Assembly: GCF_009498295.1 (NCBI RefSeq)
Contig: NZ_CP040813.1
Location: forward strand, 2,239,001 to 2,303,000
Direction of reading: 5' to 3'
DNA length: 64,000 bases
Source: Oceanihabitans sp. IOP_32
GTDB lineage: Bacteria; Bacteroidota; Bacteroidia; Flavobacteriales; Flavobacteriaceae
Positions 1 through 64,000 of this stretch are shown here, one piece after another; positions within the stretch are counted from its first letter, which is position 1, and each line of letters starts with the position of its first letter. The translations under genes were made by a program, and so were the position numbers. Under the pieces are notes generated by a model. It had not been told where the DNA came from. It made no database searches and worked only from the letters and a program-made list of their open reading frames with translations.

Positions 1-2199
1 AAAACATTAGAGAATGAAAACCTGACTACAAACACAAGACTACCTACAGTGAAATTAGCTGAAGATTTACAAGCACTTGATGAGGTGGTAATACGCGCTG
101 AGACTACCGAAGTTGTAGTACGGCTAGACAAGAAAATATATAATATTGGTAAAGACCTTACCACCAGTGGTGCCAATGTTGGTGACGCCCTTTCTAATGT
201 GCCTTCTGTTACGGTAGATATGGACGGTGCCATTGCATTAAGAGGGAATGAAAACGTAAGAATTTTAATAAACGGCAAGCCTTCTGCCATTGCAGGTTTT
301 GGATCTACTGATGCTTTACGGGCACTACCTGCAGATGCGATTGATAGGGTAGAAGTTATTACCTCACCATCGGCGCGATATGATGCCGAAGGAACTGCAG
401 GAATTTTAAATATCATACTGCGTAAAGAAAAAACTTTGGGTTTAAACGGCTCTGTACAAACCAATGTAGGAGATCCTTCCAGCGCCAGTATTAGCGGAAA
501 TATTAATTTACGCACCGATAAATTCAATATTTTTAATACCACGGGTTGGCGCTATCGCGAGTCGCAAGGATACGCTATTTTTAATAACCAATACCGTTCT
601 AATACTATGGTTAACCCTTTAGTTACAGAAACGAGGGACATGGACCGTATAGGTAGAAATTTTAATACCAATTTAGGTATGGAGTATTTCTTTTCAGAAA
701 AAACATCTCTTACAGCTTCTGGTTTTTACTCGCGTGGTAGTGGTGATGATGAAACGCTTAATATGGCTAGCGAATATGATAGGTTAAATGTATTGGCTAT
801 ACAAAGAAGCCGTATTGAATACGAGTCTGAAACCGATGAAAACTATCAATTTGCATTAAATTACATCACAAAATTTAATGATGATGGCCATGAACTAAAA
901 GCCGATTTGCAATATGAAAACGGAAAAGAAACAGAAACCTCGCTCATAGAAGAACGCAATACATTTCCGAGTGCACAACTGCTTCCATCAGAATTTATAA
1001 CCATCGATGAGAACCAAGAAGAATATTTAGCTCAAGTGGATTATGTGCTTCCCATTGGGGAAAACGCACAATTTGAAGCGGGTTATCGCGGAAATTTTTC
1101 AGAAACCACAACAGATTACGAGCTTACTGAGCAAGAGATTGCTGGCGGTATTTTTGTACGGGATAATGGCTTGTCTAACATGTTTACTTATAACGAGAAT
1201 GTGAACGCACTGTATACGCAATATGGCAATAAGTTTGGTAAATTTTCATTTTTGGCAGGTTTGCGGCTAGAACACACCCAATTAAAAGGTGAAGTAGATG
1301 CAGTGAATACTGAGACCAGTCAAGATGAGGCACTCAATATCGATTTCGATAAGTCGTATACCGGTTTATTTCCAACCTTAAATTTAACTTATGAGCTTAA
1401 TGAAAGAGAAAATATTACTTTAGGTTATAACCGACGAATTAACAGACCGAGAGGCCGCTGGATTAACCCGTTTCCTTCGCGTTCTAGTGAAGCTAATATC
1501 TTTCAAGGGAACACCAATTTAGATCCCGCCTATTCTAGCACCTTTGATTTGGGGTATTTGAAACGATGGAACAAGCTCACTTTAACCACCTCTGTTTATT
1601 ACCAGTATGAAACAGATGCTTTTGAACGCATACAGGAAGACACAGGAAACGAAACTCCAAATGGCATACCAATTATTAGAATGTTACCAATTAATTTAAG
1701 TACGAATGAACGAATTGGTTTTGAGGCAGGCGTGTTATACAATCCAGCCAAATGGTTAAGATTTAACGGCAGTTTTAATTTCTTTCAGTTTAATACAGAA
1801 GGCGCTTTTAATGGCGTAGATTATGGCGCAAAAAACACGAGTTATTTTGCTAGAGGTAGCGCTAAGGTTAGCTTACCATACAAAATAGACTGGCAAACTA
1901 GTGCTTTTTACCGTGGCCCATCGAATAATGCACAGACCGAAACAGAAGATATATTGTCTGTTAGCCTAGCTTTTAGTAAAGATATATTTAACGATAATGC
2001 CACCATTGGTTTTAATATAAGCGACTTGTTTAATTCGCGTAAAAGAAATTCGCTAACAAACACCGATACGTTTATTAGCGAGAGCGAATTCCAATGGCGT
2101 TCACGCTCATTCAATTTGTCTTTTACGTATAGGTTTAACCAACAAAAGCAGAGACGCCAGCAGGGTAATCGAGAAAATGATGATGACGGGGAATTTTAA
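1..2199 (+). CDS. TonB-dependent outer-membrane receptor, 5' end cut by the window
   Basis: The reading frame is open from base 1, so this is the C-terminal 732 residues of a longer protein; the GTG at 49 is an internal valine. After a short linker and a DEVVI segment (typical TonB-box/plug junction) comes a plug domain with the conserved stretch ALRGNENVRILINGKPS and the plug end DAIDRVEVITSPSARYDAEGTAGILNI. The rest is a beta-barrel rich in aromatic alternating strands, best matching the outer-membrane beta-barrel family OMP_b-brl_3. The missing N-terminus would be expected to hold a signal peptide and a carboxypeptidase-like domain. The C-terminus is a charged, Gln/Asp-rich tail rather than a terminal aromatic residue. 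Substrate cannot be told; no SusD-like partner follows. Confidence 0.9.
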   Translation, partial: KTLENENLTTNTRLPTVKLAEDLQALDEVVIRAETTEVVVRLDKKIYNIGKDLTTSGANVGDALSNVPSVTVDMDGAIALRGNENVRILINGKPSAIAGFGSTDALRALPADAIDRVEVITSPSARYDAEGTAGILNIILRKEKTLGLNGSVQTNVGDPSSASISGNINLRTDKFNIFNTTGWRYRESQGYAIFNNQYRSNTMVNPLVTETRDMDRIGRNFNTNLGMEYFFSEKTSLTASGFYSRGSGDDETLNMASEYDRLNVLAIQRSRIEYESETDENYQFALNYITKFNDDGHELKADLQYENGKETETSLIEERNTFPSAQLLPSEFITIDENQEEYLAQVDYVLPIGENAQFEAGYRGNFSETTTDYELTEQEIAGGIFVRDNGLSNMFTYNENVNALYTQYGNKFGKFSFLAGLRLEHTQLKGEVDAVNTETSQDEALNIDFDKSYTGLFPTLNLTYELNERENITLGYNRRINRPRGRWINPFPSRSSEANIFQGNTNLDPAYSSTFDLGYLKRWNKLTLTTSVYYQYETDAFERIQEDTGNETPNGIPIIRMLPINLSTNERIGFEAGVLYNPAKWLRFNGSFNFFQFNTEGAFNGVDYGAKNTSYFARGSAKVSLPYKIDWQTSAFYRGPSNNAQTETEDILSVSLAFSKDIFNDNATIGFNISDLFNSRKRNSLTNTDTFISESEFQWRSRSFNLSFTYRFNQQKQRRQQGNRENDDDGEF

Positions 2200-2381
2200 G
2201 CAATTTAACTTTTGAGTAGACAAAAGTTGTGATCTTTTTAAGTTTTCTTAAAACATTGATTTTCATATAATTAGTTTCTAAAGGGGTGTAGGGTAATTTG
2301 ATGAGTAGCAAAACCCGAAATCAGTAAAAATCATGGTTTTTGATGATTTTAGCACCTCTTACCCTGAAGTTGATAACCCAA

Positions 2382-2413
2382 AGGTCACAGATTCGAGTGC
2401 TGTTCCTCACTAT
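2382..2413 (+). repeat. Degenerate tRNA 3'-end-like fragment
   Basis: The segment reads AGGTCACAGATTCGAGTGCTG followed by TTCCTCACTA, which resembles variable loop, T-arm (GATTCGAGT) and 3' acceptor strand of a bacterial tRNA. A possible anticodon-loop-like GTTGATAAC precedes it at 2370-2378. No 5' half or matching acceptor strand is found, so it is not a functional tRNA. It may be an attachment-site scar of an element that used a tRNA 3' end. Confidence 0.35.
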
Positions 2414-2426
2414 TAAAAAAGATAAG

Positions 2427-2453
2427 CCTTCACAGCAATGTGAGGGTTTTTTT
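2427..2453 (+). terminator. Rho-independent terminator
   Basis: CCTTCACA and TGTGAGGG form an 8-bp stem (one G-T pair) around a GCAA tetraloop, followed by seven T. It lies 230 bases after the receptor gene and directly after the tRNA-like fragment, so it may be a former tRNA terminator. Confidence 0.75.
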
Positions 2454-2638
2454 ATGCAGTAAATTTAAGGTTTACTGGACATTTTGAAATTTGTTAATTT
2501 TCATATTCTCACAGTTTTTAAATTAGAACCAAAAATTTTTATTAACTTAATCTTGTTTAAAAGGTAAATTAGTTTGCTGAATTTGCTCCCAAAACCATAT
2601 TAATGCAAAAGTGATTACAATTAATTAAAATCAACATT

Positions 2639-4402
2639 ATGCCTTTAACTAACGTTGAAACAGAATTACCCATCATTAATACGCACACCCATACGTTTAC
2701 CAAAGATCATACACCAAAATATATTTCTAAGCGTTTTGTTGCTTGGCCTTTGTATTGGATTTTAGAAACTAACTTGGTGTTGGCCTTGATTAAGGCTTAT
2801 CTGGATAGAGACAAGAATGACTTTACATACAAAGGAAAAAATATGAAGAGGCGGGTTTATGCTTCCATGAAGTTTTTTAGAGATACTCCCGTAATTAATG
2901 TCCTTTATCCGCTTTTTAAAACTGCGATTTGGTTGGTTTTTTTTCACTATTTGCTTAATTTACTCAGCTCATTGCTAAAAGGCACCCTACTATTCGGGTG
3001 GTTGTGCGATTTAAACAGTCTGTACCTTTATCCGCCCATGCCCAAAATAGATAATACTTGGAATACCATTTTTTTGTTGTTGGGAATTGTTCTTGTTTTT
3101 AAGAATATTAGACAACGACTAGGCCGTTATCTCTGGTCGCGTATTCAAAAGATGATTGGTGAGGAACGCCTTGAGTTTTTGTTGCGCTATATCAAAATCA
3201 TTCGATTTACGGGCAAACTTAATCAAGCTCATGTTTTTAACGATTTAGAACAACAATATCCTGAGGGATCAAAATTTGTCATTCTCCCTATGGATATGGA
3301 GTTTATGCATGCTGGACCCGTAAATATTTCTTATCTGGAGCAAATGCAAGAAGTGTTGCGCTTAAAAGCAAATAATCCAAATACGGCTTTACCTTTTATT
3401 TTTATAGATCCGCGGCGTGTTAGAGCACAAAATGCAGACGATCCTTTTTTAAGTTTTAATACTTCAAAACCTAACGCTATCACACTAAATGAGTGCAAGG
3501 TTGATGCTTATTTTAAAGGCGGTTGTGTTGGTATTAAAATTTATCCGGCCTTGGGTTACTATCCATTTGATAAGGATCTTTTAACACTTTGGCTTTACTG
3601 CGCTCAACAAGATATTCCAATCACAACCCATTGCTCTGTCGGGCCCATCTTTTATCGCGGAAAACTTAAAGACTTACACTTGGATATAGGAAAGGAGGTC
3701 AACAAAAAATTCGACTACCACCCTGTATTTAATGAAATTATCGACAACGATGCTCATGGAAAACCTATTATTGAGCGTCTGTTATTAAATCAACTCAAGA
3801 ATAAGGACTTTCAAAGTAATTTTACGCATCCTTTAAATTATTTATGCCTGCTCCATGAGCCTTTTTTAAAAGCCACTCTTGATTATCATAATGATCGAGA
3901 CCTAAATACATTATTTGGTTATAAAAATGGTAAATTACAACGCAACTTAAGCCGACTTAAAATAAACTTAGCGCATTATGGAGGTTCAGAGTACTGGGAT
4001 CAATTCCTATCTCAAGACCGCTTTAGGGATGCCAATGCGATAATTAATAAGCCGGAAATTGGTTTAGATCTTACCAACCGCTTAGATAATTTAACCATCC
4101 TTTATAATACTTGGCATCATGTGGATTGGTTTTCTATTATTTCGTCTATGATGCTAAATTTTGAAAATGTTTATGCAGATATCAGCTATACTTTACACGA
4201 TTTGAAATATTTGAATCTGCTCTCTGAAATTATGGACAATCCAAATATTACAGAGCGCATCCTTTTTGGCACCGATTTTTATGTGGTTAGTAATCATAAG
4301 ACTGAAAAACAATTTTGGATGGATATGCAAAACACGCTTGGGTTAACCAAATGGCAACAAATAGCGCACTATAACCCTAAGCGTTTTTTGAATTTACCAT
4401 GA
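2639..4402 (+). CDS. Amidohydrolase-family protein with membrane segments inside the barrel
   Basis: Metal-dependent hydrolase of the amidohydrolase-2 type, 587 aa. Metal-ligand candidates appear in order: HTH at residues 16-18, K300 in GIKIYP, H331 in TTHCSVGP, H446 in NLAHYGG and D546 in FGTDFYV. Between the first metal motif and the rest lies a hydrophobic region (about residues 36-55, 88-121 and 141-156) that should cross or embed in the membrane. This is longer than usual members (about 300-400 aa) and the insertion is unusual. Substrate is unknown; the fold is used for decarboxylases and C-N or C-O hydrolases. It starts at ATG with no Shine-Dalgarno, as is normal here. No close neighbour suggests an operon. 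Confidence 0.75.
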   Translation: MPLTNVETELPIINTHTHTFTKDHTPKYISKRFVAWPLYWILETNLVLALIKAYLDRDKNDFTYKGKNMKRRVYASMKFFRDTPVINVLYPLFKTAIWLVFFHYLLNLLSSLLKGTLLFGWLCDLNSLYLYPPMPKIDNTWNTIFLLLGIVLVFKNIRQRLGRYLWSRIQKMIGEERLEFLLRYIKIIRFTGKLNQAHVFNDLEQQYPEGSKFVILPMDMEFMHAGPVNISYLEQMQEVLRLKANNPNTALPFIFIDPRRVRAQNADDPFLSFNTSKPNAITLNECKVDAYFKGGCVGIKIYPALGYYPFDKDLLTLWLYCAQQDIPITTHCSVGPIFYRGKLKDLHLDIGKEVNKKFDYHPVFNEIIDNDAHGKPIIERLLLNQLKNKDFQSNFTHPLNYLCLLHEPFLKATLDYHNDRDLNTLFGYKNGKLQRNLSRLKINLAHYGGSEYWDQFLSQDRFRDANAIINKPEIGLDLTNRLDNLTILYNTWHHVDWFSIISSMMLNFENVYADISYTLHDLKYLNLLSEIMDNPNITERILFGTDFYVVSNHKTEKQFWMDMQNTLGLTKWQQIAHYNPKRFLNLP

Positions 4403-4701
4403 TTAGATAATACGCTGTTTTCAAACACCTATTATAAACAACTCATCTAGCTACATTTTTAATGTACGTTATTTTCAACATTGAAAGTATCGTATTTTTA
4501 AAATAGAACTGTTTTTAAACCGTTATAATTAAGTGTCTTGACTGTGAAATTTTGCTGTAATCACTGAAAATAGCCTTACCTTAGTTTTATTAAATTTAAG
4601 AGCTTCAGTAAATTGCTGGTATTTAGGTTTTTTGCAAGACTAATTTTAACAAGAGGTTAATATTGCAGCACAAAAAAGTATGAATATAAAACTTCAAAAA
4701 A

Positions 4702-5298
4702 ATGATTGTACTTCTAGATAATGGCCATGGAGGAATAATTAATTCAGATTATCAAACCAAAGGAAAAAGAAGTCCTATATGGAATGATGGTTCGCAACTT
4801 TTTGAAGGGGAATTCAATAGAGCTATTGTTAATGGGATAGTTGAAAGATTAACAAAGCTCAAAATTCCCTATGTTAATATAGCTCCAGAATATAGAGATG
4901 TGCGTTTAGAAACACGAATTAACAGAGCAAATAAATACGCTTCAGATAGCAGTTTTTTTCTAAGCATCCATTCTAATGCAGGTGGCGGAAGAGGTTCTGA
5001 AATTTTCACCTCTCCTGGAAACACAAAAAGCGATAAAATAGCTACGGTTTTTGGAAATGCTTATAAAAATGAATTTCCCAATAGAGTATTACGGACCGAT
5101 TTTACAGATGGGGATTTGGATAAGGAACGTCGGTTTTATGTTCTAACCAGAACGCAAATGCCAGCGATTTTAACAGAGAATTTCTTTATGGATAATGAGG
5201 AAGAATGCAAGACCATTTTAATGACCAAAGAAGGCAGAGAAAGAATTATTAAGTACCATATAGAAGCAATCTTACAAGTAAAATTAAGATTGTTTTAA
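4702..5298 (+). CDS. N-acetylmuramoyl-L-alanine amidase (Amidase_3), no signal peptide
   Basis: 198 aa, a single zinc amidase domain cleaving the lactyl-amide bond between MurNAc and the stem peptide. Visible motifs: DNGHGG (H9), FEGEFN (E35/E37), LSIHSNAG (H90) and the catalytic glutamate in LTENFFMDN (E159). The start at ATG leads straight into the first strand IVLLDNGHGG, so there is no signal peptide, SPOR or LysM domain. The enzyme would stay in the cytoplasm unless released by lysis or another secretion route, as for phage endolysins. A gene of unknown function follows after 28 bases, probably in the same transcript. No phage structural genes are nearby. Confidence 0.88.
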   Translation: MIVLLDNGHGGIINSDYQTKGKRSPIWNDGSQLFEGEFNRAIVNGIVERLTKLKIPYVNIAPEYRDVRLETRINRANKYASDSSFFLSIHSNAGGGRGSEIFTSPGNTKSDKIATVFGNAYKNEFPNRVLRTDFTDGDLDKERRFYVLTRTQMPAILTENFFMDNEEECKTILMTKEGRERIIKYHIEAILQVKLRLF

Positions 5299-5326
5299 AC
5301 ATTAAACAAACTAAAACAGACGAATT

Positions 5327-6139
5327 ATGGCAAATTTAAATTGGTTTCCGATTAACCCTTTACGGAAAGAAGACGGCTCTTTTTATGCATTAGCTTTAAT
5401 GGAAAATGCAGAGGAATTAAAACCTGTTGCATTAGATGCTGATGATGATCCTTTTGCGCAATTTAAAGTTATTCAAAGTACTTTAAATATTCAAACAGCT
5501 TTAGATCTGGGTATTGGTATTGGATCTGTTTATGGCAGTTTTAAATCTTTTGTTTTAAGTTATGAAGCCATGTTGTTTACAGAAAAAATAGTAACAAACC
5601 CTATTGGAGGAAAGATTTATGGAACGCGTTGGGGCGCAGGCTTAAGAGTTGTTTTGAAAGTAAGTGATATTCAATCGAAAACAAGTTTTAATTTTGGTGC
5701 AATAGCTGCTGCTGCTGAATTAGGATTAGCAAAAGTAGAATATGAAATAAACGGCATAGGAATTAACTCTCCCAATATTTTAAAGATACTTCCAGGGCCG
5801 GGCGAGTTTAGTTTTGAGAATTACACTAAAATTTTGGAGGCGGCAGAAAAAGTGAAGAAGTATATGGCAGATAACTCCGATAAATTAACGCCGCAACCAT
5901 TTCAGGTTTTCATGTCTGATGAAATAAATAAAGATGTTTTTAAGGATTCACAATCCGTTCTTTACGCCGCTAAAAATGTTGTGAGCAGAAACACATTAGG
6001 TGAGGCTTTGTCTAAGTCTGCAGGAAAATACAGTTCTGATATTATAGAAGGCTTTTACGCCAAAATGGGTATTCTTGACGACCATGTTAAGCCCTCAAGA
6101 GACGATAGAAGGGAAGCTTCAGATTTTTTAGACGTGTAA
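5327..6139 (+). CDS. Uncharacterised 270-aa protein, partner of the amidase
   Basis: I do not recognise a family. The protein has no signal peptide. Residues about 60-150 alternate Gly/Ala-rich stretches (LDLGIGIGSVYGSF, GAIAAAAELGLA) with amphipathic strand-like segments around TRWGAGLRVVLKV. Residues about 165-260 look helical and charged, ending in a strongly charged tail (KPSRDDRREASDFLDV). Only 28 bases separate it from the leaderless amidase upstream, suggesting co-expression. An immunity, targeting or membrane-permeabilising role beside the amidase is conceivable, but this is guesswork. Confidence 0.7.
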   Translation: MANLNWFPINPLRKEDGSFYALALMENAEELKPVALDADDDPFAQFKVIQSTLNIQTALDLGIGIGSVYGSFKSFVLSYEAMLFTEKIVTNPIGGKIYGTRWGAGLRVVLKVSDIQSKTSFNFGAIAAAAELGLAKVEYEINGIGINSPNILKILPGPGEFSFENYTKILEAAEKVKKYMADNSDKLTPQPFQVFMSDEINKDVFKDSQSVLYAAKNVVSRNTLGEALSKSAGKYSSDIIEGFYAKMGILDDHVKPSRDDRREASDFLDV

Positions 6140-6471
6140 AGCGGCCTTATAAAGCTGACAAAAGATTAAGGTTTTATTTTAGAATTTATAAGCCCAGTCC
6201 AAATTTATTGAGGCTAAACTATCTCACAGCATTATGGTTTATGAGCCATGTCGGATCTCAAAATTAAATTGGTGTCAAAACTAAAATAAATTACAAAAAC
6301 AACGGTAATTCATGTTCAGAAAGAATTTTAGTCAGATTTCAGTTAAACCTTATTGAAGTTGTATGTGCATAATCCTCTTTATAATTTAGAGAACTCTAAT
6401 TTATTTTGTAATTATGATACACTTCCAAAATTTTAATGTAACGCTTAAATATTTAGTCCGATACTAACGCC
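6140..6471. other. Intergenic region between convergent genes
   Basis: 332 AT-rich bases between the unknown gene and sdhB, which converge. I see no clear terminator stem, RNA gene or credible small frame. Confidence 0.5.
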
Positions 6472-7215
6472 TTAACCCCATAATTTTGCTTTAATGAATC
6501 TCGCATTCATTTCTGCAATATTGCTCATGGAGATTTCTGCTGGACATTCTATTTCGCAGGCACCAGTAAAGGTGCAACTGCCAAAGTTTTCGAGTTCCAT
6601 TTGTCTTATCATTTCAATAACACGACGTTGGCCTTCTGGTTCGCCTTGAGGCAATTGGTTAAGATGGTTTATTTTTGCCGAAGTAAATAATACGGCAGAG
6701 GCATTTTTACAGGTGGCCACACAAGCACCACAACCAATACAGGCTGAGGCATCCATAGCACGATCTGATATGTCTTTAGAAACAAGAATGGCATTCGCCT
6801 CTGGTGCTGTGCCTGTTTTTGCAGTTATGTAGCCGCCTTGCTCTATAATCCTATCGAAGGCTGAGCGGTCTACTATAAGGTCTTTTATAATAGGAAAAGC
6901 GGTGGCTCGCCAGGGTTCTACTATAATAGTATCCCCGTCTTTAAAGCTTCGCAGGTGTAATTGGCAGGTGGTTATATTATCGTGTGGGCCGTGTGCTCGT
7001 CCATTTATAAACACACCACATTGGCCGCAAATGCCTTCTCTGCAATCATGCTCGAAAGCAATTACTTTTTCATTTTTTAAAACGAGTGTTTCGTTAAGGT
7101 GATCTAAAGCTTCTAAAAACGACATGTCTGCATGAAGCGCATCAACCTCATAAGTTTTGAATACACCTTTTGATTCTGGCCCGTCTTGTCTCCAAATTTT
7201 AAATGTAACTTTCAT
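6472..7215 (-). CDS. sdhB: Succinate dehydrogenase/fumarate reductase iron-sulfur subunit
   Basis: 247 aa. It carries electrons between the flavoprotein and the quinone site. The N-terminal [2Fe-2S] ferredoxin domain has C58, C63, C66 and C84 (CREGICGQC...TTC). The C-terminal domain has the two other clusters: C159-x2-C162-x2-C165-x3-C169 (CIGCGACVATC) and C214, C220, C224 (CTFTGACEIEC). Length and motifs fit the Bacteroidota type-B enzyme. It lies 99 bases downstream of sdhA and is probably cotranscribed with it. No gene for the membrane cytochrome b subunit is present on either side. Succinate oxidation versus fumarate reduction cannot be told from sequence. Confidence 0.95.
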   Translation of the reverse strand: MKVTFKIWRQDGPESKGVFKTYEVDALHADMSFLEALDHLNETLVLKNEKVIAFEHDCREGICGQCGVFINGRAHGPHDNITTCQLHLRSFKDGDTIIVEPWRATAFPIIKDLIVDRSAFDRIIEQGGYITAKTGTAPEANAILVSKDISDRAMDASACIGCGACVATCKNASAVLFTSAKINHLNQLPQGEPEGQRRVIEMIRQMELENFGSCTFTGACEIECPAEISMSNIAEMNARFIKAKLWG

Positions 7216-7314
7216 GTGTTTATATGTATTGCTTTTTCATTGGGCGCATCCTTCATCCTTTTAATCCTTATTCTTTGGTATCAATTTTTGTTCCGGATGT
7301 TTTCATATGCCTAT

Positions 7315-9225
7315 TTATTTGTAATCTCTTACAGTGGGCTGTTCGAACTCAAAATGTAATGGTTCTTTATGCAGATTAAAATTACCATCATTGTATTCCC
7401 ATGCCGAAACATAGGCGAAATCCTTATCATTACGTTTGGCTTCTCCGTCTTCGGTTTGGTATTCTTCTCTAAAGTGTGCTCCACAAGATTCTTCACGTTG
7501 TAAAGCGTCTATACACATTAGTTCTGCTAATTCTAAAAAATCGGCTAGACGTAGGGCTTTTTCTAGTTCAGTGTTCATTTCATTGTCGTTTCCTGTCACT
7601 TTTACATCATTCCAAAATGCTTTTCTAATGCTTTTTATTTGCTCAATAGCTCTCTCTAATCCTTTTTTATTGCGGCTCATGGCACATTCTTGCCACATAA
7701 CCTTACCGAGTTCACGGTGAAAGTCGTCTACGGTTCGGTTTCCGTTTACTACTAATATGTTGTTGATTTGCTGCTTCACTTCATATTCAATTTTAGCAAA
7801 CTCAGGGTGCTCTGTGCCAGGGTGGTTTTGGTCTAATTCACCCTGCAAATAATTGTTAATGGTATTGGGCAACACAAAATAGCCGTCAATACAGGTTTGT
7901 AATAATGAATTAGCACCCAATCGATTCGCACCATGATCGCTGTAATTGCATTCTCCAATGGCGTATAAACCAGGTATGGTAGTCATTAACTCGTAATCTA
8001 CCCATAGTCCACCCATAGAGAAATGTGCTGCTGGCGAGATTTTCATGGGTTCGTTGTAGGCATTAATACCCGTAATTTTCTGGTACATGGTAAACAGATT
8101 TCCGTAGCGGTCTTCTATCACTCTTTTGCCTAGCCTTTCTATGGCGTGCTTAAAATCTAAATACACCGCATTTTTTAACGGGCCAACACCGTAACCATTG
8201 TCTATGCGCTCTTTGGCTGCACGCGAGGCAATATCTCTTGGAGCTAGGTTGCCATAGTTGGGGTAACGTCTTTCTAAATAATAATCCCTTTGGTCTTCTG
8301 GTATCTCGTTTGGTGCTCTTGTGTCGTTTTGTTTTGTAGGAACCCAAATACGTCCGTCATTGCGCAGGGATTCAGACATTAAAGTGAGTTTAGACTGGGC
8401 ATCACTAGACTGCGGAAGGGCAGTAGGATGAATTTGAGTAAAGCTAGGCGCTGCAAAATAAGCACCACGCTTATGCGCTTTCCAAATCGCGCTGCCGTTA
8501 CAGCCAATGGCTAAGGTAGATAGTCTAAAAACGCGGGCATATCCTCCCGTTGCAAGAACCACGGCATCGGCAGCAAAGCGTTTAATAGCTCCAGTTGCCA
8601 AATCTCTGGCGATAACACCTTTTGCTTTGCCTTTTATTAGAACGATATCTAGTATTTCATGCCTTGGTAGCATTTCCACCTTTTTAGCTCTAACCATTTT
8701 ATATAATTGAGAATAGGCTGCTAGTAATAATTGCTGGCCAGTTTGACCTCTGGCATAAAAGGTACGCTGCACTTGTACGCCGCCAAAGCTTCGATTTACC
8801 AACACACCGCCGTATTCTCGTGCAAAGGGTACACCTTGCTGCACAAAATGATCTATTAAAGGAGCCGATAGTTCGGCAAGCCTGTAAGTGTTGGCTTCGC
8901 GCGACCTAAAATCGCCACCTTTTAGGGTGTCCAAAAACATGCGATAAATACTATCGCCATCATGCTGATAGTTTTTTGCCGCATTTATACCGCCTTGTGC
9001 TGCTACCGAGTGCGCTCTTCGAGCAGAATCTTGATAACAAAAGCATTGCACATCGTACCCCAACTCTGCCAATGTCGCGGCTGCTCCTGCACCAGATAAT
9101 CCAGAGCCTACCACAATAATATTTAATTTCTTTTTATTCGCTGGATTTATTAATTGCGATTTTAGCTGGTAGTTTTTCCATTTATCTTCTAGTCTGCCTT
9201 CTGGTATTTTCGAATTTAATTTCAT
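7315..9225 (-). CDS. sdhA: Succinate dehydrogenase/fumarate reductase flavoprotein subunit
   Basis: 636 aa. Catalyses succinate/fumarate interconversion. FAD dinucleotide motif GSGLSG at residues 40-45; the covalent FAD histidine is H72 in [11 protein letters not shown]; the substrate-site stretch [15 protein letters not shown] and the FAD-binding [20 protein letters not shown] are present. It begins [15 protein letters not shown], as in Bacteroidota homologues, but is somewhat shorter than the roughly 665-670 aa I would expect for the housekeeping SdhA of this phylum. It could be a second, paralogous copy. The upstream neighbour is aspA rather than the usual sdhC, with a 168-base gap. Confidence 0.94.
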
Positions 9226-9393
9226 GTAGTAGCTACTTTAATCAAAATGGTAAATTAATGACTCTTAAATCAATCCTCAATAATATTCTAAAAATGGATG
9301 AGATTTTTATACCAACATTTTATATTACTTCATTTGTTTTAAAGCGTTATGCACTTCTTTGTCGTTGAGTTTCTCGTCGCTTAAACACCCAAA

Positions 9394-10812
9394 TTATTTG
9401 ATTAGTTTTGCGGTGTATTGAGGAGTCATTAAGTTTTCTGGACTTAAAATTTTATCAAGTTCTTCTTCAGAAAGCAACTTTTTTTCCAGCACAAGTTCCC
9501 TAATGTTTTTTCCTTTTGTAATGGCTTCTTTACCTATAACATCACCCATATGATGACCAATATAAGGGTTTAGAAAGGTTATGATGCCTACAGAATTATA
9601 AACCATGTCTTTGGTGCGCTCTGTATTAGCTGTGATGCCAGAAATACATTTTGTAGCCAGGGTTTCAACGGCATTAGAAAGCAATTCGATCGATTCAAAA
9701 ATACACTGTGCCATAACGGGTTCGTGAACATTAAGTTGTAATTGTCCAGCCTCGGCAGCAAAGGCCACCGTGCTGTCGTTACCAATAACCTTAAAACAGA
9801 CCTGATTGACAACTTCTGGAATAACAGGATTCACTTTTGCGGGCATAATAGAAGAGCCTGCTTGCATTTCGGGTAGGTTAATTTCATTAAGTCCGCAACG
9901 GGGTCCTGAGGATAATAATCTTAAATCATTACATATTTTTGATACTTTAATAGCAGTTCTTTTTAAGGCTCCCGAAATCATTACAAAATCCCCACAGTCT
10001 GAAGACGCTTCAATAAGGTCTTCTGCTTCTTCAAAATCTGCTTGGGTGAATTGTTTTAAATACGAAATGGAAAGCTCTGAAAAGCCGTTAGGTGCATTTA
10101 CTCGTGTTCCAATGGCAGTACCTCCAAGATTTAAAGTGAGAATAAGGTCTCTGGTATGTTTTAAAACTTTAATCTCTTCTTTCATGGTTTCTGCCCAGGA
10201 AGAAAACTCGTCTCCTAAAGACATGGGTACGGCATCTTGAAGCTGCGTTCTGCCCATTTTTATAACATTTTTAAATTCGCTGCTTTTTAAATTAAAAGCA
10301 TTAATAAGTATGTTTATTTTTTCGAGGAGATGTTCAATATAGTTGTATATAGCCACACGAAAACCAGTGGGATAGGCATCGTTTGTCGATTGCGATCGGT
10401 TTACATGATCATTTGGGTTAATAATGTCATAACGCCCCTTTGGGTAACCGTTTAATGTTAGAGCCACATTGGCAATAACTTCATTGGTGTTCATGTTTAC
10501 AGAGGTGCCAGCACCACCTTGAAAAGCATCAACAGGGAAATATGTTAAGTATTTTTCTAAATTATTAAGAATCTCGTCACAGGCCTCAATAATCATATCT
10601 GCTTTTTCGCTCGAAACCGTTCCTAATTCCTTGTTTGCACAAGCACATGCTTTTTTAGTAAGCACCATCCCTGTAATAAAAATAGGGTAATCGCTTATTT
10701 TGAATTTGGAAATTTGAAAATTGTTAATAGCGCGTTGGGTATGTATACCGTAAAAGGCATCGTTGTTAATATCTAAAAAACCCAATAAATCTTCTTCTTT
10801 TCTAGTGCTCAT
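9394..10812 (-). CDS. aspA: Aspartate ammonia-lyase
   Basis: 472 aa member of the fumarase/aspartase superfamily; converts L-aspartate to fumarate and ammonia. Motifs: [13 protein letters not shown] (conserved region 1), [13 protein letters not shown] (region 2) and the mobile catalytic loop [15 protein letters not shown] (region 3). Length fits AspA (about 470 aa). Fumarase class II is the main alternative, but the N-terminus and [13 protein letters not shown] segment fit aspartase better. It is the first gene of an aspA-sdhA-sdhB run, so its product fumarate is the substrate or product of the next two. After its stop codon the frame stays open for 21 more codons to a second stop. Confidence 0.9.
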
Positions 10813-11268
10813 AGGTGATTATTTTTTTATTTTCGGGCCTTGCCCTTGTTGGTCTTAAGTTTGTAAAAGGATATTTTTTATTCATTTATTTCTCCCACTA
10901 GCACCAGTTGATAAGGCAAAGAATACCGCCTCTAGTACAAGTGGAGCCGTGCAGATTATGGAATCATATTTAAAATGAGTTTTGATGATTTTAACGCATA
11001 TTTTAAAAAAATTAAAGCGTAATTGAATACCGCGGTGATTAAGTAATAATGTATATCTACTCAAAAATAAACAAAAGCAGTTATTTTAACTCTATGAAAA
11101 CAAATATATCTGATGACTATTTGATAAAGGATGATATATGTCATTTAATGTAATTGCTCTTGTAAAGATGGTGTTTTTTTGCGAATTCTGTTTTAAAGGG
11201 TGTTAAATTTTAAGTTATTCGAAAAGCCAATACATGATTTAAATATTGTTGTAAGTTAATAGTAACGC
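10813..11268. other. Intergenic region upstream of aspA
   Basis: 456 bases between divergent-side aspA (start at 10812) and the 3' end of mnmD. It contains one minus-strand TAnnTTTG box (11101-11108), which would give an aspA leader of nearly 300 bases. A 60-codon minus-strand frame (10882-11064) lacks coding character and is not called. Confidence 0.4.
11101..11108 (-). promoter_or_regulatory. Possible -7 box for aspA-sdhAB
   Basis: Minus strand reads TATATTTG, matching TAnnTTTG, but no TTG is seen at the expected distance upstream. Confidence 0.3.
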
Positions 11269-12015
11269 TTATTCTAATTTGCAAGCACGCAGCATTTCGC
11301 GTTTTCCTGGTGGTCCAGGTAAGCGTTCTACCTTAAAACCTACAGTTTCCATGGCACGTCTAACACTACCTTTTGCCGCATAGGTTACCAAAACCCCATG
11401 GGGTAGAAGTGCATTAAACATGCTTTTAAAAATGTCTTCCGTCCATAATTCTGGTTGAACACGCGCACCAAAAGCATCAAAATATATTAAATTATAATGT
11501 TCTTTTTCTTTAATATCTGCAAAGAATCGGTTTTGTTTTGTTAAAGAAAAATACGGTGTTATTTTATGGTGCTCCTCCCAAGAAACCTGGTGTAACTGGT
11601 TAAAGACGGAAGCTTTATTAGAATTGTGTAATACTTCCGAGTAATTTAACTGATGAATTTCATCTATTAACACAGGATAGCCTTCTACACCGTAATAATT
11701 GATAGGAGTTTTAAATTTTTCGGCCTCTAATAAGGTGATAAATGCATTTAAACCCGTGCCAAAACCTATTTCTAATATCGAAAGACATTGAGGTTTTTTG
11801 GCCGTATTTAAATCATTTGGTGCTGAGGTGTTTTTGCTTACTGTTGTAGCCTCATGTTTCCCCTCGTAAGTACTAAGCACATGTTGCAATCCGTGCTTAA
11901 TAAACACGTGATAGGCCTCCTGAATAGCCCCGTGTTTGGAGTGGTATTGCTCGTTCCATTCGGGTATATGAATGGTGGTCGAGCCATCTGCTGTTGTTAT
12001 AATTTCTCGCTTCAA
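11269..12015 (-). CDS. mnmD: tRNA (mnm5s2U34) methyltransferase MnmD
   Basis: 248 aa. SAM-dependent methyltransferase domain equivalent to the N-terminal half of MnmC (DUF752), acting on the wobble uridine of certain tRNAs to complete mnm5(s2)U. Seen: family N-terminus TIHIPEWNEQYHSKHGA, SAM motif LEIGFGTGLNAF, IYFDAFGARVQPELW and the C-terminal LPGPPGKREML. The FAD oxidase half of MnmC is absent. The start codon is TTG at 12015, one base after the TAA of the upstream lipoprotein gene; this is the only start that gives the family N-terminus, and it implies translational coupling. Confidence 0.88.
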   Translation of the reverse strand: MKREIITTADGSTTIHIPEWNEQYHSKHGAIQEAYHVFIKHGLQHVLSTYEGKHEATTVSKNTSAPNDLNTAKKPQCLSILEIGFGTGLNAFITLLEAEKFKTPINYYGVEGYPVLIDEIHQLNYSEVLHNSNKASVFNQLHQVSWEEHHKITPYFSLTKQNRFFADIKEKEHYNLIYFDAFGARVQPELWTEDIFKSMFNALLPHGVLVTYAAKGSVRRAMETVGFKVERLPGPPGKREMLRACKLE

Positions 12016-12016
12016 A

Positions 12017-12511
12017 TTATTGTTTTAAAAGTACACCATCGGCCTCAAAAGACAGGGTGAGTTTTGGTTGGGTAATGCGATCAATGTCTTCTTGAGATTG
12101 GCCTTCATCCTCGGCATAATGCCGTTGCTCGTCGACCGAAACTTCAGTCACATAGGCTTTTCCATTTAAAATCACTTCTTTTCCAGCGATGTCTTTAGGC
12201 ATAAAAATGGCATAATCTTTAAATTTTACCATAACCTCTTCTGTATCATCGCCTAAATCTAGTGTCATCCAACAGCCTTTAGATTGACAAACTTTTTTAA
12301 TGGTTGCTTTTATTTTTGTATTCACACTATCGCCAACTTTCATGGTTTTATACTGGGTAGCCATAGTTTTAGCCTCTATCGCACCCGATGCCATGATGCT
12401 GTCTCCAAAAATGGCGTAAGGGGTCTCCGAAATTTTTTCTGGTTTACCCTCTTTATTTTTGCACGACATCAAAAAGAATAAACAACTAATACTCAATAGG
12501 AAATATTTCAT
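12017..12511 (-). CDS. DUF4920-family lipoprotein
   Basis: 164 aa. Signal peptide with lipobox LMSC (Cys17), so an envelope lipoprotein. The mature part contains the DUF4920 pattern: a beta-rich domain with KVCQSKGCWMTLDL and VMVKFKDYAIFMPKDIAGKEVILNGKA. The paired cysteines in QSKGC and the OB-like character could bind a metal or partner, but function is unknown. It is transcribed first in a two-gene unit with mnmD, which starts one base past its stop. Divergent to ilvE. Confidence 0.85.
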   Translation of the reverse strand: MKYFLLSISCLFFLMSCKNKEGKPEKISETPYAIFGDSIMASGAIEAKTMATQYKTMKVGDSVNTKIKATIKKVCQSKGCWMTLDLGDDTEEVMVKFKDYAIFMPKDIAGKEVILNGKAYVTEVSVDEQRHYAEDEGQSQEDIDRITQPKLTLSFEADGVLLKQ

Positions 12512-12539
12512 ATTTTGAAATTTTTAAATGATTGTAACA

Positions 12540-12547
12540 AATATATA
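12540..12547 (-). promoter_or_regulatory. -7 box of the DUF4920-mnmD unit
   Basis: Minus strand TATATTTG, fitting the Bacteroidota TAnnTTTG box, 29 bases upstream of the lipoprotein start. No good -33 TTG. Confidence 0.45.
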
Positions 12548-12571
12548 ATTTTTATAATAAGGATTTTTAGT

Positions 12572-12579
12572 TAAATTTG
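12572..12579 (+). promoter_or_regulatory. -7 box of ilvE
   Basis: TAAATTTG, 21 bases before the ilvE ATG. A start of transcription about 7 bases downstream would leave a very short leader. Confidence 0.5.
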
Positions 12580-12600
12580 TGTTTAATAAAAAAGCAGATT

Positions 12601-13665
12601 ATGGATACTTTAACCAATAATATTGAGGTTGTAAAAACAAAATCATCTAAAATTGAAGAAGTCGATTTTGATAATTTAACCTTTGGGCAAACCTTTTCAG
12701 ATCACATGTTAGTGTGTGATTATAAAGACGGTAAATGGCAAGCACCTAAGGTAGTGCCTTACGGTCCTATTAGTCTAGATCCTTCGGCCAAGATTTTTCA
12801 TTATGGTCAATCTGTTTTTGAAGGTATGAAAGCCTATAAAGATAAAGATGATAACATTTTGTTATTTAGACCTTTAGATAATTTTAAGCGACTAAATATC
12901 TCGTCTAAACGACTTGCCATTCCGGAGTTGCCAGAAGCCTATTTTATGGAGGGTTTAAAAACCTTACTGAAAGTTGATAGTGCTTGGATTCCAAAAAAGG
13001 AGGGAAGTTCGCTCTACATAAGACCTTTTGTTTTTGCTTCGGGTGAAGGTTTTCATGCTTCACCAGCCGATGAATACAAATTTATAATATCTACAGCGCC
13101 TTCTGGGTCTTATTTTGCTGGAAAAATAAAGGTTTTAATTGAAGAAAAATACTCGCGTTCTGCCGATGGGGGTGTTGGTTTTGCCAAAGCGGGAGGAAAT
13201 TATGCTGGGCAATTTTATCCTACCCAATTAGCAATAGACAGAGGGTACCAGCAGGTGGTATGGACCGATGCTACCACCCATGAGTATATTGAAGAAGCAG
13301 GAGCTATGAATGTTTTTGTGCGTATTAACGATACGCTTCTTACGGCACCAGTTAGTGATAGAATCTTAGATGGAATAACGCGTAAAAGTATTATTGAGTT
13401 GGCTAAAAGCGAAGGCATTCCAGTGGAGGTTAGAAAAATCTCTGTAACAGAAGTGGTTGAGGCTGCTAAAAACGGAACTTTAAAAGAAATGTTCGGTGCT
13501 GGAACCGCCGCTGTGATTTCGCCAATATCTGGATTTGGTTATAAAAACGAAGACTACGATATACCTGAAATTGAACAGCCTTATGCAGATACACTAAAAA
13601 AACGCATTACCGATATACAAACCAATAAAAGTGAAGATCCTTTTGGATGGCGTTATAAAGTTTAA
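12601..13665 (+). CDS. ilvE: Branched-chain amino acid aminotransferase
   Basis: 354 aa from the ATG at 12601; a TTG eight codons upstream lies within the promoter box and is not the start. PLP enzyme (fold type IV) that transaminates Leu, Ile and Val with 2-oxoglutarate. Motifs: FHYGQSVFEGMKAYK, the arginine-rich YIRPFVFASG, PLP lysine K196 in GFAKAGGNYAGQ, EEAGAMNVF, and the phosphate-binding FGAGTAAVISPI. This is the long eukaryote-like BCAT subgroup (about 355 aa) common in Bacteroidota. Single-gene transcript with its own terminator. Confidence 0.94.
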   Translation: MDTLTNNIEVVKTKSSKIEEVDFDNLTFGQTFSDHMLVCDYKDGKWQAPKVVPYGPISLDPSAKIFHYGQSVFEGMKAYKDKDDNILLFRPLDNFKRLNISSKRLAIPELPEAYFMEGLKTLLKVDSAWIPKKEGSSLYIRPFVFASGEGFHASPADEYKFIISTAPSGSYFAGKIKVLIEEKYSRSADGGVGFAKAGGNYAGQFYPTQLAIDRGYQQVVWTDATTHEYIEEAGAMNVFVRINDTLLTAPVSDRILDGITRKSIIELAKSEGIPVEVRKISVTEVVEAAKNGTLKEMFGAGTAAVISPISGFGYKNEDYDIPEIEQPYADTLKKRITDIQTNKSEDPFGWRYKV

Positions 13666-13695
13666 TTAGTTAACATCACTTGTAAATTTTAAAGA

Positions 13696-13729
13696 AGGAA
13701 GAAGAGCTAGTATCGCTTCCTTTTTTTTT
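13696..13729 (+). terminator. Terminator of ilvE
   Basis: GGAAG (13697-13701) pairs with CTTCC (13716-13720), with flanking A/T pairs extending the stem, then nine T. Confidence 0.6.
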
Positions 13730-13862
13730 ATGTTTTATTGATAAGAGATATTCCAAGCGTAAGAAAAGCTGTTTTTAGTTAAAATCAGTTAAATCTGTTA
13801 AACCAAATATAAATGTGTAGCTATTAGACATCACATTTTGTAGATTTAAATAAAAATAAATT

Positions 13863-14774
13863 ATGCGTGTTTTAATAACTGGGGCTACAGGACTTATTGG
13901 GCAAGAGATCGTTAAACACTGTCACGAACAGAACATCGCTGTAAACTATTTAACCACGAGTAAATCTAAAATAGAAAACACCGAAAATTACCATGGTTTT
14001 TTTTGGAATCCAAGTACTAAAGACATTGATAAAAACTGTTTTAACGGTGTAGATGCTATTATTAATCTTGCAGGGGCTAGTATTTCTAAGCGATGGACGG
14101 CAGACTATAAAAAAGTAATTTTATCGAGTAGAATTGAAGGCACACAATTGTTAATTGATTCGCTTAAAGGGGAAACACATAGCATTAATCAAGTGGTTTC
14201 GGCTAGTGCGATTGGGGTGTACCCCGATTCTCTGATACATTATTACGATGAAACTTTTAATGATTTTGACGATTCTTTTTTAGCTGAAGTCGTAAAAGCA
14301 TGGGAGCTTTCCGTTGATGGTTTTTCACAGCTTGGTATCACCGTTTCTAAAGTTCGAATTGGTTTAGTGCTATCCAATAAAGGTGGTGCTTTACAAGAAA
14401 TGGTAAAACCCATAAAACTTGGTTTAGGTGCACCTTTTGGATCGGGAAAGCAATGGCAATCATGGATTCATTTAAACGATTTAGCTCGTGTGTTTCTTTA
14501 TGTTTTAAAGCACAAACTTCCTGGGGTTTATAATGGTGTAGCGCCAAATCCAGTAACAAATACAGAGCTAACAAAAACTATAGCGAAGGTATTAGACAAA
14601 CCTCTACTGCTACCAAATATACCTAGGTTTGCCATGAAACTTGTTTTGGGAGAAATGCATACTTTATTGTTTGATAGCCAAAGGGTGAGCTCAAAGAAAA
14701 TTGAAGATAAAGGTTTTGAATTTGTCGACTACCATTTGCAGTCTGCCTTGCAGGATTTATTAGCAAACAATTAA
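13863..14774 (+). CDS. TIGR01777-family NAD(P)-dependent epimerase-like protein
   Basis: 303 aa atypical short-chain dehydrogenase. N-terminal Rossmann motif ITGATGLIGQEIV, then DAIINLAGASISKRWT and ASAIGVYP, which replaces the usual catalytic YxxxK region, then GGALQEMVKPIKLGLGAPFGSGKQWQSWIH and a DUF1731-like C-terminal helix (FAMKLVLGEMHTLLFDSQRV). These signatures define TIGR01777 proteins, related to the cell-division inhibitor SulA annotation of cyanobacteria and plants. Physiological substrate is not known. Stands alone between ilvE and a convergent receptor gene. Confidence 0.88.
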   Translation: MRVLITGATGLIGQEIVKHCHEQNIAVNYLTTSKSKIENTENYHGFFWNPSTKDIDKNCFNGVDAIINLAGASISKRWTADYKKVILSSRIEGTQLLIDSLKGETHSINQVVSASAIGVYPDSLIHYYDETFNDFDDSFLAEVVKAWELSVDGFSQLGITVSKVRIGLVLSNKGGALQEMVKPIKLGLGAPFGSGKQWQSWIHLNDLARVFLYVLKHKLPGVYNGVAPNPVTNTELTKTIAKVLDKPLLLPNIPRFAMKLVLGEMHTLLFDSQRVSSKKIEDKGFEFVDYHLQSALQDLLANN

Positions 14775-14786
14775 GTTGGTTTTATT

Positions 14787-14828
14787 ATATCAAATTAACA
14801 TTACGGCATTTCAAAATGAAATTGGAAG
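14787..14828 (-). repeat. 42-bp interspersed palindromic element, copy 1
   Basis: On the minus strand it shares the core CATTTTGAAATG and the TTAATTTGATAT end with copies at 17397-17438 and 55550-55591. All three are exactly 42 bases when aligned without gaps. This copy has a decayed left terminus (CTTCCAATTT instead of ATACCAATTT). It sits in the 144-base space between two convergent genes. Confidence 0.7.
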
Positions 14829-14880
14829 CATACATAATAGTTTCCAAATTACTTAAACTAAAGGTTATGAGATATAAAAT

Positions 14881-14911
14881 AGCCCTGCAAAGTCGTCTGC
14901 TCTGCAGGGCT
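14881..14911 (-). terminator. Terminator of the TonB receptor gene
   Basis: AGCCCTGCA and TGCAGGGCT form a perfect 9-bp stem with a 13-base loop, eight bases after the receptor stop codon. The minus-strand side runs into ATTTTATAT. It may also serve the converging epimerase gene. Confidence 0.7.
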
Positions 14912-14918
14912 TAAATTG

Positions 14919-17297
14919 TTATTTAATAAAATTCCCTATTTTAAAGCCTAAGTAAACGGTCCTCGGATTTAGGGTTCCGTAAGTATATCCAGGATCGCGG
15001 TCAATCCCCTTATCGAAATCACTCTGATACGAATTGAAAATATTTTTCATACCTCCATATAATTGAAAAGTAGCACCATTTAATGCAATGTTATATCGGG
15101 CTTTTAAACCAAGATCAAAAAAGGACTCTGTGTTTCTTAAAACACCTTGCTCTGGATTTGGTATTTGCAATCCGAAATAAGGAACAAGCATTTTACCTGT
15201 ATAATTTGCTGTTGACGATATGCCAAAGTTTTGCGTAGTTTGCCAGTCTAGCGTTAAATAACCGTACTCCTCGGGAGTTCTAAAAAAGCTTTTTTCATTA
15301 AACTCTTGTGCTTCTTCGTATTCACTTTTTTGAATAGTAAAACCGGCATTAAGTGTTATATTATGGGTTGGTATCACATTTAATTCTAGATTTACCCCTT
15401 GTACTTTTGCACCTTTATCGGCATTAATTCGAGTATATACAACTGTACCATTAGCATCGGGTTCGTTGTATTGGTTTGCGAACGGATTATTTAATTTGGT
15501 ATAAAAACCTTCCATTAAAAAGCCTACAGACACCTTACCTAGTTTTTTATTCAAATTTAACGATGCCATATAGCTGTGGCTGGTTTCTTGTTCTAAATTT
15601 GGGCTGTTTTCATGAATTACTTTTCTAGATCCAGAGGTTTCAATATGGAGGTCTTCATCAAAAATTTGTGGAGCACGATAGCCTTGCGAATAACTTATTC
15701 TGGCTTGCATATCTTCTTTGATGTCATATTTAAAGGTAAGTCGAGGACTTAAAACATTTCCAGATTTATTAGAATTTAAATGCTCTTTATCATTTACCTC
15801 GTAGTGGTCGAAACGAGCACCCGCCGAAACTTGAAAGGCACTCCAAGTTAATTCATATTGGGCAAAAATACCTGTGGTGTTCGTGGTTTGGTCTGCAATG
15901 GTTACATTATCGGTATGTGGTATGCTAATAATTGCACTATTTTCAATTATGGCATTATCAATATCTGCGTATCCCAGTTTTTTATCTTTTAACCAAGCAC
16001 CGTTGTTTTCTATTCCAGCTGTTAAATTCGAATTTTTAAATTCTGCATAGTATTGAACACCTGTGGTATACGAGAAATCTTTTGTGTTTCCGTAGTCGCT
16101 TAGCGATTTTTCGGCACTATAATAAGAATCTCTATTGATGCTTTGTCCTGAAACATATACCGATAACAAATCATTTTCTCTTAAATATTGCTCGTATGTT
16201 AGTGCACCAGTTGTAAGGTTGTGGTTCACCGCTTCAGCAATATTAGCTTCATGTAATGGATAATCGAAACGGTCTCCGCCGCGACGGTCTTCTTTGATGT
16301 TAAAAAAATCGGCGGTTAGTTTATTTCTTGCACCAAATCTATGGAATAATCGAGTACCTATGGTGGTATTTTTTAAAGAGGCGACTTCAGAAAAATCATC
16401 GTTATTGGCATCAAAGGGTTTTCTGTCGCGGTAAAAGCCATAAAGAGCCATACCTGTTTTGCTATCAGAAGAAATTAAAGAGGTGTTAAAATTAACCGAA
16501 TAATCTTCGGCGGTACCACCAGAATTATCCAGACCTACACCGCTTAGCCCTGAGTTAGCACCAAACTCGTAGGTATTGCTAATAGGGTCTTTAAGTATGA
16601 GGTTTATGGTGCCTGCAATGGCATTACTGCCGTATAAAGCAGATCCGCCTCCGCGAATTACTTCAACACGTTCTATCATGTTAGAAGGAATTAATTCCAG
16701 ACCATAAACACCTGCTAAACCACTAAAGATAGGACGACTATTTATCAATATTTGAGAATAAGGTCCCTCCATGCCATTCATTCTAACTTGTGTAAAACCA
16801 CAGTTTTGACAATTGTTTTCTGTACGTAAACCAGGAATAGAATTTAAACCTTCGCTTAAGGTAATAGACTGTGTATTGGCCAGCATCTTAGAAGTAAGTG
16901 TGGTAACAATGGTTGAAGATTTTTTTCGGTTTGTGGCATTTCTGTCTCCAGTAACTACAACTTCTTCAAGTCCCAGAAGATCCTGGTTTAATTCAAAATT
17001 TAATTCTATGGTTTCGCCAGCTTTAATTGTAATTGTTTTCTCTTGAGGCTTAAAACCTAAGGATCTTGCAATAACGGTAAGCTCGCCCTCTGGGAGGTTA
17101 ACTAACTGAAAATGCCCAGTGTCATCGGCCATGATTCCAATAGTTGTTCCTTTAATGCTTATTGTGGCAAAAGGAATGTGCTCACCATGGCTAACCACGT
17201 GTCCTACAAGATTTGCATCAGATTTTTTAGTCTGTGCCAAGCTATTTGGTATAATTGAGATTAAAAATAGTACTAGGAAAATATGTATTCTATTCAT
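14919..17297 (-). CDS. TonB-dependent receptor, probable metal (or metal-complex) uptake
   Basis: 792 aa outer-membrane receptor. Signal peptide about residues 1-21; carboxypeptidase-like regulatory domain about 28-108 (VGHVVSHGEHIPFATISIKGT); TonB box/plug from about 111 (EEVVVTGDR). The plug contains a Cys pair (C163, C166, NNCQNCGFTQVRMNG) followed by EGPYSQILINSRPIF and the end IERVEVIRGGGSALYGSNAIAG. The remainder is the barrel, closing with YLGFKIGNFIK. The CxxC plug signature and the adjoining His-rich membrane protein upstream suggest transport of a transition metal or its chelate; this is inference. It is likely cotranscribed with that gene across a 152-base spacer. Confidence 0.9.
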   Translation of the reverse strand: MNRIHIFLVLFLISIIPNSLAQTKKSDANLVGHVVSHGEHIPFATISIKGTTIGIMADDTGHFQLVNLPEGELTVIARSLGFKPQEKTITIKAGETIELNFELNQDLLGLEEVVVTGDRNATNRKKSSTIVTTLTSKMLANTQSITLSEGLNSIPGLRTENNCQNCGFTQVRMNGMEGPYSQILINSRPIFSGLAGVYGLELIPSNMIERVEVIRGGGSALYGSNAIAGTINLILKDPISNTYEFGANSGLSGVGLDNSGGTAEDYSVNFNTSLISSDSKTGMALYGFYRDRKPFDANNDDFSEVASLKNTTIGTRLFHRFGARNKLTADFFNIKEDRRGGDRFDYPLHEANIAEAVNHNLTTGALTYEQYLRENDLLSVYVSGQSINRDSYYSAEKSLSDYGNTKDFSYTTGVQYYAEFKNSNLTAGIENNGAWLKDKKLGYADIDNAIIENSAIISIPHTDNVTIADQTTNTTGIFAQYELTWSAFQVSAGARFDHYEVNDKEHLNSNKSGNVLSPRLTFKYDIKEDMQARISYSQGYRAPQIFDEDLHIETSGSRKVIHENSPNLEQETSHSYMASLNLNKKLGKVSVGFLMEGFYTKLNNPFANQYNEPDANGTVVYTRINADKGAKVQGVNLELNVIPTHNITLNAGFTIQKSEYEEAQEFNEKSFFRTPEEYGYLTLDWQTTQNFGISSTANYTGKMLVPYFGLQIPNPEQGVLRNTESFFDLGLKARYNIALNGATFQLYGGMKNIFNSYQSDFDKGIDRDPGYTYGTLNPRTVYLGFKIGNFIK

Positions 17298-17396
17298 AAA
17301 TAGTGTTTTAAGGTTGGTAAATAATTATTTTCTTGGCATTAGAATTTATAACAGTAAATAATGCCGAACCACAGGAATGCTAATAGCTGTCGTTTA

Positions 17397-17438
17397 ATAC
17401 CAATTTCATTTTGAAATGATGTATTATTAAATTGGTAT
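17397..17438 (+). repeat. 42-bp interspersed palindromic element, copy 2
   Basis: Best palindrome of the three copies: ATACCAATTT at the left and AAATTGGTAT at the right are a perfect 10-bp inverted repeat enclosing 22 bases with the core CATTTTGAAATG. It lies between the His-rich gene and the receptor gene it may be cotranscribed with, so its hairpin could form in the mRNA. Confidence 0.75.
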
Positions 17439-17449
17439 AAGTTGCGTTG

Positions 17450-17830
17450 TTAAATATATGGTATGAAATTGGGGGGAGCTCTGCCTCGATGAGAATTAAT
17501 ATCGACGATGTTGTGCTTTATTTCGGTTCTTAACTTAAATGATACTTTATCTGTCTTATCCAATACTATTAATGGAATGGTGATGAAAACTATTGGAAAA
17601 AGAAGATTTAAGTTTTGATAAAACAAAAACTCGGCATTAGTATGATGGTGAGACTTGAAAGGTTGAGAATCTTTAGATTTGTCGTAAGGGTGCGCGTGGG
17701 TAATAATGCTGCCATTATTTAATTTATGGGCGTGCGAAAAGAATGCTTTATTCGCAATAAGCGCAACCATTATGGCAATCATTAATAACGCGACAAGTTT
17801 GTTTACTATTTTATTTACTGAAGATTTCAC
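17450..17830 (-). CDS. Small His-rich membrane protein
   Basis: 126 aa, two predicted membrane helices (about 10-28 and 72-90). The loop between them is packed with histidines: HAH at 33-35, HAH at 45-47 and HHH at 61-63, an obvious metal-binding surface on one side of the membrane. The C-terminus ends in RGRAPPNFIPYI. I do not know a named family. It precedes the CxxC-plug TonB receptor in the same orientation, which suggests a zinc- or copper-related sensing, buffering or transport role. Confidence 0.75.
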   Translation of the reverse strand: MKSSVNKIVNKLVALLMIAIMVALIANKAFFSHAHKLNNGSIITHAHPYDKSKDSQPFKSHHHTNAEFLFYQNLNLLFPIVFITIPLIVLDKTDKVSFKLRTEIKHNIVDINSHRGRAPPNFIPYI

Positions 17831-17935
17831 AAGTAGGTAAAAACAAATAAGTTGTTAAAATAAAGGAAGGGTTTTAGTAGGTTGATTTGGAATTTAACAT
17901 CGTTATTTAGATTGATTATGAATAATAAATTTCTG

Positions 17936-17967
17936 CAAACTTATCGTTGTAGAATAACATATGCAAA
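17936..17967 (-). promoter_or_regulatory. Promoter of the His-rich protein/TonB receptor unit
   Basis: Minus strand TTTG (17967-17964), 20 bases, then TAAGTTTG (17943-17936): both elements of the Bacteroidota promoter at proper spacing, about 105 bases upstream of the start codon. Confidence 0.5.
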
Positions 17968-18248
17968 TTATTTATAATAAATCTAAATAAGAAATTCTAA
18001 GGGACTGATTGTTTGATGCTAATTGAGGTTTTTTTTTTTAGAAGATGAAAAGCAGTCAGTATAAATAAATTAGCTCGTAGTAATTTTTTTATGAATATAT
18101 TTTAGGAGATGTGTACACTTTGTTATGGGATGCCCAGTGGGTGCGTTCTAGGAAAACTGCAGATAAATGTTTTGGTTTTAGAAAGCGGCATTTGTAAACT
18201 GCTTTATGGGATTTGTGTGGTATAGGGATGTAAATTTTCGGGTTCGTT

Positions 18249-18270
18249 TAACCGTCTGCGACAACGGTTA
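18249..18270. repeat. Inverted repeat downstream of the methyltransferase gene
   Basis: TAACCGT and ACGGTTA form a 7-bp stem around the 8-base loop CTGCGACA. A hairpin of the same geometry lies upstream of the gene at 19053-19074. Confidence 0.45.
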
Positions 18271-18387
18271 TTTATGTGCTGAAAATCACTAAACTTTTTG
18301 ATATAAGAAAAGTAGGCTAAGAGATATAAATTGCCATTAAGATTTCACGGTAATTGTAAATGGTTGTGGGCATTTTTCGTTAATTTT

Positions 18388-18993
18388 CTATCCTTGTTTT
18401 TTACATTTTATGAGATAAAAAGGGTAAACATTAGTTACTTCTGTTATTTCTAATAAACCTGCTTTGCCAAATTCTTCTTGTATAGTTTCCCTGTCGTAAA
18501 AGAACATGTTCAAACCACCAAATTTTTCAAATCTATCTTTGCTTATGCAAGTTCCTTGACCGTAAATTTTTGCTTTTTTTGTAATGGTCGTGAAAACCAT
18601 AAATCCGTTTTCTTCTAATTGGTTGTAGCAGTCTTGTATTAGTTTCTCTCTTTCTTTTTTGTTCAATAAATGAATTAAAGCGTAACAATATATGCCGTCG
18701 TACAATTTTTTATCAAAAGGCATTTCAGTTACAGAGCCGTGATAAATAAACAAATCTTTTCCAAAATGTTTTTGGGCTAAATCAATGGCAGTTTTAGAGA
18801 TTTCAATTCCTGTTACGGTAATTCCATTCTCCCTAAATATTTGAGCATTTCGACCACAACCTATACCGGGAATAAGTATGTTTTTAATGTTTTTCTCAAT
18901 AAAGAAGTCTTTTGTCAATACAGTTGATTTTGCAGGTTCAAAACCCCACATTTCCCGTTTGTTTTTAAATGCTTCTTCCCAAAACTCCTTCAT
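18388..18993 (-). CDS. SAM-dependent methyltransferase (TehB/thiopurine-methyltransferase-like)
   Basis: 201 aa from the ATG at 18993, which gives the family N-terminus MKEFWEEAFKNKREMWGFEPA. The frame stays open 33 codons further upstream, but that stretch translates a hairpin and looks non-coding. Motif I is present as ILIPGIGCGRNAQIF, then GIEISKTAIDLAQ (acidic ribose-binding residue), GSVTEMPF and YDGIYCYALIHLL. Substrate unknown: small-molecule methylation (thiol, halide, tellurite) is typical for relatives. It sits alone in a gene-poor stretch between two hairpins, which hints at a mobile cassette. Confidence 0.82.
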   Translation of the reverse strand: MKEFWEEAFKNKREMWGFEPAKSTVLTKDFFIEKNIKNILIPGIGCGRNAQIFRENGITVTGIEISKTAIDLAQKHFGKDLFIYHGSVTEMPFDKKLYDGIYCYALIHLLNKKEREKLIQDCYNQLEENGFMVFTTITKKAKIYGQGTCISKDRFEKFGGLNMFFYDRETIQEEFGKAGLLEITEVTNVYPFYLIKCKKQG

Positions 18994-19052
18994 TGTTAGT
19001 ATGCTTTTAAATTTTTGGTTACTGCTTTTAATATTGCCGATTATGCAAAGAT

Positions 19053-19074
19053 GAAGTGCGCTGAACAGCACTTC
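19053..19074. repeat. Inverted repeat upstream of the methyltransferase gene
   Basis: GAAGTGC and GCACTTC form a 7-bp stem around the 8-base loop GCTGAACA, matching the geometry of the hairpin at 18249-18270 on the other side of the gene. Confidence 0.45.
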
Positions 19075-19452
19075 TTTTATGTAGTTATACAAGATTAGTC
19101 AATTTTTTAGATTAAGTCCGATTTTAAAAACAGATTACTTTTCAGATAAAACCATGCAGTATTTAAACCATTCCAAGGTATTTGTTAAATTACTTGTTGG
19201 CGTGCGTGAATCGTCGAGCGTTTTAAGTTGAATTTTATATGGTATTCATTTCGCTGTTGCTCTTACATTTTAGCACATTAATTTTTTTGATTCGTTAGGT
19301 TGATTTTTACACCTGTGATAAATTGAGTTTAACGAAGAGCGTATGCAGAATTTCTTGCACTTCGGAATACATATTACTAGAACAATTATTTGTTAATCTA
19401 AATACGATACGTTTTTATGAAATCAGATTTTAAAAAGAATGGCCAGTCAGTA

Positions 19453-19530
19453 CCCGGTAGTAAGTCTTTAATTGTACACTTGTGAGTTATACACGGTAAT
19501 GAGTCCTAAATTATACATGTTGCCGCAACT
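19453..19530 (+). repeat. Imperfect tandem repeat, period 39
   Basis: Two units starting CCGGTAGTAAGTC and ACGGTAATGAGTC; the first 30 or so bases of each align with scattered substitutions (AATTGTACAC versus AATTATACAT). The two units are non-coding. Confidence 0.4.
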
Positions 19531-19583
19531 CAAGCAGCCTGATAACGGGTAGTGTTTTCAATTTGCCCCGAAAACACACACCC

Positions 19584-19608
19584 AAAAAAAGGGGCTGGTA
19601 CTCGCCCC
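19584..19608 (-). terminator. Terminator of the DIP1984-family gene
   Basis: Minus strand GGGGC, 8-base loop, GCCCC, then seven T, 20 bases past the stop codon. Confidence 0.75.
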
Positions 19609-19627
19609 GACCATTCAAAAATTTTAT

Positions 19628-20077
19628 TTATTCTATTAACTCTGTTAACCAATTAATTTCTTGAATTTTACTATCTATTTCCCTAAAAGCTCTACCCGTT
19701 TGATCTATTTCGGCTTGTAATTTTTTAATGTCTATGGTCGCCTTTAAATCCTTGTTAAAAGATTGATAATCTACTTGAGCGTATTGGCGTATATGCCTTA
19801 GTTTTTCAGATAGCATTTTTAAGGCATCACGTTGGGCTAAAGCTTCCATTAGATTTTTTTCACCATCAAACGATGTCGCATTATTTGTTTTGTTGATTTG
19901 AACCATAAGGGCTTCAAGTTTTACAATAGCAGCTCTCAATTTCGCAATAAGTTCAACAGGGTCTTCTTGGGGTTTTTTACCTTTTGTGATTATTAAAACG
20001 GGATGAATCCTGTTTTGTAAATGTTCTATTTTTTTTTGAAGGTCGGACCTCAATAGTAATGCTTCAGCGAGTTTCAT
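19628..20077 (-). CDS. DIP1984-family protein
   Basis: 149 aa. Begins MKLAEALLLRSDLQKKIEHL and continues with EDPVELIAKL and LMVQINKTNNATSF, the recognisable pattern of the DIP1984 family (DUF6847; some members are labelled septicolysin). Almost wholly alpha-helical, probably coiled coil, cytoplasmic. The family is scattered among distant bacteria, often in accessory regions, and its function is unknown. It has its own terminator and no operon partner. Confidence 0.85.
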   Translation of the reverse strand: MKLAEALLLRSDLQKKIEHLQNRIHPVLIITKGKKPQEDPVELIAKLRAAIVKLEALMVQINKTNNATSFDGEKNLMEALAQRDALKMLSEKLRHIRQYAQVDYQSFNKDLKATIDIKKLQAEIDQTGRAFREIDSKIQEINWLTELIE

Positions 20078-20195
20078 AATAGATTTTAAATTTATAATTT
20101 GTTTTGTGAAAGCGATTAGGTTTCTCTTTTAAAAAAACTAATCTTCTTTAAATGAAAATCCAATCATTCACTGTTCAAAAACAGCCATCTTCAGT

Positions 20196-21434
20196 TTATT
20201 TTTTAAGAGCAGTCAACTCGGCGACTTTACAAATAACTTCGGTAGCTTTTATCATGCTTTCAACAGGGACATATTCGTAGCGCCCATGAAAATTATGTCC
20301 ACCAGCAAAAATGTTAGGGCATGGTAAGCCCATATAACTTAATTGCGAGCCATCGGTACCACCACGAATAGCTTTTATAATTGGGGTAATGCCTAATTGT
20401 TTCATGGCTTCTTCAGCGATGTCTACAATGTGCATTACGGGTTCAATTTTCTCTCTCATGTTGTAATATTGATCTTTGATTTCTACAACAACAGTATTAT
20501 TATCATACTGAGAGTTTAGCTCGTTAGCTAATTTCTCAAATAAGGCTTTTCTAGCTTCAAACTTTTCTTTATCGTGGTCGCGAATAATATATTCTAAAAC
20601 CGTTTCTTCAACTTCTCCAGATATTGCCGTTAAATGAAAAAAGCCTTCGTAGCCCTCGGTATGTTCTGGGGTTTCTAGTGTAGGTAGAGAGTTAATAAAT
20701 TGAGTGGCTATGTACATCGAGTTAATTAGTTTGCCTTTGGCATATCCAGGGTGCACTATTTTGCCTTTTATCTTCACTTTAGCACTAGCTGCATTAAAGT
20801 TTTCGTATTCTAACTCACCTATTTGGCTGCCATCCATGGTGTAAGCCCAATCTGCTCCAAATTTTTCAACATCGAATTTATGGGCGCCACGACCAATTTC
20901 TTCATCTGGTGTAAAGCCAACACGAATTTTGCCGTGTTTAATTTGTGGGTTGTTAATAAGGTATTCCATGGCCGAAACAATTTCGCAAATACCGGCCTTA
21001 TCATCGGCACCTAAAAGTGTTGTGCCATCGGTAGTAATTAGTGTTTGCCCAATGTATTGGCGTAAATCATCAAAATAATCTGGCGATAACACAATGTTTT
21101 CCTCTTTATTTAATAAAATATCGCCACCGTGGTAATTCTCAATGATTTGCGGTTTTACGTTGGCACCAGTAAAATCGGGGGAGGTATCAAAATGCGCTAT
21201 AAACCCAATTGTTGGTACGTCGTAATCTACATTACTTGGTAAAGTGGCCATGATATAGGCATTGTCGTCTATAGTAACATCTTCCATACCAATAGTTTTT
21301 AATTCCTCGGCTAATTTATTGGCAAGATCCCATTGTTTTTTGGTGCTTGGTGTGCTGTCTGAATTGGGGTTAGATTCTGTATCAATAATAGCGTAACTTA
21401 TAAATCGTTTAATAATGTCTTCTTTTGAAATCAT
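20196..21434 (-). CDS. pepT: Peptidase T (tripeptidase)
   Basis: 412 aa from the ATG at 21434 ([15 protein letters not shown]); the frame extends 26 codons further but adds nothing family-like. Zinc aminotripeptidase of family M20B that removes the N-terminal residue from tripeptides. Motifs: [12 protein letters not shown] (metal His and Asp), [16 protein letters not shown], the catalytic glutamate in [11 protein letters not shown], a dimerisation domain in the middle, and [20 protein letters not shown] with [14 protein letters not shown] near the C-terminus. Length is normal (about 410 aa). Confidence 0.94.
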
Positions 21435-21633
21435 TTGATATGTTTTTAAAAGCATAAAGTTACAATTTATCCCAGTAAATACGGTCGGATAAGCCTTTAA
21501 TTTTTTTAGCACGCCTATCTATATTGTAAGGTGAAAACCTTTTTTAGTCCTAACCCTAAGATGCAGGTTATGCCACTTAGAATAATAAAAAATAAGACAC
21601 AGTTTTTTTGAGATTTTTTTAAGACTTTTAAAA

Positions 21634-21664
21634 TTGTTTAATTTTTTATTTAGCGGTATTTTTG
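21634..21664 (+). promoter_or_regulatory. Promoter of pyrD
   Basis: TTG (21634-21636), 20 bases, then TATTTTTG (21657-21664): complete Bacteroidota promoter. The start codon follows 16 bases later. Confidence 0.55.
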
Positions 21665-21679
21665 CGCAAACCAATAAAG

Positions 21680-22714
21680 ATGTACAAATTATTACTTCGA
21701 CCGTTATTTTTTTCATTCGATCCTGAAAAGATTCATCATTTTACTTTCTCATTAATTAAATTTAGTTCTAAAATTCCGGGCTTTACAGCTCTATTTAGAA
21801 GCATGTATGTTGTTAATGACAAGCGGTTAGAGCGAAAATTATTTGGCTTAACTTTTAAAAATCCCGTGGGATTAGCAGCGGGTTTTGATAAAAATGCCGA
21901 ATTGTACAACGAGTTAGCAAACTTTGGTTTTGGCTTTATAGAAATTGGCACAGTAACACCAAAAGCACAAGAAGGCAATCCTAAAAAACGATTGTTTAGA
22001 CTAAAAGACGACCAAGGTATTATTAACCGTATGGGGTTTAATAATGCGGGTTTAGAGGCTGCCATTTCGCAATTAAAAAAGAATAAAGGAAAAGTGATTA
22101 TTGGTGGTAATATTGGCAAAAACACTCAAACCAAACCCGAAGATTATACCAAAGATTATCTAGAATGTTTTAATGCTTTGCACCCTTATGTCGATTATTT
22201 TGTGCTTAATGTGAGTTGTCCAAATGTGGGCAGCCATGCCAAATTGAATGACAAAGACTATTTGGAAGAACTGATAAATGCCGTAAAAAATGCGAATCAC
22301 ACTTTTGATAAACAAAAGCCTATTTTGCTAAAAATAGCACCAGATTTAAATGATAATCAATTAGATGAAATTATTGAGCTTGTTGCCGATACTAAACTTG
22401 ACGGTGTAATTGCGAGCAATACCTCGATGGATAGAAGTGGTTTAAAAGCGTCTAAGGCACAACTGGAGGCTATTGGCAATGGCGGATTAAGCGGACAACC
22501 TATTAAAGCAAAAAGCACAAGAACGATTAAATATCTATCTGAAAAAAGTAATAAAGCCTTCCCGATTATTGGGGTTGGGGGTGTACACTCTGCTCAAGAT
22601 GCCCAAGAGAAGCTTCAGGCTGGTGCAGATTTATTGCAAGTTTACACGGGTTTTATTTACGAGGGACCGGGTTTAGTTAAAGCTATAAATAAGGCGATTT
22701 TACAAGAAGACTAA
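21680..22714 (+). CDS. pyrD: Dihydroorotate dehydrogenase (class 2, quinone)
   Basis: 344 aa from the ATG at 21680; the TTG six codons earlier overlaps the promoter. Oxidises dihydroorotate to orotate in pyrimidine synthesis. The N-terminal helices ([20 protein letters not shown]) are the membrane-associating extension that marks class 2. FMN/substrate motifs: [46 protein letters not shown] and IGVGGV. Odd point: the active-site loop reads [10 protein letters not shown], with C180 where E. coli class 2 has the catalytic serine; a cysteine there is the class 1 arrangement. Confidence 0.93.
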
Positions 22715-22942
22715 GTTTTTTGGCGAGCTCCTCCAGTTTTTGAGATGGAAACTGTTAAATGGAGATAGGAATTTGTTTTTTCTGATGGGACAATACGTTT
22801 AAATGGCTTAAAACAAGTTCCAAATGCGGACGCTAAACACCATAAAACAATTAAGGTGCTTTTAATACATATTTTAAGATCCCATTTACTTCGATGCTAT
22901 ACAAAATAATAGTATTTTTATGATCTAATTTTTATGTATTAG

Positions 22943-23806
22943 ATGCCTAAAAACGTTAAAATAATCGAATGTCCGCGCGATGCCATGCAAGGCATAAAAA
23001 CATTTATTCCTACAGCGCAAAAAGTGCAGTATATACAGTCTTTACTTCGTGTAGGTTTCGATACTATTGATTTTGGCAGCTTTGTATCGCCTAAAGCCAT
23101 ACCACAAATGGCAGACACTGCACAAGTACTCGCGCAGTTAGATTTAAGCACAACGGTAAGTAAGCTGTTGGCAATTGTGGTAAATCAAAGAGGCGCAGAA
23201 GAGGCCTCAACGCATAAAGAGATTGACTATTTGGGTTATCCGTTTTCAATTTCAGAGAACTTTCAAATGCGAAATACGCACAAAACTATTGCTGAGTCCA
23301 TTGTGATTTTAGAGGATATTTTAAATCTAGCCGATAAAACCAATAAAGAAGTAGTGGTTTATATCTCTATGGGATTCGGCAATCCCTATGGTGATCCTTG
23401 GGATGTGAATATTGTTGGAGAGTGGACCGAGCGTTTACATAAAATGGGAGTGAAAATTTTATCTTTAAGTGATACTGTTGGGACATCTACCCCAGAAAGC
23501 ATTAGTTATTTGTTTTCTAATTTAATTCTGCAATACCAGCACATAGAATTTGGTGCCCATCTTCATACTACGCCAACCTCCTGGTTTGAGAAGGTTGATG
23601 CGGCTTACAAAGCGGGTTGTTTACGTTTTGATGGCGCTATACAAGGTTTTGGTGGCTGCCCTATGGCAAAAGACGAGCTTACTGGCAATATGCCCACCGA
23701 AAAGCTCTTATCATACTTCACCACACAAAAATGCAACAATCTAAATGCTCTTAGTTTTGAAAGTGCTTATAATGAAGCCTCGAAAATTTTCAATACATTT
23801 TATTAA
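22943..23806 (+). CDS. Hydroxymethylglutaryl-CoA lyase
   Basis: 287 aa TIM-barrel lyase splitting HMG-CoA into acetyl-CoA and acetoacetate (leucine degradation). Seen: IIECPRDAMQGI (family RDG-Q site, here RDAMQ), FGSFVSPKAIPQMAD, SDTVGTSTPE, the metal-binding HLHTTP and the conserved GGCPMAKDELTGNMPTE, which corresponds to the family loop with the catalytic cysteine. The substitutions at the first motif are common in Bacteroidota members. It stands alone; other lyases of the DRE-TIM family (isopropylmalate or citramalate synthase) are longer. Confidence 0.87.
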   Translation: MPKNVKIIECPRDAMQGIKTFIPTAQKVQYIQSLLRVGFDTIDFGSFVSPKAIPQMADTAQVLAQLDLSTTVSKLLAIVVNQRGAEEASTHKEIDYLGYPFSISENFQMRNTHKTIAESIVILEDILNLADKTNKEVVVYISMGFGNPYGDPWDVNIVGEWTERLHKMGVKILSLSDTVGTSTPESISYLFSNLILQYQHIEFGAHLHTTPTSWFEKVDAAYKAGCLRFDGAIQGFGGCPMAKDELTGNMPTEKLLSYFTTQKCNNLNALSFESAYNEASKIFNTFY

Positions 23807-23893
23807 TGTGCCTCAGGAAGTAGTTGTGCGTCGGTAAAAATTAACGCCATAAAAACTGCTCAAATTATTTTAATCAAAAATTATATTAAATAA

Positions 23894-23929
23894 AAACCCC
23901 TGCTTAAGGAATAGACCTTGCAGGGGTTT
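23894..23929. terminator. Bidirectional terminator
   Basis: AAACCCCTGC and GCAGGGGTTT pair perfectly over 10 bp with a 16-base loop. It lies between the convergent HMG-CoA lyase and TonB receptor genes. Confidence 0.75.
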
Positions 23930-24075
23930 AATTAATAAACTTTTAAAATTCTACAAAAAGGTTGCTGGGATGTTCATTCAAATGAATAAATAGCAGTTAA
24001 CGTGCAAAAACAAACTCAGACAACCACTTAGCAAACTTATTTAATTTTAGTTACCTTTATTTGGTTTGTGTTGGT

Positions 24076-26328
24076 CTAAAATCTGAATTCAAGACCTCCA
24101 TAAATACCAAACGGGTGTCCTGGTCTTAAACCAGAAGGCGTTCTTGACACCGCATAAGTATTATCTAATAAATTGATAATATTTGCTGTTAAATTTAATT
24201 GCTTAGTGACATAATATTTGCTAGATAAATCTAGAACAAAGTTAGAAGCAACTTTTTCGTTATCTGGTATTGCACCAGTTCCAGATTGAGTTCTAAATTC
24301 TCCGTTGTATCTGGCGTTTACATTAACTTCAAATTTAGAATGCTCGAATGACAGCGCAGCATTAAATTGATTTTTTGGTATGTAAGGCATCTCGTCTCCA
24401 GCGGTTACAGTACCCCATAATCTGTTTGTACTTCCAAAGTCGTTTAAAAACTCTGTGTTGGTAAAGGTGTAACCAAAAGTAATAGGCAGAGAAAATTTAC
24501 TATTAGGGTTGGCTAGATTATAGTTTAATAATAATTCGAAGCCGCTTACATTAACTTCACCAGCATTAAATTGATCTAAAGTTCCAGTGCCACCAGAAGC
24601 TGCTAAGTCACTACCTAAAAGATTAGAATAATCGTTGAAGAACCCAACAAGCTCGCCACTTAATTTTCCGAATTGAAAACGAGTTCCTAATTCGTAGTTT
24701 ATGCTTTCTTCTGCTTTTTCGCCTTCTTGATTTCCAGGAGGAGAGAAACCTTTATGTACGCCTCCAAAAACAGAAACATCATTGTTAAATTTATAATTCA
24801 CACCCACTCCAGGAATAAAAATAGAAACCGTGTTTTCTCTGTTTTTTAAATCAACACCCGTTCTGTTAACATCATTTTTACCAAAGTCTTCTCTTTTTAG
24901 AGTGATATTTTCGTATCGCAGACCAGGCGCAAAGGTCCAATTGTTATATTTTAGTTTATAAGTTACAAACGAAGCAAAGGCGTTTGCACTGCTTATTCTG
25001 TTGGCATCTGTTCCAGGAGTTCCTGCTGTAGTTAATGTTAGAATACCAGCATCTGAAATACTGTAGTTATCTACCCATTGAAACCTGTCTTCTTCGTCAT
25101 AGTGGTATCTTAAACCAATTTCAATATCGTGAAAGAGATCTCCTGTATACCAATGGTAATCGAATTTCGTTTGAATCCCTTGAGCATAATATTCTCTGTT
25201 GTTTGCTTTTATACCTAAAACATCGGCTGCCGAATTAATGCTGCCTGTTACGGTATTAAAATGCCCTGATAGGGTTGTGGGATTATTTAAAACATTGGCA
25301 ATAGATTGTTTATCGCCATTAAAAGTAACATCGTTTAACTTGTACCAATTTCTTGCAAAGTTGTTGCGGTATAAGTTGGTTGTTACTCTAAAATTTTCGG
25401 AAATATCTAAATTATGGGTGAGCACATATTGAGTATGGTCGGTTTTCATTTTATCATGGTTAGAAGCCGCATATCTAGAAAACGGATTTGCATTAAAATC
25501 GGCTTCAGATAAGCCTAAATAGGTTTCGTTTCCATTTTCATCAGAATACTGAAACTTAAATTCTAAATATTGCTTAACAGATGCATTTGGAAACAAATTT
25601 GCTCTTACTTTGGCGACCACATCATTTTTGTTAAACCCTGTGTTTTTTCCGCTAGGTAAATTTTTAAATCCGTCCGATCCATAATTTAAATACTCTACCA
25701 TATAGCCAAATGTTTCATTGGCACCGCCAACTTTTGCATGTACTTGGTTAGAATTAAAACTACCGTAACTTGCTCTTATTTTACCTGAAAATTTGCTTGT
25801 TATTTGAGACGAAATCAAATTAATGGCCCCACCACTTGTAAATGGCCCGTATTGTACTTGGCTACTTCCTTTTAAAACTTCAACAGCTTCCATTCTTGCA
25901 ATGGTTGGAAAGTAGTAAGCCGCAGAGGCGCTGTATGGTGCAGGAGCGGTTAAAATGCCGTCTTCCATAATAGTAATTTTAGAGCTTCTTCCTGGAGATG
26001 TACCTCTTAAACTAATATTTGGTCTTAACCCAAAACCGTCTTCCTCATAAATATTAATACCTGGAACAGCGCTTAGAACTTTGTGAATATCTGTAAAATT
26101 AAATTTTTCAAGTTCTTTAGGTGATAAATAAAAAGCCGAACCTGTTCTATGTTTGGCAACATACTTATTGCCTAAAATTTTGTTGGCATCGATTATGACT
26201 TCATCTAATTTTTGAATGGAGTCTAATTGCCCTTTTTGCATTTCAACCTCTTGTTGTTGAGCTGTTATAGTAGCTGTAAATAGGGAGGTAAGCGCTAATA
26301 ACTTAATCTTTGTTTTATTTAGATTCAT
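24076..26328 (-). CDS. FecA-like TonB-dependent receptor
   Basis: 750 aa. Signal peptide ending near ITA (residue 23), no carboxypeptidase-like domain, a TonB-box-like LDEVII, then a plug with the hallmark of Fe(III)-dicitrate receptor homologues: EDGFGLRPNISLRGTSPGRSSKITIMEDG, APAPYSASAAYYFPTIARME and VLKGSSQVQYGPFTSGGAINLIS. The barrel ends in the aromatic LEFRF. Iron-chelate uptake is likely, but no FecIR-type regulators are adjacent and the exact ligand is unknown. It has a well-formed promoter and a shared terminator. Confidence 0.9.
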   Translation of the reverse strand: MNLNKTKIKLLALTSLFTATITAQQQEVEMQKGQLDSIQKLDEVIIDANKILGNKYVAKHRTGSAFYLSPKELEKFNFTDIHKVLSAVPGINIYEEDGFGLRPNISLRGTSPGRSSKITIMEDGILTAPAPYSASAAYYFPTIARMEAVEVLKGSSQVQYGPFTSGGAINLISSQITSKFSGKIRASYGSFNSNQVHAKVGGANETFGYMVEYLNYGSDGFKNLPSGKNTGFNKNDVVAKVRANLFPNASVKQYLEFKFQYSDENGNETYLGLSEADFNANPFSRYAASNHDKMKTDHTQYVLTHNLDISENFRVTTNLYRNNFARNWYKLNDVTFNGDKQSIANVLNNPTTLSGHFNTVTGSINSAADVLGIKANNREYYAQGIQTKFDYHWYTGDLFHDIEIGLRYHYDEEDRFQWVDNYSISDAGILTLTTAGTPGTDANRISSANAFASFVTYKLKYNNWTFAPGLRYENITLKREDFGKNDVNRTGVDLKNRENTVSIFIPGVGVNYKFNNDVSVFGGVHKGFSPPGNQEGEKAEESINYELGTRFQFGKLSGELVGFFNDYSNLLGSDLAASGGTGTLDQFNAGEVNVSGFELLLNYNLANPNSKFSLPITFGYTFTNTEFLNDFGSTNRLWGTVTAGDEMPYIPKNQFNAALSFEHSKFEVNVNARYNGEFRTQSGTGAIPDNEKVASNFVLDLSSKYYVTKQLNLTANIINLLDNTYAVSRTPSGLRPGHPFGIYGGLEFRF

Positions 26329-26350
26329 TATAAATAGATTTTTATTTTGG

Positions 26351-26381
26351 CAAATATAAACCTCAATGCCAAATCAGCAAA
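26351..26381 (-). promoter_or_regulatory. Promoter of the FecA-like receptor gene
   Basis: Minus strand TTTG (26381-26378), 19 bases, TATATTTG (26358-26351): one of the best matches to the Bacteroidota consensus in the window. The ATG lies 22 bases downstream. Confidence 0.65.
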
Positions 26382-26630
26382 ACTTATTTAGAATAAATAA
26401 AAATAACTTTTTTTAATAGTTTGAAAATCAAAATAATAACTTGAAATTTTTTTTTACGGCGATATGTTTCAATTCTTTAGGGTTAAAAACACTTGCTAAC
26501 TTTAACTTTTTTCTTGTTTAACTTGGTTAAGTATAGCAAACAACTTCGTTATAAGGTGTTAAATATTGTTTTGTGAATTAAAAAATTACTTCATAAGTAT
26601 ATAATTAATAAAAGTTTAAATAATAAATTG

Positions 26631-26638
26631 TAAATTTG
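26631..26638 (+). promoter_or_regulatory. -7 box of guaB
   Basis: TAAATTTG, 25 bases before the start codon; no clear -33 TTG. Confidence 0.45.
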
Positions 26639-26663
26639 CACGCAATTATACTTTAATTGCATC

Positions 26664-28136
26664 ATGATAGCACACAACAATAAGATTTTAGGTGAAGGTT
26701 TAACGTACGACGACGTTTTATTAGTTCCAGCATTCTCAGAAGTACTTCCGCGCGAAGTAAATATTCAATCAAAATTTACACGAAACATAACCATTAATGT
26801 TCCTATTATTTCGGCCGCTATGGATACGGTAACCGAAAGTAAAATGGCTATCGCTATGGCGCAAGAAGGAGGTATAGGTGTCTTGCATAAAAATATGACT
26901 ATTGAGGATCAAGCCAAAAAGGTAAGACGTGTAAAACGTGCCGAGAGTGGTATGATTATGGATCCTGTAACCTTACCCCTTACCGCAAAAGTGGGCGATG
27001 CAAAACAATATATGGCCGAGTATGGTATTGGAGGTATTCCAATTATAGATGACAATCGTACCTTAAAAGGTATTGTTACCAATCGCGATTTGCGTTTTGA
27101 GCATGATAACAAACGAGCCATTGTAGACATGATGACTAAGGACAACTTGGTAACCGCTGCTGTGGGTACCTCATTACAAGATGCCGAAGCAATTCTACAA
27201 GAACATAAAATTGAAAAACTACTTATTGTAGACGAAAACTATAAATTATCGGGTTTAATAACGTTTAGAGACATTACTAAGCTTACCCAAAAACCAAATT
27301 CCAACAAAGATGAGTATGGACGTTTGCGTGTTGCTGCAGCTATTGGTGTTACGGGAGATGCTGTAGATAGAGCCGAAGCTTTGGTAAAAGCAGGTGTTGA
27401 TGCTGTAGTAATCGATACAGCTCACGGTCATACAAAAGGTGTGGTCACGGTATTAAAACAAGTAAAAGCTAAGTTTCCAAACCTCGATGTTATTGTGGGT
27501 AATATTGCCACTGGTGAGGCTGCGAAATATTTAGTTGAGGCGGGTGCCGATGCTGTAAAAGTAGGTATTGGTCCAGGTTCTATTTGTACAACTCGCGTTA
27601 TTGCAGGTGTGGGTTATCCACAATTTTCTGCGGTTTTAGAAGTGGCAGAAGCTATAAAAGGAAGCGGTGTTCCTGTAATTGCCGATGGTGGTATTCGCTA
27701 CACAGGTGATATTCCTAAAGCTATTGCAGCGGGAGCAGATACTGTTATGTTGGGCTCGCTTTTAGCTGGAACCAAAGAATCTCCAGGGGAGACCATTATT
27801 TACGAAGGACGAAAATTTAAATCTTACCGTGGTATGGGTTCTGTAGAAGCCATGAAGCAAGGCAGTAAAGATCGTTATTTTCAAGATGTTGAAGACGATA
27901 TTAAAAAATTAGTGCCCGAAGGTATTGTAGGTCGTGTACCCTATAAAGGCTATTTATACGAGAGTATTCACCAGTTTATTGGTGGCTTACGTGCTGGAAT
28001 GGGCTACTGTGGTGCTAAGGATATTCAAACCTTAAAAGATACAGGGAAATTTGTAAAAATTACAGCGAGCGGGATTAACGAAAGCCACCCGCACGATGTG
28101 ACTATTACTAATGAGTCTCCTAATTATTCTAGGTAG
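26664..28136 (+). CDS. guaB: IMP dehydrogenase
   Basis: 490 aa. Oxidises IMP to XMP with NAD, the committed step to GMP. (beta/alpha)8 barrel interrupted by a Bateman module of two CBS domains (about residues 95-210, with [17 protein letters not shown] and [20 protein letters not shown]). Motifs: [39 protein letters not shown], the catalytic loop [12 protein letters not shown] with the nucleophilic cysteine, [27 protein letters not shown] and the flap YRGMGS. Full length and apparently monocistronic. Confidence 0.97.
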
Positions 28137-28534
28137 ATTTTTCTTTAAGAATTACGGGCGTTTGGTCTCTTGTAAGCCTTAGATTATGGTTTTGAATATA
28201 GCAAGCGATGTGTTCGTTTTTTTAAACTTCAAAAAAGAGACAACTCTTTGGTGCTAATTCAGTTGTTAAAAACCCAAGTTAAGAGCAAGATTCATAATTG
28301 ATTTGTATCTATCGCCAATAAAGCAATTCTTTTGTTAATATTGTATAGAAAAAAATTACAATACAGAGCTAGCAATAATATTTTAGTTATTGCTAGCTTT
28401 TCATTTTAACAGATGTAGTTTGGTTAAGGTTTGTATTTTAAGTCGGCATTTTGTTTCCTCCCCTTATATTTTACAGATGAGTAGTAGGATATGCGCTATG
28501 AAAAACTTATTTTGGAAACACTAAGACTATTACT
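28137..28534. other. Intergenic region with terminator
   Basis: 398 bases. The only structure is the strong terminator at 28368-28403, 230 bases after guaB. The stretch before it has no credible gene; a small RNA ending at that terminator is possible but unsupported. Confidence 0.45.
28368..28403 (+). terminator. Rho-independent terminator
   Basis: GCTAGCAATAA and TTATTGCTAGC pair perfectly over 11 bp with an 8-base loop, followed by a T-rich run. Confidence 0.75.
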
Positions 28535-29662
28535 ATGCTTGTTAAACAATTGTCCCTTACTGAAGAGAACTGGAAAGAATCCTTAACTAAAATAGATTTT
28601 GATGCTAATCTGTTTCTTCTTTTTGTGTCGCCCTATTTTAATTTCAAAAAAGAAATTTTAAAGTCTCTAAAAAAGAAATTTCCAAAAGCGACCCTAATTG
28701 GCTGTTCTACTGCTGGCGAAATATCCGGTATAACAGTAAAGGACAAAAGTATATCGCTTACAGTTATTCAGTTTAAAAAAGTGCCTATAAAAAAAGTGTC
28801 AACACCAGTAGTAAATTTAGAAGGTAGTTATAAATCTGGCGAAAGAATAGGAGAAGCACTTTATAGTGAAGATTTAAAACACGTGCTCGTATTTAGCGAT
28901 GGTTTGCATGTTAATGGAGCAGATTTGGTAGATGGGCTAAAATCTAAATTACCAAAGGTGAGCATTACTGGGGGTATGGCAGCAGATGGAAACCATTTTG
29001 ATAAAACATTTGTAGTTAACGATGGTAATATGGTAGAAAAAACTGTAGTAGGTTTAGGTTTTTATGGTAACCATTTAAATGTGGGTTGTGGATCTAAAGG
29101 GGGATGGGATAGCTTTGGTGTAGCAAGATTGGTTACCAAATCTGAAAAAAATGTGTTGTATGAATTGGACGATTTACCTGCTTTAACAGTTTTAGAACAA
29201 TATAAAAAACCATTTGTAACTGCTAATTCAATTTCTCATTTGTTATATCCTTTAAGCGTGCGTTTAAATGAAAATGTAACCCCAGTTATACGAACTATTT
29301 TTGAAGCCAATCAAGAGAATAAAAGTTTAATTTGTAAGGGTAATATTCCCGAGGGTTCAACCGTTCGAATAATGAAATATAACACCGATAGATTAATAAT
29401 TGGAGCTGAAAATGCGGCTCTTAACGCAAATAAAAATAAAAATGGAGAAGCTCAATTAGCGATATTAATAAGTTGCGCAGGGCGTCGTAATGTATTAAAA
29501 CAACTCGTTGAAGAAGAAGTAGAGGCTGTAAGAGCGGCAATAGGCGAAAAACCTATGATAACAGGTTTTTATTCTTATGGGGAAATAGCTCCTTTCGACG
29601 ATTTTTCTCCATGCGAATTGCATAATCAAACCATGACTATCACTATACTATCAGAATGTTAA
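28535..29662 (+). CDS. FIST-domain sensory protein
   Basis: 375 aa made of FIST_N (about residues 25-215) and FIST_C (about 220-360). FIST domains are small-ligand sensors, proposed for amino acids. Seen: LIGCSTAGEISG near residue 65, VLVFSDGLHVNGADLV, the glycine-rich ITGGMAADGNHF, and in the C-terminal half CAGRRNVLKQLVEEEVEAV, ITGFYSYGEIAP and CELHNQTMTI. No signal peptide or membrane helix, so cytoplasmic. The next gene, a hybrid histidine kinase, starts inside its last codons (7-base overlap), so the two are translationally coupled and probably form one sensing unit. Confidence 0.9.
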   Translation: MLVKQLSLTEENWKESLTKIDFDANLFLLFVSPYFNFKKEILKSLKKKFPKATLIGCSTAGEISGITVKDKSISLTVIQFKKVPIKKVSTPVVNLEGSYKSGERIGEALYSEDLKHVLVFSDGLHVNGADLVDGLKSKLPKVSITGGMAADGNHFDKTFVVNDGNMVEKTVVGLGFYGNHLNVGCGSKGGWDSFGVARLVTKSEKNVLYELDDLPALTVLEQYKKPFVTANSISHLLYPLSVRLNENVTPVIRTIFEANQENKSLICKGNIPEGSTVRIMKYNTDRLIIGAENAALNANKNKNGEAQLAILISCAGRRNVLKQLVEEEVEAVRAAIGEKPMITGFYSYGEIAPFDDFSPCELHNQTMTITILSEC

Positions 29663-31383
29663 ATAACAACTATCATAGGCTTTTAATGCGTCAATTAAAA
29701 AAATCGGGTTTAGATCTTTTAGATAATCCAAAATACACCGATTTTTTAAATATGATAAACGAGGCTTATAAGGATTTTGAAAAAGACCATGAACACTTAG
29801 AAAATATCCTAGAGGTAAGCTCAAAAGAACTGTTCATAGCGAACAAAAAACTAAAACAAGAAAGAGATTATACTAAAACGAAATTAGAAAAGATTGTAAA
29901 CAATGTTGGGGGTGTAATTTTTCAAACAGATGCTGACGGAAATTTTACTTATTTAAACCAGGCTTGGACAAAATATTCAGGATATTCTATTGCGGAGTCT
30001 ATTGGTAAAAACTATAAAGACTTTTTAAAGCCTAGTTATGTACATAGTAAACTTAAATTTAATGAAATTTTCTTAAATAAAAAAGATGCCATTGAGTTTG
30101 TTTTTAAATTAAAAAAGAAATCAAGGGTGTTGTGGTTTGAGGTTAAATGCAAGCAAGATACAGATACATCTGGATTGCCTTCTGGTTATACAGGAACGAT
30201 AACCAATATTACAAACTTGAAGGAAACTGAAATTAAACTTAAAAAAGCAAGTCAATCTAAAGATGTATTTCTATCTACCATGTCGCATGAAATTAGAACA
30301 CCCCTAAACGCGGTAACAGGACTAGCAAACATCTTATTAATGGAAGATTTTCTTCCAGAACAAAGTGAAAATTTAAAGGCGTTAAAATATTCTGGAGAAC
30401 ACTTGTTAGGTTTAATTAACGACTTATTAGATTTTGACAAAATTAAATCTGGCAAGCTCAAAATAACTGAAGACGTTTTTAGTCTAAATCAATTGTTAAA
30501 TGTCACGAAATCCGATCTTGTATTGCGAGCAGAAAATAAAGGATTGGTTTTTAACTTTATAAAAGAAAATGATATTCCAGACAATATCATTGGAGATAAA
30601 TTAAAACTAAATCAGATTATTAAGAACTTATTAAGTAACGCTTTAAAATTCACAGAAAACGGTAGCATCTCTCTTTATATTAAAAACTTAGGAATAGATA
30701 AAAATAAAGTGAAGCTTCGGTTTAAAGTGGTCGATACTGGAATTGGTATATCTAAAGAAGACCAAAAGACCATCTTCGAAAGTTTTATGCAAGCAAATCC
30801 AGAGGCATCTATAAAATATGGAGGTACAGGTTTAGGTTTACCAATAAGTAAAAAGCTTTTAAATATTCAAAATAGTGATTTGACTGTAGAAAGTAAATTG
30901 GGTGAAGGTGCAACCTTTTCTTTCGAAATCACTTTTAAAATTAGTAATAGACTTAGTACTTTTTCTCCAGAAATGATCGAAATGCAGCCAGATTATTTAC
31001 CCATAGATTTAAAAGTTTTGGTTGCAGAAGACAATAAAATGAATGCTTTAATTTTAAAGCGATTATTTTTAAAATGGAAAGTAAATTATGAAATCGCAGA
31101 GAATGGAAAAGAACTTCTCGACAGGTATATTAAATCGAATTTCGATTTAATATTAATGGATTTACAAATGCCATTGTTAAACGGTTACGAAGCTACAACG
31201 GCTATTAGAAATTTACCCAATAAAAAAAAATCGCAAATCCCAATTATAGCGTTAACAGCTTTTGCGCAAACCGATATTAAAGAAAAAACAAGGCAATATA
31301 AAATGGATGGTTTTATGAGTAAACCTTTTAGCCCCGAAAAACTTTATAATTTGCTAAAATCGCATAGTAAACAAAAGCAATAG
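29656..31383 (+). CDS. PAS hybrid sensor histidine kinase/response regulator
   Basis: 575 aa, no membrane segments. Order: N-terminal helical part and coiled coil (about 35-80), PAS domain (about 82-185, VGGVIFQTDADGNFTYLN), HisKA with the phosphoacceptor H211 in STMSHEIRTPLNAV, HATPase (N-box NQIIKNLLSNALKFT about 319-333, G1 VVDTGIGIS, G2 YGGTGLGL) and a C-terminal receiver (acidic pocket D459, phosphoacceptor D502 in LILMDLQMPLLNG, K556). No DNA-binding or Hpt domain, so the phosphate must leave to a separate partner. The coupled FIST protein upstream is the likely signal input. Confidence 0.93.
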   Translation: MLNNNYHRLLMRQLKKSGLDLLDNPKYTDFLNMINEAYKDFEKDHEHLENILEVSSKELFIANKKLKQERDYTKTKLEKIVNNVGGVIFQTDADGNFTYLNQAWTKYSGYSIAESIGKNYKDFLKPSYVHSKLKFNEIFLNKKDAIEFVFKLKKKSRVLWFEVKCKQDTDTSGLPSGYTGTITNITNLKETEIKLKKASQSKDVFLSTMSHEIRTPLNAVTGLANILLMEDFLPEQSENLKALKYSGEHLLGLINDLLDFDKIKSGKLKITEDVFSLNQLLNVTKSDLVLRAENKGLVFNFIKENDIPDNIIGDKLKLNQIIKNLLSNALKFTENGSISLYIKNLGIDKNKVKLRFKVVDTGIGISKEDQKTIFESFMQANPEASIKYGGTGLGLPISKKLLNIQNSDLTVESKLGEGATFSFEITFKISNRLSTFSPEMIEMQPDYLPIDLKVLVAEDNKMNALILKRLFLKWKVNYEIAENGKELLDRYIKSNFDLILMDLQMPLLNGYEATTAIRNLPNKKKSQIPIIALTAFAQTDIKEKTRQYKMDGFMSKPFSPEKLYNLLKSHSKQKQ

Positions 31384-31480
31384 CAAGAATAACTAAGCGG
31401 TTTTGTAATAAAGTTCTATAAAAGTTAGATAGAACTCTTGCAAATTTGTATTTTCATCTTGCCAATATTATCCAAGTTGC

Positions 31481-32755
31481 ATGCAAGAAGATTTTCTACA
31501 TTATATATGGAGGTATAAAAAGTTTAATATGGCGGCTATTAAAACTACAAATAATGAGGTGGTTACCATAGTCTCTGTCGGTCAACATAACCAAAACTCT
31601 GGACCCGATTTTTTTAATGCACAATTAAAAATAGGTAATCAGCTTTGGGCTGGAAATGTAGAAATTCATAAAAAATCTTCCGATTGGTTTTTGCATAACC
31701 ATGAACAAGATAAGGCTTACGACACTGTTATTCTGCATGTTGTTTGGGAGCACGATACCCCAGTTTTTAGAAAAAATAATTCAGAAATCCCCACACTAGA
31801 GTTAAAAAGCTATATCTCGAAATGCGCTCTAAATAATTATCAGCAATTATTTTCTAAAACTAAAAAGTGGATTAATTGTGAACAAGATTTTGAAAGTGTC
31901 GATAGTTTTATTGTTAAAAATTGGTTGGAACGTTTATATGTTGAACGTTTAGAGCAAAAGGCAGCAATAATAAATAGATTTTTAGATGCTTCTAAAAACG
32001 ATTGGGAAGCTGTTCTTTTTAAAATGTTGGCTAAAAATTTCGGACTAAAAGTAAATGCCGATGCGTTTTTAAGTATGGCAAACAGTATCGACTACGCTGT
32101 TGTTAGAAAGCAGCAGCATAGTCAAAACAATTTAGAAGCTTTGTTTTTTGGGCAATCTGGTTTGTTAAATACAGCTTCGGAAGATGCTTATTTTCAAAAT
32201 CTACTTAGTCAATACCAATTTTTAAAACAAAAATTTAAATTATCTAATAGCAATATCGTGCCTGTACAGTTTTTTAGGCTGCGACCTTCAAACTTCCCGA
32301 CTATTCGTTTGTCGCAACTGGCAAGTTTATACGGAAAGGAGAGCAATTTATTTTCAAAAATTAATAAGGTTAATACATTAGACGAATTTTACACCCTTTT
32401 TTCAGTAAAGGCCTCATCGTTTTGGGAGTCGCATTACACATTCGATAAAGTCTCAAAAAAGTCTAAAAAGCAACTCAGCAAAGCCTTTATAGACTTGTTA
32501 ATGATTAATACCATAATCCCCATTAAATTTGCTTTCGCAAAGCAACAAGGTAAACATATTGAAGGTCGTCTTATGGAATTAATACAACAAATAAGCCCAG
32601 AAAAAAACGGTATTATAAACAAGTTTAATGCCTTAAAAAACCTGACATCTTCAGCGTTAGAATCGCAGGGGCTGTTACAGTTAAAGCGGGAGTATTGCGA
32701 TAAAAATAAATGTTTACATTGCGCTATAGGCACTTTACTTTTAAACAAGAATTGA
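31481..32755 (+). CDS. DUF2851-family protein
   Basis: 424 aa. The opening QEDFLHYIWRYKKFN and the block GQHNQNSGPDFFNAQLKIGNQLWAGNVEIH are the signature of this Bacteroidota-specific family. A cysteine-containing C-terminus (REYCDKNKCLHCAIG) is conserved in it and could bind metal. No signal peptide. Function unknown; it commonly precedes a small PspC-domain gene, as it does here (12 bases away), which points to shared expression. Confidence 0.9.
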   Translation: MQEDFLHYIWRYKKFNMAAIKTTNNEVVTIVSVGQHNQNSGPDFFNAQLKIGNQLWAGNVEIHKKSSDWFLHNHEQDKAYDTVILHVVWEHDTPVFRKNNSEIPTLELKSYISKCALNNYQQLFSKTKKWINCEQDFESVDSFIVKNWLERLYVERLEQKAAIINRFLDASKNDWEAVLFKMLAKNFGLKVNADAFLSMANSIDYAVVRKQQHSQNNLEALFFGQSGLLNTASEDAYFQNLLSQYQFLKQKFKLSNSNIVPVQFFRLRPSNFPTIRLSQLASLYGKESNLFSKINKVNTLDEFYTLFSVKASSFWESHYTFDKVSKKSKKQLSKAFIDLLMINTIIPIKFAFAKQQGKHIEGRLMELIQQISPEKNGIINKFNALKNLTSSALESQGLLQLKREYCDKNKCLHCAIGTLLLNKN

Positions 32756-32767
32756 TTAACTTGCGTT

Positions 32768-32995
32768 ATGAATATATTTTACAGAGCATTATTGTATTTT
32801 CAAAAAAGAGGCTTTTACGTGTGTCAGCGCATAGCAGACAGGCTTGGTATTCGGGCCAAGGTTGTACGCATTTCATTTATGTATTTAACCTTTGTAACTG
32901 TGGGATTTGGTTTTGCACTGTATCTGTTTATGGCTTTTTGGATGCGTATAAAAGATCTTATTTATACGAAACGTTCGTCTGTTTTTGATTTATGA
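32768..32995 (+). CDS. PspC-domain membrane protein
   Basis: 75 aa. PspC domain: CQRIADRLGIRAKVVRISFMYLTF followed by a membrane helix (about residues 40-58). In enterobacteria PspC senses inner-membrane stress; here the protein is only the domain, without PspA or PspB nearby. Lies between DUF2851 and the potassium-channel gene, whose ATG overlaps its stop by 4 bases, so it belongs to one operon. A 92-codon frame overlapping it in another phase is an artefact. Confidence 0.85.
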   Translation: MNIFYRALLYFQKRGFYVCQRIADRLGIRAKVVRISFMYLTFVTVGFGFALYLFMAFWMRIKDLIYTKRSSVFDL

Positions 32996-34005
32996 AAATA
33001 AATAATAATTTCTTTTTAACGAAGCAGTATATAGCTGTTTTCTTGTTGGTTTTTCTGGTAAGTGTTGGTGTTTTGGGCTATAGATTATTATCTAGTTACA
33101 CTTGGATTGATGCGCTTTACATGACCGTAATAACCATTTCGACAGTGGGTTTTAAGGAGGTACAGCCTTTGGACGACGCCACTAAAATATTTACGATATT
33201 TTTAATTCTTACTAGTGTTTTTATTTTAGGATACGTGATTACTGTAATTACAGCATATATAATAAGCAAGAGTAATTTAGAAGATTCAAAACAAAAAAAA
33301 ATGCAAAAGAAAATAAATGCTTTTAAAAATCATATTATAATTTGTGGCTACGGAAGAAATGGTAAACAAGCTGCAACTAAACTGTTGGCTTACAATAAAA
33401 CTTTTGTAATCATTGAGCAGGATAAAGAACTTGTAGATAAATATAAAAATGAATTGGTGCCCTTTGTATTGGGAGATGCCAGCGAAGACGAGGTGCTATT
33501 ACAAGCAGGTGTAGATCGGGCATCTTGTTTAATTACGGCATTGCCTAACGATGCAGATAATTTGTTTATCGTGCTTTCTGCAAGGCAGTTAAATAATAAA
33601 ATAAATATTATAAGCCGAGCTTCTCAAGAAACGTCACGGCATAAATTAAAATTAGCTGGTGCTAATAATGTGATACTTCCAGATGTCATTGGAGGCGATC
33701 ATATGGCATCGTTGGTAGTTGTGCCTGGGTTAATGGAGTTTGTTGATAATTTATCTATTGTTGGTAAAACCAATATAAATATTGAAGAGGTAGCAGTGGC
33801 AAAATTAACCAGAGAAGTTAAAACAATTAGAGATTTAGATCTAAGAAAAAGAACAGGATGTACAGTTATTGGTTATAAAGACGAAAACGGAGAGTATCTG
33901 GTAAACCCAGAGGCCGATTTAGATTTAGATCCAAAATCTAAAATTGTGGTTATAGGGCGCCCAGAACAAATAGAATTGCTTAATAATACCTACAATATAA
34001 GTTAA
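32992..34005 (+). CDS. Potassium channel with RCK (TrkA-N) domain
   Basis: 337 aa. Two membrane helices (about 14-31 and 66-92) flank a pore loop with the selectivity-filter sequence STVGF (50-54), a variant of TVGYG. Then comes a cytoplasmic RCK domain with the Rossmann motif IIICGYGRNGKQAA (GxGxxG at 119-124) and a TrkA-C-like end (residues about 255-335). The architecture is that of MthK/Kch-type ligand-gated K+ channels. The GFKEV ending instead of GYGD is common in Bacteroidota homologues. Translationally coupled to the PspC gene (ATGA overlap). Confidence 0.9.
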   Translation: MKINNNFFLTKQYIAVFLLVFLVSVGVLGYRLLSSYTWIDALYMTVITISTVGFKEVQPLDDATKIFTIFLILTSVFILGYVITVITAYIISKSNLEDSKQKKMQKKINAFKNHIIICGYGRNGKQAATKLLAYNKTFVIIEQDKELVDKYKNELVPFVLGDASEDEVLLQAGVDRASCLITALPNDADNLFIVLSARQLNNKINIISRASQETSRHKLKLAGANNVILPDVIGGDHMASLVVVPGLMEFVDNLSIVGKTNINIEEVAVAKLTREVKTIRDLDLRKRTGCTVIGYKDENGEYLVNPEADLDLDPKSKIVVIGRPEQIELLNNTYNIS

Positions 34006-34111
34006 TGAAATCGTTTTTTAACAAGTATTTGTTTTTAAAAATCAATTATTTTTAGCATCTTGCTAGCCTTAATGCCATTTCCTTAATCAAACTAACTAAT
34101 AACCATCATTT

Positions 34112-35713
34112 ATGAAGAAGGCCCTTCTTTCGATTTTCACTTTACTACTACCTTTTTTATCTTTTACTCAAGAAGCTACCGAAAAAGGAATCGATCAAAT
34201 TATTGATGAACGATTTGGTGACGCAACAGGTTGGTTTGTGAGTGCTGTTTTTTATCAAATTCCTTTTTCTGAGAATGTGAGAGTTTTTTGGGTTTTATTT
34301 CCCTTGATTTTAGGAGCCCTTTACTTTACAATATATTTTAAGTTTATAAACTTTAGAGGTTTTTCTACCTCGCTAAATATTGTTAGAGGTCGATATGACG
34401 ATTTGGAGGGCCGAGAAGATCATAAAGTTGAAATTCAAAAATCTGAATTTACTAACGATGAAGACAATCCAGATACTATTAGAGTGGAAGGCCACGAAGG
34501 CGAGGTGTCGCATTTTCAAGCATTAACAGCAGCCTTATCTGCAACCGTAGGTTTGGGTAATATTGCTGGTGTTGCTATTGCAGTTTCCATTGGTGGTGCT
34601 GGCGCAACATTTTGGATGATTGTTGCTGGTTTTCTTGGGATGGCTTCAAAATTTGTAGAGTGTACACTTGGTGTTAAGTATAGAGATATTGAAGACGATG
34701 GTACTGTTTACGGTGGTCCTATGTATTATTTAACCAAAGGCCTAAAGTCTAAAGGTCTGGGTGGTCTGGGTAAAGTATTAGCCGTATTATTTGCTATTTT
34801 TGTTATTGGTGGCTCCTTTGGTGGAGGAAATATGTTTCAGGTAAATCAAGCTTTTCAGCTTGTGGAAAATATTACAGGAGGCGAGAATTCTATTCTTCAT
34901 GGCAATGGCTGGGCATTCGGTCTAGTAATGTCTGTTTTAGTTGGTATTGTAATTATAGGGGGTATTAAAAAAATAGCCAAAGTAACCGATAAGATTGTGC
35001 CTTTTATGGTGGTTATTTATGTGGCAGCTGCCTTATATGTAATCTTCTCAAACTTAAACATGGTAGGCGATGCTTTTGTTCAAATCTTTAATGGTGCATT
35101 TAATCCAGAAGGTATTGCCGGTGGAGTTGTAGGGGTATTGGTTCAAGGGTTTAGGCGTGCAGCATTTTCAAACGAAGCCGGTATTGGGTCGTCTTCAATT
35201 GCCCATTCTGCCGTAAAAACAAAATACGCAGCTAGCGAAGGCATGGTCGCCTTACTAGAGCCTTTTATCGATACGGTTATAGTTTGTACCATGACCGCAT
35301 TAGTTTTAATAATTACAGGGAATGTAACAGCTGAAAATGCCACATTAAACGATACTCAAGCTATTTTGTTAACTTCTGGAGCTTTTGAGTCTGCTATTTC
35401 TTGGTTCCCCTATGTTTTGGCTGTTGCCGTAGTTTTATTTGCATTTAGTACCATGATATCCTGGTCTTATTACGGTTTCCAGGGGTGGTCTTATTTATTT
35501 GGAAGAACTAAAAAAGCAGAGTATATCTACAAAACATTATTTTGCATATTTGTTATTATTGGAGCAGCGGCAAGCTTAGGCTCTGTTATCGGATTTTCAG
35601 ACGCGATGATTTTTGCTATGATGGTTCCCAATATGGTTGGTTTAGTTATTCTGGCTCCTAGAGTTAAGGAAGAATTAAATAAATATATGAAAGCTATAAA
35701 GGATAGAACTTAA
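34112..35713 (+). CDS. Alanine/glycine:cation symporter (AGCS family)
   Basis: 533 aa polytopic inner-membrane carrier. Family signature blocks: SHFQALTAALSATVGLGNIAG, GATFWMIVAGFLGMASKFVECTLGVKYR, GGPMYY, and RRAAFSNEAGIGSSSIAHSA. Moves alanine or glycine with Na+ (H+ in some). Compared with AlsT-type members it has an N-terminal extension with a signal-peptide-like start (MKKALLSIFTLLLPFLSFTQ) and a charged loop of about 50 residues before the first signature, as other Bacteroidota members do. Confidence 0.93.
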   Translation: MKKALLSIFTLLLPFLSFTQEATEKGIDQIIDERFGDATGWFVSAVFYQIPFSENVRVFWVLFPLILGALYFTIYFKFINFRGFSTSLNIVRGRYDDLEGREDHKVEIQKSEFTNDEDNPDTIRVEGHEGEVSHFQALTAALSATVGLGNIAGVAIAVSIGGAGATFWMIVAGFLGMASKFVECTLGVKYRDIEDDGTVYGGPMYYLTKGLKSKGLGGLGKVLAVLFAIFVIGGSFGGGNMFQVNQAFQLVENITGGENSILHGNGWAFGLVMSVLVGIVIIGGIKKIAKVTDKIVPFMVVIYVAAALYVIFSNLNMVGDAFVQIFNGAFNPEGIAGGVVGVLVQGFRRAAFSNEAGIGSSSIAHSAVKTKYAASEGMVALLEPFIDTVIVCTMTALVLIITGNVTAENATLNDTQAILLTSGAFESAISWFPYVLAVAVVLFAFSTMISWSYYGFQGWSYLFGRTKKAEYIYKTLFCIFVIIGAAASLGSVIGFSDAMIFAMMVPNMVGLVILAPRVKEELNKYMKAIKDRT

Positions 35714-35724
35714 AGCATAAAAAA

Positions 35725-36627
35725 ATGCAACATCTTAAATCCCATTTCAAGTTTACAAGAAAACAGCGAAAAGGGATTTTTCTTTTACTGTGTTTAATCA
35801 TATTGTTACAAGTGGCCTTTTTTTTTGGTGCACCTTTAGTTTTTAACAGTGAAATAAAAGGGGGTTCAGAAAATCAAAAGCAATTAGACAAGGTTATTCA
35901 GGAAATAGATTCCCTTAAATTGTTGGAAATTGAGAACAGGAAACCAAAAGTGATTCCATTCAATCCCAATTTTATAAGCGATTATAAAGGTGCGTCTTTA
36001 GGAATGTCGAATCTAGAAATAGATAGGTTGCATCATTTTAGAAAGCAAAACCAATGGGTGTACTCTGCAAAGGAGTTTCAGCAAGTCACTAAAATATCCG
36101 ATTCGCTCTTAAATTCTATAGCACCGTATTTTAAATTTCCAGAATGGGTTACACATCCTAAACCTAAAGCTAATGCAACCGCATATTATCATACGCAAAA
36201 AACTTTTGCTCAAAAGGATGACTTAAACACCGCTACGGCAAAGCAGTTACAAGAAGTTAACGGTGTAGGGGCTTATTATTCAGAGCAAATTTTAAGGTAT
36301 AGGAATAAATTTATTGGGGGTTTTATTGATGATGTTCAGCTTACGGATATTCCAGGATTAACCCCAGAAGTTATTAAAAACATAACCGATCGGTTTACCG
36401 TTAAAACACCTAGAATAATAAAAAGGCTGGATATTAATAAAGCTCAAATTGAAGAGCTTGTAACGGTTCAGTTTATCGATTACGATTTAGCCTACGAAAT
36501 CGTTGAACAAAGAGACTTAAGAGGTGGTTATAGAAGCTTAGACGAATTAACAAAAGTTAAAGGCTTTCCGGTAAATAAATTAGAGATTATTAAATTATAT
36601 TTGCTAATTGAAAAAGAAAATATATGA
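35725..36627 (+). CDS. Helix-hairpin-helix (ComEA-like) membrane-anchored protein
   Basis: 300 aa. One N-terminal membrane helix (about 18-38) after a basic segment, then three helix-hairpin-helix repeats: about 85-135 (LGMSNLEIDRLHHFRKQN), 165-225 (DLNTATAKQLQEVNGVGAYY) and 232-292 (DINKAQIEELVTVQFIDY). ComEA-type HhH domains bind DNA during uptake, but such proteins without a competence operon are common in Bacteroidota and their role is unproven. The next gene begins inside its stop codon (ATGA). Confidence 0.85.
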   Translation: MQHLKSHFKFTRKQRKGIFLLLCLIILLQVAFFFGAPLVFNSEIKGGSENQKQLDKVIQEIDSLKLLEIENRKPKVIPFNPNFISDYKGASLGMSNLEIDRLHHFRKQNQWVYSAKEFQQVTKISDSLLNSIAPYFKFPEWVTHPKPKANATAYYHTQKTFAQKDDLNTATAKQLQEVNGVGAYYSEQILRYRNKFIGGFIDDVQLTDIPGLTPEVIKNITDRFTVKTPRIIKRLDINKAQIEELVTVQFIDYDLAYEIVEQRDLRGGYRSLDELTKVKGFPVNKLEIIKLYLLIEKENI

Positions 36628-37790
36628 ATACAATGTACTTTACCGAAGAGCATGTGCTTTTTAGAGAAAGTTTGCAGGATTTTTTAAAAAAAGAAGTCGT
36701 TCCACATATCGATAAATGGGAGAGAGATGGAAAAATTGAGCGTTTTATTTGGAAGAAGTTTGGCGATATGGGCTTTTTTGGTATAAATTACCCAGAGACC
36801 TATGGCGGACTAAATTTAGATCTATTTTATACCGTAATATTTTTAGAAGAGCTTCAAAAAGTAAATTCCGGTGGTTTTGCAGCGGCTATTTGGGCACATT
36901 GTTATTTAGCCATGACGCATCTTAATGCCGAGGGCGATCAAACGATTAAAACCCGTTACTTAACTCCAAGTATCTCTGGCGACAAAATTGGCTGTTTGTG
37001 TATAACCGAACCTTTTGGGGGTAGTGATGTAGCAGGCATGCGCACCACAGCAGTTAAAGACGGAGAGCACTATATTATAAACGGATCTAAAACCTTTATT
37101 ACAAACGGTGTAGAAAGTGATTATTTAATAGTAGCTGCCAAGACCAAACCAGAATTAGGTAACAAAGGTATTAGTATTTTTGTAATCGATAGAGAAACAC
37201 CGGGTATATCGGCAACTAAGCTCGACAAACTGGGTTGGCGTGCATCCGATACTGGTGAAATTGCTTTCGATCAGGTAAAGATTCCATCAGCAAATTTATT
37301 AGGTGAGGAAAACAAAGGATTCGCTTACATTATGCAGCATTTCTCTTTAGAACGTTTAATTATGGGGGTTAATGCACATGCGCGAGCCGAATTTGCTTTA
37401 GAGTATGCCTTGCAATACATGTCTGAACGTACTGCGTTCGGAAAAACCATTGATAAATTTCAAGCCTTACGCCATACCGTAGCAGAATTATATACCGATA
37501 TGGAAATCTGTAAAGCTTTTAATTATTCTGTAGCCTACAGACTAAATAAAGGTGAATATGTGGTGAAAGAAGCGACCATGTCTAAGCTAAAATCTACCAA
37601 AATGGCAGATGAGGTGATCTATGAATGCTTACAGTTTTTGGGCGGTTATGGTTATATGGAAGACTATCCAATGGCCAGACTTTTTCGCGATAGTAGATTA
37701 GGACCAATAGGAGGTGGCACCTCTGAAATCTTAAAAGAGATTATCGCAAAAATCGTTATTGATAAACGCGATTATAAACCCATAACCTAA
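36624..37790 (+). CDS. Acyl-CoA dehydrogenase
   Basis: 388 aa flavoenzyme introducing a trans-2 double bond in acyl-CoA. N-terminal helical domain, FAD-binding middle strand domain (CLCITEPFGGSDVAGMRTTA, YIINGSKTFITNGVESDYLIV) and C-terminal helices (ERTAFGKTIDKFQALRHTVAEL, QFLGGYGYMEDYPMARLFRDSRLGPIGGGTSEILKEII). The FLGGYGYMEDYPMARLFRD region includes the spot where long-chain or short-chain enzymes place their base. The preceding helix-hairpin-helix gene overlaps it by 4 bases. The last 36 coding bases before the terminal five residues are repeated just downstream (37828-37863). Confidence 0.93.
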   Translation: MNTMYFTEEHVLFRESLQDFLKKEVVPHIDKWERDGKIERFIWKKFGDMGFFGINYPETYGGLNLDLFYTVIFLEELQKVNSGGFAAAIWAHCYLAMTHLNAEGDQTIKTRYLTPSISGDKIGCLCITEPFGGSDVAGMRTTAVKDGEHYIINGSKTFITNGVESDYLIVAAKTKPELGNKGISIFVIDRETPGISATKLDKLGWRASDTGEIAFDQVKIPSANLLGEENKGFAYIMQHFSLERLIMGVNAHARAEFALEYALQYMSERTAFGKTIDKFQALRHTVAELYTDMEICKAFNYSVAYRLNKGEYVVKEATMSKLKSTKMADEVIYECLQFLGGYGYMEDYPMARLFRDSRLGPIGGGTSEILKEIIAKIVIDKRDYKPIT

Positions 37791-37863
37791 ATTTTTATTA
37801 TTGATTTTGCGAAAATGGTTTTCCGATTCGCAAAAATCGTTATTGATAAACGCGATTATAAAC
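37744..37863 (+). repeat. 36-bp direct repeat of the acyl-CoA dehydrogenase 3' end
   Basis: Bases 37744-37779 (coding, begins TCGCAAAAATCGTTATTG) recur exactly at 37828-37863 in the non-coding DNA, 84 bases apart. Flanks of the two copies do not match. Confidence 0.85.
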
Positions 37864-38113
37864 TAGGTGCTTAGCTTAGTATGAAGTTGTATTACGGAAT
37901 AACGATATGTTTTGCCTTGGGTGTTAACTACAGGTTTTTTTAATTAACGTCCATTCTTGCTGAAATAGTAAAAAAACTTGCAATTATTTTTAAATATAGG
38001 GAGTTTAATCATGCGGGTTTAAAAGAATTATCCCGCAGATTCCACCGATTTAGGCAGAATGAAACAACTATTTGTTTCCGTCATGCGATAAAATGTTATT
38101 TCAAGATCTCAAT
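37791..38113. other. Intergenic region between convergent genes
   Basis: 323 bases; apart from the second copy of the 36-bp repeat I see no gene, RNA or clear terminator. Confidence 0.5.
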
Positions 38114-38866
38114 TTATAGATTCTTGATATTTTGCGAATGATCCTTTTGATGTAAATTGTTCTTTTGTTTAGCTTTTTTAATTATATTTTTCTTAATGTT
38201 CTGAAAGGTATAATCTTTTGCTTCAGCATAAGAAATATTATATTTTCTATCGAAGTCTAAAAATTCTGAGGGGTAGGCTGTAAATAGACTGTTGTAATAG
38301 GTGTCTAGTTGATCTTTTGTTGGCGATTCATAAGAGAGTTTAAGTTGAAATCTTCGTAAAAGTGCTGTATCAATAGCTTCTAAATAATTTGTAGCGCCAA
38401 TTAATATGGTGTTTTTGTCTAAGGCGTCTATTTGTTGCAAAAGCGCATTTACCAATCGCCTCATTTCTCCAGAATCCTTATCACTGTCATCTCTCGATCT
38501 CCCAACAAAATCAAATTCATCGATAAATAAAACAGCATTTTCAAGTCGAGCCTCTCTAAAAATGGCTGTAATATTTTTTGCTGTTTCCCCTAATCTCGAA
38601 GACACAAACCCACCGAGATGTAGAGTGATTATTTTTTTGTTTAAACGTTTAGCGATCGCATGGGCTGTGGCTGTTTTTCCGCAACCTGTACTACCGTGCA
38701 ATAGTATTTTATTATCCACTGGGAGGTTAAAAGATTTTATAGCCTCAAGATATTCAAATTCTTCAATTAATTGATTGATTTTTGCACGGTTCTCTTCCGA
38801 GAGATGTATATCGTCTAAATTTATGGTTGGATGATTTTTATGGGTAGCTAGTTGACTTGAACTCAT
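38114..38866 (-). CDS. AAA-family ATPase, stand-alone
   Basis: 250 aa single AAA module. Walker A HGSTGCGKT (residues 57-65), Walker B AVLFIDEFD (D116/E117), sensor 1 IGATN (N160) and an arginine pair R171-R172 in the arginine-finger position. N-terminal 45 residues form a helical cap; the C-terminus is strongly basic (IIKKAKQKNNLHQKDHSQ). It resembles the ATPase half of FtsH-like or small two-gene AAA/protease systems, but no protease or other partner gene is adjacent. Client unknown. Confidence 0.85.
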   Translation of the reverse strand: MSSSQLATHKNHPTINLDDIHLSEENRAKINQLIEEFEYLEAIKSFNLPVDNKILLHGSTGCGKTATAHAIAKRLNKKIITLHLGGFVSSRLGETAKNITAIFREARLENAVLFIDEFDFVGRSRDDSDKDSGEMRRLVNALLQQIDALDKNTILIGATNYLEAIDTALLRRFQLKLSYESPTKDQLDTYYNSLFTAYPSEFLDFDRKYNISYAEAKDYTFQNIKKNIIKKAKQKNNLHQKDHSQNIKNL

Positions 38867-38880
38867 GGAATTTTTTTGGG

Positions 38881-38888
38881 CAAAGTTA
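38881..38888 (-). promoter_or_regulatory. -7 box of the AAA ATPase gene
   Basis: Minus strand TAACTTTG fits TAnnTTTG, 15 bases before the start codon. Confidence 0.35.
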
Positions 38889-39069
38889 CTAAGACTTAAT
38901 TGTAAAAAAAATTAAATAACTGGAGTTTGGGGGGTAAAAATTCTGGAATTTATAAGGGTATATGTGTGTTATCGTGAAATTGCATTAGCAATATCAGTGA
39001 TGAAAAAAATGAGATTTATAAAACTCTAAAAAAATACGATACTATTTTTTTAAGTTTAAAAGACTTGTG

Positions 39070-39077
39070 TATATTTG
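39070..39077 (+). promoter_or_regulatory. -7 box of rpsU
   Basis: TATATTTG fits TAnnTTTG, 38 bases before the ATG, leaving a leader of about 30 bases that contains the Shine-Dalgarno. Confidence 0.5.
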
Positions 39078-39099
39078 CGCCCTGAAAAATCTAAAAGAG

Positions 39100-39106
39100 A
39101 GGAGGT
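39100..39106 (+). promoter_or_regulatory. Strong Shine-Dalgarno of rpsU
   Basis: AGGAGGT, nine bases before the ATG, complementary to the 16S rRNA 3' tail. I saw no comparably strong site before the other genes. In Flavobacteriia the anti-Shine-Dalgarno is normally masked on the ribosome by bS21 with bS18 and bS6; a strong site in front of the bS21 gene itself fits autogenous control. Confidence 0.85.
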
Positions 39107-39115
39107 TAAGACACT

Positions 39116-39310
39116 ATGTTAATAATACCAGTAAAAGAAGGAGAAAATATAGATCGAGCGCTAAAACAGTATAAGCGTAAGTTTGTAAAAACGACGGTTA
39201 AAAACCAGTTGCAAGAACGTAAAGAATTTACAAAGCCTTCTGTTGTGCGCCGAGCCAGTAAGCAAAAAGCACAATATATTCAAAGTTTAAGAGATGCAGA
39301 AAACATCTAG
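39116..39310 (+). CDS. rpsU: Ribosomal protein bS21
   Basis: 64 aa. Recognised from IIPVKEGENIDRALKQYKRKF and KPSVVRRASKQKAQYIQ, the Bacteroidota form of S21. Small-subunit protein near the 16S 3' end; in this phylum it takes part in hiding the anti-Shine-Dalgarno. Gene order rpsU-xerC-hpf-tRNAs-tuf is typical for Flavobacteriaceae. The leader carries an exceptional Shine-Dalgarno, and a terminator follows the gene. Confidence 0.96.
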   Translation: MLIIPVKEGENIDRALKQYKRKFVKTTVKNQLQERKEFTKPSVVRRASKQKAQYIQSLRDAENI

Positions 39311-39334
39311 ATTTTGCAGCTTTGTTAAAAATAT

Positions 39335-39359
39335 AAGTCCCGCAATTTGCGGGACTTTT
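39335..39359 (+). terminator. Terminator of rpsU
   Basis: AAGTCCCGC pairs with GCGGGACTT across a short AATTT-type loop, followed by a T run, 25 bases past the stop. Confidence 0.8.
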
Positions 39360-39562
39360 GTTTACAACGAATACTAAAAAGACTTCTAATATATTAGATA
39401 AAAAAGAGGAACCGAATTTAGATTAATCCCAATTAGAATCTCTGGCTAATTGTTGTCCATGACTTTAAGACCGTTTTAAGTGTATTACTAATAATACCCG
39501 GCCAAGGCTTCGAGTCTTCAAATTCAATAAAACATTGTATCTTCATACTTTAAACTATAAGT

Positions 39563-40453
39563 ATGTTATTTAAGCCATTCGCAGACTATTTATTATTAGA
39601 AAAAAATTATTCAAAATTAACTGTAAAGGCCTATCAGCGGGATTTGGAGAGGTTTTTAGAATTCATTAAAAATGAATACGAGACCTCTAATATCGATCAA
39701 GTTAATTATAGCCAAATAAGGAGTTGGATAGTTTCTATGGTAGAAAACGGGTTGTCCAACCGAAGTATCAACCGAAAACTATCAGCATTAAATACCTACT
39801 ATAAGTTTCTTCTAAAAATAGAAGTCATTTCGCTAAACCCATTAGCTAAGCACAAAGCCTTAAAAACAAATAAAACAGTACAGATTCCGTTTTCTGAGAA
39901 AGAGGTTATGGCCGTTTTAAACGAGCTGTATTTTGAAAGTGATTTCGAGGGTATTCGCAATAAGTTGATAATCGAATTATTTTATAGCACAGGTATACGT
40001 CGTATAGAGTTGGTAGAATTAAAGTTATTAAATGTTGATTTAGAAGAAAAAACCTTAAAAGTGTTAGGTAAAAGAAATAAAGAGCGTATCCTTCCGTTAT
40101 TAGATTCTTTAGTCCCTACGTTTAAAAAATATTTAATATTAAGAGGGGAGTTAGAAAGCATTACAGATAGAGATGTTTTGTTTCTCACTAAAAAAGGAGT
40201 TAAAATTTACGAAACACTTGTATACAGAATAATAAATGAGTATTTTAGTTTGGTGTCTGCTAAAGTTAAAAAAAGCCCACATATTTTAAGGCATTCTTTT
40301 GCAACGCATTTGCTTAATCAAGGTGCCGATATCAATGCGGTAAAAGAACTTTTAGGGCATTCAAGCCTTGCAGCAACACAAGTGTATACACATAATAGTA
40401 TTGCCGAGCTAAAAAAAGTACATGTTAATGCTCACCCCAGAAGTGAGAAATAA
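39563..40453 (+). CDS. xerC: Tyrosine recombinase XerC-like
   Basis: 296 aa. SAM-like N-terminal core-binding domain (residues about 1-85) and catalytic domain with the full tyrosine-recombinase set: R146 (STGIRRIEL), K170 (LGKRNKERI), H240/R243 (HILRHSFATH), H266 (GHSSLAATQ) and nucleophile Y275 (VYTH). Length and conserved position between rpsU and hpf indicate the chromosomal dimer-resolution enzyme rather than a mobile-element integrase. XerC versus XerD cannot be decided from sequence alone. Confidence 0.9.
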   Translation: MLFKPFADYLLLEKNYSKLTVKAYQRDLERFLEFIKNEYETSNIDQVNYSQIRSWIVSMVENGLSNRSINRKLSALNTYYKFLLKIEVISLNPLAKHKALKTNKTVQIPFSEKEVMAVLNELYFESDFEGIRNKLIIELFYSTGIRRIELVELKLLNVDLEEKTLKVLGKRNKERILPLLDSLVPTFKKYLILRGELESITDRDVLFLTKKGVKIYETLVYRIINEYFSLVSAKVKKSPHILRHSFATHLLNQGADINAVKELLGHSSLAATQVYTHNSIAELKKVHVNAHPRSEK

Positions 40454-40568
40454 AAGAATTGTTATTCAATTAAAACGGATAAGAGAATTTCGAATTAACC
40501 TAGTTATTACAAAAAAAATATTTAGCAAAATATATTTTATCGATTTAATAACTTAAAACCAATAACAG

Positions 40569-40871
40569 ATGAAAGTAAACACGCAATCAATTAATTTTAC
40601 TGCAGACCAAAAGTTAATAGACTTTATACAAAAGCGTATGGATAAACTTGATATGTATTACGATAAGGTCATAAAATCTGACGTGTATTTAAAGGTAGAA
40701 AACACAAGTGAAAGGGAAAACAAAATATTTGAGGCTAAGTTAAGTGTACCAGGCGATAGTTTCGTTGTAAAAAAACAATGTAAAACTTTTGAAGAAGGGG
40801 TAGATATGGCTGTTTCGTCTCTAGAAAGACAGTTAAAAAAGCGAAAAGAGAAATTAAGACCACATTTATAG
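40569..40871 (+). CDS. hpf: Ribosome hibernation-promoting factor (short HPF/RaiA)
   Basis: 100 aa. Single S30AE domain (MKVNTQSINFTADQKLIDFIQKR...VYLKVENTSERENKIFEAKLSVPG) with a basic C-terminal helix (LERQLKKRKEKLRPHL). Binds the decoding centre of idle ribosomes. There is no long-HPF dimerisation tail. Lies 115 bases after xerC, and a terminator-like stem overlaps the following tRNA promoter. Confidence 0.9.
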   Translation: MKVNTQSINFTADQKLIDFIQKRMDKLDMYYDKVIKSDVYLKVENTSERENKIFEAKLSVPGDSFVVKKQCKTFEEGVDMAVSSLERQLKKRKEKLRPHL

Positions 40872-40892
40872 TAAAAATTATTAAAAAAATGT

Positions 40893-40922
40893 TTTGATTA
40901 AAAAAAATAATCTATACATTTG
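40893..40922 (+). promoter_or_regulatory. Promoter of the tRNA cluster
   Basis: TTTG (40893-40896), 18 bases, TACATTTG (40915-40922): complete Bacteroidota promoter about 50 bases before tRNA-Thr(TGT). Confidence 0.6.
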
Positions 40923-40923
40923 C

Positions 40924-40952
40924 AGTCCGTTAGAAATAGCGGGCTTTTTTTT
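40924..40952 (+). terminator. Terminator of hpf
   Basis: AGTCCG and CGGGCT (one G-T pair) plus inner pairs form a stem over 40924-40945, followed by eight T. It overlaps the expected transcription start of the tRNA promoter, so only read-through hpf mRNA would form it fully. Confidence 0.55.
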
Positions 40953-40973
40953 ACGCGTAAAAAGTGTTAAAAA

Positions 40974-41047
40974 GCCGATGTAGCTCAGCTGGCTAGAGCA
41001 GCTGATTTGTAATCAGCAGGTCGTGGGTTCGAGTCCCTCCATCGGCT
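40974..41047 (+). tRNA. tRNA-Thr (TGT)
   Basis: 74 bases. Acceptor GCCGATG pairs with CATCGGC; D-arm AGCTCAGCTGGCTAGAGC; anticodon loop TTTGTAA gives TGT; T-arm GTGGGTTCGAGTCCC. CCA is not encoded. A second, identical gene lies at 58807. Confidence 0.96.
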
Positions 41048-41124
41048 CTAAAATAATGAAAGGCGAACAGGAAGTCAGAAAAATGTAAAGCGCATTTTTT
41101 TAGCTTGGGGACAAGAAGTTTATT

Positions 41125-41155
41125 CTGAGCGCAGTCGAAGGGCGTCCCTCCATCG
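41125..41155 (+). repeat. CTGAGC motif plus partial copy of the tRNA-Thr 3' end
   Basis: CTGAGCGCAGTCGAAG (41125-41140), four bases, then GTCCCTCCATCG (41144-41155), an exact copy of tRNA-Thr bases 41033-41044. After that the copy diverges (ACGC versus GCTC). Confidence 0.8.
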
Positions 41156-41191
41156 ACGCAAGTTCTTTAAAGGATTGAAATTAAGTTAAAT

Positions 41192-41273
<82 letters not shown>

Positions 41274-41298
41274 CTAAGCTTTTAAATAAGCTACTGTC

Positions 41299-41583
41299 AA
41301 AAGCTTGCTTTTGTAAAGTAGTGTTTTAAAAGCGCAAGTAAGGGGTCACTCTTACGGATCACCAACGTAGTTGGTAATCCTACAAAATATGAATCTTTGA
41401 AAAACGATTTTATGCAGTGAGTTTAAAAGCTTGCTTTTGTAAAGTAGTGTTTTAAAAGCGCAAGTAAGGGGTTACCCTTACGGGTCACCAACGTAGTTGG
41501 TAATCCTACAAAATATGAATCTTTGAAAAATGATTTTATGCAGTGAGTTTAAAAGCTTGCTTTTGTAAAGTGATATTTTAAAA
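41299..41583 (+). repeat. 126-bp tandem repeat, 2.3 units
   Basis: Units at 41299-41424 and 41425-41550 and a truncated third from 41551, each starting AAAAGCTTGCTTTTGTAAAG. The first two differ at only a few positions. Each unit has the palindrome ACCAACGTAGTTGGT. No coding frame; lies between tRNA-Tyr and tRNA-Gly and would be part of the precursor transcript. Confidence 0.9.
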
Positions 41584-41706
41584 GTTAAAAATTTCAAAAC
41601 ACGTTTTTTGAAATTTCGTAAAAGTTCGCTTTTACAGGATTATGAAAGTGATCTATAATTGAAATAATAAAACACCTTTTGAGTATTGAGAAATATTCAA
41701 AGAAAT

Positions 41707-41779
41707 GCGAGAGTAGCTCAGTTGGTAGAGCGTCAGCCTTCCAAGCTGAATGTCGCCGGTTCGAACCCGGTCTCTCGCT
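41707..41779 (+). tRNA. tRNA-Gly (TCC)
   Basis: 73 bases. Acceptor GCGAGAG pairs with CTCTCGC; anticodon stem TCAGC/GCTGA with loop CTTCCAA gives TCC; T-arm GCCGGTTCGAACCCGG. CCA is not encoded. Confidence 0.95.
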
Positions 41780-41807
41780 CTAAGCGAAGAGTGGTGTGAA
41801 GTTTGTG

Positions 41808-41845
41808 CTGAGCGTAGTCGAAGCAAACCCAGTCTATCGCTCTAA
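41808..41845 (+). repeat. CTGAGC motif plus copy of the tRNA-Gly 3' end
   Basis: CTGAGCGTAGTCGAAG (41808-41823) followed at 41826-41845 by AACCCAGTCTATCGCTCTAA, which matches tRNA-Gly bases 41764-41783 at 18 of 20 positions. Confidence 0.85.
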
Positions 41846-41932
41846 ACACTTACGAAAGTGGGTGTCTCTTCTTTTTAAATCTGTCTTTAATAAAGTAAGG
41901 CATGTTGAAAGATAGGGGAGAAAAAACTTTAC

Positions 41933-42004
41933 GCCGGTGTAGCTCAGGGGTAGAGCGTTTCCTTGGTAAGGAAGAGGTCACGAGTTCAAATCTCGTCATT
42001 GGCT
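41933..42004 (+). tRNA. tRNA-Thr (GGT)
   Basis: 72 bases. Acceptor GCCGGTG pairs with CATTGGC using two G-T pairs; anticodon loop TTGGTAA gives GGT; T-arm CACGAGTTCAAATCTCGT. CCA is not encoded. tuf starts 56 bases downstream, so tRNA and tuf are probably one transcript. Confidence 0.94.
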
Positions 42005-42059
42005 CATTTATAGTAGAAGAATTAAGTATTAATATAAATAGATTAAAACAGAAATAAAC

Positions 42060-43247
42060 ATGGCAAAGGCAACTTTCGATCGTTCAAAACCGCACCTTAA
42101 TATAGGTACTATTGGACACGTAGATCACGGAAAAACAACCACGACTGCTGCTATTACAAAAGTATTAGCTGATGCAGGTTATTCAGAAGCGCAATCATTT
42201 GATTCAATTGATAATGCTCCAGAAGAAAAAGAAAGAGGTATTACAATTAATACATCGCACGTTGAATACGCAACAGCAAATCGTCACTACGCGCACGTTG
42301 ACTGTCCTGGTCACGCCGATTACGTGAAGAACATGGTAACTGGTGCTGCGCAAATGGATGGAGCAATTTTAGTAGTTGCTGCTACAGATGGTCCTATGCC
42401 ACAAACTCGTGAGCACATTCTTTTAGGTCGCCAGGTTGGTATTCCTAAAATTGTAGTGTTTATGAACAAAGTAGACTTAGTTGATGACGAGGAGTTATTA
42501 GAACTAGTTGAAATGGAAATCCGCGATTTATTATCATTCTATGAGTATGATGGTGATAATTGTCCTGTAATTGCTGGATCTGCTTTAGGTGCACTTAACG
42601 GTGAGCAAAAGTGGGTAGATGCTTTATTAGAATTAATGGAAGCTGTTGATACTTGGATTGACGAGCCTGTACGTGATACAGAAAAGCCGTTCTTAATGCC
42701 AATCGAAGATGTATTCTCTATTACTGGACGTGGTACTGTAGCTACTGGTCGTATTGAAACTGGTATCGCTAACACCGGAGATCCTGTAGAGATTATTGGT
42801 ATGGGTGCAGAGAAATTAACTTCTACAATCACTGGAATTGAAATGTTCCGTCAGATTTTAGATAGAGGTGAAGCTGGTGATAATGCTGGTATCTTATTAA
42901 GAGGTATTGAGAAATCTCAAATCTCAAGAGGTATGGTAATTGTTAAGCCAGGTTCTGTAACACCACACGCTAAGTTTAAAGCTGAGGTTTATATCCTTAA
43001 GAAAGAAGAAGGTGGTCGTCACACACCATTCCATAACAACTACCGTCCACAGTTCTACGTACGTACAACTGATGTAACTGGAAATATTGCACTTCCAGAT
43101 GGTATTGAAATGGTTATGCCAGGAGACAACTTAACGATCACAGTTGAGTTAATCCAACCAATTGCAATGAACGTAGGTTTACGTTTCGCTATCCGTGAAG
43201 GTGGTAGAACAGTTGGTGCTGGTCAGGTAACTGAAATTTTAGACTAA
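42060..43247 (+). CDS. tuf: Elongation factor Tu
   Basis: 395 aa GTPase delivering aminoacyl-tRNA to the ribosome. P-loop GHVDHGKT (19-26), switch I region with [24 protein letters not shown] (G3), [13 protein letters not shown] (G4: NKVD) and a full three-domain length. C-terminal domains contain [20 protein letters not shown] and [10 protein letters not shown]. Only one tuf copy is in the window. Follows tRNA-Thr(GGT); a strong terminator separates it from tRNA-Trp. Confidence 0.98.
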
Positions 43248-43279
43248 TAAATAGTATAAGTCTTATAAATAAGAGTCAA

Positions 43280-43308
43280 GGTGTCGCGTGATTCACGCGA
43301 TGCCTTTT
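43280..43308 (+). terminator. Terminator of tuf
   Basis: GGTGTCGCGTG and CACGCGATGCC pair over 11 bp (two G-T pairs) with a 3-base loop, followed by TTTT; GTCAA/TTGAC extends the base. Confidence 0.8.
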
Positions 43309-43363
43309 GACATCTTTTTAAAAGTTTAACATATTCTTGATGTAAGAATGGTTATTCTTAAAT

Positions 43364-43436
43364 ACGGGTTTAGCTCAGTTGGTAGAGCACTGGTCTCCAA
43401 AACCAGGTGTCGTGAGTTCGAGTCTCTCAACCCGTG
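43364..43436 (+). tRNA. tRNA-Trp (CCA)
   Basis: 73 bases. Acceptor ACGGGTT pairs with AACCCGT; anticodon stem CTGGT/ACCAG with loop CTCCAAA gives CCA; T-arm CGTGAGTTCGAGTCTC. Position directly before secE is the standard bacterial arrangement. Confidence 0.96.
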
Positions 43437-43471
43437 CAAAATTTAGGTATACACGAGCCGAAAAAGTTATC

Positions 43472-43510
43472 CTGAGCAAAGTCGAAGGAGAGTTGCTCAA
43501 ACCGTGCAAA
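43472..43510 (+). repeat. CTGAGC motif plus copy of the tRNA-Trp 3' end
   Basis: CTGAGCAAAGTCGAAG (43472-43487), then CTCAAACCGTGCAAA (43496-43510), matching the tRNA-Trp end and its flank (43426-43440) at 14 of 15 positions. Confidence 0.85.
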
Positions 43511-43526
43511 TAAAGAATTAGAATAA

Positions 43527-43721
43527 ATGGCTGGAATTGTAAATTACGTAAAGGAATCGTTTGGAGAGTTAAAAAACAATGTGACTTGGCCGACTTGGGC
43601 CGAGGGTCAGAATTTGACTATTTTGGTTGCAGTATTTTCAATTATATTCTCCTTGGCTATTTGGGGAATAGATACAGTTTTTAGCAGTGTGATTACAACT
43701 TATTTCGATTGGATTTCATAA
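43527..43721 (+). CDS. secE: Preprotein translocase subunit SecE
   Basis: 64 aa, the short single-helix form. Amphipathic start (VNYVKESFGELKNNVTWPTWAEGQN, with the conserved VTWPT) and one membrane helix (about residues 30-52). Clamps the SecY channel. Followed after 18 bases by nusG, as in nearly all bacteria. Confidence 0.95.
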   Translation: MAGIVNYVKESFGELKNNVTWPTWAEGQNLTILVAVFSIIFSLAIWGIDTVFSSVITTYFDWIS

Positions 43722-43739
43722 CGATTAAACACAAAATTT

Positions 43740-44294
43740 ATGTCTGAAGAGAGTGAAAAGAAATGGTACGTGGTTAGAGCTGTTAGCGGTCAAGAAAATA
43801 AAATAAAAACTTACATAGAAAACGAAATAGCACGTTTAGGTTTACAGGATTATGTCGATCAAGTATTAGTACCTACAGAAAGAGTGGTGCAAGTGCGTAA
43901 TGGTAAAAAAATCCATAAAGAAAAAGTGTTCTTTCCGGGTTATATCATGGTACAGGCGAATTTAACCGGAGAAGTACCTCATATTATAAGATCTGTTACT
44001 AATGTAATTGGTTTTTTGGGAGAAACAAAAGGTGGAGATCCAGTGCCGTTAAGGCAGTCTGAGGTAAATCGTATGTTAGGTAAAGTAGACGAGTTAACGG
44101 TAGATGAAACGGCCAGTGTGCCCATTCCTTATACCAAAGGAGAAACTGTTAAAGTGATAGACGGACCGTTTAATGGATTTGACGGTATAGTTGAAAATAT
44201 AAACGAAGAAAAGCGTAAGCTTGAAGTAATGGTAAAGATTTTTGGAAGAAAAACACCATTAGAATTAAGTTATATGCAAGTCGAAAAAATATAA
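43740..44294 (+). CDS. nusG: Transcription termination/antitermination factor NusG
   Basis: 184 aa. NGN domain (KKWYVVRAVSGQENKIKTYIE, KVFFPGYIMVQ, GFLGETKGGDPVPL) and C-terminal KOW domain (GETVKVIDGPFNGFDGIVENI). Couples RNA polymerase to Rho or the ribosome. Part of the secE-nusG-rplKAJL-rpoBC run. Confidence 0.96.
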   Translation: MSEESEKKWYVVRAVSGQENKIKTYIENEIARLGLQDYVDQVLVPTERVVQVRNGKKIHKEKVFFPGYIMVQANLTGEVPHIIRSVTNVIGFLGETKGGDPVPLRQSEVNRMLGKVDELTVDETASVPIPYTKGETVKVIDGPFNGFDGIVENINEEKRKLEVMVKIFGRKTPLELSYMQVEKI

Positions 44295-44363
44295 TAATGT
44301 TACGTAAAGTTAGATGTGTCTTTTGCTTCCACAGAGAGACCATCAAAAATTAAATTATTAAAA

Positions 44364-44801
44364 ATGGCAAAAGAATTAAGTAAAGTAGTTAAGTTACAAG
44401 TTCGGGGAGGTGCTGCGAATCCTTCGCCACCGGTTGGACCCGCTTTAGGAGCTGCAGGTGTTAACATCATGGAGTTCTGTAAGCAATTCAATGCCAGAAC
44501 TCAAGATAAATCAGGTAAGGTTTTACCTGTAGTTATCTCTGTTTACAAAGACAAATCGTTCGACTTTGTAATAAAAACTCCACCAGCGGCAGTTCAATTA
44601 ATGGAAGCTGCTAAAGTGAAGAAGGGTTCTGGAGAGCCAAACCGAAAGAAAGTAGCTAAAGTGACTTGGGATCAGGTAAAAGCCATCGCAGAAGACAAAA
44701 TGGTAGATTTAAACACATTTACTATAGAGTCTGCTATGACTATGGTAGCCGGTACAGCAAGGTCGATGGGAATATCTGTAACAGGAAAATTTCCTTCTTA
44801 A
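44364..44801 (+). CDS. rplK: Ribosomal protein uL11
   Basis: 145 aa from the ATG at 44364; the frame is open 16 codons upstream but those residues (ending KIKLLK) do not belong to L11. Motifs: [34 protein letters not shown] in the N-terminal domain and the rRNA-binding C-terminal domain with [23 protein letters not shown]. Forms the stalk base. Confidence 0.97.
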
Positions 44802-44821
44802 TCTATTAAAGACATTATAAA

Positions 44822-45511
44822 ATGGCAAGATTAACAAAAAAGCAAAAAGAAGCTTTAGCAAAAATTGAAAAAGGAAGATTGTATTCTATTGATGAAGCGT
44901 CTTCTTTGATAAAAGAGATTACCAATACAAAGTTTGACTCATCTATCGAGTTAGCGGTACGTTTAGGAGTAGATCCGCGTAAAGCCAACCAGATGGTTAG
45001 AGGGGTGGTTTCACTACCGCACGGTACTGGTAAAGATATGAAAGTTTTAGCATTAGTAACACCAGATAAAGAAGCAGAGGCTAAAGAGGCCGGAGCAGAT
45101 TATGTAGGTCTAGATGAATACCTTGATAAAATTAAGGGTGGATGGACAGACGTTGATGTTATTGTTACCATGCCTAGTGTTATGGGTAAGTTAGGACCTT
45201 TAGGTCGTATATTAGGCCCTCGTGGTTTAATGCCTAACCCAAAAACTGGAACGGTTACTATGGATGTAGCTAAAGCTGTAAGTGAAGTAAAAGCTGGTAA
45301 AATTGACTTTAAAGTTGATAAAACTGGTATCGTGCACGCAGCCATAGGTAAAGCATCGTTTAGTCCCGAAAAAATTGCAGGTAATGCAAATGAATTATTA
45401 ACCACGTTAATTAAACTAAAACCGACAACAGCTAAGGGTGTTTATGTAAAGAGCATTTTTATGTCCTCTACAATGAGTCCGAGTTTAGCTATTGATCCTA
45501 AAATTGGTTAA
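44822..45511 (+). CDS. rplA: Ribosomal protein uL1
   Basis: 229 aa. Motifs: [55 protein letters not shown] and [22 protein letters not shown]1 stalk protein, and in other bacteria a translational repressor of its own operon. Twenty bases after rplK. Confidence 0.97.
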
Positions 45512-45531
45512 TTAAGTTAAAACTTTAAATT

Positions 45532-46053
45532 ATGACAAGAGAAGAAAAATCACAAGTAATTGAGGAATTAACTGCAGAATTAGCTAATAACTCAAATATC
45601 TATTTAACAGATATTTCAGGATTAAATGCTGGAGATACCTCGAATTTGCGTCGTGCTGCCTTTAAAGCAAACGTGCAAATGGCAGTTGTTAAAAACACAT
45701 TACTTGAAAAAGCAATGGAAGCTTCAGAGCGTGACTTTGGAGACCTTCCGTCTGTATTAAAAGGAAATACATCAGTAATGTATTCTGAAACTGGTAATGC
45801 CCCTGCGAAGTTAATTAAAAACTTTCGTAAGAAGACTGATAGACCGTTATTAAAGGGCGCGTTTATTGAGGAAGCAGTTTATTTAGGTGACGATCAACTA
45901 GATATGTTAGTTGATATTAAGTCTAAGGAAGAATTAATTGGAGAGATTGTTGGTTTATTACAATCGCCTGCTAAAAACGTTGTATCTGCACTTAAATCGG
46001 GTGGATCAACTATTGCTGGTCTAATTAAGACACTATCTGAAAAAGAAGGATAG
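45532..46053 (+). CDS. rplJ: Ribosomal protein uL10
   Basis: 173 aa. N-terminal RNA-binding domain (TREEKSQVIEELTAELANNSNIYLTDI, NTLLEKAMEA) and a C-terminal helix for L7/L12 binding (AKNVVSALKSGGSTIAGLIKTLSEK). Only 20 bases separate it from rplA, so there is no separate L10 leader of the enterobacterial kind. Confidence 0.96.
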   Translation: MTREEKSQVIEELTAELANNSNIYLTDISGLNAGDTSNLRRAAFKANVQMAVVKNTLLEKAMEASERDFGDLPSVLKGNTSVMYSETGNAPAKLIKNFRKKTDRPLLKGAFIEEAVYLGDDQLDMLVDIKSKEELIGEIVGLLQSPAKNVVSALKSGGSTIAGLIKTLSEKEG

Positions 46054-46114
46054 TATTAACAAGTACGCACTAATTACAAATATATTATTACAAAATTATT
46101 AAAACGATAGAAAA

Positions 46115-46489
46115 ATGGCAGATTTAAAAGATTTCGCAGAACAATTAGTTAACCTTACTGTAAAAGAAGTAAATGAGTTAGCAACTATATTAAAAGACGA
46201 GTATGGTATCGAGCCTGCTGCTGCTGCTGCAGTTGCTGTTGCTGGTCCTGCTGGTGGTGGTGAAGCTGAAGAAGCTCAAACTGAATTTGACGTAATTTTA
46301 AAAGCGGCTGGCGGTTCTAAGTTAGCAGTTGTAAAATTAGTTAAAGAATTAACAGGTTTAGGTTTAAAAGAAGCTAAAGGTTTAGTTGACGATGCACCAA
46401 GTGCAGTTAAAGAAGCAGTTAGTAAAGACGAAGCTGAAGCGTTAAAATCTCAGTTAGAAGAGGCAGGAGCAGAGGTTGAGCTTAAGTAA
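46115..46489 (+). CDS. rplL: Ribosomal protein bL12
   Basis: 124 aa. N-terminal dimerisation part ([23 protein letters not shown]), Ala/Gly-rich hinge (about residues 36-52) and C-terminal factor-binding domain ([35 protein letters not shown]). Present in several copies per ribosome, so it needs higher expression than the following rpoB; a stem-loop lies in between. Confidence 0.97.
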
Positions 46490-46511
46490 GCCATACCCTC
46501 AATAACACTAA

Positions 46512-46548
46512 GGTTTAGGTCTGGAGCATTGTCTTCGAGGCCTAAACC
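46512..46548 (+). other. Stem-loop in the rplL-rpoB spacer (attenuator/processing candidate)
   Basis: GGTTTAGGTCT and AGGCCTAAACC pair over 11 bp (one G-T) around a 15-base loop; then ATTTTGCG. The short T run suggests partial termination or RNA cleavage, which would lower rpoBC relative to rplL. Confidence 0.6.
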
Positions 46549-46611
46549 ATTTTGCGTATATAGCGAGTACATACGCCAACACTATTTTTTTAATCATAAT
46601 TCCGTCCATTG

Positions 46612-49600
46612 ATGTTATCAACACAAGCTGAAAGATTAAATTTCTCATCTATTGTAAATAGAACAGAATATCCAGATTTCTTGGATATTCAGATAAAATC
46701 CTTCCAGGATTTTTTCCAGTTAGAAACGAAATCAGAAGAAAGAGGTGATGAAGGGCTCTACAATACCTTCATGGAAAACTTTCCAATCACAGATTCACGT
46801 AATCAATTCGTACTAGAATTTTTGGATTACTTTGTAGATCCACCTAGATATGCTATAGAAGAGTGTATTGAGCGTGGACTTACGTATAGCGTTCCGCTTA
46901 AAGCGAGGCTAAAATTATATTGTACAGACCCTGAACATGAGGATTTCGAAACTATTGTTCAAGATGTATATTTAGGTACTATCCCGTACATGACACCTTC
47001 TGGTACATTCTGCATAAATGGTGCCGAACGCGTTGTTGTATCTCAATTACACCGTTCTCCTGGTGTGTTTTTCGGGCAGTCTTTTCATGCCAATGGTACG
47101 AAATTATATTCTGCAAGAGTAATTCCTTTTAAAGGCTCTTGGATTGAATTTGCGACAGACATCAATCAAGTGATGTATGCCTATATCGATAGAAAGAAAA
47201 AATTACCTGTAACAACATTGTTTAGAGCTATTGGCTTTGAACGTGATAAAGATATTCTTGAAATCTTTGATCTCGCAGAAGAGGTGAAAGTTTCAAAAAC
47301 AGGCTTAAAGAAATATTTAGGACGTAAATTAGCAGCACGTGTGCTTAATACGTGGCACGAAGATTTTGTAGATGAAGACACTGGAGAGGTGGTGTCTATT
47401 GAGCGTAACGAAATTGTGCTTGACCGTGATATTGTTCTAGACAAAGAAAATATTGAAGAAATTCTTGAAGCCGAAGTAAAAACCGTGCTTTTACACAAAG
47501 AAACTTCAGAGCAAGGCGATTATGCTATTATCCATAACACCCTGCAAAAAGATCCAACAAACTCTGAGAAAGAGGCTGTTGAACATATTTATAGACAACT
47601 ACGTAATGCCGAGCCGCCAGATGAAGAGACAGCACGTGGTATTATAGACAAATTATTCTTTAGTGATCAACGTTACTCTTTAGGTGAAGTAGGTCGTTAC
47701 AGAATGAATAAAAAGTTAGGTTTAGATATTGGAATGGACAAGCAAGTGCTTACCAAAGAAGATATTATAACCATCATAAAATATTTAATTGAGTTAATCA
47801 ATTCTAAAGCAGAGATTGATGATATCGATCACCTATCAAACCGTCGTGTACGTACTGTTGGTGAACAGTTATCATCTCAGTTTGGCGTTGGTTTATCACG
47901 TATGGCGAGAACTATTCGCGAACGTATGAACGTTCGTGATAATGAGGTGTTTACGCCAATAGATTTAATTAATGCTAAGACGCTATCGTCTGTTATTAAT
48001 TCGTTCTTTGGGACTAACCAACTGTCTCAGTTTATGGACCAAACCAATCCACTTGCCGAAATTACGCACAAGCGTCGTTTGTCTGCTCTTGGACCAGGTG
48101 GGTTATCTCGTGAAAGAGCAGGTTTCGAAGTTCGTGATGTGCATTACACACATTACGGTCGTTTATGTCCTATTGAAACGCCAGAGGGACCAAATATTGG
48201 TTTGATCTCGTCACTATCCGTATTCGCTAAAGTGAATAGTATGGGCTTTATTGAAACACCTTATCGAAAAGTAACCGATGGGGTTGTAGATATTAAAAAT
48301 GCCCCAGTGTACTTGAGTGCAGAAGAAGAAGAAGATAAATTAATCGCACAAGCTACAGTTAAGGTAGATCATGATGGGAAGATTTCGCACGATAAGGTTA
48401 TTGCTAGAATGGAAGGCGATTTCCCTGTTATCGAACCAGAAGAATTGCACTATACAGATGTTGCACCAAATCAAATTTCATCGATCTCGGCGTCGTTAAT
48501 TCCATTCTTGGAGCACGATGATGCGAATAGAGCCTTGATGGGATCTAACATGATGCGTCAGGCGGTACCGTTGTTGCGAGTAGATGCTCCAATTGTGGGT
48601 ACGGGCTTAGAGCGCCAAGTGGCATCAGATTCACGTGTATTAATAAATGCTGAAGGTAATGGTGTAGTGTTGTATGTTGATGCTAACGAAATTAAAATAC
48701 AATACGAAAGAACCGAAGATGAAGCTAAGGTAAGTTTTGATAGTGATACCAAAACCTATAAATTGGTTAAATTTAGAAAAACCAATCAAGGAACCACTAT
48801 AAACCTGAAACCAATTGTGGTTAAAGGTGATAAAGTAACTAAAGGTCAGGTGCTTTGTGAAGGTTATGCTACACAAAAAGGCGAATTAGCTTTAGGTAGA
48901 AATATGAAAGTGGCCTTCATGCCATGGAAAGGATACAATTTCGAGGATGCCATTGTAATTTCAGAGAAGGTTGTACGTGAAGATATTTTCACTTCTATTC
49001 ATATCGACGAGTATTCGTTAGAAGTAAGAGATACTAAATTAGGTAACGAAGAACTAACAAACGATATTCCTAATGTTTCAGAAGAGGCGACAAAAGACCT
49101 AGATGAGTACGGTATGATTCGCGTTGGAGCCGAGGTAAAACCTGGTGATATCTTAATAGGTAAAATTACACCTAAAGGAGAATCAGATCCAACACCTGAA
49201 GAAAAATTACTACGTGCTATATTTGGTGATAAAGCAGGCGACGTTAAAGATGCTTCTTTAAAGGCTTCACCGTCATTACACGGTGTAGTTATTGAAAAGA
49301 AATTATTTTCAAAAGCCGTTAAAGACAAACGCAAAAGAGCGCAAGATAAAGACGATATTCTGCAATTAGAAGGTCGTTACGATGCTAAGTTTGATGAATT
49401 AAAAGCCGTTTTAATCGAAAAGCTTTTCGCTATTGTAAATGGCAAAACGGCGCAAGGTATTTTTAATGATTTAGGTGAAGAAGTATTACCAAAGGGTAAA
49501 AAATTCACACTTAAAATGTTAAATGCCGTCGATGATTACGCACATTTAGTATCTGGAAAATGGACAACCGATGACTATACTAATAAGCTTGTTGCCGATT

Positions 49601-50424
49601 TAATACACAACTATAAAATTAAAGAAAACGACCTACAAGGGGCTTTACGTCGTGAGAAGTTTACTATTTCTGTAGGCGATGAGTTACCATCGGGAATTAT
49701 AAAACTTGCCAAAGTTTATATTGCTAAAAAGCGTAAACTAAAAGTTGGTGATAAGATGGCGGGTCGCCACGGTAACAAAGGTATTGTTGCACGTATTGTA
49801 CGTCAAGAAGACATGCCTTTCTTAGAAGATGGAACACCTGTTGATATTGTTCTAAATCCACTTGGGGTACCATCCCGTATGAATATTGGTCAGATTTACG
49901 AAACCGTTTTGGGTTGGGCTGGTCAGAAATTAGGTCAAACTTATGCAACACCAATTTTTGATGGGGCGGAGATTGATCAAATTAACGAACTAACCGATAA
50001 AGCTGGAATTCCAAGATACGGGCATACGTACCTGTACGATGGAGGAACCGGACAGCGTTTCGATCAACCAGCAACTGTTGGGGTGATTTATATGCTTAAA
50101 CTAGGGCATATGGTAGACGATAAGATGCACGCGCGTTCTATTGGACCTTACTCATTAATTACACAGCAACCGCTTGGTGGTAAAGCACAATTTGGTGGAC
50201 AGCGTTTTGGTGAGATGGAAGTTTGGGCACTTGAGGCTTATGGCGCATCAAGTACCTTACGTGAAATTCTAACTGTGAAATCTGATGATGTCATTGGAAG
50301 AGCCAAAACTTACGAAGCAATTGTAAAAGGCGAACCAATGCCAGATCCAGGATTACCAGAATCCTTCAACGTACTTATGCACGAATTGAAAGGTTTAGCG
50401 TTGGATATCAGATTAGAGGAGTAA
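46612..50424 (+). CDS. rpoB: RNA polymerase beta subunit
   Basis: 1270 aa from the ATG at 46612; the TTG one codon earlier is an unlikely start. Landmarks: the rifampicin region [31 protein letters not shown] near residue 465, [25 protein letters not shown], the [10 protein letters not shown] region near residue 1045, and the C-terminal [24 protein letters not shown]. The rifampicin pocket residues look wild-type ([17 protein letters not shown]). Length is typical for Flavobacteriia. Confidence 0.98.
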
Positions 50425-50442
50425 AAAAATAGTTGGCAGTCG

Positions 50443-50482
50443 CAACGTTCAGAATTTAGTTTAATCGACGCTCTGAACGTTG
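50443..50482 (+). other. Perfect 11-bp stem-loop in the rpoB-rpoC spacer
   Basis: CAACGTTCAGA and TCTGAACGTTG are perfect inverted repeats around an 18-base loop. No T run follows, so it is more likely an RNA processing or stability element than a terminator. The rpoC ATG is 25 bases downstream. Confidence 0.65.
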
Positions 50483-50507
50483 AGACCAAGACTGAAAACT
50501 TAAGAAA

Positions 50508-53500
50508 ATGGCAAAAAAACAAGATAAGTATACTGTAAAGAGATTTAACCAAATCTCTATTGGTTTAGCCTCACCAGAATCTATTTTAGCAGAATCAAGA
50601 GGTGAAGTTTTAAAACCAGAAACTATTAATTATCGAACGCACAAACCAGAGAGAGATGGTTTGTTTTGCGAGCGTATATTTGGCCCTGTTAAGGATTACG
50701 AATGTGCTTGTGGAAAATATAAAAGAATTCGTTACAAAGGTATTGTTTGCGACCGCTGTGGTGTAGAAGTAACCGAAAAGAAAGTTCGTCGCGACCGTGT
50801 GGGGCATATCGACTTAGTTGTTCCTGTAGCTCATATTTGGTATTTCCGTTCTTTACCAAACAAAATTGGGTATTTATTAGGCTTACCGTCTAAGAAGTTA
50901 GATATGATTATCTACTACGAACGGTATGTGGTAATACAACCTGGAAATGCTAAAAATGAAGAAGGTGAGCCATTACAAAAATTGGATTTCCTTACCGAAG
51001 AAGAATACTTAAATATTCTTGAAACTCTTCCTCAAGATAATCAATATCTAGAAGACACCGACCCTAATAAGTTTATTGCAAAAATGGGAGCCGAGTGTTT
51101 AATCGATCTTTTGGCTAGAATTGACTTAGAAGCACTGTCTTACGAGTTGCGTCATAAAGCCAATACAGAAACTTCTAAACAACGTAAAACAGAAGCTTTA
51201 AAACGCTTACAGGTTGTTGGTGCGTTGCGCGATTCAAATAAAAATCGAGAAAATCTTCCAGAATGGATGATTCTAAAAGTGATTCCTATTATTCCGCCAG
51301 AATTACGTCCATTGGTACCGTTAGATGGTGGTCGTTTTGCGACTTCAGATTTAAACGATTTATACCGTCGTGTAATTATTCGAAATAATCGTTTAAAGAG
51401 ACTGGTGGAGATTAAAGCTCCTGAAGTTATTTTACGTAACGAGAAACGTATGTTACAAGAATCTGTAGATTCGTTACTTGATAACACACGTAAATCTTCG
51501 GCTGTAAAAACAGATTCTAACAGACCGCTAAAATCCTTATCCGACTCCTTGAAAGGTAAGCAAGGGCGTTTTCGTCAAAACTTACTAGGTAAGCGTGTCG
51601 ATTATTCTGCGCGTTCTGTAATTGTTGTGGGACCAGAATTAAGGTTGTTCGAATGTGGTATCCCTAAAGATATGGCAGCCGAATTATACAAACCTTTTGT
51701 CATTAGAAAACTAATTGAAAGAGGTATTGTAAAAACTGTAAAATCTGCAAAGAAAATTATAGATAAAAGAGAACCTGTAGTTTGGGATATTTTAGAGAAT
51801 GTTTTAAAAGGACATCCAATCCTTTTAAACCGTGCACCTACATTACACAGACTCGGTATTCAAGCTTTCCAACCAAAATTAATTGAAGGAAAAGCGATAC
51901 AATTACACCCATTAGTATGTACAGCATTTAACGCCGATTTTGATGGTGATCAAATGGCAGTACATTTACCTCTTGGTCCAGAAGCTATTTTAGAATGTCA
52001 ATTATTAATGTTGGCATCTCATAATATATTAAATCCAGCTAATGGATCTCCAGTAACGGTACCATCACAAGATATGGTATTGGGGCTTTATTACATGACT
52101 AAGTTACGCAAGTCTACACCGGAGGTTCCAGTTAAAGGTGAAGGATTGACGTTCTATTCTCCAGAAGAAGTAATTATTGCTTACAACGAGAAAAAAGTCG
52201 ATTTAAATGCTGGTATTAAAGTAAGAACCATCGATATTAATGCTGATGGAAAATTAGCACCAGCAATTATAGAAACTACAGTAGGGCGTGTGTTATTTAA
52301 CCAACATGTACCAGAAGCTGCTGGATATATTAATGAGGTCCTTACCAAAAAATCTTTAAGAGATATTATTGGTAATATTTTGAAGTACACTTCGGTTCCA
52401 GAAACCGCAGATTTCTTAGATGCTATTAGAACCTTAGGATTTAAATTTGCATTCCAGGGCGGACTATCATTTAGCTTAGGGGATATTATTATTCCACCAG
52501 AAAAGCAAAACATGATTGATAAGGCTAACGGATTAGTTGATGGTATTACCGGTAACTACAACATGGGACTTATAACCAATAACGAGCGTTATAACCAGGT
52601 TATTGATATTTGGACCTCTACCAATGCCGAGTTAACAGAACTTTCTATGAAACGAATTCGAGAAGACCAACAAGGGTTTAACTCGGTGTATATGATGTTA
52701 GATTCTGGAGCTCGTGGATCGAAAGAACAAATTCGTCAGCTAACAGGTATGCGTGGTTTAATGGCTAAACCAAAAAAGACCAGTGCTGGTGGTGGAGAAA
52801 TTATTGAAAATCCAATTCTTTCTAACTTTAAAGAAGGTCTTTCTATTTTAGAGTACTTTATTTCTACTCACGGTGCCCGTAAAGGTCTTGCAGATACCGC
52901 TCTTAAAACTGCCGATGCTGGTTATTTAACACGTCGTTTAGTGGATGTCTCTCAAGATGTTATTGTGAATTCTGAAGATTGTGGCACTTTAAGAGGTGTT
53001 GAAGTTGAAGCGCTAAAAAAGAATGATGAAGTTGTTGAGACCTTACAAGAAAGAATTGTAGGACGTGTATCTTTAAACGATGTTTATGATCCGTTAACAG
53101 ACGAATTATTAGTCTCTGCTGGTGAACTCATTGAAGACGATATCGCCAAGTCTATTGAGGCTTCTCCAATTGATGCTATAGAAGTACGTTCGGCATTAAC
53201 TTGTGAGGCTTTAAAAGGTATTTGTGCTAAATGTTACGGTCGTAACCTAGCAACTGGTAAAATGGTGCAACGCGGTGAAGCCGTAGGGGTTGTGGCAGCA
53301 CAATCTATTGGAGAGCCAGGAACTCAGTTAACATTACGTACTTTCCACGTAGGTGGTATTGCAGGAAGCATTTCAGAAGATAATAAATTAGCTGTAAAAT
53401 TCGACGGTATTGCCGAAATTGAAGATTTAAAAACAGTTAAAGGTAAAGATACAGAAGGAAACGACATCGATATTGTTATTTCTCGTACTTCAGAAATTAA

Positions 53501-54809
53501 GCTTGTAGATAAGAAAACAGGTATTGTTTTAAGTACCAACAATATCCCTTACGGTTCTACCATATACATTAAAAATGGCGACACACTAAGTAAAGGCGAT
53601 GTGGTTTGTTCTTGGGATCCTTATAACGGTGTTATTATATCAGAATTCGCTGGTAAGGTGCGCTATGAAAATATTGAACAAGGGGTAACCTACCAAGTAG
53701 AAATTGATGAGCAAACTGGTTTCCAAGAGAAAGTAATATCCGAATCTCGAAATAAGAAGCTCATACCTACACTTCATATTGAAGATGCTAAAGGGGCCGT
53801 GATTCGTTCGTATAACTTACCAGTTGGAGCACATATTATGATTGATGATGGTGAGGATATTATAATTGGTAAAATTTTAGTAAAAATACCTCGTAAATCT
53901 GCTAGATCTGGTGATATTACTGGAGGTTTACCACGTGTAACAGAGCTTTTCGAAGCGCGTAACCCTTCAAATCCAGCAGTTGTAAGTGCTATTGATGGTG
54001 TGGTATCTTTCGGAAAAATTAAACGAGGAAACCGTGAGATTATAGTAGAGTCTAAAACCGGAGATATTAAGAAATACTTAATTAAATTATCGAGTCAGAT
54101 TCTGGTTCAAGAAAATGATTTTGTAAAAGCAGGTATGCCTTTATCAGATGGATCTATCACGCCAAACGATATTTTAAATATAAAAGGCCCTTCTGCGGTA
54201 CAACAATATCTAGTTAACGAAGTACAAGAAGTATATCGTTTACAGGGCGTGAAAATTAACGATAAGCACTTCGAGGTTGTTGTAAGACAAATGATGCGTA
54301 AGGTTAGAATTATTGACTCTGGTGATACCATGTTCTTAGAAGATCAATTGGTTCATAAATCAGATTTCATTAAAGAAAATGATGAGATTTTTGGTATGAA
54401 AGTGATTGAAGATGCTGGAGACTCTACAAACTTAAAAGCGGGACAAGTCGTTTCGCCAAGAGAGTTAAGAGACGAAAATTCTATTTTACGAAGAGAAGAT
54501 AAAAATCTTGTAGTCGCTAGAGATGTACAACCAGCTACAGCAACACCTATACTACAAGGTATTACTAGAGCATCGCTCCAAACAAAATCATTTATTTCTG
54601 CAGCGTCGTTCCAAGAAACTACTAAAGTTTTAAACGAGGCCGCTGTAGCAGGAAAAGTAGATGCCTTAGAAGGACTTAAAGAAAATGTAATTGTTGGTCA
54701 TAGAATTCCAGCAGGTACAGGTATGCGTGATTATGCGGATATTATTGTAGGTTCTAAAGAGGAATTTGATGAAATGATGCAAGTAAAAAAAGAATTAAAC
54801 TATAACTAA
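50508..54809 (+). CDS. rpoC: RNA polymerase beta' subunit
   Basis: 1433 aa. N-terminal zinc ribbon [41 protein letters not shown], the catalytic magnesium loop [12 protein letters not shown] with D477, D479 and D481, bridge-helix/trigger-loop regions, the second zinc site with [15 protein letters not shown], and [19 protein letters not shown] (here QSIGEPGTQ). Single uninterrupted gene of normal Bacteroidota length. Confidence 0.98.
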
Positions 54810-54817
54810 TATTTGGT

Positions 54818-54837
54818 ATTCCCGCGAAGGCGGGAAT
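54818..54837 (+). terminator. GC-rich hairpin after rpoC
   Basis: ATTCCCGC and GCGGGAAT form an 8-bp stem on a GAAG tetraloop, 8 bases past the rpoC stop. No T run follows; it probably protects the 3' end while the stem at 54876 terminates. Confidence 0.55.
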
Positions 54838-54875
54838 CTCATAAATAAGAGTTCTATGATAAATAGAAACTAACA

Positions 54876-54910
54876 AAAAGCCTTCATGTAGATTACTTGA
54901 AGGCTTTTTT
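54876..54910 (+). terminator. Terminator of the rpoBC operon
   Basis: AAAAGCCTTCA and TGAAGGCTTTT pair over 11 bp, followed by further T. Confidence 0.8.
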
Positions 54911-54975
54911 ATTTAAACAACGATATATTATTAATAAGTCTTTCACTTTCGTGGAAGTACATAAACTAAATTACA

Positions 54976-55293
54976 ATGGCAGACGAAAAAGAGAAACAAA
55001 AACAGGGACAGATTAATATCGAATTGGATGAGGCTGTTGCAGAAGGTATATACTCTAATTTAGCTATTATAAATCACTCAATATCCGAGTTTGTAGTCGA
55101 TTTTGTGAGCATTATGCCTGGCGTTCCCAAAAGTAAAGTAAAATCAAGAATTATTTTAACACCACAGCATGCTAAACGTTTGCTAAAAGCTTTAAACGAT
55201 AACGTAGCTAGATTTGAATCTACTCACGGCGAAATAAAGGATTATGAGCAACCGCCAATGCCTTTAAATTTTGGACCTACTGGTCAAGCCTAA
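54976..55293 (+). CDS. DUF3467-family protein
   Basis: 105 aa. Recognised from INIELDEAVAEGIYSNLAIINHSISEFVVDFVSIMPG and KVKSRIILTPQHAKRLLKALNDNVARFE. Small cytoplasmic protein of unknown function, regularly found just after rpoC in Bacteroidota. Pro-rich C-terminus. Its own terminator follows in the spacer. Confidence 0.9.
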   Translation: MADEKEKQKQGQINIELDEAVAEGIYSNLAIINHSISEFVVDFVSIMPGVPKSKVKSRIILTPQHAKRLLKALNDNVARFESTHGEIKDYEQPPMPLNFGPTGQA

Positions 55294-55505
55294 AAAAACT
55301 GGTTCTAACATGAATATTGTGGAAACTAAATTTCGATTGCCGGACTTTGCGATTTAAGACATAAAACTAAAGCATTGGTGATAATGGTTTTTATTTCGGA
55401 GGAATCGAGCTGTCAAATTGTCATCAATCGAGGATCTTAGTTCCTTTTGTTCTATGTCCCATTAAGTACATAAAAACTCCTACCCACAGAAATAATAGTA
55501 GAACA

Positions 55506-55540
55506 AAAAAGCCTTTAAAATACACTTTTAAAGGCTTTTT
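55506..55540. terminator. Bidirectional terminator
   Basis: AAAAAGCCTTTAAAA and TTTTAAAGGCTTTTT pair perfectly over 15 bp with the loop TACAC; symmetrical A and T runs let it serve DUF3467 and prfC. Confidence 0.85.
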
Positions 55541-55549
55541 GTTGATATT

Positions 55550-55591
55550 ATACCAATGTTGTTTTGAAATGTCGTATGGTTAATTTGGTAT
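55550..55591 (+). repeat. 42-bp interspersed palindromic element, copy 3
   Basis: Begins ATACCAAT, has the core TTTTGAAATG and ends TTAATTTGGTAT. Same length as the copies at 14787 and 17397. Lies nine bases past a terminator stem. Confidence 0.7.
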
Positions 55592-55623
55592 CATATCTTG
55601 TATTAACAAAATCTAAACCTGTA

Positions 55624-57213
55624 CTAGTCGAATTCAGATGTGAAGTGAAACTTGACGTTCGGATACTTTTGCTGTGTCATTTGTAAGGAAAATGCAGAGT
55701 CGGCCAAAAACACCAATTGATCTTGTTTGTCTTTAGCAAGATAACGTTGCTTAACCCGCACAAACTCTTTGTATTCCTCCGATTTCGCGTTTTTAGGATC
55801 TACCCAGCAGGCTTTAAAGACATTTAAATTCTCATAAGTACATTTCGCACCGTATTCATGCTCTAATCGATATTGAATCACTTCATATTGTAAAGCGCCC
55901 ACGGTACCTATTACTTTTCTTCCGTTAAGTTCTAAAGTAAATAATTGTGCAACGCCTTCATCCATTAACTGGTCAATTCCTTTATAAAGCTGTTTAGATT
56001 TTAATGGGTCGGCATTATTAATATATCTAAAATGCTCTGGAGAGAAACTTGGTACACCCTTATAATTTATAATTTCGCCTTCGGTTAAGGTGTCTCCAAT
56101 TTTAAAATTCCCGGTATCGTGAATACCAACAATGTCTCCGGGGTAAGAAGTATCTACAATTTCTTTTTTCTCGGCAAAAAAGGCATTCGGACTAGAAAAT
56201 TTCATTTTCTTTTTGTTCCTAACATGTAAATATGGCTTGTTTCTTTCAAACATACCAGATACAATTTTTATAAAGGCTAAACGGTCTCTATGGTTTGGAT
56301 CCATATTGGCGTGTATTTTAAAAACAAAACCAGTAAAGGCTTTCTCATCTGGCTTAACTAGACGCTCTTCACTTTGTTTTGCTCTTGGTTTTGGGGCTAT
56401 TTCAACAAAGCAATCTAATAATTCTCTTACACCAAAGTTATTTAAAGCAGAACCGAAGAAAACGGGTTGTAAATCGCCTTCTAAATAGGCTTCCTTATTA
56501 AAATCTGGATAAATACCTTCTACAAGTTCAATTTCTTCTCTTAATGTTTCGGCGGCCTTTTCACCAATTAGGTCGTCTAATTTATTAGAAGATAAATCTG
56601 ATATTTCAATAGTTTCCTCTATATTCCTTCTGCTATCACCGCTAAATAAATTAACATTTTTTTCCCAAATATTGTAAATGCCTTTAAAATCGTAACCCAT
56701 TCCTATAGGGAAACTAAGGGGCACCACTTTTAGTCCTAATTTTTGTTCAATTTCGTCTAATAAATCAAAGGCATCTCGACCTTCACGATCCATTTTGTTA
56801 ATGAACACAATCATCGGGATTTTTCTCATGCGGCAAACCTCAACTAATTTTTCAGTCTGTTCCTCAACACCCTTAGCGACATCTACAACAACAATAACAC
56901 TATCAACAGCAGTTAATGTTCTAAAAGTGTCTTCGGCAAAATCTTTATGTCCTGGTGTATCGAGAATATTAATTTTTATCGCATTATATTCAAAAGCTAA
57001 AACCGAAGTAGCAACCGAGATACCACGTTGGCGCTCGATCTCCATAAAATCACTGGTTGCGCCTTTTTTAATTTTATTACTTTTTACAGCACCAGCCTCT
57101 TGAATAGCACCACCAAAAAGTAATAATTTTTCTGTAAGGGTTGTTTTTCCAGCATCTGGATGTGCAATAATTCCAAAGGTTCGTCTGCGTTGTATTTCTG
57201 ATAAAAAACTCAT
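55624..57213 (-). CDS. prfC: Peptide chain release factor 3
   Basis: 529 aa translational GTPase that recycles RF1/RF2. G1 AHPDAGKT (residues 17-24), switch region ERQRGISVATSV, G3 DTPGHKDFAED, G4 INKMDREGRD, and the RF3 C-terminal part (FAEKKEIVDTSYPGDIVGIHDTGNFKIGDTL, VGALQYEVIQYRLEHEYGAKC). Length matches E. coli RF3, and it lacks the EF-G domain IV. Convergent with DUF3467, divergent from idi. Confidence 0.95.
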   Translation of the reverse strand: MSFLSEIQRRRTFGIIAHPDAGKTTLTEKLLLFGGAIQEAGAVKSNKIKKGATSDFMEIERQRGISVATSVLAFEYNAIKINILDTPGHKDFAEDTFRTLTAVDSVIVVVDVAKGVEEQTEKLVEVCRMRKIPMIVFINKMDREGRDAFDLLDEIEQKLGLKVVPLSFPIGMGYDFKGIYNIWEKNVNLFSGDSRRNIEETIEISDLSSNKLDDLIGEKAAETLREEIELVEGIYPDFNKEAYLEGDLQPVFFGSALNNFGVRELLDCFVEIAPKPRAKQSEERLVKPDEKAFTGFVFKIHANMDPNHRDRLAFIKIVSGMFERNKPYLHVRNKKKMKFSSPNAFFAEKKEIVDTSYPGDIVGIHDTGNFKIGDTLTEGEIINYKGVPSFSPEHFRYINNADPLKSKQLYKGIDQLMDEGVAQLFTLELNGRKVIGTVGALQYEVIQYRLEHEYGAKCTYENLNVFKACWVDPKNAKSEEYKEFVRVKQRYLAKDKQDQLVFLADSAFSLQMTQQKYPNVKFHFTSEFD

Positions 57214-57234
57214 ATATTAATTGTAAATGGGTTG

Positions 57235-57242
57235 CAAAGATA
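57235..57242 (-). promoter_or_regulatory. -7 box of prfC
   Basis: Minus strand TATCTTTG, fitting TAnnTTTG, 22 bases before the start codon; the -33 element is not clear. Confidence 0.4.
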
Positions 57243-57412
57243 CTATTAATAGTATCAATTAAAATACAGCGCTTTTTTATTTTTATGTTAAGTTTAATAA
57301 CATTTCAATATTTACTTGGTATTTTTACAAAACAGGACTCACTTAAAAAAAAAATCTAATTTTTTAATGAAGGGATTCAGAGTTATTACAACAAGATATA
57401 ATTAAGTACAAG

Positions 57413-57943
57413 ATGCAGATTAAAGAAGAACAAGTAATTCTGGTAGACCAAAATGACAATCAAATTGGGCTCATGCCAAAAATGGAAGCACATGAAAAAG
57501 CCTTGTTGCACAGAGCCTTCTCAGTTTTTATTTTTAATGACAAGAATGAATTGATGCTACAACAACGCGCATTACATAAATACCACACGCCTGGACTTTG
57601 GACCAATACCTGCTGTAGCCATCAGCGTGACGGAGAGAGCAATATTGAAGCAGGCAAGCGTCGTTTAATGGAAGAAATGGGTTTTGTAACCGAGTTGAAG
57701 GAGACCACTTCGTTTATTTATAAAGCACCTTTTGACAATGGTTTAACAGAGCATGAATACGATCACATTATGGTAGGACATTACAATGATGCACCTCATA
57801 TAAATCCTGATGAAGTTGCCGATTGGAAATGGATGCCATTAGAAGATGTTAAAAAAGATATTGCGTTACAACCAGAGCTTTATACAGCTTGGTTTAAGAT
57901 TATTTTTAGTAAATTTTACGACCATATTAATCTAAAAACATGA
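57413..57943 (+). CDS. idi: Isopentenyl-diphosphate delta-isomerase, type I
   Basis: 176 aa Nudix-fold enzyme interconverting IPP and DMAPP. Catalytic cysteine in LWTNTCCSHQRDGE, Nudix-like helix AGKRRLMEEMGF, and the glutamate-containing EHEYDHIMVGHY. Length is standard. The queD start overlaps its stop (ATGA), so the two genes are cotranslated. Confidence 0.95.
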   Translation: MQIKEEQVILVDQNDNQIGLMPKMEAHEKALLHRAFSVFIFNDKNELMLQQRALHKYHTPGLWTNTCCSHQRDGESNIEAGKRRLMEEMGFVTELKETTSFIYKAPFDNGLTEHEYDHIMVGHYNDAPHINPDEVADWKWMPLEDVKKDIALQPELYTAWFKIIFSKFYDHINLKT

Positions 57944-58350
57944 AAGTAACTATAAGCAGAAGAGCACACTTTAATGCGGCGCATAGGCTGTATAGAAAAG
58001 ATTGGACAGACGAGAAAAATTTTTTGGTTTTTGGAAAATGTAGTAATCCTAATTTTCATGGACATAATTACGAACTCATCGTTAGTGTTACTGGAGAAAT
58101 TGACCCAGAAACAGGCTATGTAATCGATGTTAAAATTTTAAAAGACATTATTAAAAACAAAATTGAAGATGCCTTCGATCATAAAAACCTAAATATAGAA
58201 GTTCCAGAATTTAAAGATTTAAATCCAACAGCCGAGAATATTGTTGTTGTAATTTACAACAAAATTAAACCGGAGTTAAAAGCCCATTTAGATTTAGAAG
58301 TTATACTTTACGAAACGCCTAGAAATTTTGTAAGCTACTCTGGGAATTAG
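57940..58350 (+). CDS. queD: 6-carboxytetrahydropterin synthase (QueD/PTPS family)
   Basis: 136 aa. Zinc ligands H15 (AHFNAAHRL) and the HGH pair in NPNFHGHNYEL, plus FDHKNLN and the C-terminal EVILYETPRNFVSY. Converts dihydroneopterin triphosphate for queuosine synthesis; some homologues act in pterin metabolism instead. The CxxxHG motif cysteine of QueD is seen as GKCSNPNFHGH. Coupled to idi with a 4-base overlap. Confidence 0.88.
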   Translation: MKVTISRRAHFNAAHRLYRKDWTDEKNFLVFGKCSNPNFHGHNYELIVSVTGEIDPETGYVIDVKILKDIIKNKIEDAFDHKNLNIEVPEFKDLNPTAENIVVVIYNKIKPELKAHLDLEVILYETPRNFVSYSGN

Positions 58351-58445
58351 GCTATACTTTTTAGGTCTTAGTGGTTTAATTTATAAGATTATAAGTTGTT
58401 CTAAAAATACTGTACCTGATAACAGATATTATTTAATAAATTACC

Positions 58446-58453
58446 TATTTTTG
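58446..58453 (+). promoter_or_regulatory. -7 box of the 89-aa protein gene
   Basis: TATTTTTG, 22 bases before the start codon. Confidence 0.45.
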
Positions 58454-58475
58454 TGGCTAAATAAAATTACAATTT

Positions 58476-58745
58476 ATGGCAAATGTTAGAAACCTAAAGA
58501 AAGACATTAATTATGTTTTAGGTGATATTATTGAAGCAGTTTATGTTTGGGAGTATACAAACAAAGATAAAGAAGCTAAAGCGGGAGAAGCAATTATTGA
58601 TGAAGCTATTGAGACATTCGATTCTTTAATAGCTCGAGTAAATGCTAAGCATGTTGAAAATCCGAAAGCTCATTTTAAAGCTATTAATGCCGACTTAGAA
58701 GAAAGAGGAAGAGCATTAATCGATAAAATAAATAAATTAGGATAA
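58476..58745 (+). CDS. Conserved hypothetical 89-aa helical protein
   Basis: No named family recognised. Acidic, all-helical, no membrane segment or signal peptide: DINYVLGDIIEAVYVWEY, then EAIIDEAIETFDSLIARVN and ADLEERGRALIDKINKL. The clean start with its own promoter box and codon use like its neighbours make it a real gene. The next feature is tRNA-Thr, 61 bases on. Confidence 0.8.
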   Translation: MANVRNLKKDINYVLGDIIEAVYVWEYTNKDKEAKAGEAIIDEAIETFDSLIARVNAKHVENPKAHFKAINADLEERGRALIDKINKLG

Positions 58746-58760
58746 TTTTTTAACTTATTG

Positions 58761-58791
58761 TTTGCAAATGATAATTTTGATATTATATTTG
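58761..58791 (+). promoter_or_regulatory. Promoter of the second tRNA-Thr(TGT)
   Basis: TTTG (58761-58764), 19 bases, TATATTTG (58784-58791), ending 15 bases before the tRNA. Confidence 0.65.
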
Positions 58792-58806
58792 CACTCGTTA
58801 AAAAAA

Positions 58807-58880
58807 GCCGATGTAGCTCAGCTGGCTAGAGCAGCTGATTTGTAATCAGCAGGTCGTGGGTTCGAGTCCCTCCATCGGCT
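58807..58880 (+). tRNA. tRNA-Thr (TGT), second copy
   Basis: 74 bases, identical to 40974-41047. Here it stands alone with its own promoter and terminator, and no degenerate 3' copy follows. Confidence 0.96.
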
Positions 58881-58890
58881 CAAAAAAAAA

Positions 58891-58915
58891 CCTTTCTAAT
58901 CAGAAAGGTTTTTTT
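58891..58915 (+). terminator. Terminator of tRNA-Thr
   Basis: CCTTTCT and AGAAAGG pair around AATC, with A and T runs extending the stem. Confidence 0.8.
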
Positions 58916-58981
58916 GGTTTTAATACTGGCCTAGTCTAAATATCCTATTCGATAAATATTTAGAACTATGTAGTATGGTGC

Positions 58982-59683
58982 TTAGTTGTTTTGATCAGTT
59001 TCTTTTATGTTATCTATAAATAGTTGTAATTCTTTTCCGTATTTCGAAGCTTTTACTTCTGGTGTTAAGACCTTATTTATAGTATCTAAAAGCTTAATAT
59101 TTGCATTGTAAATTTCTGTTAATGCTAAATATGGAGCTACTTCACTATCTTTATTATTGATCGCAAAATTTACGGTATAAAGGTACTTTCGTTTTAGCAA
59201 ATTGTTACTTTCGGTATTAATTAAAGTTAGTTTTGTAGTATCGCCCGCTTTTAGAGCGTCAAACTTTTCTTTTATTAAATCTAAATTTCTGCTGTTTAAT
59301 TTAGCTATCATCGTTTTGTAGTCTTCCCATGTGCTGTGTTGGTTCGAACCTTTAATTTTAGCGTCGAAAACAAAGTTTTTTAATGTTGTATTAATTTCTG
59401 TAACCCCTTTATCTGCGAAAAAAGCAATGGCATCATCTTCATCCGTATTTTTATTTAAAAACAAATAAAGTACTTCGGGAGATTCTAAGGACGTATGGAG
59501 CTCAAATGAGGAGTTTCCATTTATTAATACCGAATCTAGAGTAATTAGTGTGGTGTCTTTTATTTTTTTTAGATAAACAGCTCCTTTTTTTAACCCCTTA
59601 ATATTAGTTTTTACTGTTAAATCAGGTGTTTTGGCACAGGAAATTACTAATAGTAATGCGGTGAAAATGTACAGTTTTTTCAT
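58982..59683 (-). CDS. DUF4369-family lipoprotein
   Basis: 233 aa. Lipobox LVISC (Cys16). The DUF4369 N-terminal part (TVKTNIKGLKKGAVYLKKIKDTTLITLDSVLINGNSSFELHT) usually precedes a thioredoxin-like (AhpC/TlpA) domain in Bacteroidota; here that domain is missing and the protein ends with a helical region. So it lacks redox cysteines. Envelope location, role unknown. Confidence 0.87.
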   Translation of the reverse strand: MKKLYIFTALLLVISCAKTPDLTVKTNIKGLKKGAVYLKKIKDTTLITLDSVLINGNSSFELHTSLESPEVLYLFLNKNTDEDDAIAFFADKGVTEINTTLKNFVFDAKIKGSNQHSTWEDYKTMIAKLNSRNLDLIKEKFDALKAGDTTKLTLINTESNNLLKRKYLYTVNFAINNKDSEVAPYLALTEIYNANIKLLDTINKVLTPEVKASKYGKELQLFIDNIKETDQNN

Positions 59684-59917
59684 AATTGGTTTTTTAATTA
59701 AGAGGCAAATATCTTATAAAAATATATTAAATACTAGTACTAGGAATTCTTTTGTGAACTTTACTGTTACCGTGATTCATTTTAATAAGGCGATATTAAG
59801 AGTTTGGCATAGTAATTGTTTTATGTTTTGTAGCATTTAAAAACATAGGTTTATTGAGTGGTTACTTTAAACTTTAAAATGCTATTCATATTTTTGGTTA
59901 GTTAGTTTAGTTAGAAG

Positions 59918-59946
59918 AAACACCTTTTTTAAGGTGTTTTTTTTTT
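59918..59946 (+). terminator. Orphan terminator
   Basis: AAACACCTT and AAGGTGTTT form a 9-bp stem with a TTTT loop, then a long T run. No plus-strand gene lies upstream. Confidence 0.65.
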
Positions 59947-60180
59947 GTTTAAAAAGTTTCGTTGGGGCTCAGGTCTGTTTTAATTGAATCTTTTAAATGT
60001 TAAAATTATGTGTATTTGATCGAAATAAAAAGCTTTTCGTCGATATTGCAAGTATGGTTTTGTATATTTATTCCGGATTGAAGAAATAATGTATTTTTTA
60101 GTTCAATGGATTTTTTAGTTAATTTGTATTTGCAAAAGTAGTATTCATTTCTATTTAATATTATAAATGCAGATAAAAAT

Positions 60181-60211
60181 AAACCGGGTTTGAGGGAACT
60201 CGGTTTTTTTT
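60181..60211 (+). terminator. Orphan terminator
   Basis: AAACCGGGTT and AACTCGGTTT form a 10-bp stem (one G-T) with the loop TGAGGG, followed by eight T, 45 bases before the dipeptidase gene. Confidence 0.7.
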
Positions 60212-60255
60212 ATATTTATTAATTTCGCTTGTAAGGATTAGACTAGTTTTTTGTT

Positions 60256-60927
60256 ATGGTTAAAAGATTTTTGTTCGCAATTCTTTTTGTTATAGGTACT
60301 TCAATGGTATTCGCGCAATTACCCAATGGGTTTGTTTATGCAAAAGATGTGATTCCAGATCTAGATGTAGAATTGCGGTATTATACATCGAATAATTTTG
60401 TGGGCAAACCAATCGATGGGTATAAATCAAACCGACTTATTCTTACCAGACAAACTGCCGTGGCTTTAAAGTCTGTTCAAGAAGAATTACAGCATATTAA
60501 TCTGTGTATTAAGGTATACGATGGGTATAGACCACAGCGGGCTGTAAACCACTTTATACGTTGGGCAAAACAATGGAAAGACACCATTAATAAGGCTGAT
60601 TTTTATCCAAAAGTAAAAAAGAAAGATTTATTTAAATCGGGATATATTGCGAGCAGATCTGGCCATAGTAGAGGTAGTACAGTAGATTTAACCATTATTG
60701 ATGGCAATACTGGTGAGCCTTTAGACATGGGAAGCCCTTATGATTTTTTCGGAAGAGAATCTTGGGTTAATTATTCTGGTATTACTGCAAAACAAAAAGA
60801 AAATAGACAACTTCTACAAACTGTCATGTTAAAACACGGGTTTAGAAATTACTCTAAAGAGTGGTGGCATTTTACGTTGCGACACGAGCCTTTTCCTAAA
60901 ACGTATTTTGATTTTATAGTGAAATAA
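60256..60927 (+). CDS. D-alanyl-D-alanine dipeptidase (VanX-type, M15D)
   Basis: 223 aa secreted zinc peptidase; signal peptide about residues 1-20 (ending MVFA). Active-site set: R92 in YDGYRPQRAV, zinc ligands H137 and D144 in SGHSRGSTVDLT, catalytic E202 and third ligand H205 in EWWHF. Hydrolyses D-Ala-D-Ala. With an export signal and no vanH/vanA neighbours it most likely recycles cell-wall peptides rather than giving vancomycin resistance. Confidence 0.92.
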   Translation: MVKRFLFAILFVIGTSMVFAQLPNGFVYAKDVIPDLDVELRYYTSNNFVGKPIDGYKSNRLILTRQTAVALKSVQEELQHINLCIKVYDGYRPQRAVNHFIRWAKQWKDTINKADFYPKVKKKDLFKSGYIASRSGHSRGSTVDLTIIDGNTGEPLDMGSPYDFFGRESWVNYSGITAKQKENRQLLQTVMLKHGFRNYSKEWWHFTLRHEPFPKTYFDFIVK

Positions 60928-60980
60928 AAAGCGATTGACTTAAAAAAAGAAAATCGCATTCTAATTACGTGGGTATTGTT

Positions 60981-61331
60981 TTAATCTTTATCTAAGTTTT
61001 TAGTGATGAAAAAACCAATTAACAAGCCTGCTCCGGCCATTAAGAAAATTGAACCTGGCATGGCAATTTCAGATGCTACATTAAGGTTTTTCCAAAGTAT
61101 TCCTCCTAACACAATACCTAATCCAATTCCCATGGATAATAAAGCAATATTTAGAATTAAAACTTTCCATATTGGTGCTGCTTGTTCTTTTTTTCCTTTA
61201 ACAAAAATACTGGCATCGGTACCTTTTTCAATAAGGGCTAAACGCTCTTTATTGCGGGTTGAAAAATATAAATAAAACACCCCGAAGATTGTACCAAATA
61301 TAACTGGTATGATAATTAACTCTGATCCCAT
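60981..61331 (-). CDS. DUF6249-family membrane protein
   Basis: 116 aa with three predicted membrane helices (about 4-23, 53-78 and 90-110). The stretch STRNKERLALIEKGTDASIF after helix 1 is the family signature. Function unknown; in Bacteroidota it is often divergent from an ECF sigma-factor gene, as here. Confidence 0.85.
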   Translation of the reverse strand: MGSELIIIPVIFGTIFGVFYLYFSTRNKERLALIEKGTDASIFVKGKKEQAAPIWKVLILNIALLSMGIGLGIVLGGILWKNLNVASEIAMPGSIFLMAGAGLLIGFFITKNLDKD

Positions 61332-61473
61332 AATGATTCGTTTTTAATTGATTAAATTTATTGCACTCTTAATTTATAGACGATGTATTTTAAATGTTGG
61401 TTACATTTTTATCAAACAAAATGTTTAACAAATACTTGTAACCTTTAATAAAATTTAGTCGTCTTAATTTGAA

Positions 61474-62064
61474 ATGACTAATAATAACGATCAGCATTAT
61501 ATTAATCAAACAATAAATGGCGATGCTCATGCATTTTCTGTTTTAGTAAATCGTTACAAAGACTTGGTTTTTACTTTAGCATTACGCATGTTAAAAAACA
61601 AAGAAGAAGCTGAAGAGGTTTCGCAAGACACTTTTATTAAAACTTATCAAGCGTTACATAAATTTAAAGGCCATTCGAAGTTTTCAGCATGGATTTATAA
61701 AGTGACTTACAATACGTGTTTGGACAGACTAAAGAAGAATAAAAAGCACTATAATGATGTTGCTATCGACGAGATTACCGAAAATCAAATAAAAACCATG
61801 GATAATGCTTTAGATAAAATGGAGGAGAAGGAGTATAATAAGCTCATACAAGATTGCTTAACTTTATTGCCTAAGGATGATGCTTTTTTACTGACATTAT
61901 ATTATTTTGAAACATATTCTTTAGAGGAAATTTCAAAAATTGTTGGTATTACAGCTAACAATGTAAAGGTGAAAATATTTAGAAGTCGAAAAAAATTAGC
62001 GACTATTTTAAAGCATAGATTAGAACCAGAAATCATAGAGTATTATGAAAGAGAACGCAAATAA
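61474..62064 (+). CDS. ECF-type RNA polymerase sigma factor
   Basis: 196 aa. Sigma2 (about 20-85: AFSVLVNRYKDLVFTLALRMLKNKEEAEEVSQDTFIKTYQAL) and sigma4 (about 120-180: YFETYSLEEISKIVGITANNVKVKIFRSRKKL), no sigma3. The following gene begins 20 bases before its stop, so both are translationally coupled. The membrane protein it encodes is the likely anti-sigma factor. Confidence 0.92.
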   Translation: MTNNNDQHYINQTINGDAHAFSVLVNRYKDLVFTLALRMLKNKEEAEEVSQDTFIKTYQALHKFKGHSKFSAWIYKVTYNTCLDRLKKNKKHYNDVAIDEITENQIKTMDNALDKMEEKEYNKLIQDCLTLLPKDDAFLLTLYYFETYSLEEISKIVGITANNVKVKIFRSRKKLATILKHRLEPEIIEYYERERK

Positions 62065-62458
62065 ACATCTAGATAATTTTACAAAAAAAATTATTCAAAA
62101 AGCTTCTTTGGAGCATCCTTCGATTCATTTTACTTCAGAAATAATGTCTCAAGTAACAACATTGCATAGTAATCAAGCTACTGTTTATAAACCCTTAATC
62201 TCTAAAAAACTCTGGGTTTTAATGGCTTTAGGTTTTATTTTGCTTTGTTTCTATTTCGTTTTGGGCGCAGAAAAACAAGAAGAGTCCTGGTTTCGTGCTT
62301 TAGATTTTAGTGTCTTATCAAAAAACAAATTTGCTAATGTATTTTCAGACTTTACAATATCTGAAACCTTAAAATATGGCTTGCTCTTTTTCGGATTAAT
62401 GCTTTGCATCCAAATACTATTTCTTAAAAACTATTTTGATAAACGATTGGAAGTTTAG
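62045..62458 (+). CDS. Membrane protein, candidate anti-sigma factor
   Basis: 137 aa with two membrane helices (about 55-74 and 109-127) and a cytoplasmic N-terminus of about 50 residues (LDNFTKKIIQKASLEHPSIHFTSEIM) that could bind the sigma factor. It lacks a recognisable zinc-anti-sigma HxxxCxxC motif. The assignment rests on the 20-base overlap with the sigma-factor gene. Confidence 0.7.
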   Translation: MKENANKHLDNFTKKIIQKASLEHPSIHFTSEIMSQVTTLHSNQATVYKPLISKKLWVLMALGFILLCFYFVLGAEKQEESWFRALDFSVLSKNKFANVFSDFTISETLKYGLLFFGLMLCIQILFLKNYFDKRLEV

Positions 62459-62538
62459 TTAAATTAATCTTTAATGAATTGATTTTTTTTGTCTTTGTTC
62501 TAATATCTAACAGCAAAGCGGTCTTGGTTCTTTTTTAA

Positions 62539-63780
62539 TCAATACCAGCGCTTCTTTTTCTTTTTAGAGGCTTCACTTTTACGGCCTTTTTTATATTTAC
62601 TCCCGGTTTTTTTAGATTTATGAATTATCGGTTTTGCTTTAGGATCCAATGGGTATGGATGGTTTCCTTCAATAGGAATTTGAACATTTATTAATTGCTG
62701 AATGGATTGCACGTAGCTTTTCTCATCGGCAGAACAAAAGGAGTAAGACTTTCCGGCTTGACCTGCGCGTCCTGTTCTACCAATCCTATGTACATAGGTT
62801 TCGGGAATGTTAGGCATATCGAAATTTACCACAGCATCCAATTCATTGATGTCTATGCCACGAGCAGCAACATCGGTTGCTATTAAAATGTTTACATAAC
62901 CACTTTTAAATTTTTTTAAAGCCTCATGTCTCAGATTTTGAGCTTTATTCCCATGAATAGTTTCAACCTTATAACCGTTATTTACAAGTGTTTGCTCTAA
63001 TTTATCTACGCCATATTTGGTACGTCTAAAAATAAGAATATTACCCTTTATAGTATTTCTTAATAGGTGTAAACACAATTCAATTTTATGGCGTTTAGGG
63101 ACGTAATATAAAACCTGACTCACATTTTTTGCAGCCGAAGATGTTGGCGATACCTCAACACGTTCAGGAGATTTTAAAATAGTATTGGCAAGCTGTTCTA
63201 CTTTATAGGGCATGGTTGCCGAAAATAACAGAATCTGTTTTTCTTCAGGACATAAACGCTCAATCTTTTTAACATCATCAATAAAACCCATATCTAGCAT
63301 TAAATCGGCCTCATCTAAAACTAAAGTCTCGATGTAATCTAAATTCAAATTGTCCTGTTTGTGCAAATCTAAGAGTCTTCCTGGGGTCGCAATAAGAATA
63401 TCCACCCCTTTTTTTAGAATGTCCTTTTGAGGTTCTATAGAGGTTCCCCCGTAAATTACAGTGGTTCTCAAGTTGGTATTTTTGCCATAAACTTTAAAGT
63501 TTTCGTTTATCTGCACCGCTAATTCTCTAGTCGGACTTACAATAAGAGCTCTTATTTTTTTTCCTTTTTTAGGAGCGTCTTGTTTATCAAAAAGCAACTG
63601 GAGTATAGGAAGTGCAAAAGCAGCTGTTTTTCCTGTGCCCGTTTGGGCCGAAGCAATAACATCTTTTTTATCTAAAACCAGTGGTATGGTGCGTTCTTGA
63701 ATTAATGTGGGATTGTCGTAACCAGCCTCTGCAATAGCTCTTAGAAGTGGTTTGTTAAGTTGTAAGTCTTTAAAGGACAT
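62539..63780 (-). CDS. DEAD-box RNA helicase (RhlE-like)
   Basis: 413 aa. Q motif (GYDNPTLIQERTIP), I AQTGTGKT, Ia PTRELA, Ib TPGRLLD, II DEAD, III SAT, IV ILIFRRTK, V ATDVAARGIDI, VI HRIGRTGR. The basic C-terminal tail (KSKKTGSKYKKGRKSEASK) is typical of RhlE-type helicases in ribosome assembly and RNA decay. Confidence 0.93.
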   Translation of the reverse strand: MSFKDLQLNKPLLRAIAEAGYDNPTLIQERTIPLVLDKKDVIASAQTGTGKTAAFALPILQLLFDKQDAPKKGKKIRALIVSPTRELAVQINENFKVYGKNTNLRTTVIYGGTSIEPQKDILKKGVDILIATPGRLLDLHKQDNLNLDYIETLVLDEADLMLDMGFIDDVKKIERLCPEEKQILLFSATMPYKVEQLANTILKSPERVEVSPTSSAAKNVSQVLYYVPKRHKIELCLHLLRNTIKGNILIFRRTKYGVDKLEQTLVNNGYKVETIHGNKAQNLRHEALKKFKSGYVNILIATDVAARGIDINELDAVVNFDMPNIPETYVHRIGRTGRAGQAGKSYSFCSADEKSYVQSIQQLINVQIPIEGNHPYPLDPKAKPIIHKSKKTGSKYKKGRKSEASKKKKKRWY

Positions 63781-63797
63781 GTAAAATGAGTTTGATG

Positions 63798-63805
63798 CAA
63801 AGATA
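63798..63805 (-). promoter_or_regulatory. -7 box of the helicase gene
   Basis: Minus strand TATCTTTG, 18 bases before the start codon. Confidence 0.4.
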
Positions 63806-63973
63806 CAGTAAACTGAAGTAATCTTTTTTAGAGTTTATTGTAGTTTTTCTTTTTACTGAAACACTTATTCTAGTGCTTAGAATTATTTATATCAAAAACA
63901 GAATAACTTCATGGTTTTGAGCTAAAAGAAAGTCACTTTTTAAACAAGCGCTAAGGTATTAAACGCTGTTTTA

Positions 63974-64000
63974 TTAGTTTTCTTTGCCTAGTTCTACCGC
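63974..64000 (-). CDS. Possible C-terminal end of a minus-strand gene cut by the window
   Basis: The minus strand reads AVELGKEN then TAA at 63976-63974, which looks like a plausible protein tail. Only eight codons are visible, so this is weak. Confidence 0.25.
   Translation of the reverse strand, partial: AVELGKEN

Follow-up and report, generated by a model that had tools for sequence, protein, structure and literature searches.

Two bS21 genes, one with an extended Shine-Dalgarno, in Oceanihabitans sp. IOP_32 and related Flavobacteriaceae

Why should rpsU alone carry a strong Shine-Dalgarno (SD) among neighbours that start without one? The question is raised by a stretch of 64,000 nucleotides from Oceanihabitans sp. 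IOP_32 (the window), for which an earlier note had proposed a self-correcting loop of bS21 synthesis. The bS21 autoregulation model was reportedly first put forward by Jha et al. in 2021. According to the available sections of McNutt 2023 (PMC9976891), bS21 hides the anti-SD in Flavobacterium johnsoniae, its C-terminal helix and Tyr54 contact the 16S tail, and ribosomes without bS21 initiate faster on rpsU; an rpsU'-gfp reporter rises 3- to 4-fold in bS21-depleted or mutant cells, and Flavobacteriales typically have an rpsU SD below -13 kcal/mol (about 80% do). As a mechanism, then, the loop is already known from that source. The autoregulation model assumes that one gene both reads and answers a shortage of bS21. 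The window features needed here are the following.

39070-39077, + strand: promoter-like -7 element TATATTTG of rpsU1, fitting TAnnTTTG, the promoter consensus of Bacteroidota
39096-39106, + strand: extended SD AGAGAGGAGGT of rpsU1, with AGGAGG inside it at 39100-39105
39107-39115, + strand: spacer of 9 nt from SD to ATG (TTAAGACAC-T region), near-constant among close relatives
39116-39310, + strand: rpsU1, encoding bS21 of lineage A, 64 aa with Tyr54 present (open reading frame and profile matches)
39335-39357, + strand: terminator-like hairpin 3' of rpsU1, 10 pairs and a loop of 3, by consensus match only
39563-40453, + strand: xerC-type tyrosine recombinase (PF00589, PF02899), constant neighbour of lineage-A rpsU
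40569-40871, + strand: hpf, ribosome hibernation factor (S30AE; PF02482, 69 bits)

The strong, well-spaced SD of the earlier note is borne out: AGAGAGGAGGT ends 9 nt before the rpsU1 ATG (39116-39118) and pairs with the 13-nt 16S tail ACACCUCCUUUCU at -17.6 kcal/mol, through 11 bp of which one is G-U. Pairing energies throughout are from ViennaRNA duplexfold, where the McNutt 2023 authors used free_scan. The rpsU1 product is identified as bS21 by Pfam PF01165 (Ribosomal_S21; 54.9 bits, cut-off 27) and TIGR00030 (46.9, cut-off 28.95). The ending ...TTTGC is found at the same place upstream of most relatives' rpsU1 genes compared, and a sigma-70 scan detected no promoter upstream of rpsU1. Folding of the leader (39080-39160) is not above that of shuffles (z 0.88), by which a riboswitch-like or otherwise structured leader was ruled out. 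Because of the terminator-like hairpin, rpsU1 is probably transcribed alone, as a single-gene unit. The ribosome hibernation gene hpf is the second gene downstream. In the rpsU1 protein and its near relatives (L177, L205, L210, L211, L222, L302), KTTVKNQLQERK replaces KTG.KRQLQ.RK, and this subclade forms a small, well-supported branch (99) of the protein tree.

SD strength was scored for selected open reading frames (ORFs) in the window and, genome-wide, through sequence patterns. Among 51 mechanically chosen, non-overlapping window ORFs of at least 60 aa, rpsU1 alone reaches -7 kcal/mol; the next best is -4.9 kcal/mol. In a mock region further upstream of the same 51 ORFs, 3 reach -7 kcal/mol and none reaches -13. 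The hexamer AGGAGG is not enriched in the window (11 observed, 13.4 expected). Across the genome there are 156 occurrences of GGAGGT-N(3,12)-ATG and 171 of the same pattern reversed, and there is therefore no general SD use; SDs as a general start signal are ruled out by these counts together with the 51 window ORFs. The longer RRRRRGGAGGT-N-ATG has 6 genome matches, 5 of them within open frames of 343-653 codons on the same strand, which is not the case for rpsU1. GARAGGAGGT occurs 7 times, and its reversed control 5 times: three sites are antisense to 16S ends, one is that of rpsU1, two lie within long same-strand open frames (window position 3690, and L347), and one (L348) lies antisense to an open frame of 885 codons and has no start codon at SD distance. 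Since the extended string is not rarer than its reversed control, the meaning of the rpsU1 SD lies in its position and conservation, not in the string alone. No other equally strong SD was found at a gene start among the sites checked.

The earlier note had named two observations that would tell against it. Many equally strong sites are not seen among the 51 window ORFs or in the genome patterns, and the 16S 3' end does have the complementary sequence, the anti-SD complement being intact in all three 16S copies of this genome with a readable end. The 3' end of a fourth copy (G000:C1:415001-416284; L004, L005) is given as N and its anti-SD is unreadable; a broken copy with a truncated end was considered and set aside, as the sequence runs into a stretch of N. 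The 16S genes form two pairs, about 7-8 kb apart.

A PF01165 profile search of the genome found two bS21 genes, rpsU1 in the window and a further one, rpsU2.

G000:C1:1188697-1188891: rpsU2, encoding bS21 of lineage B (PF01165, 59.8 bits, cut-off 27; TIGR00030, 47.2, cut-off 28.95)

Both proteins have Tyr54. Since rpsU2 lacks the extended SD that marks the Bacteroidota rpsU autoregulation class (-1.4 kcal/mol by ViennaRNA duplexfold), it falls outside that class. A 16S gene that points away from rpsU2 has its 5' end at a distance of 1.2 kb from the rpsU2 start. The proposed loop is thus only partly upheld: the published mechanism exists and the SD, anti-SD and Tyr54 are all present, but a second, SD-less bS21 gene had been missed. 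With two bS21 genes of which one has an SD, the loop would control one of two bS21 sources; that it functions in this organism is suggested by homology. Upstream of many rpsU2 genes there is a palindrome, TTTAGGATAATCCTAAA, which was rejected as an operator, being mostly the end of the rpoD frame (YLG stop) with chance symmetry. Where rpsU2 has its own promoter, an inverted repeat, TTAGG-TTTT-CCTAA, stands just before the promoter-like AACTTTGC (L032-type upstream regions, for example L092, L093 and L118) and is a candidate operator or terminator.

The arrangement recurs in relatives. Two or three bS21 genes are present in 112 of 299 Flavobacteriaceae genomes and, among genomes of the same class that belong neither to the window's family nor to family f2, several are present in 8 of 284 (hand counts in both cases). 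In a first set of 50 genomes, chosen for holding rpsU2 and drawn from 50 of 80 lineage-B loci, every genome has one SD-bearing and one SD-less copy, and all 80 lineage-B loci of that first listing score -5.1 kcal/mol or weaker. In a second set, with at least two copies read per genome, 41 genomes were kept of 47, G027 being dropped because its second match was under the cut-off with no start found, and G213, G162, G029, G132 and G034 as duplicates of first-set genomes; exactly one copy is at or below -13 kcal/mol in all 41, eight of which have three copies. All these scores assume a canonical anti-SD in the relatives. An SD of intermediate strength precedes two non-A genes (L253, -10.2 kcal/mol; L276, -9.8 kcal/mol), and L072 and L316 were left unscored. 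L072 (G205) is a lineage-A frame with none of ATG, GTG and TTG where its start should be.

Assignment to lineages A, B and "other" was made from short protein motifs alone and then checked on few-column trees. Counted by distinct gene, the extended SD is present in 137 of 139 A genes, 0 of 103 B genes and 0 of 30 others. The two A genes without it are L328 and L329; the latter (G092) has AAAGAAACGAGT where relatives carry AAAGAAAGGAGGT, either a decayed SD or the partner of a changed anti-SD. Genomic context divides likewise in rows that include some genes fetched twice: xerC adjoins lineage A in 137 of 141 and lineage B in 0 of 129, and lineage B is directly behind rpoD in 72 of 129, with neither neighbour found in the remaining 57. 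In a tree of 110 proteins, built on 64 columns that resolve little and leave many forks open, the A rows group with one other in a starred branch (97), lineage B forms one unstarred branch (92% SH-aLRT), and 3 changes of the SD label are required. The proteins differ strongly at residues 23-34 (FDKTG..RQLQ in A, HRNIKVMQNLR in B) and share the C-terminal helix: Tyr54 is found in 100% of A rows and 100% of B rows, and lineage B keeps Tyr54-Ile-Gln at 100%, with VKRR..IQKA.YIQ.LRD almost unchanged. Among the other SD-less paralogs YIQ is kept in 5 of 30, and 4 of 30 have His or Phe at position 54; as most have a changed helix, they may fail to hide the anti-SD.

Phage genes were compared as well. 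With L407 and L445 left out of 81 viral loci, none of the remaining 79 (29 distinct proteins) has a bS21 SD reaching even -7 kcal/mol. Viral loci were matched more by lineage B (54) than by lineage A (5). A phage origin of rpsU2 is unsupported, as phage bS21 mostly branches apart from lineage B; for some of the other (non-A, non-B) paralogs such an origin is conceivable.

What, then, of genomes with a single bS21 gene? Among 30 of these, hand-picked, mostly lower-scoring and thus non-random, 19 have an A gene with SD, 5 only B, 4 only an "other" gene, and 2 an A gene without SD. One of the four "other" copies (L337, G035) resembles lineage A and has kept its place next to xerC. In eight genomes (5 B, 3 other) the sole bS21 is SD-less and non-A; in these the xerC locus is still present, accompanied by one or more of hpf, tuf and the window's acyl-CoA dehydrogenase, with no bS21 near it. 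As judged in draft genomes by one family search each and by the xerC locus, the A gene is lost in all eight and bS21 is supplied by the SD-less gene, which indicates that an SD-less bS21 can serve alone. At the other end of the scale, of the 30 best-scoring loci one is without a usual start and all 29 that were read are A genes with SD.

Loss of the SD-bearing gene may leave traces in the 16S tail. Matches to 16S were sought in 16 genomes, 8-9 of which gave none, and the copy in G157 is cut by N. Canonical ends were found in 9 copies from four SD-bearing multi-copy genomes. Two genomes without an SD-bearing bS21 have a readable end: in G035, a 91% complete draft (L353), the tail AUAUAUCUUUUCU has lost the CCUCC core, and in G174 (L354) the tail AUACCUCCUUUUU keeps the core with changed flanks. 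In the bS21 of G035 the C-terminal helix is altered as well. That CCUCC has been lost in Flavobacteriia is already recorded in the available part of PMC10783764. Altered tails after loss of the SD gene are thus a hint, from two genomes only.

Taken together, the findings make it fairly likely that rpsU1 is a feedback-controlled, and rpsU2 a feedback-exempt, source of bS21 for the same ribosomal seat. On ribosomes lacking bS21 the anti-SD would be exposed, and by pairing with the extended SD of 11 nt these ribosomes would start translation of rpsU1; the product would fill the seat, hide the anti-SD again and damp rpsU1. Translation of rpsU2 mRNA, which lacks an SD, should proceed as for the ordinary mRNAs without one. 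Because the C-terminal helix and Tyr54 are kept, bS21-B should fill the same seat, hide the anti-SD and silence rpsU1. We infer in this way that bS21-B is incorporated and hides the anti-SD, and that labour is divided between the genes: rpsU2 would provide a steady basal supply outside the feedback, to which rpsU1 would add on demand. A more tentative extension, to which we give somewhat less than an even chance, is that Flavobacteriaceae run such a two-gene supply: A would be read only at bS21 shortage, B, often transcribed behind rpoD, would be made independently of occupancy and silence A, A would be deleted where an SD-less bS21 suffices, and the anti-SD might then drift.

Other explanations were weighed against the same data. 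The divergence of A and B at residues 23-34 means that bS21-B might seat less well, and could point to a specialised ribosome in which bS21-B is seated with the anti-SD poorly hidden, so that rpsU1 and perhaps other mRNAs are favoured; the altered helices of the other SD-less paralogs would fit such a function. This is unlikely for rpsU2, given that lineage B preserves Tyr54-Ile-Gln and the surrounding helix, and that a second strong-SD gene to be favoured was not found among the sites checked. About as improbable is a reading of rpsU2 as a duplicate that is hardly expressed, or simply redundant, and has no regulatory meaning. The lineage-B rows with no detected rpoD or xerC neighbour could be read in that sense, but the protein is strongly conserved across many genera, more than half of the rows place it behind rpoD, and it is the sole bS21 in 5 of the 30 single-copy genomes. 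Very improbable, finally, is that the rpsU1 SD is an ordinary high-expression signal without feedback, since the genome makes no general use of SDs and the F. johnsoniae reporters respond to loss of bS21 (PMC9976891, in its available sections).

The window's own SD signal extends an already published pattern by a single genome; what is added here is that bS21 comes from two genes, with a single SD in each genome, and that some lineages have lost the SD-bearing gene. If a second bS21 gene stands outside the loop, cross-silencing of the first is to be expected, and relatives that have bS21 and no SD gene are natural loss-of-loop genomes. The physiological value of the loop, and what preserves a little-used anti-SD, are thereby opened to comparison and direct test. 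A search of the open PMC literature and Yutin 2012 (PMC3353972), with supplements and closed papers outside its range, returned no prior report of SD-less bS21 paralogs in Flavobacteriaceae, and the organisms listed with extra bS21 copies in the discussion of PMC9976891 include no Bacteroidota.

Among known systems, that of F. johnsoniae is closest, sharing an rpsU SD below -13 kcal/mol, the canonical anti-SD, Tyr54 and almost no other SD; in its available sections that work (PMC9976891) treats one rpsU, whereas here there are two bS21 genes, one with an SD. Francisella tularensis (PMC9578407, as described in PMC9976891) likewise has several bS21 genes per genome, thought to give different ribosomes, but among its paralogs, compared here by description, no difference in an SD sensing bS21 occupancy is known. 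The bS21 of Bacteroidetes phages, as far as the accessible text of PMC9723584 describes it, also resembles rpsU2 in being a second, SD-less bS21 that enters Bacteroidota cells, with an aromatic residue 54; the phage proteins, however, fall mostly outside lineage B in trees, and rpsU2 is chromosomal and often located behind rpoD.
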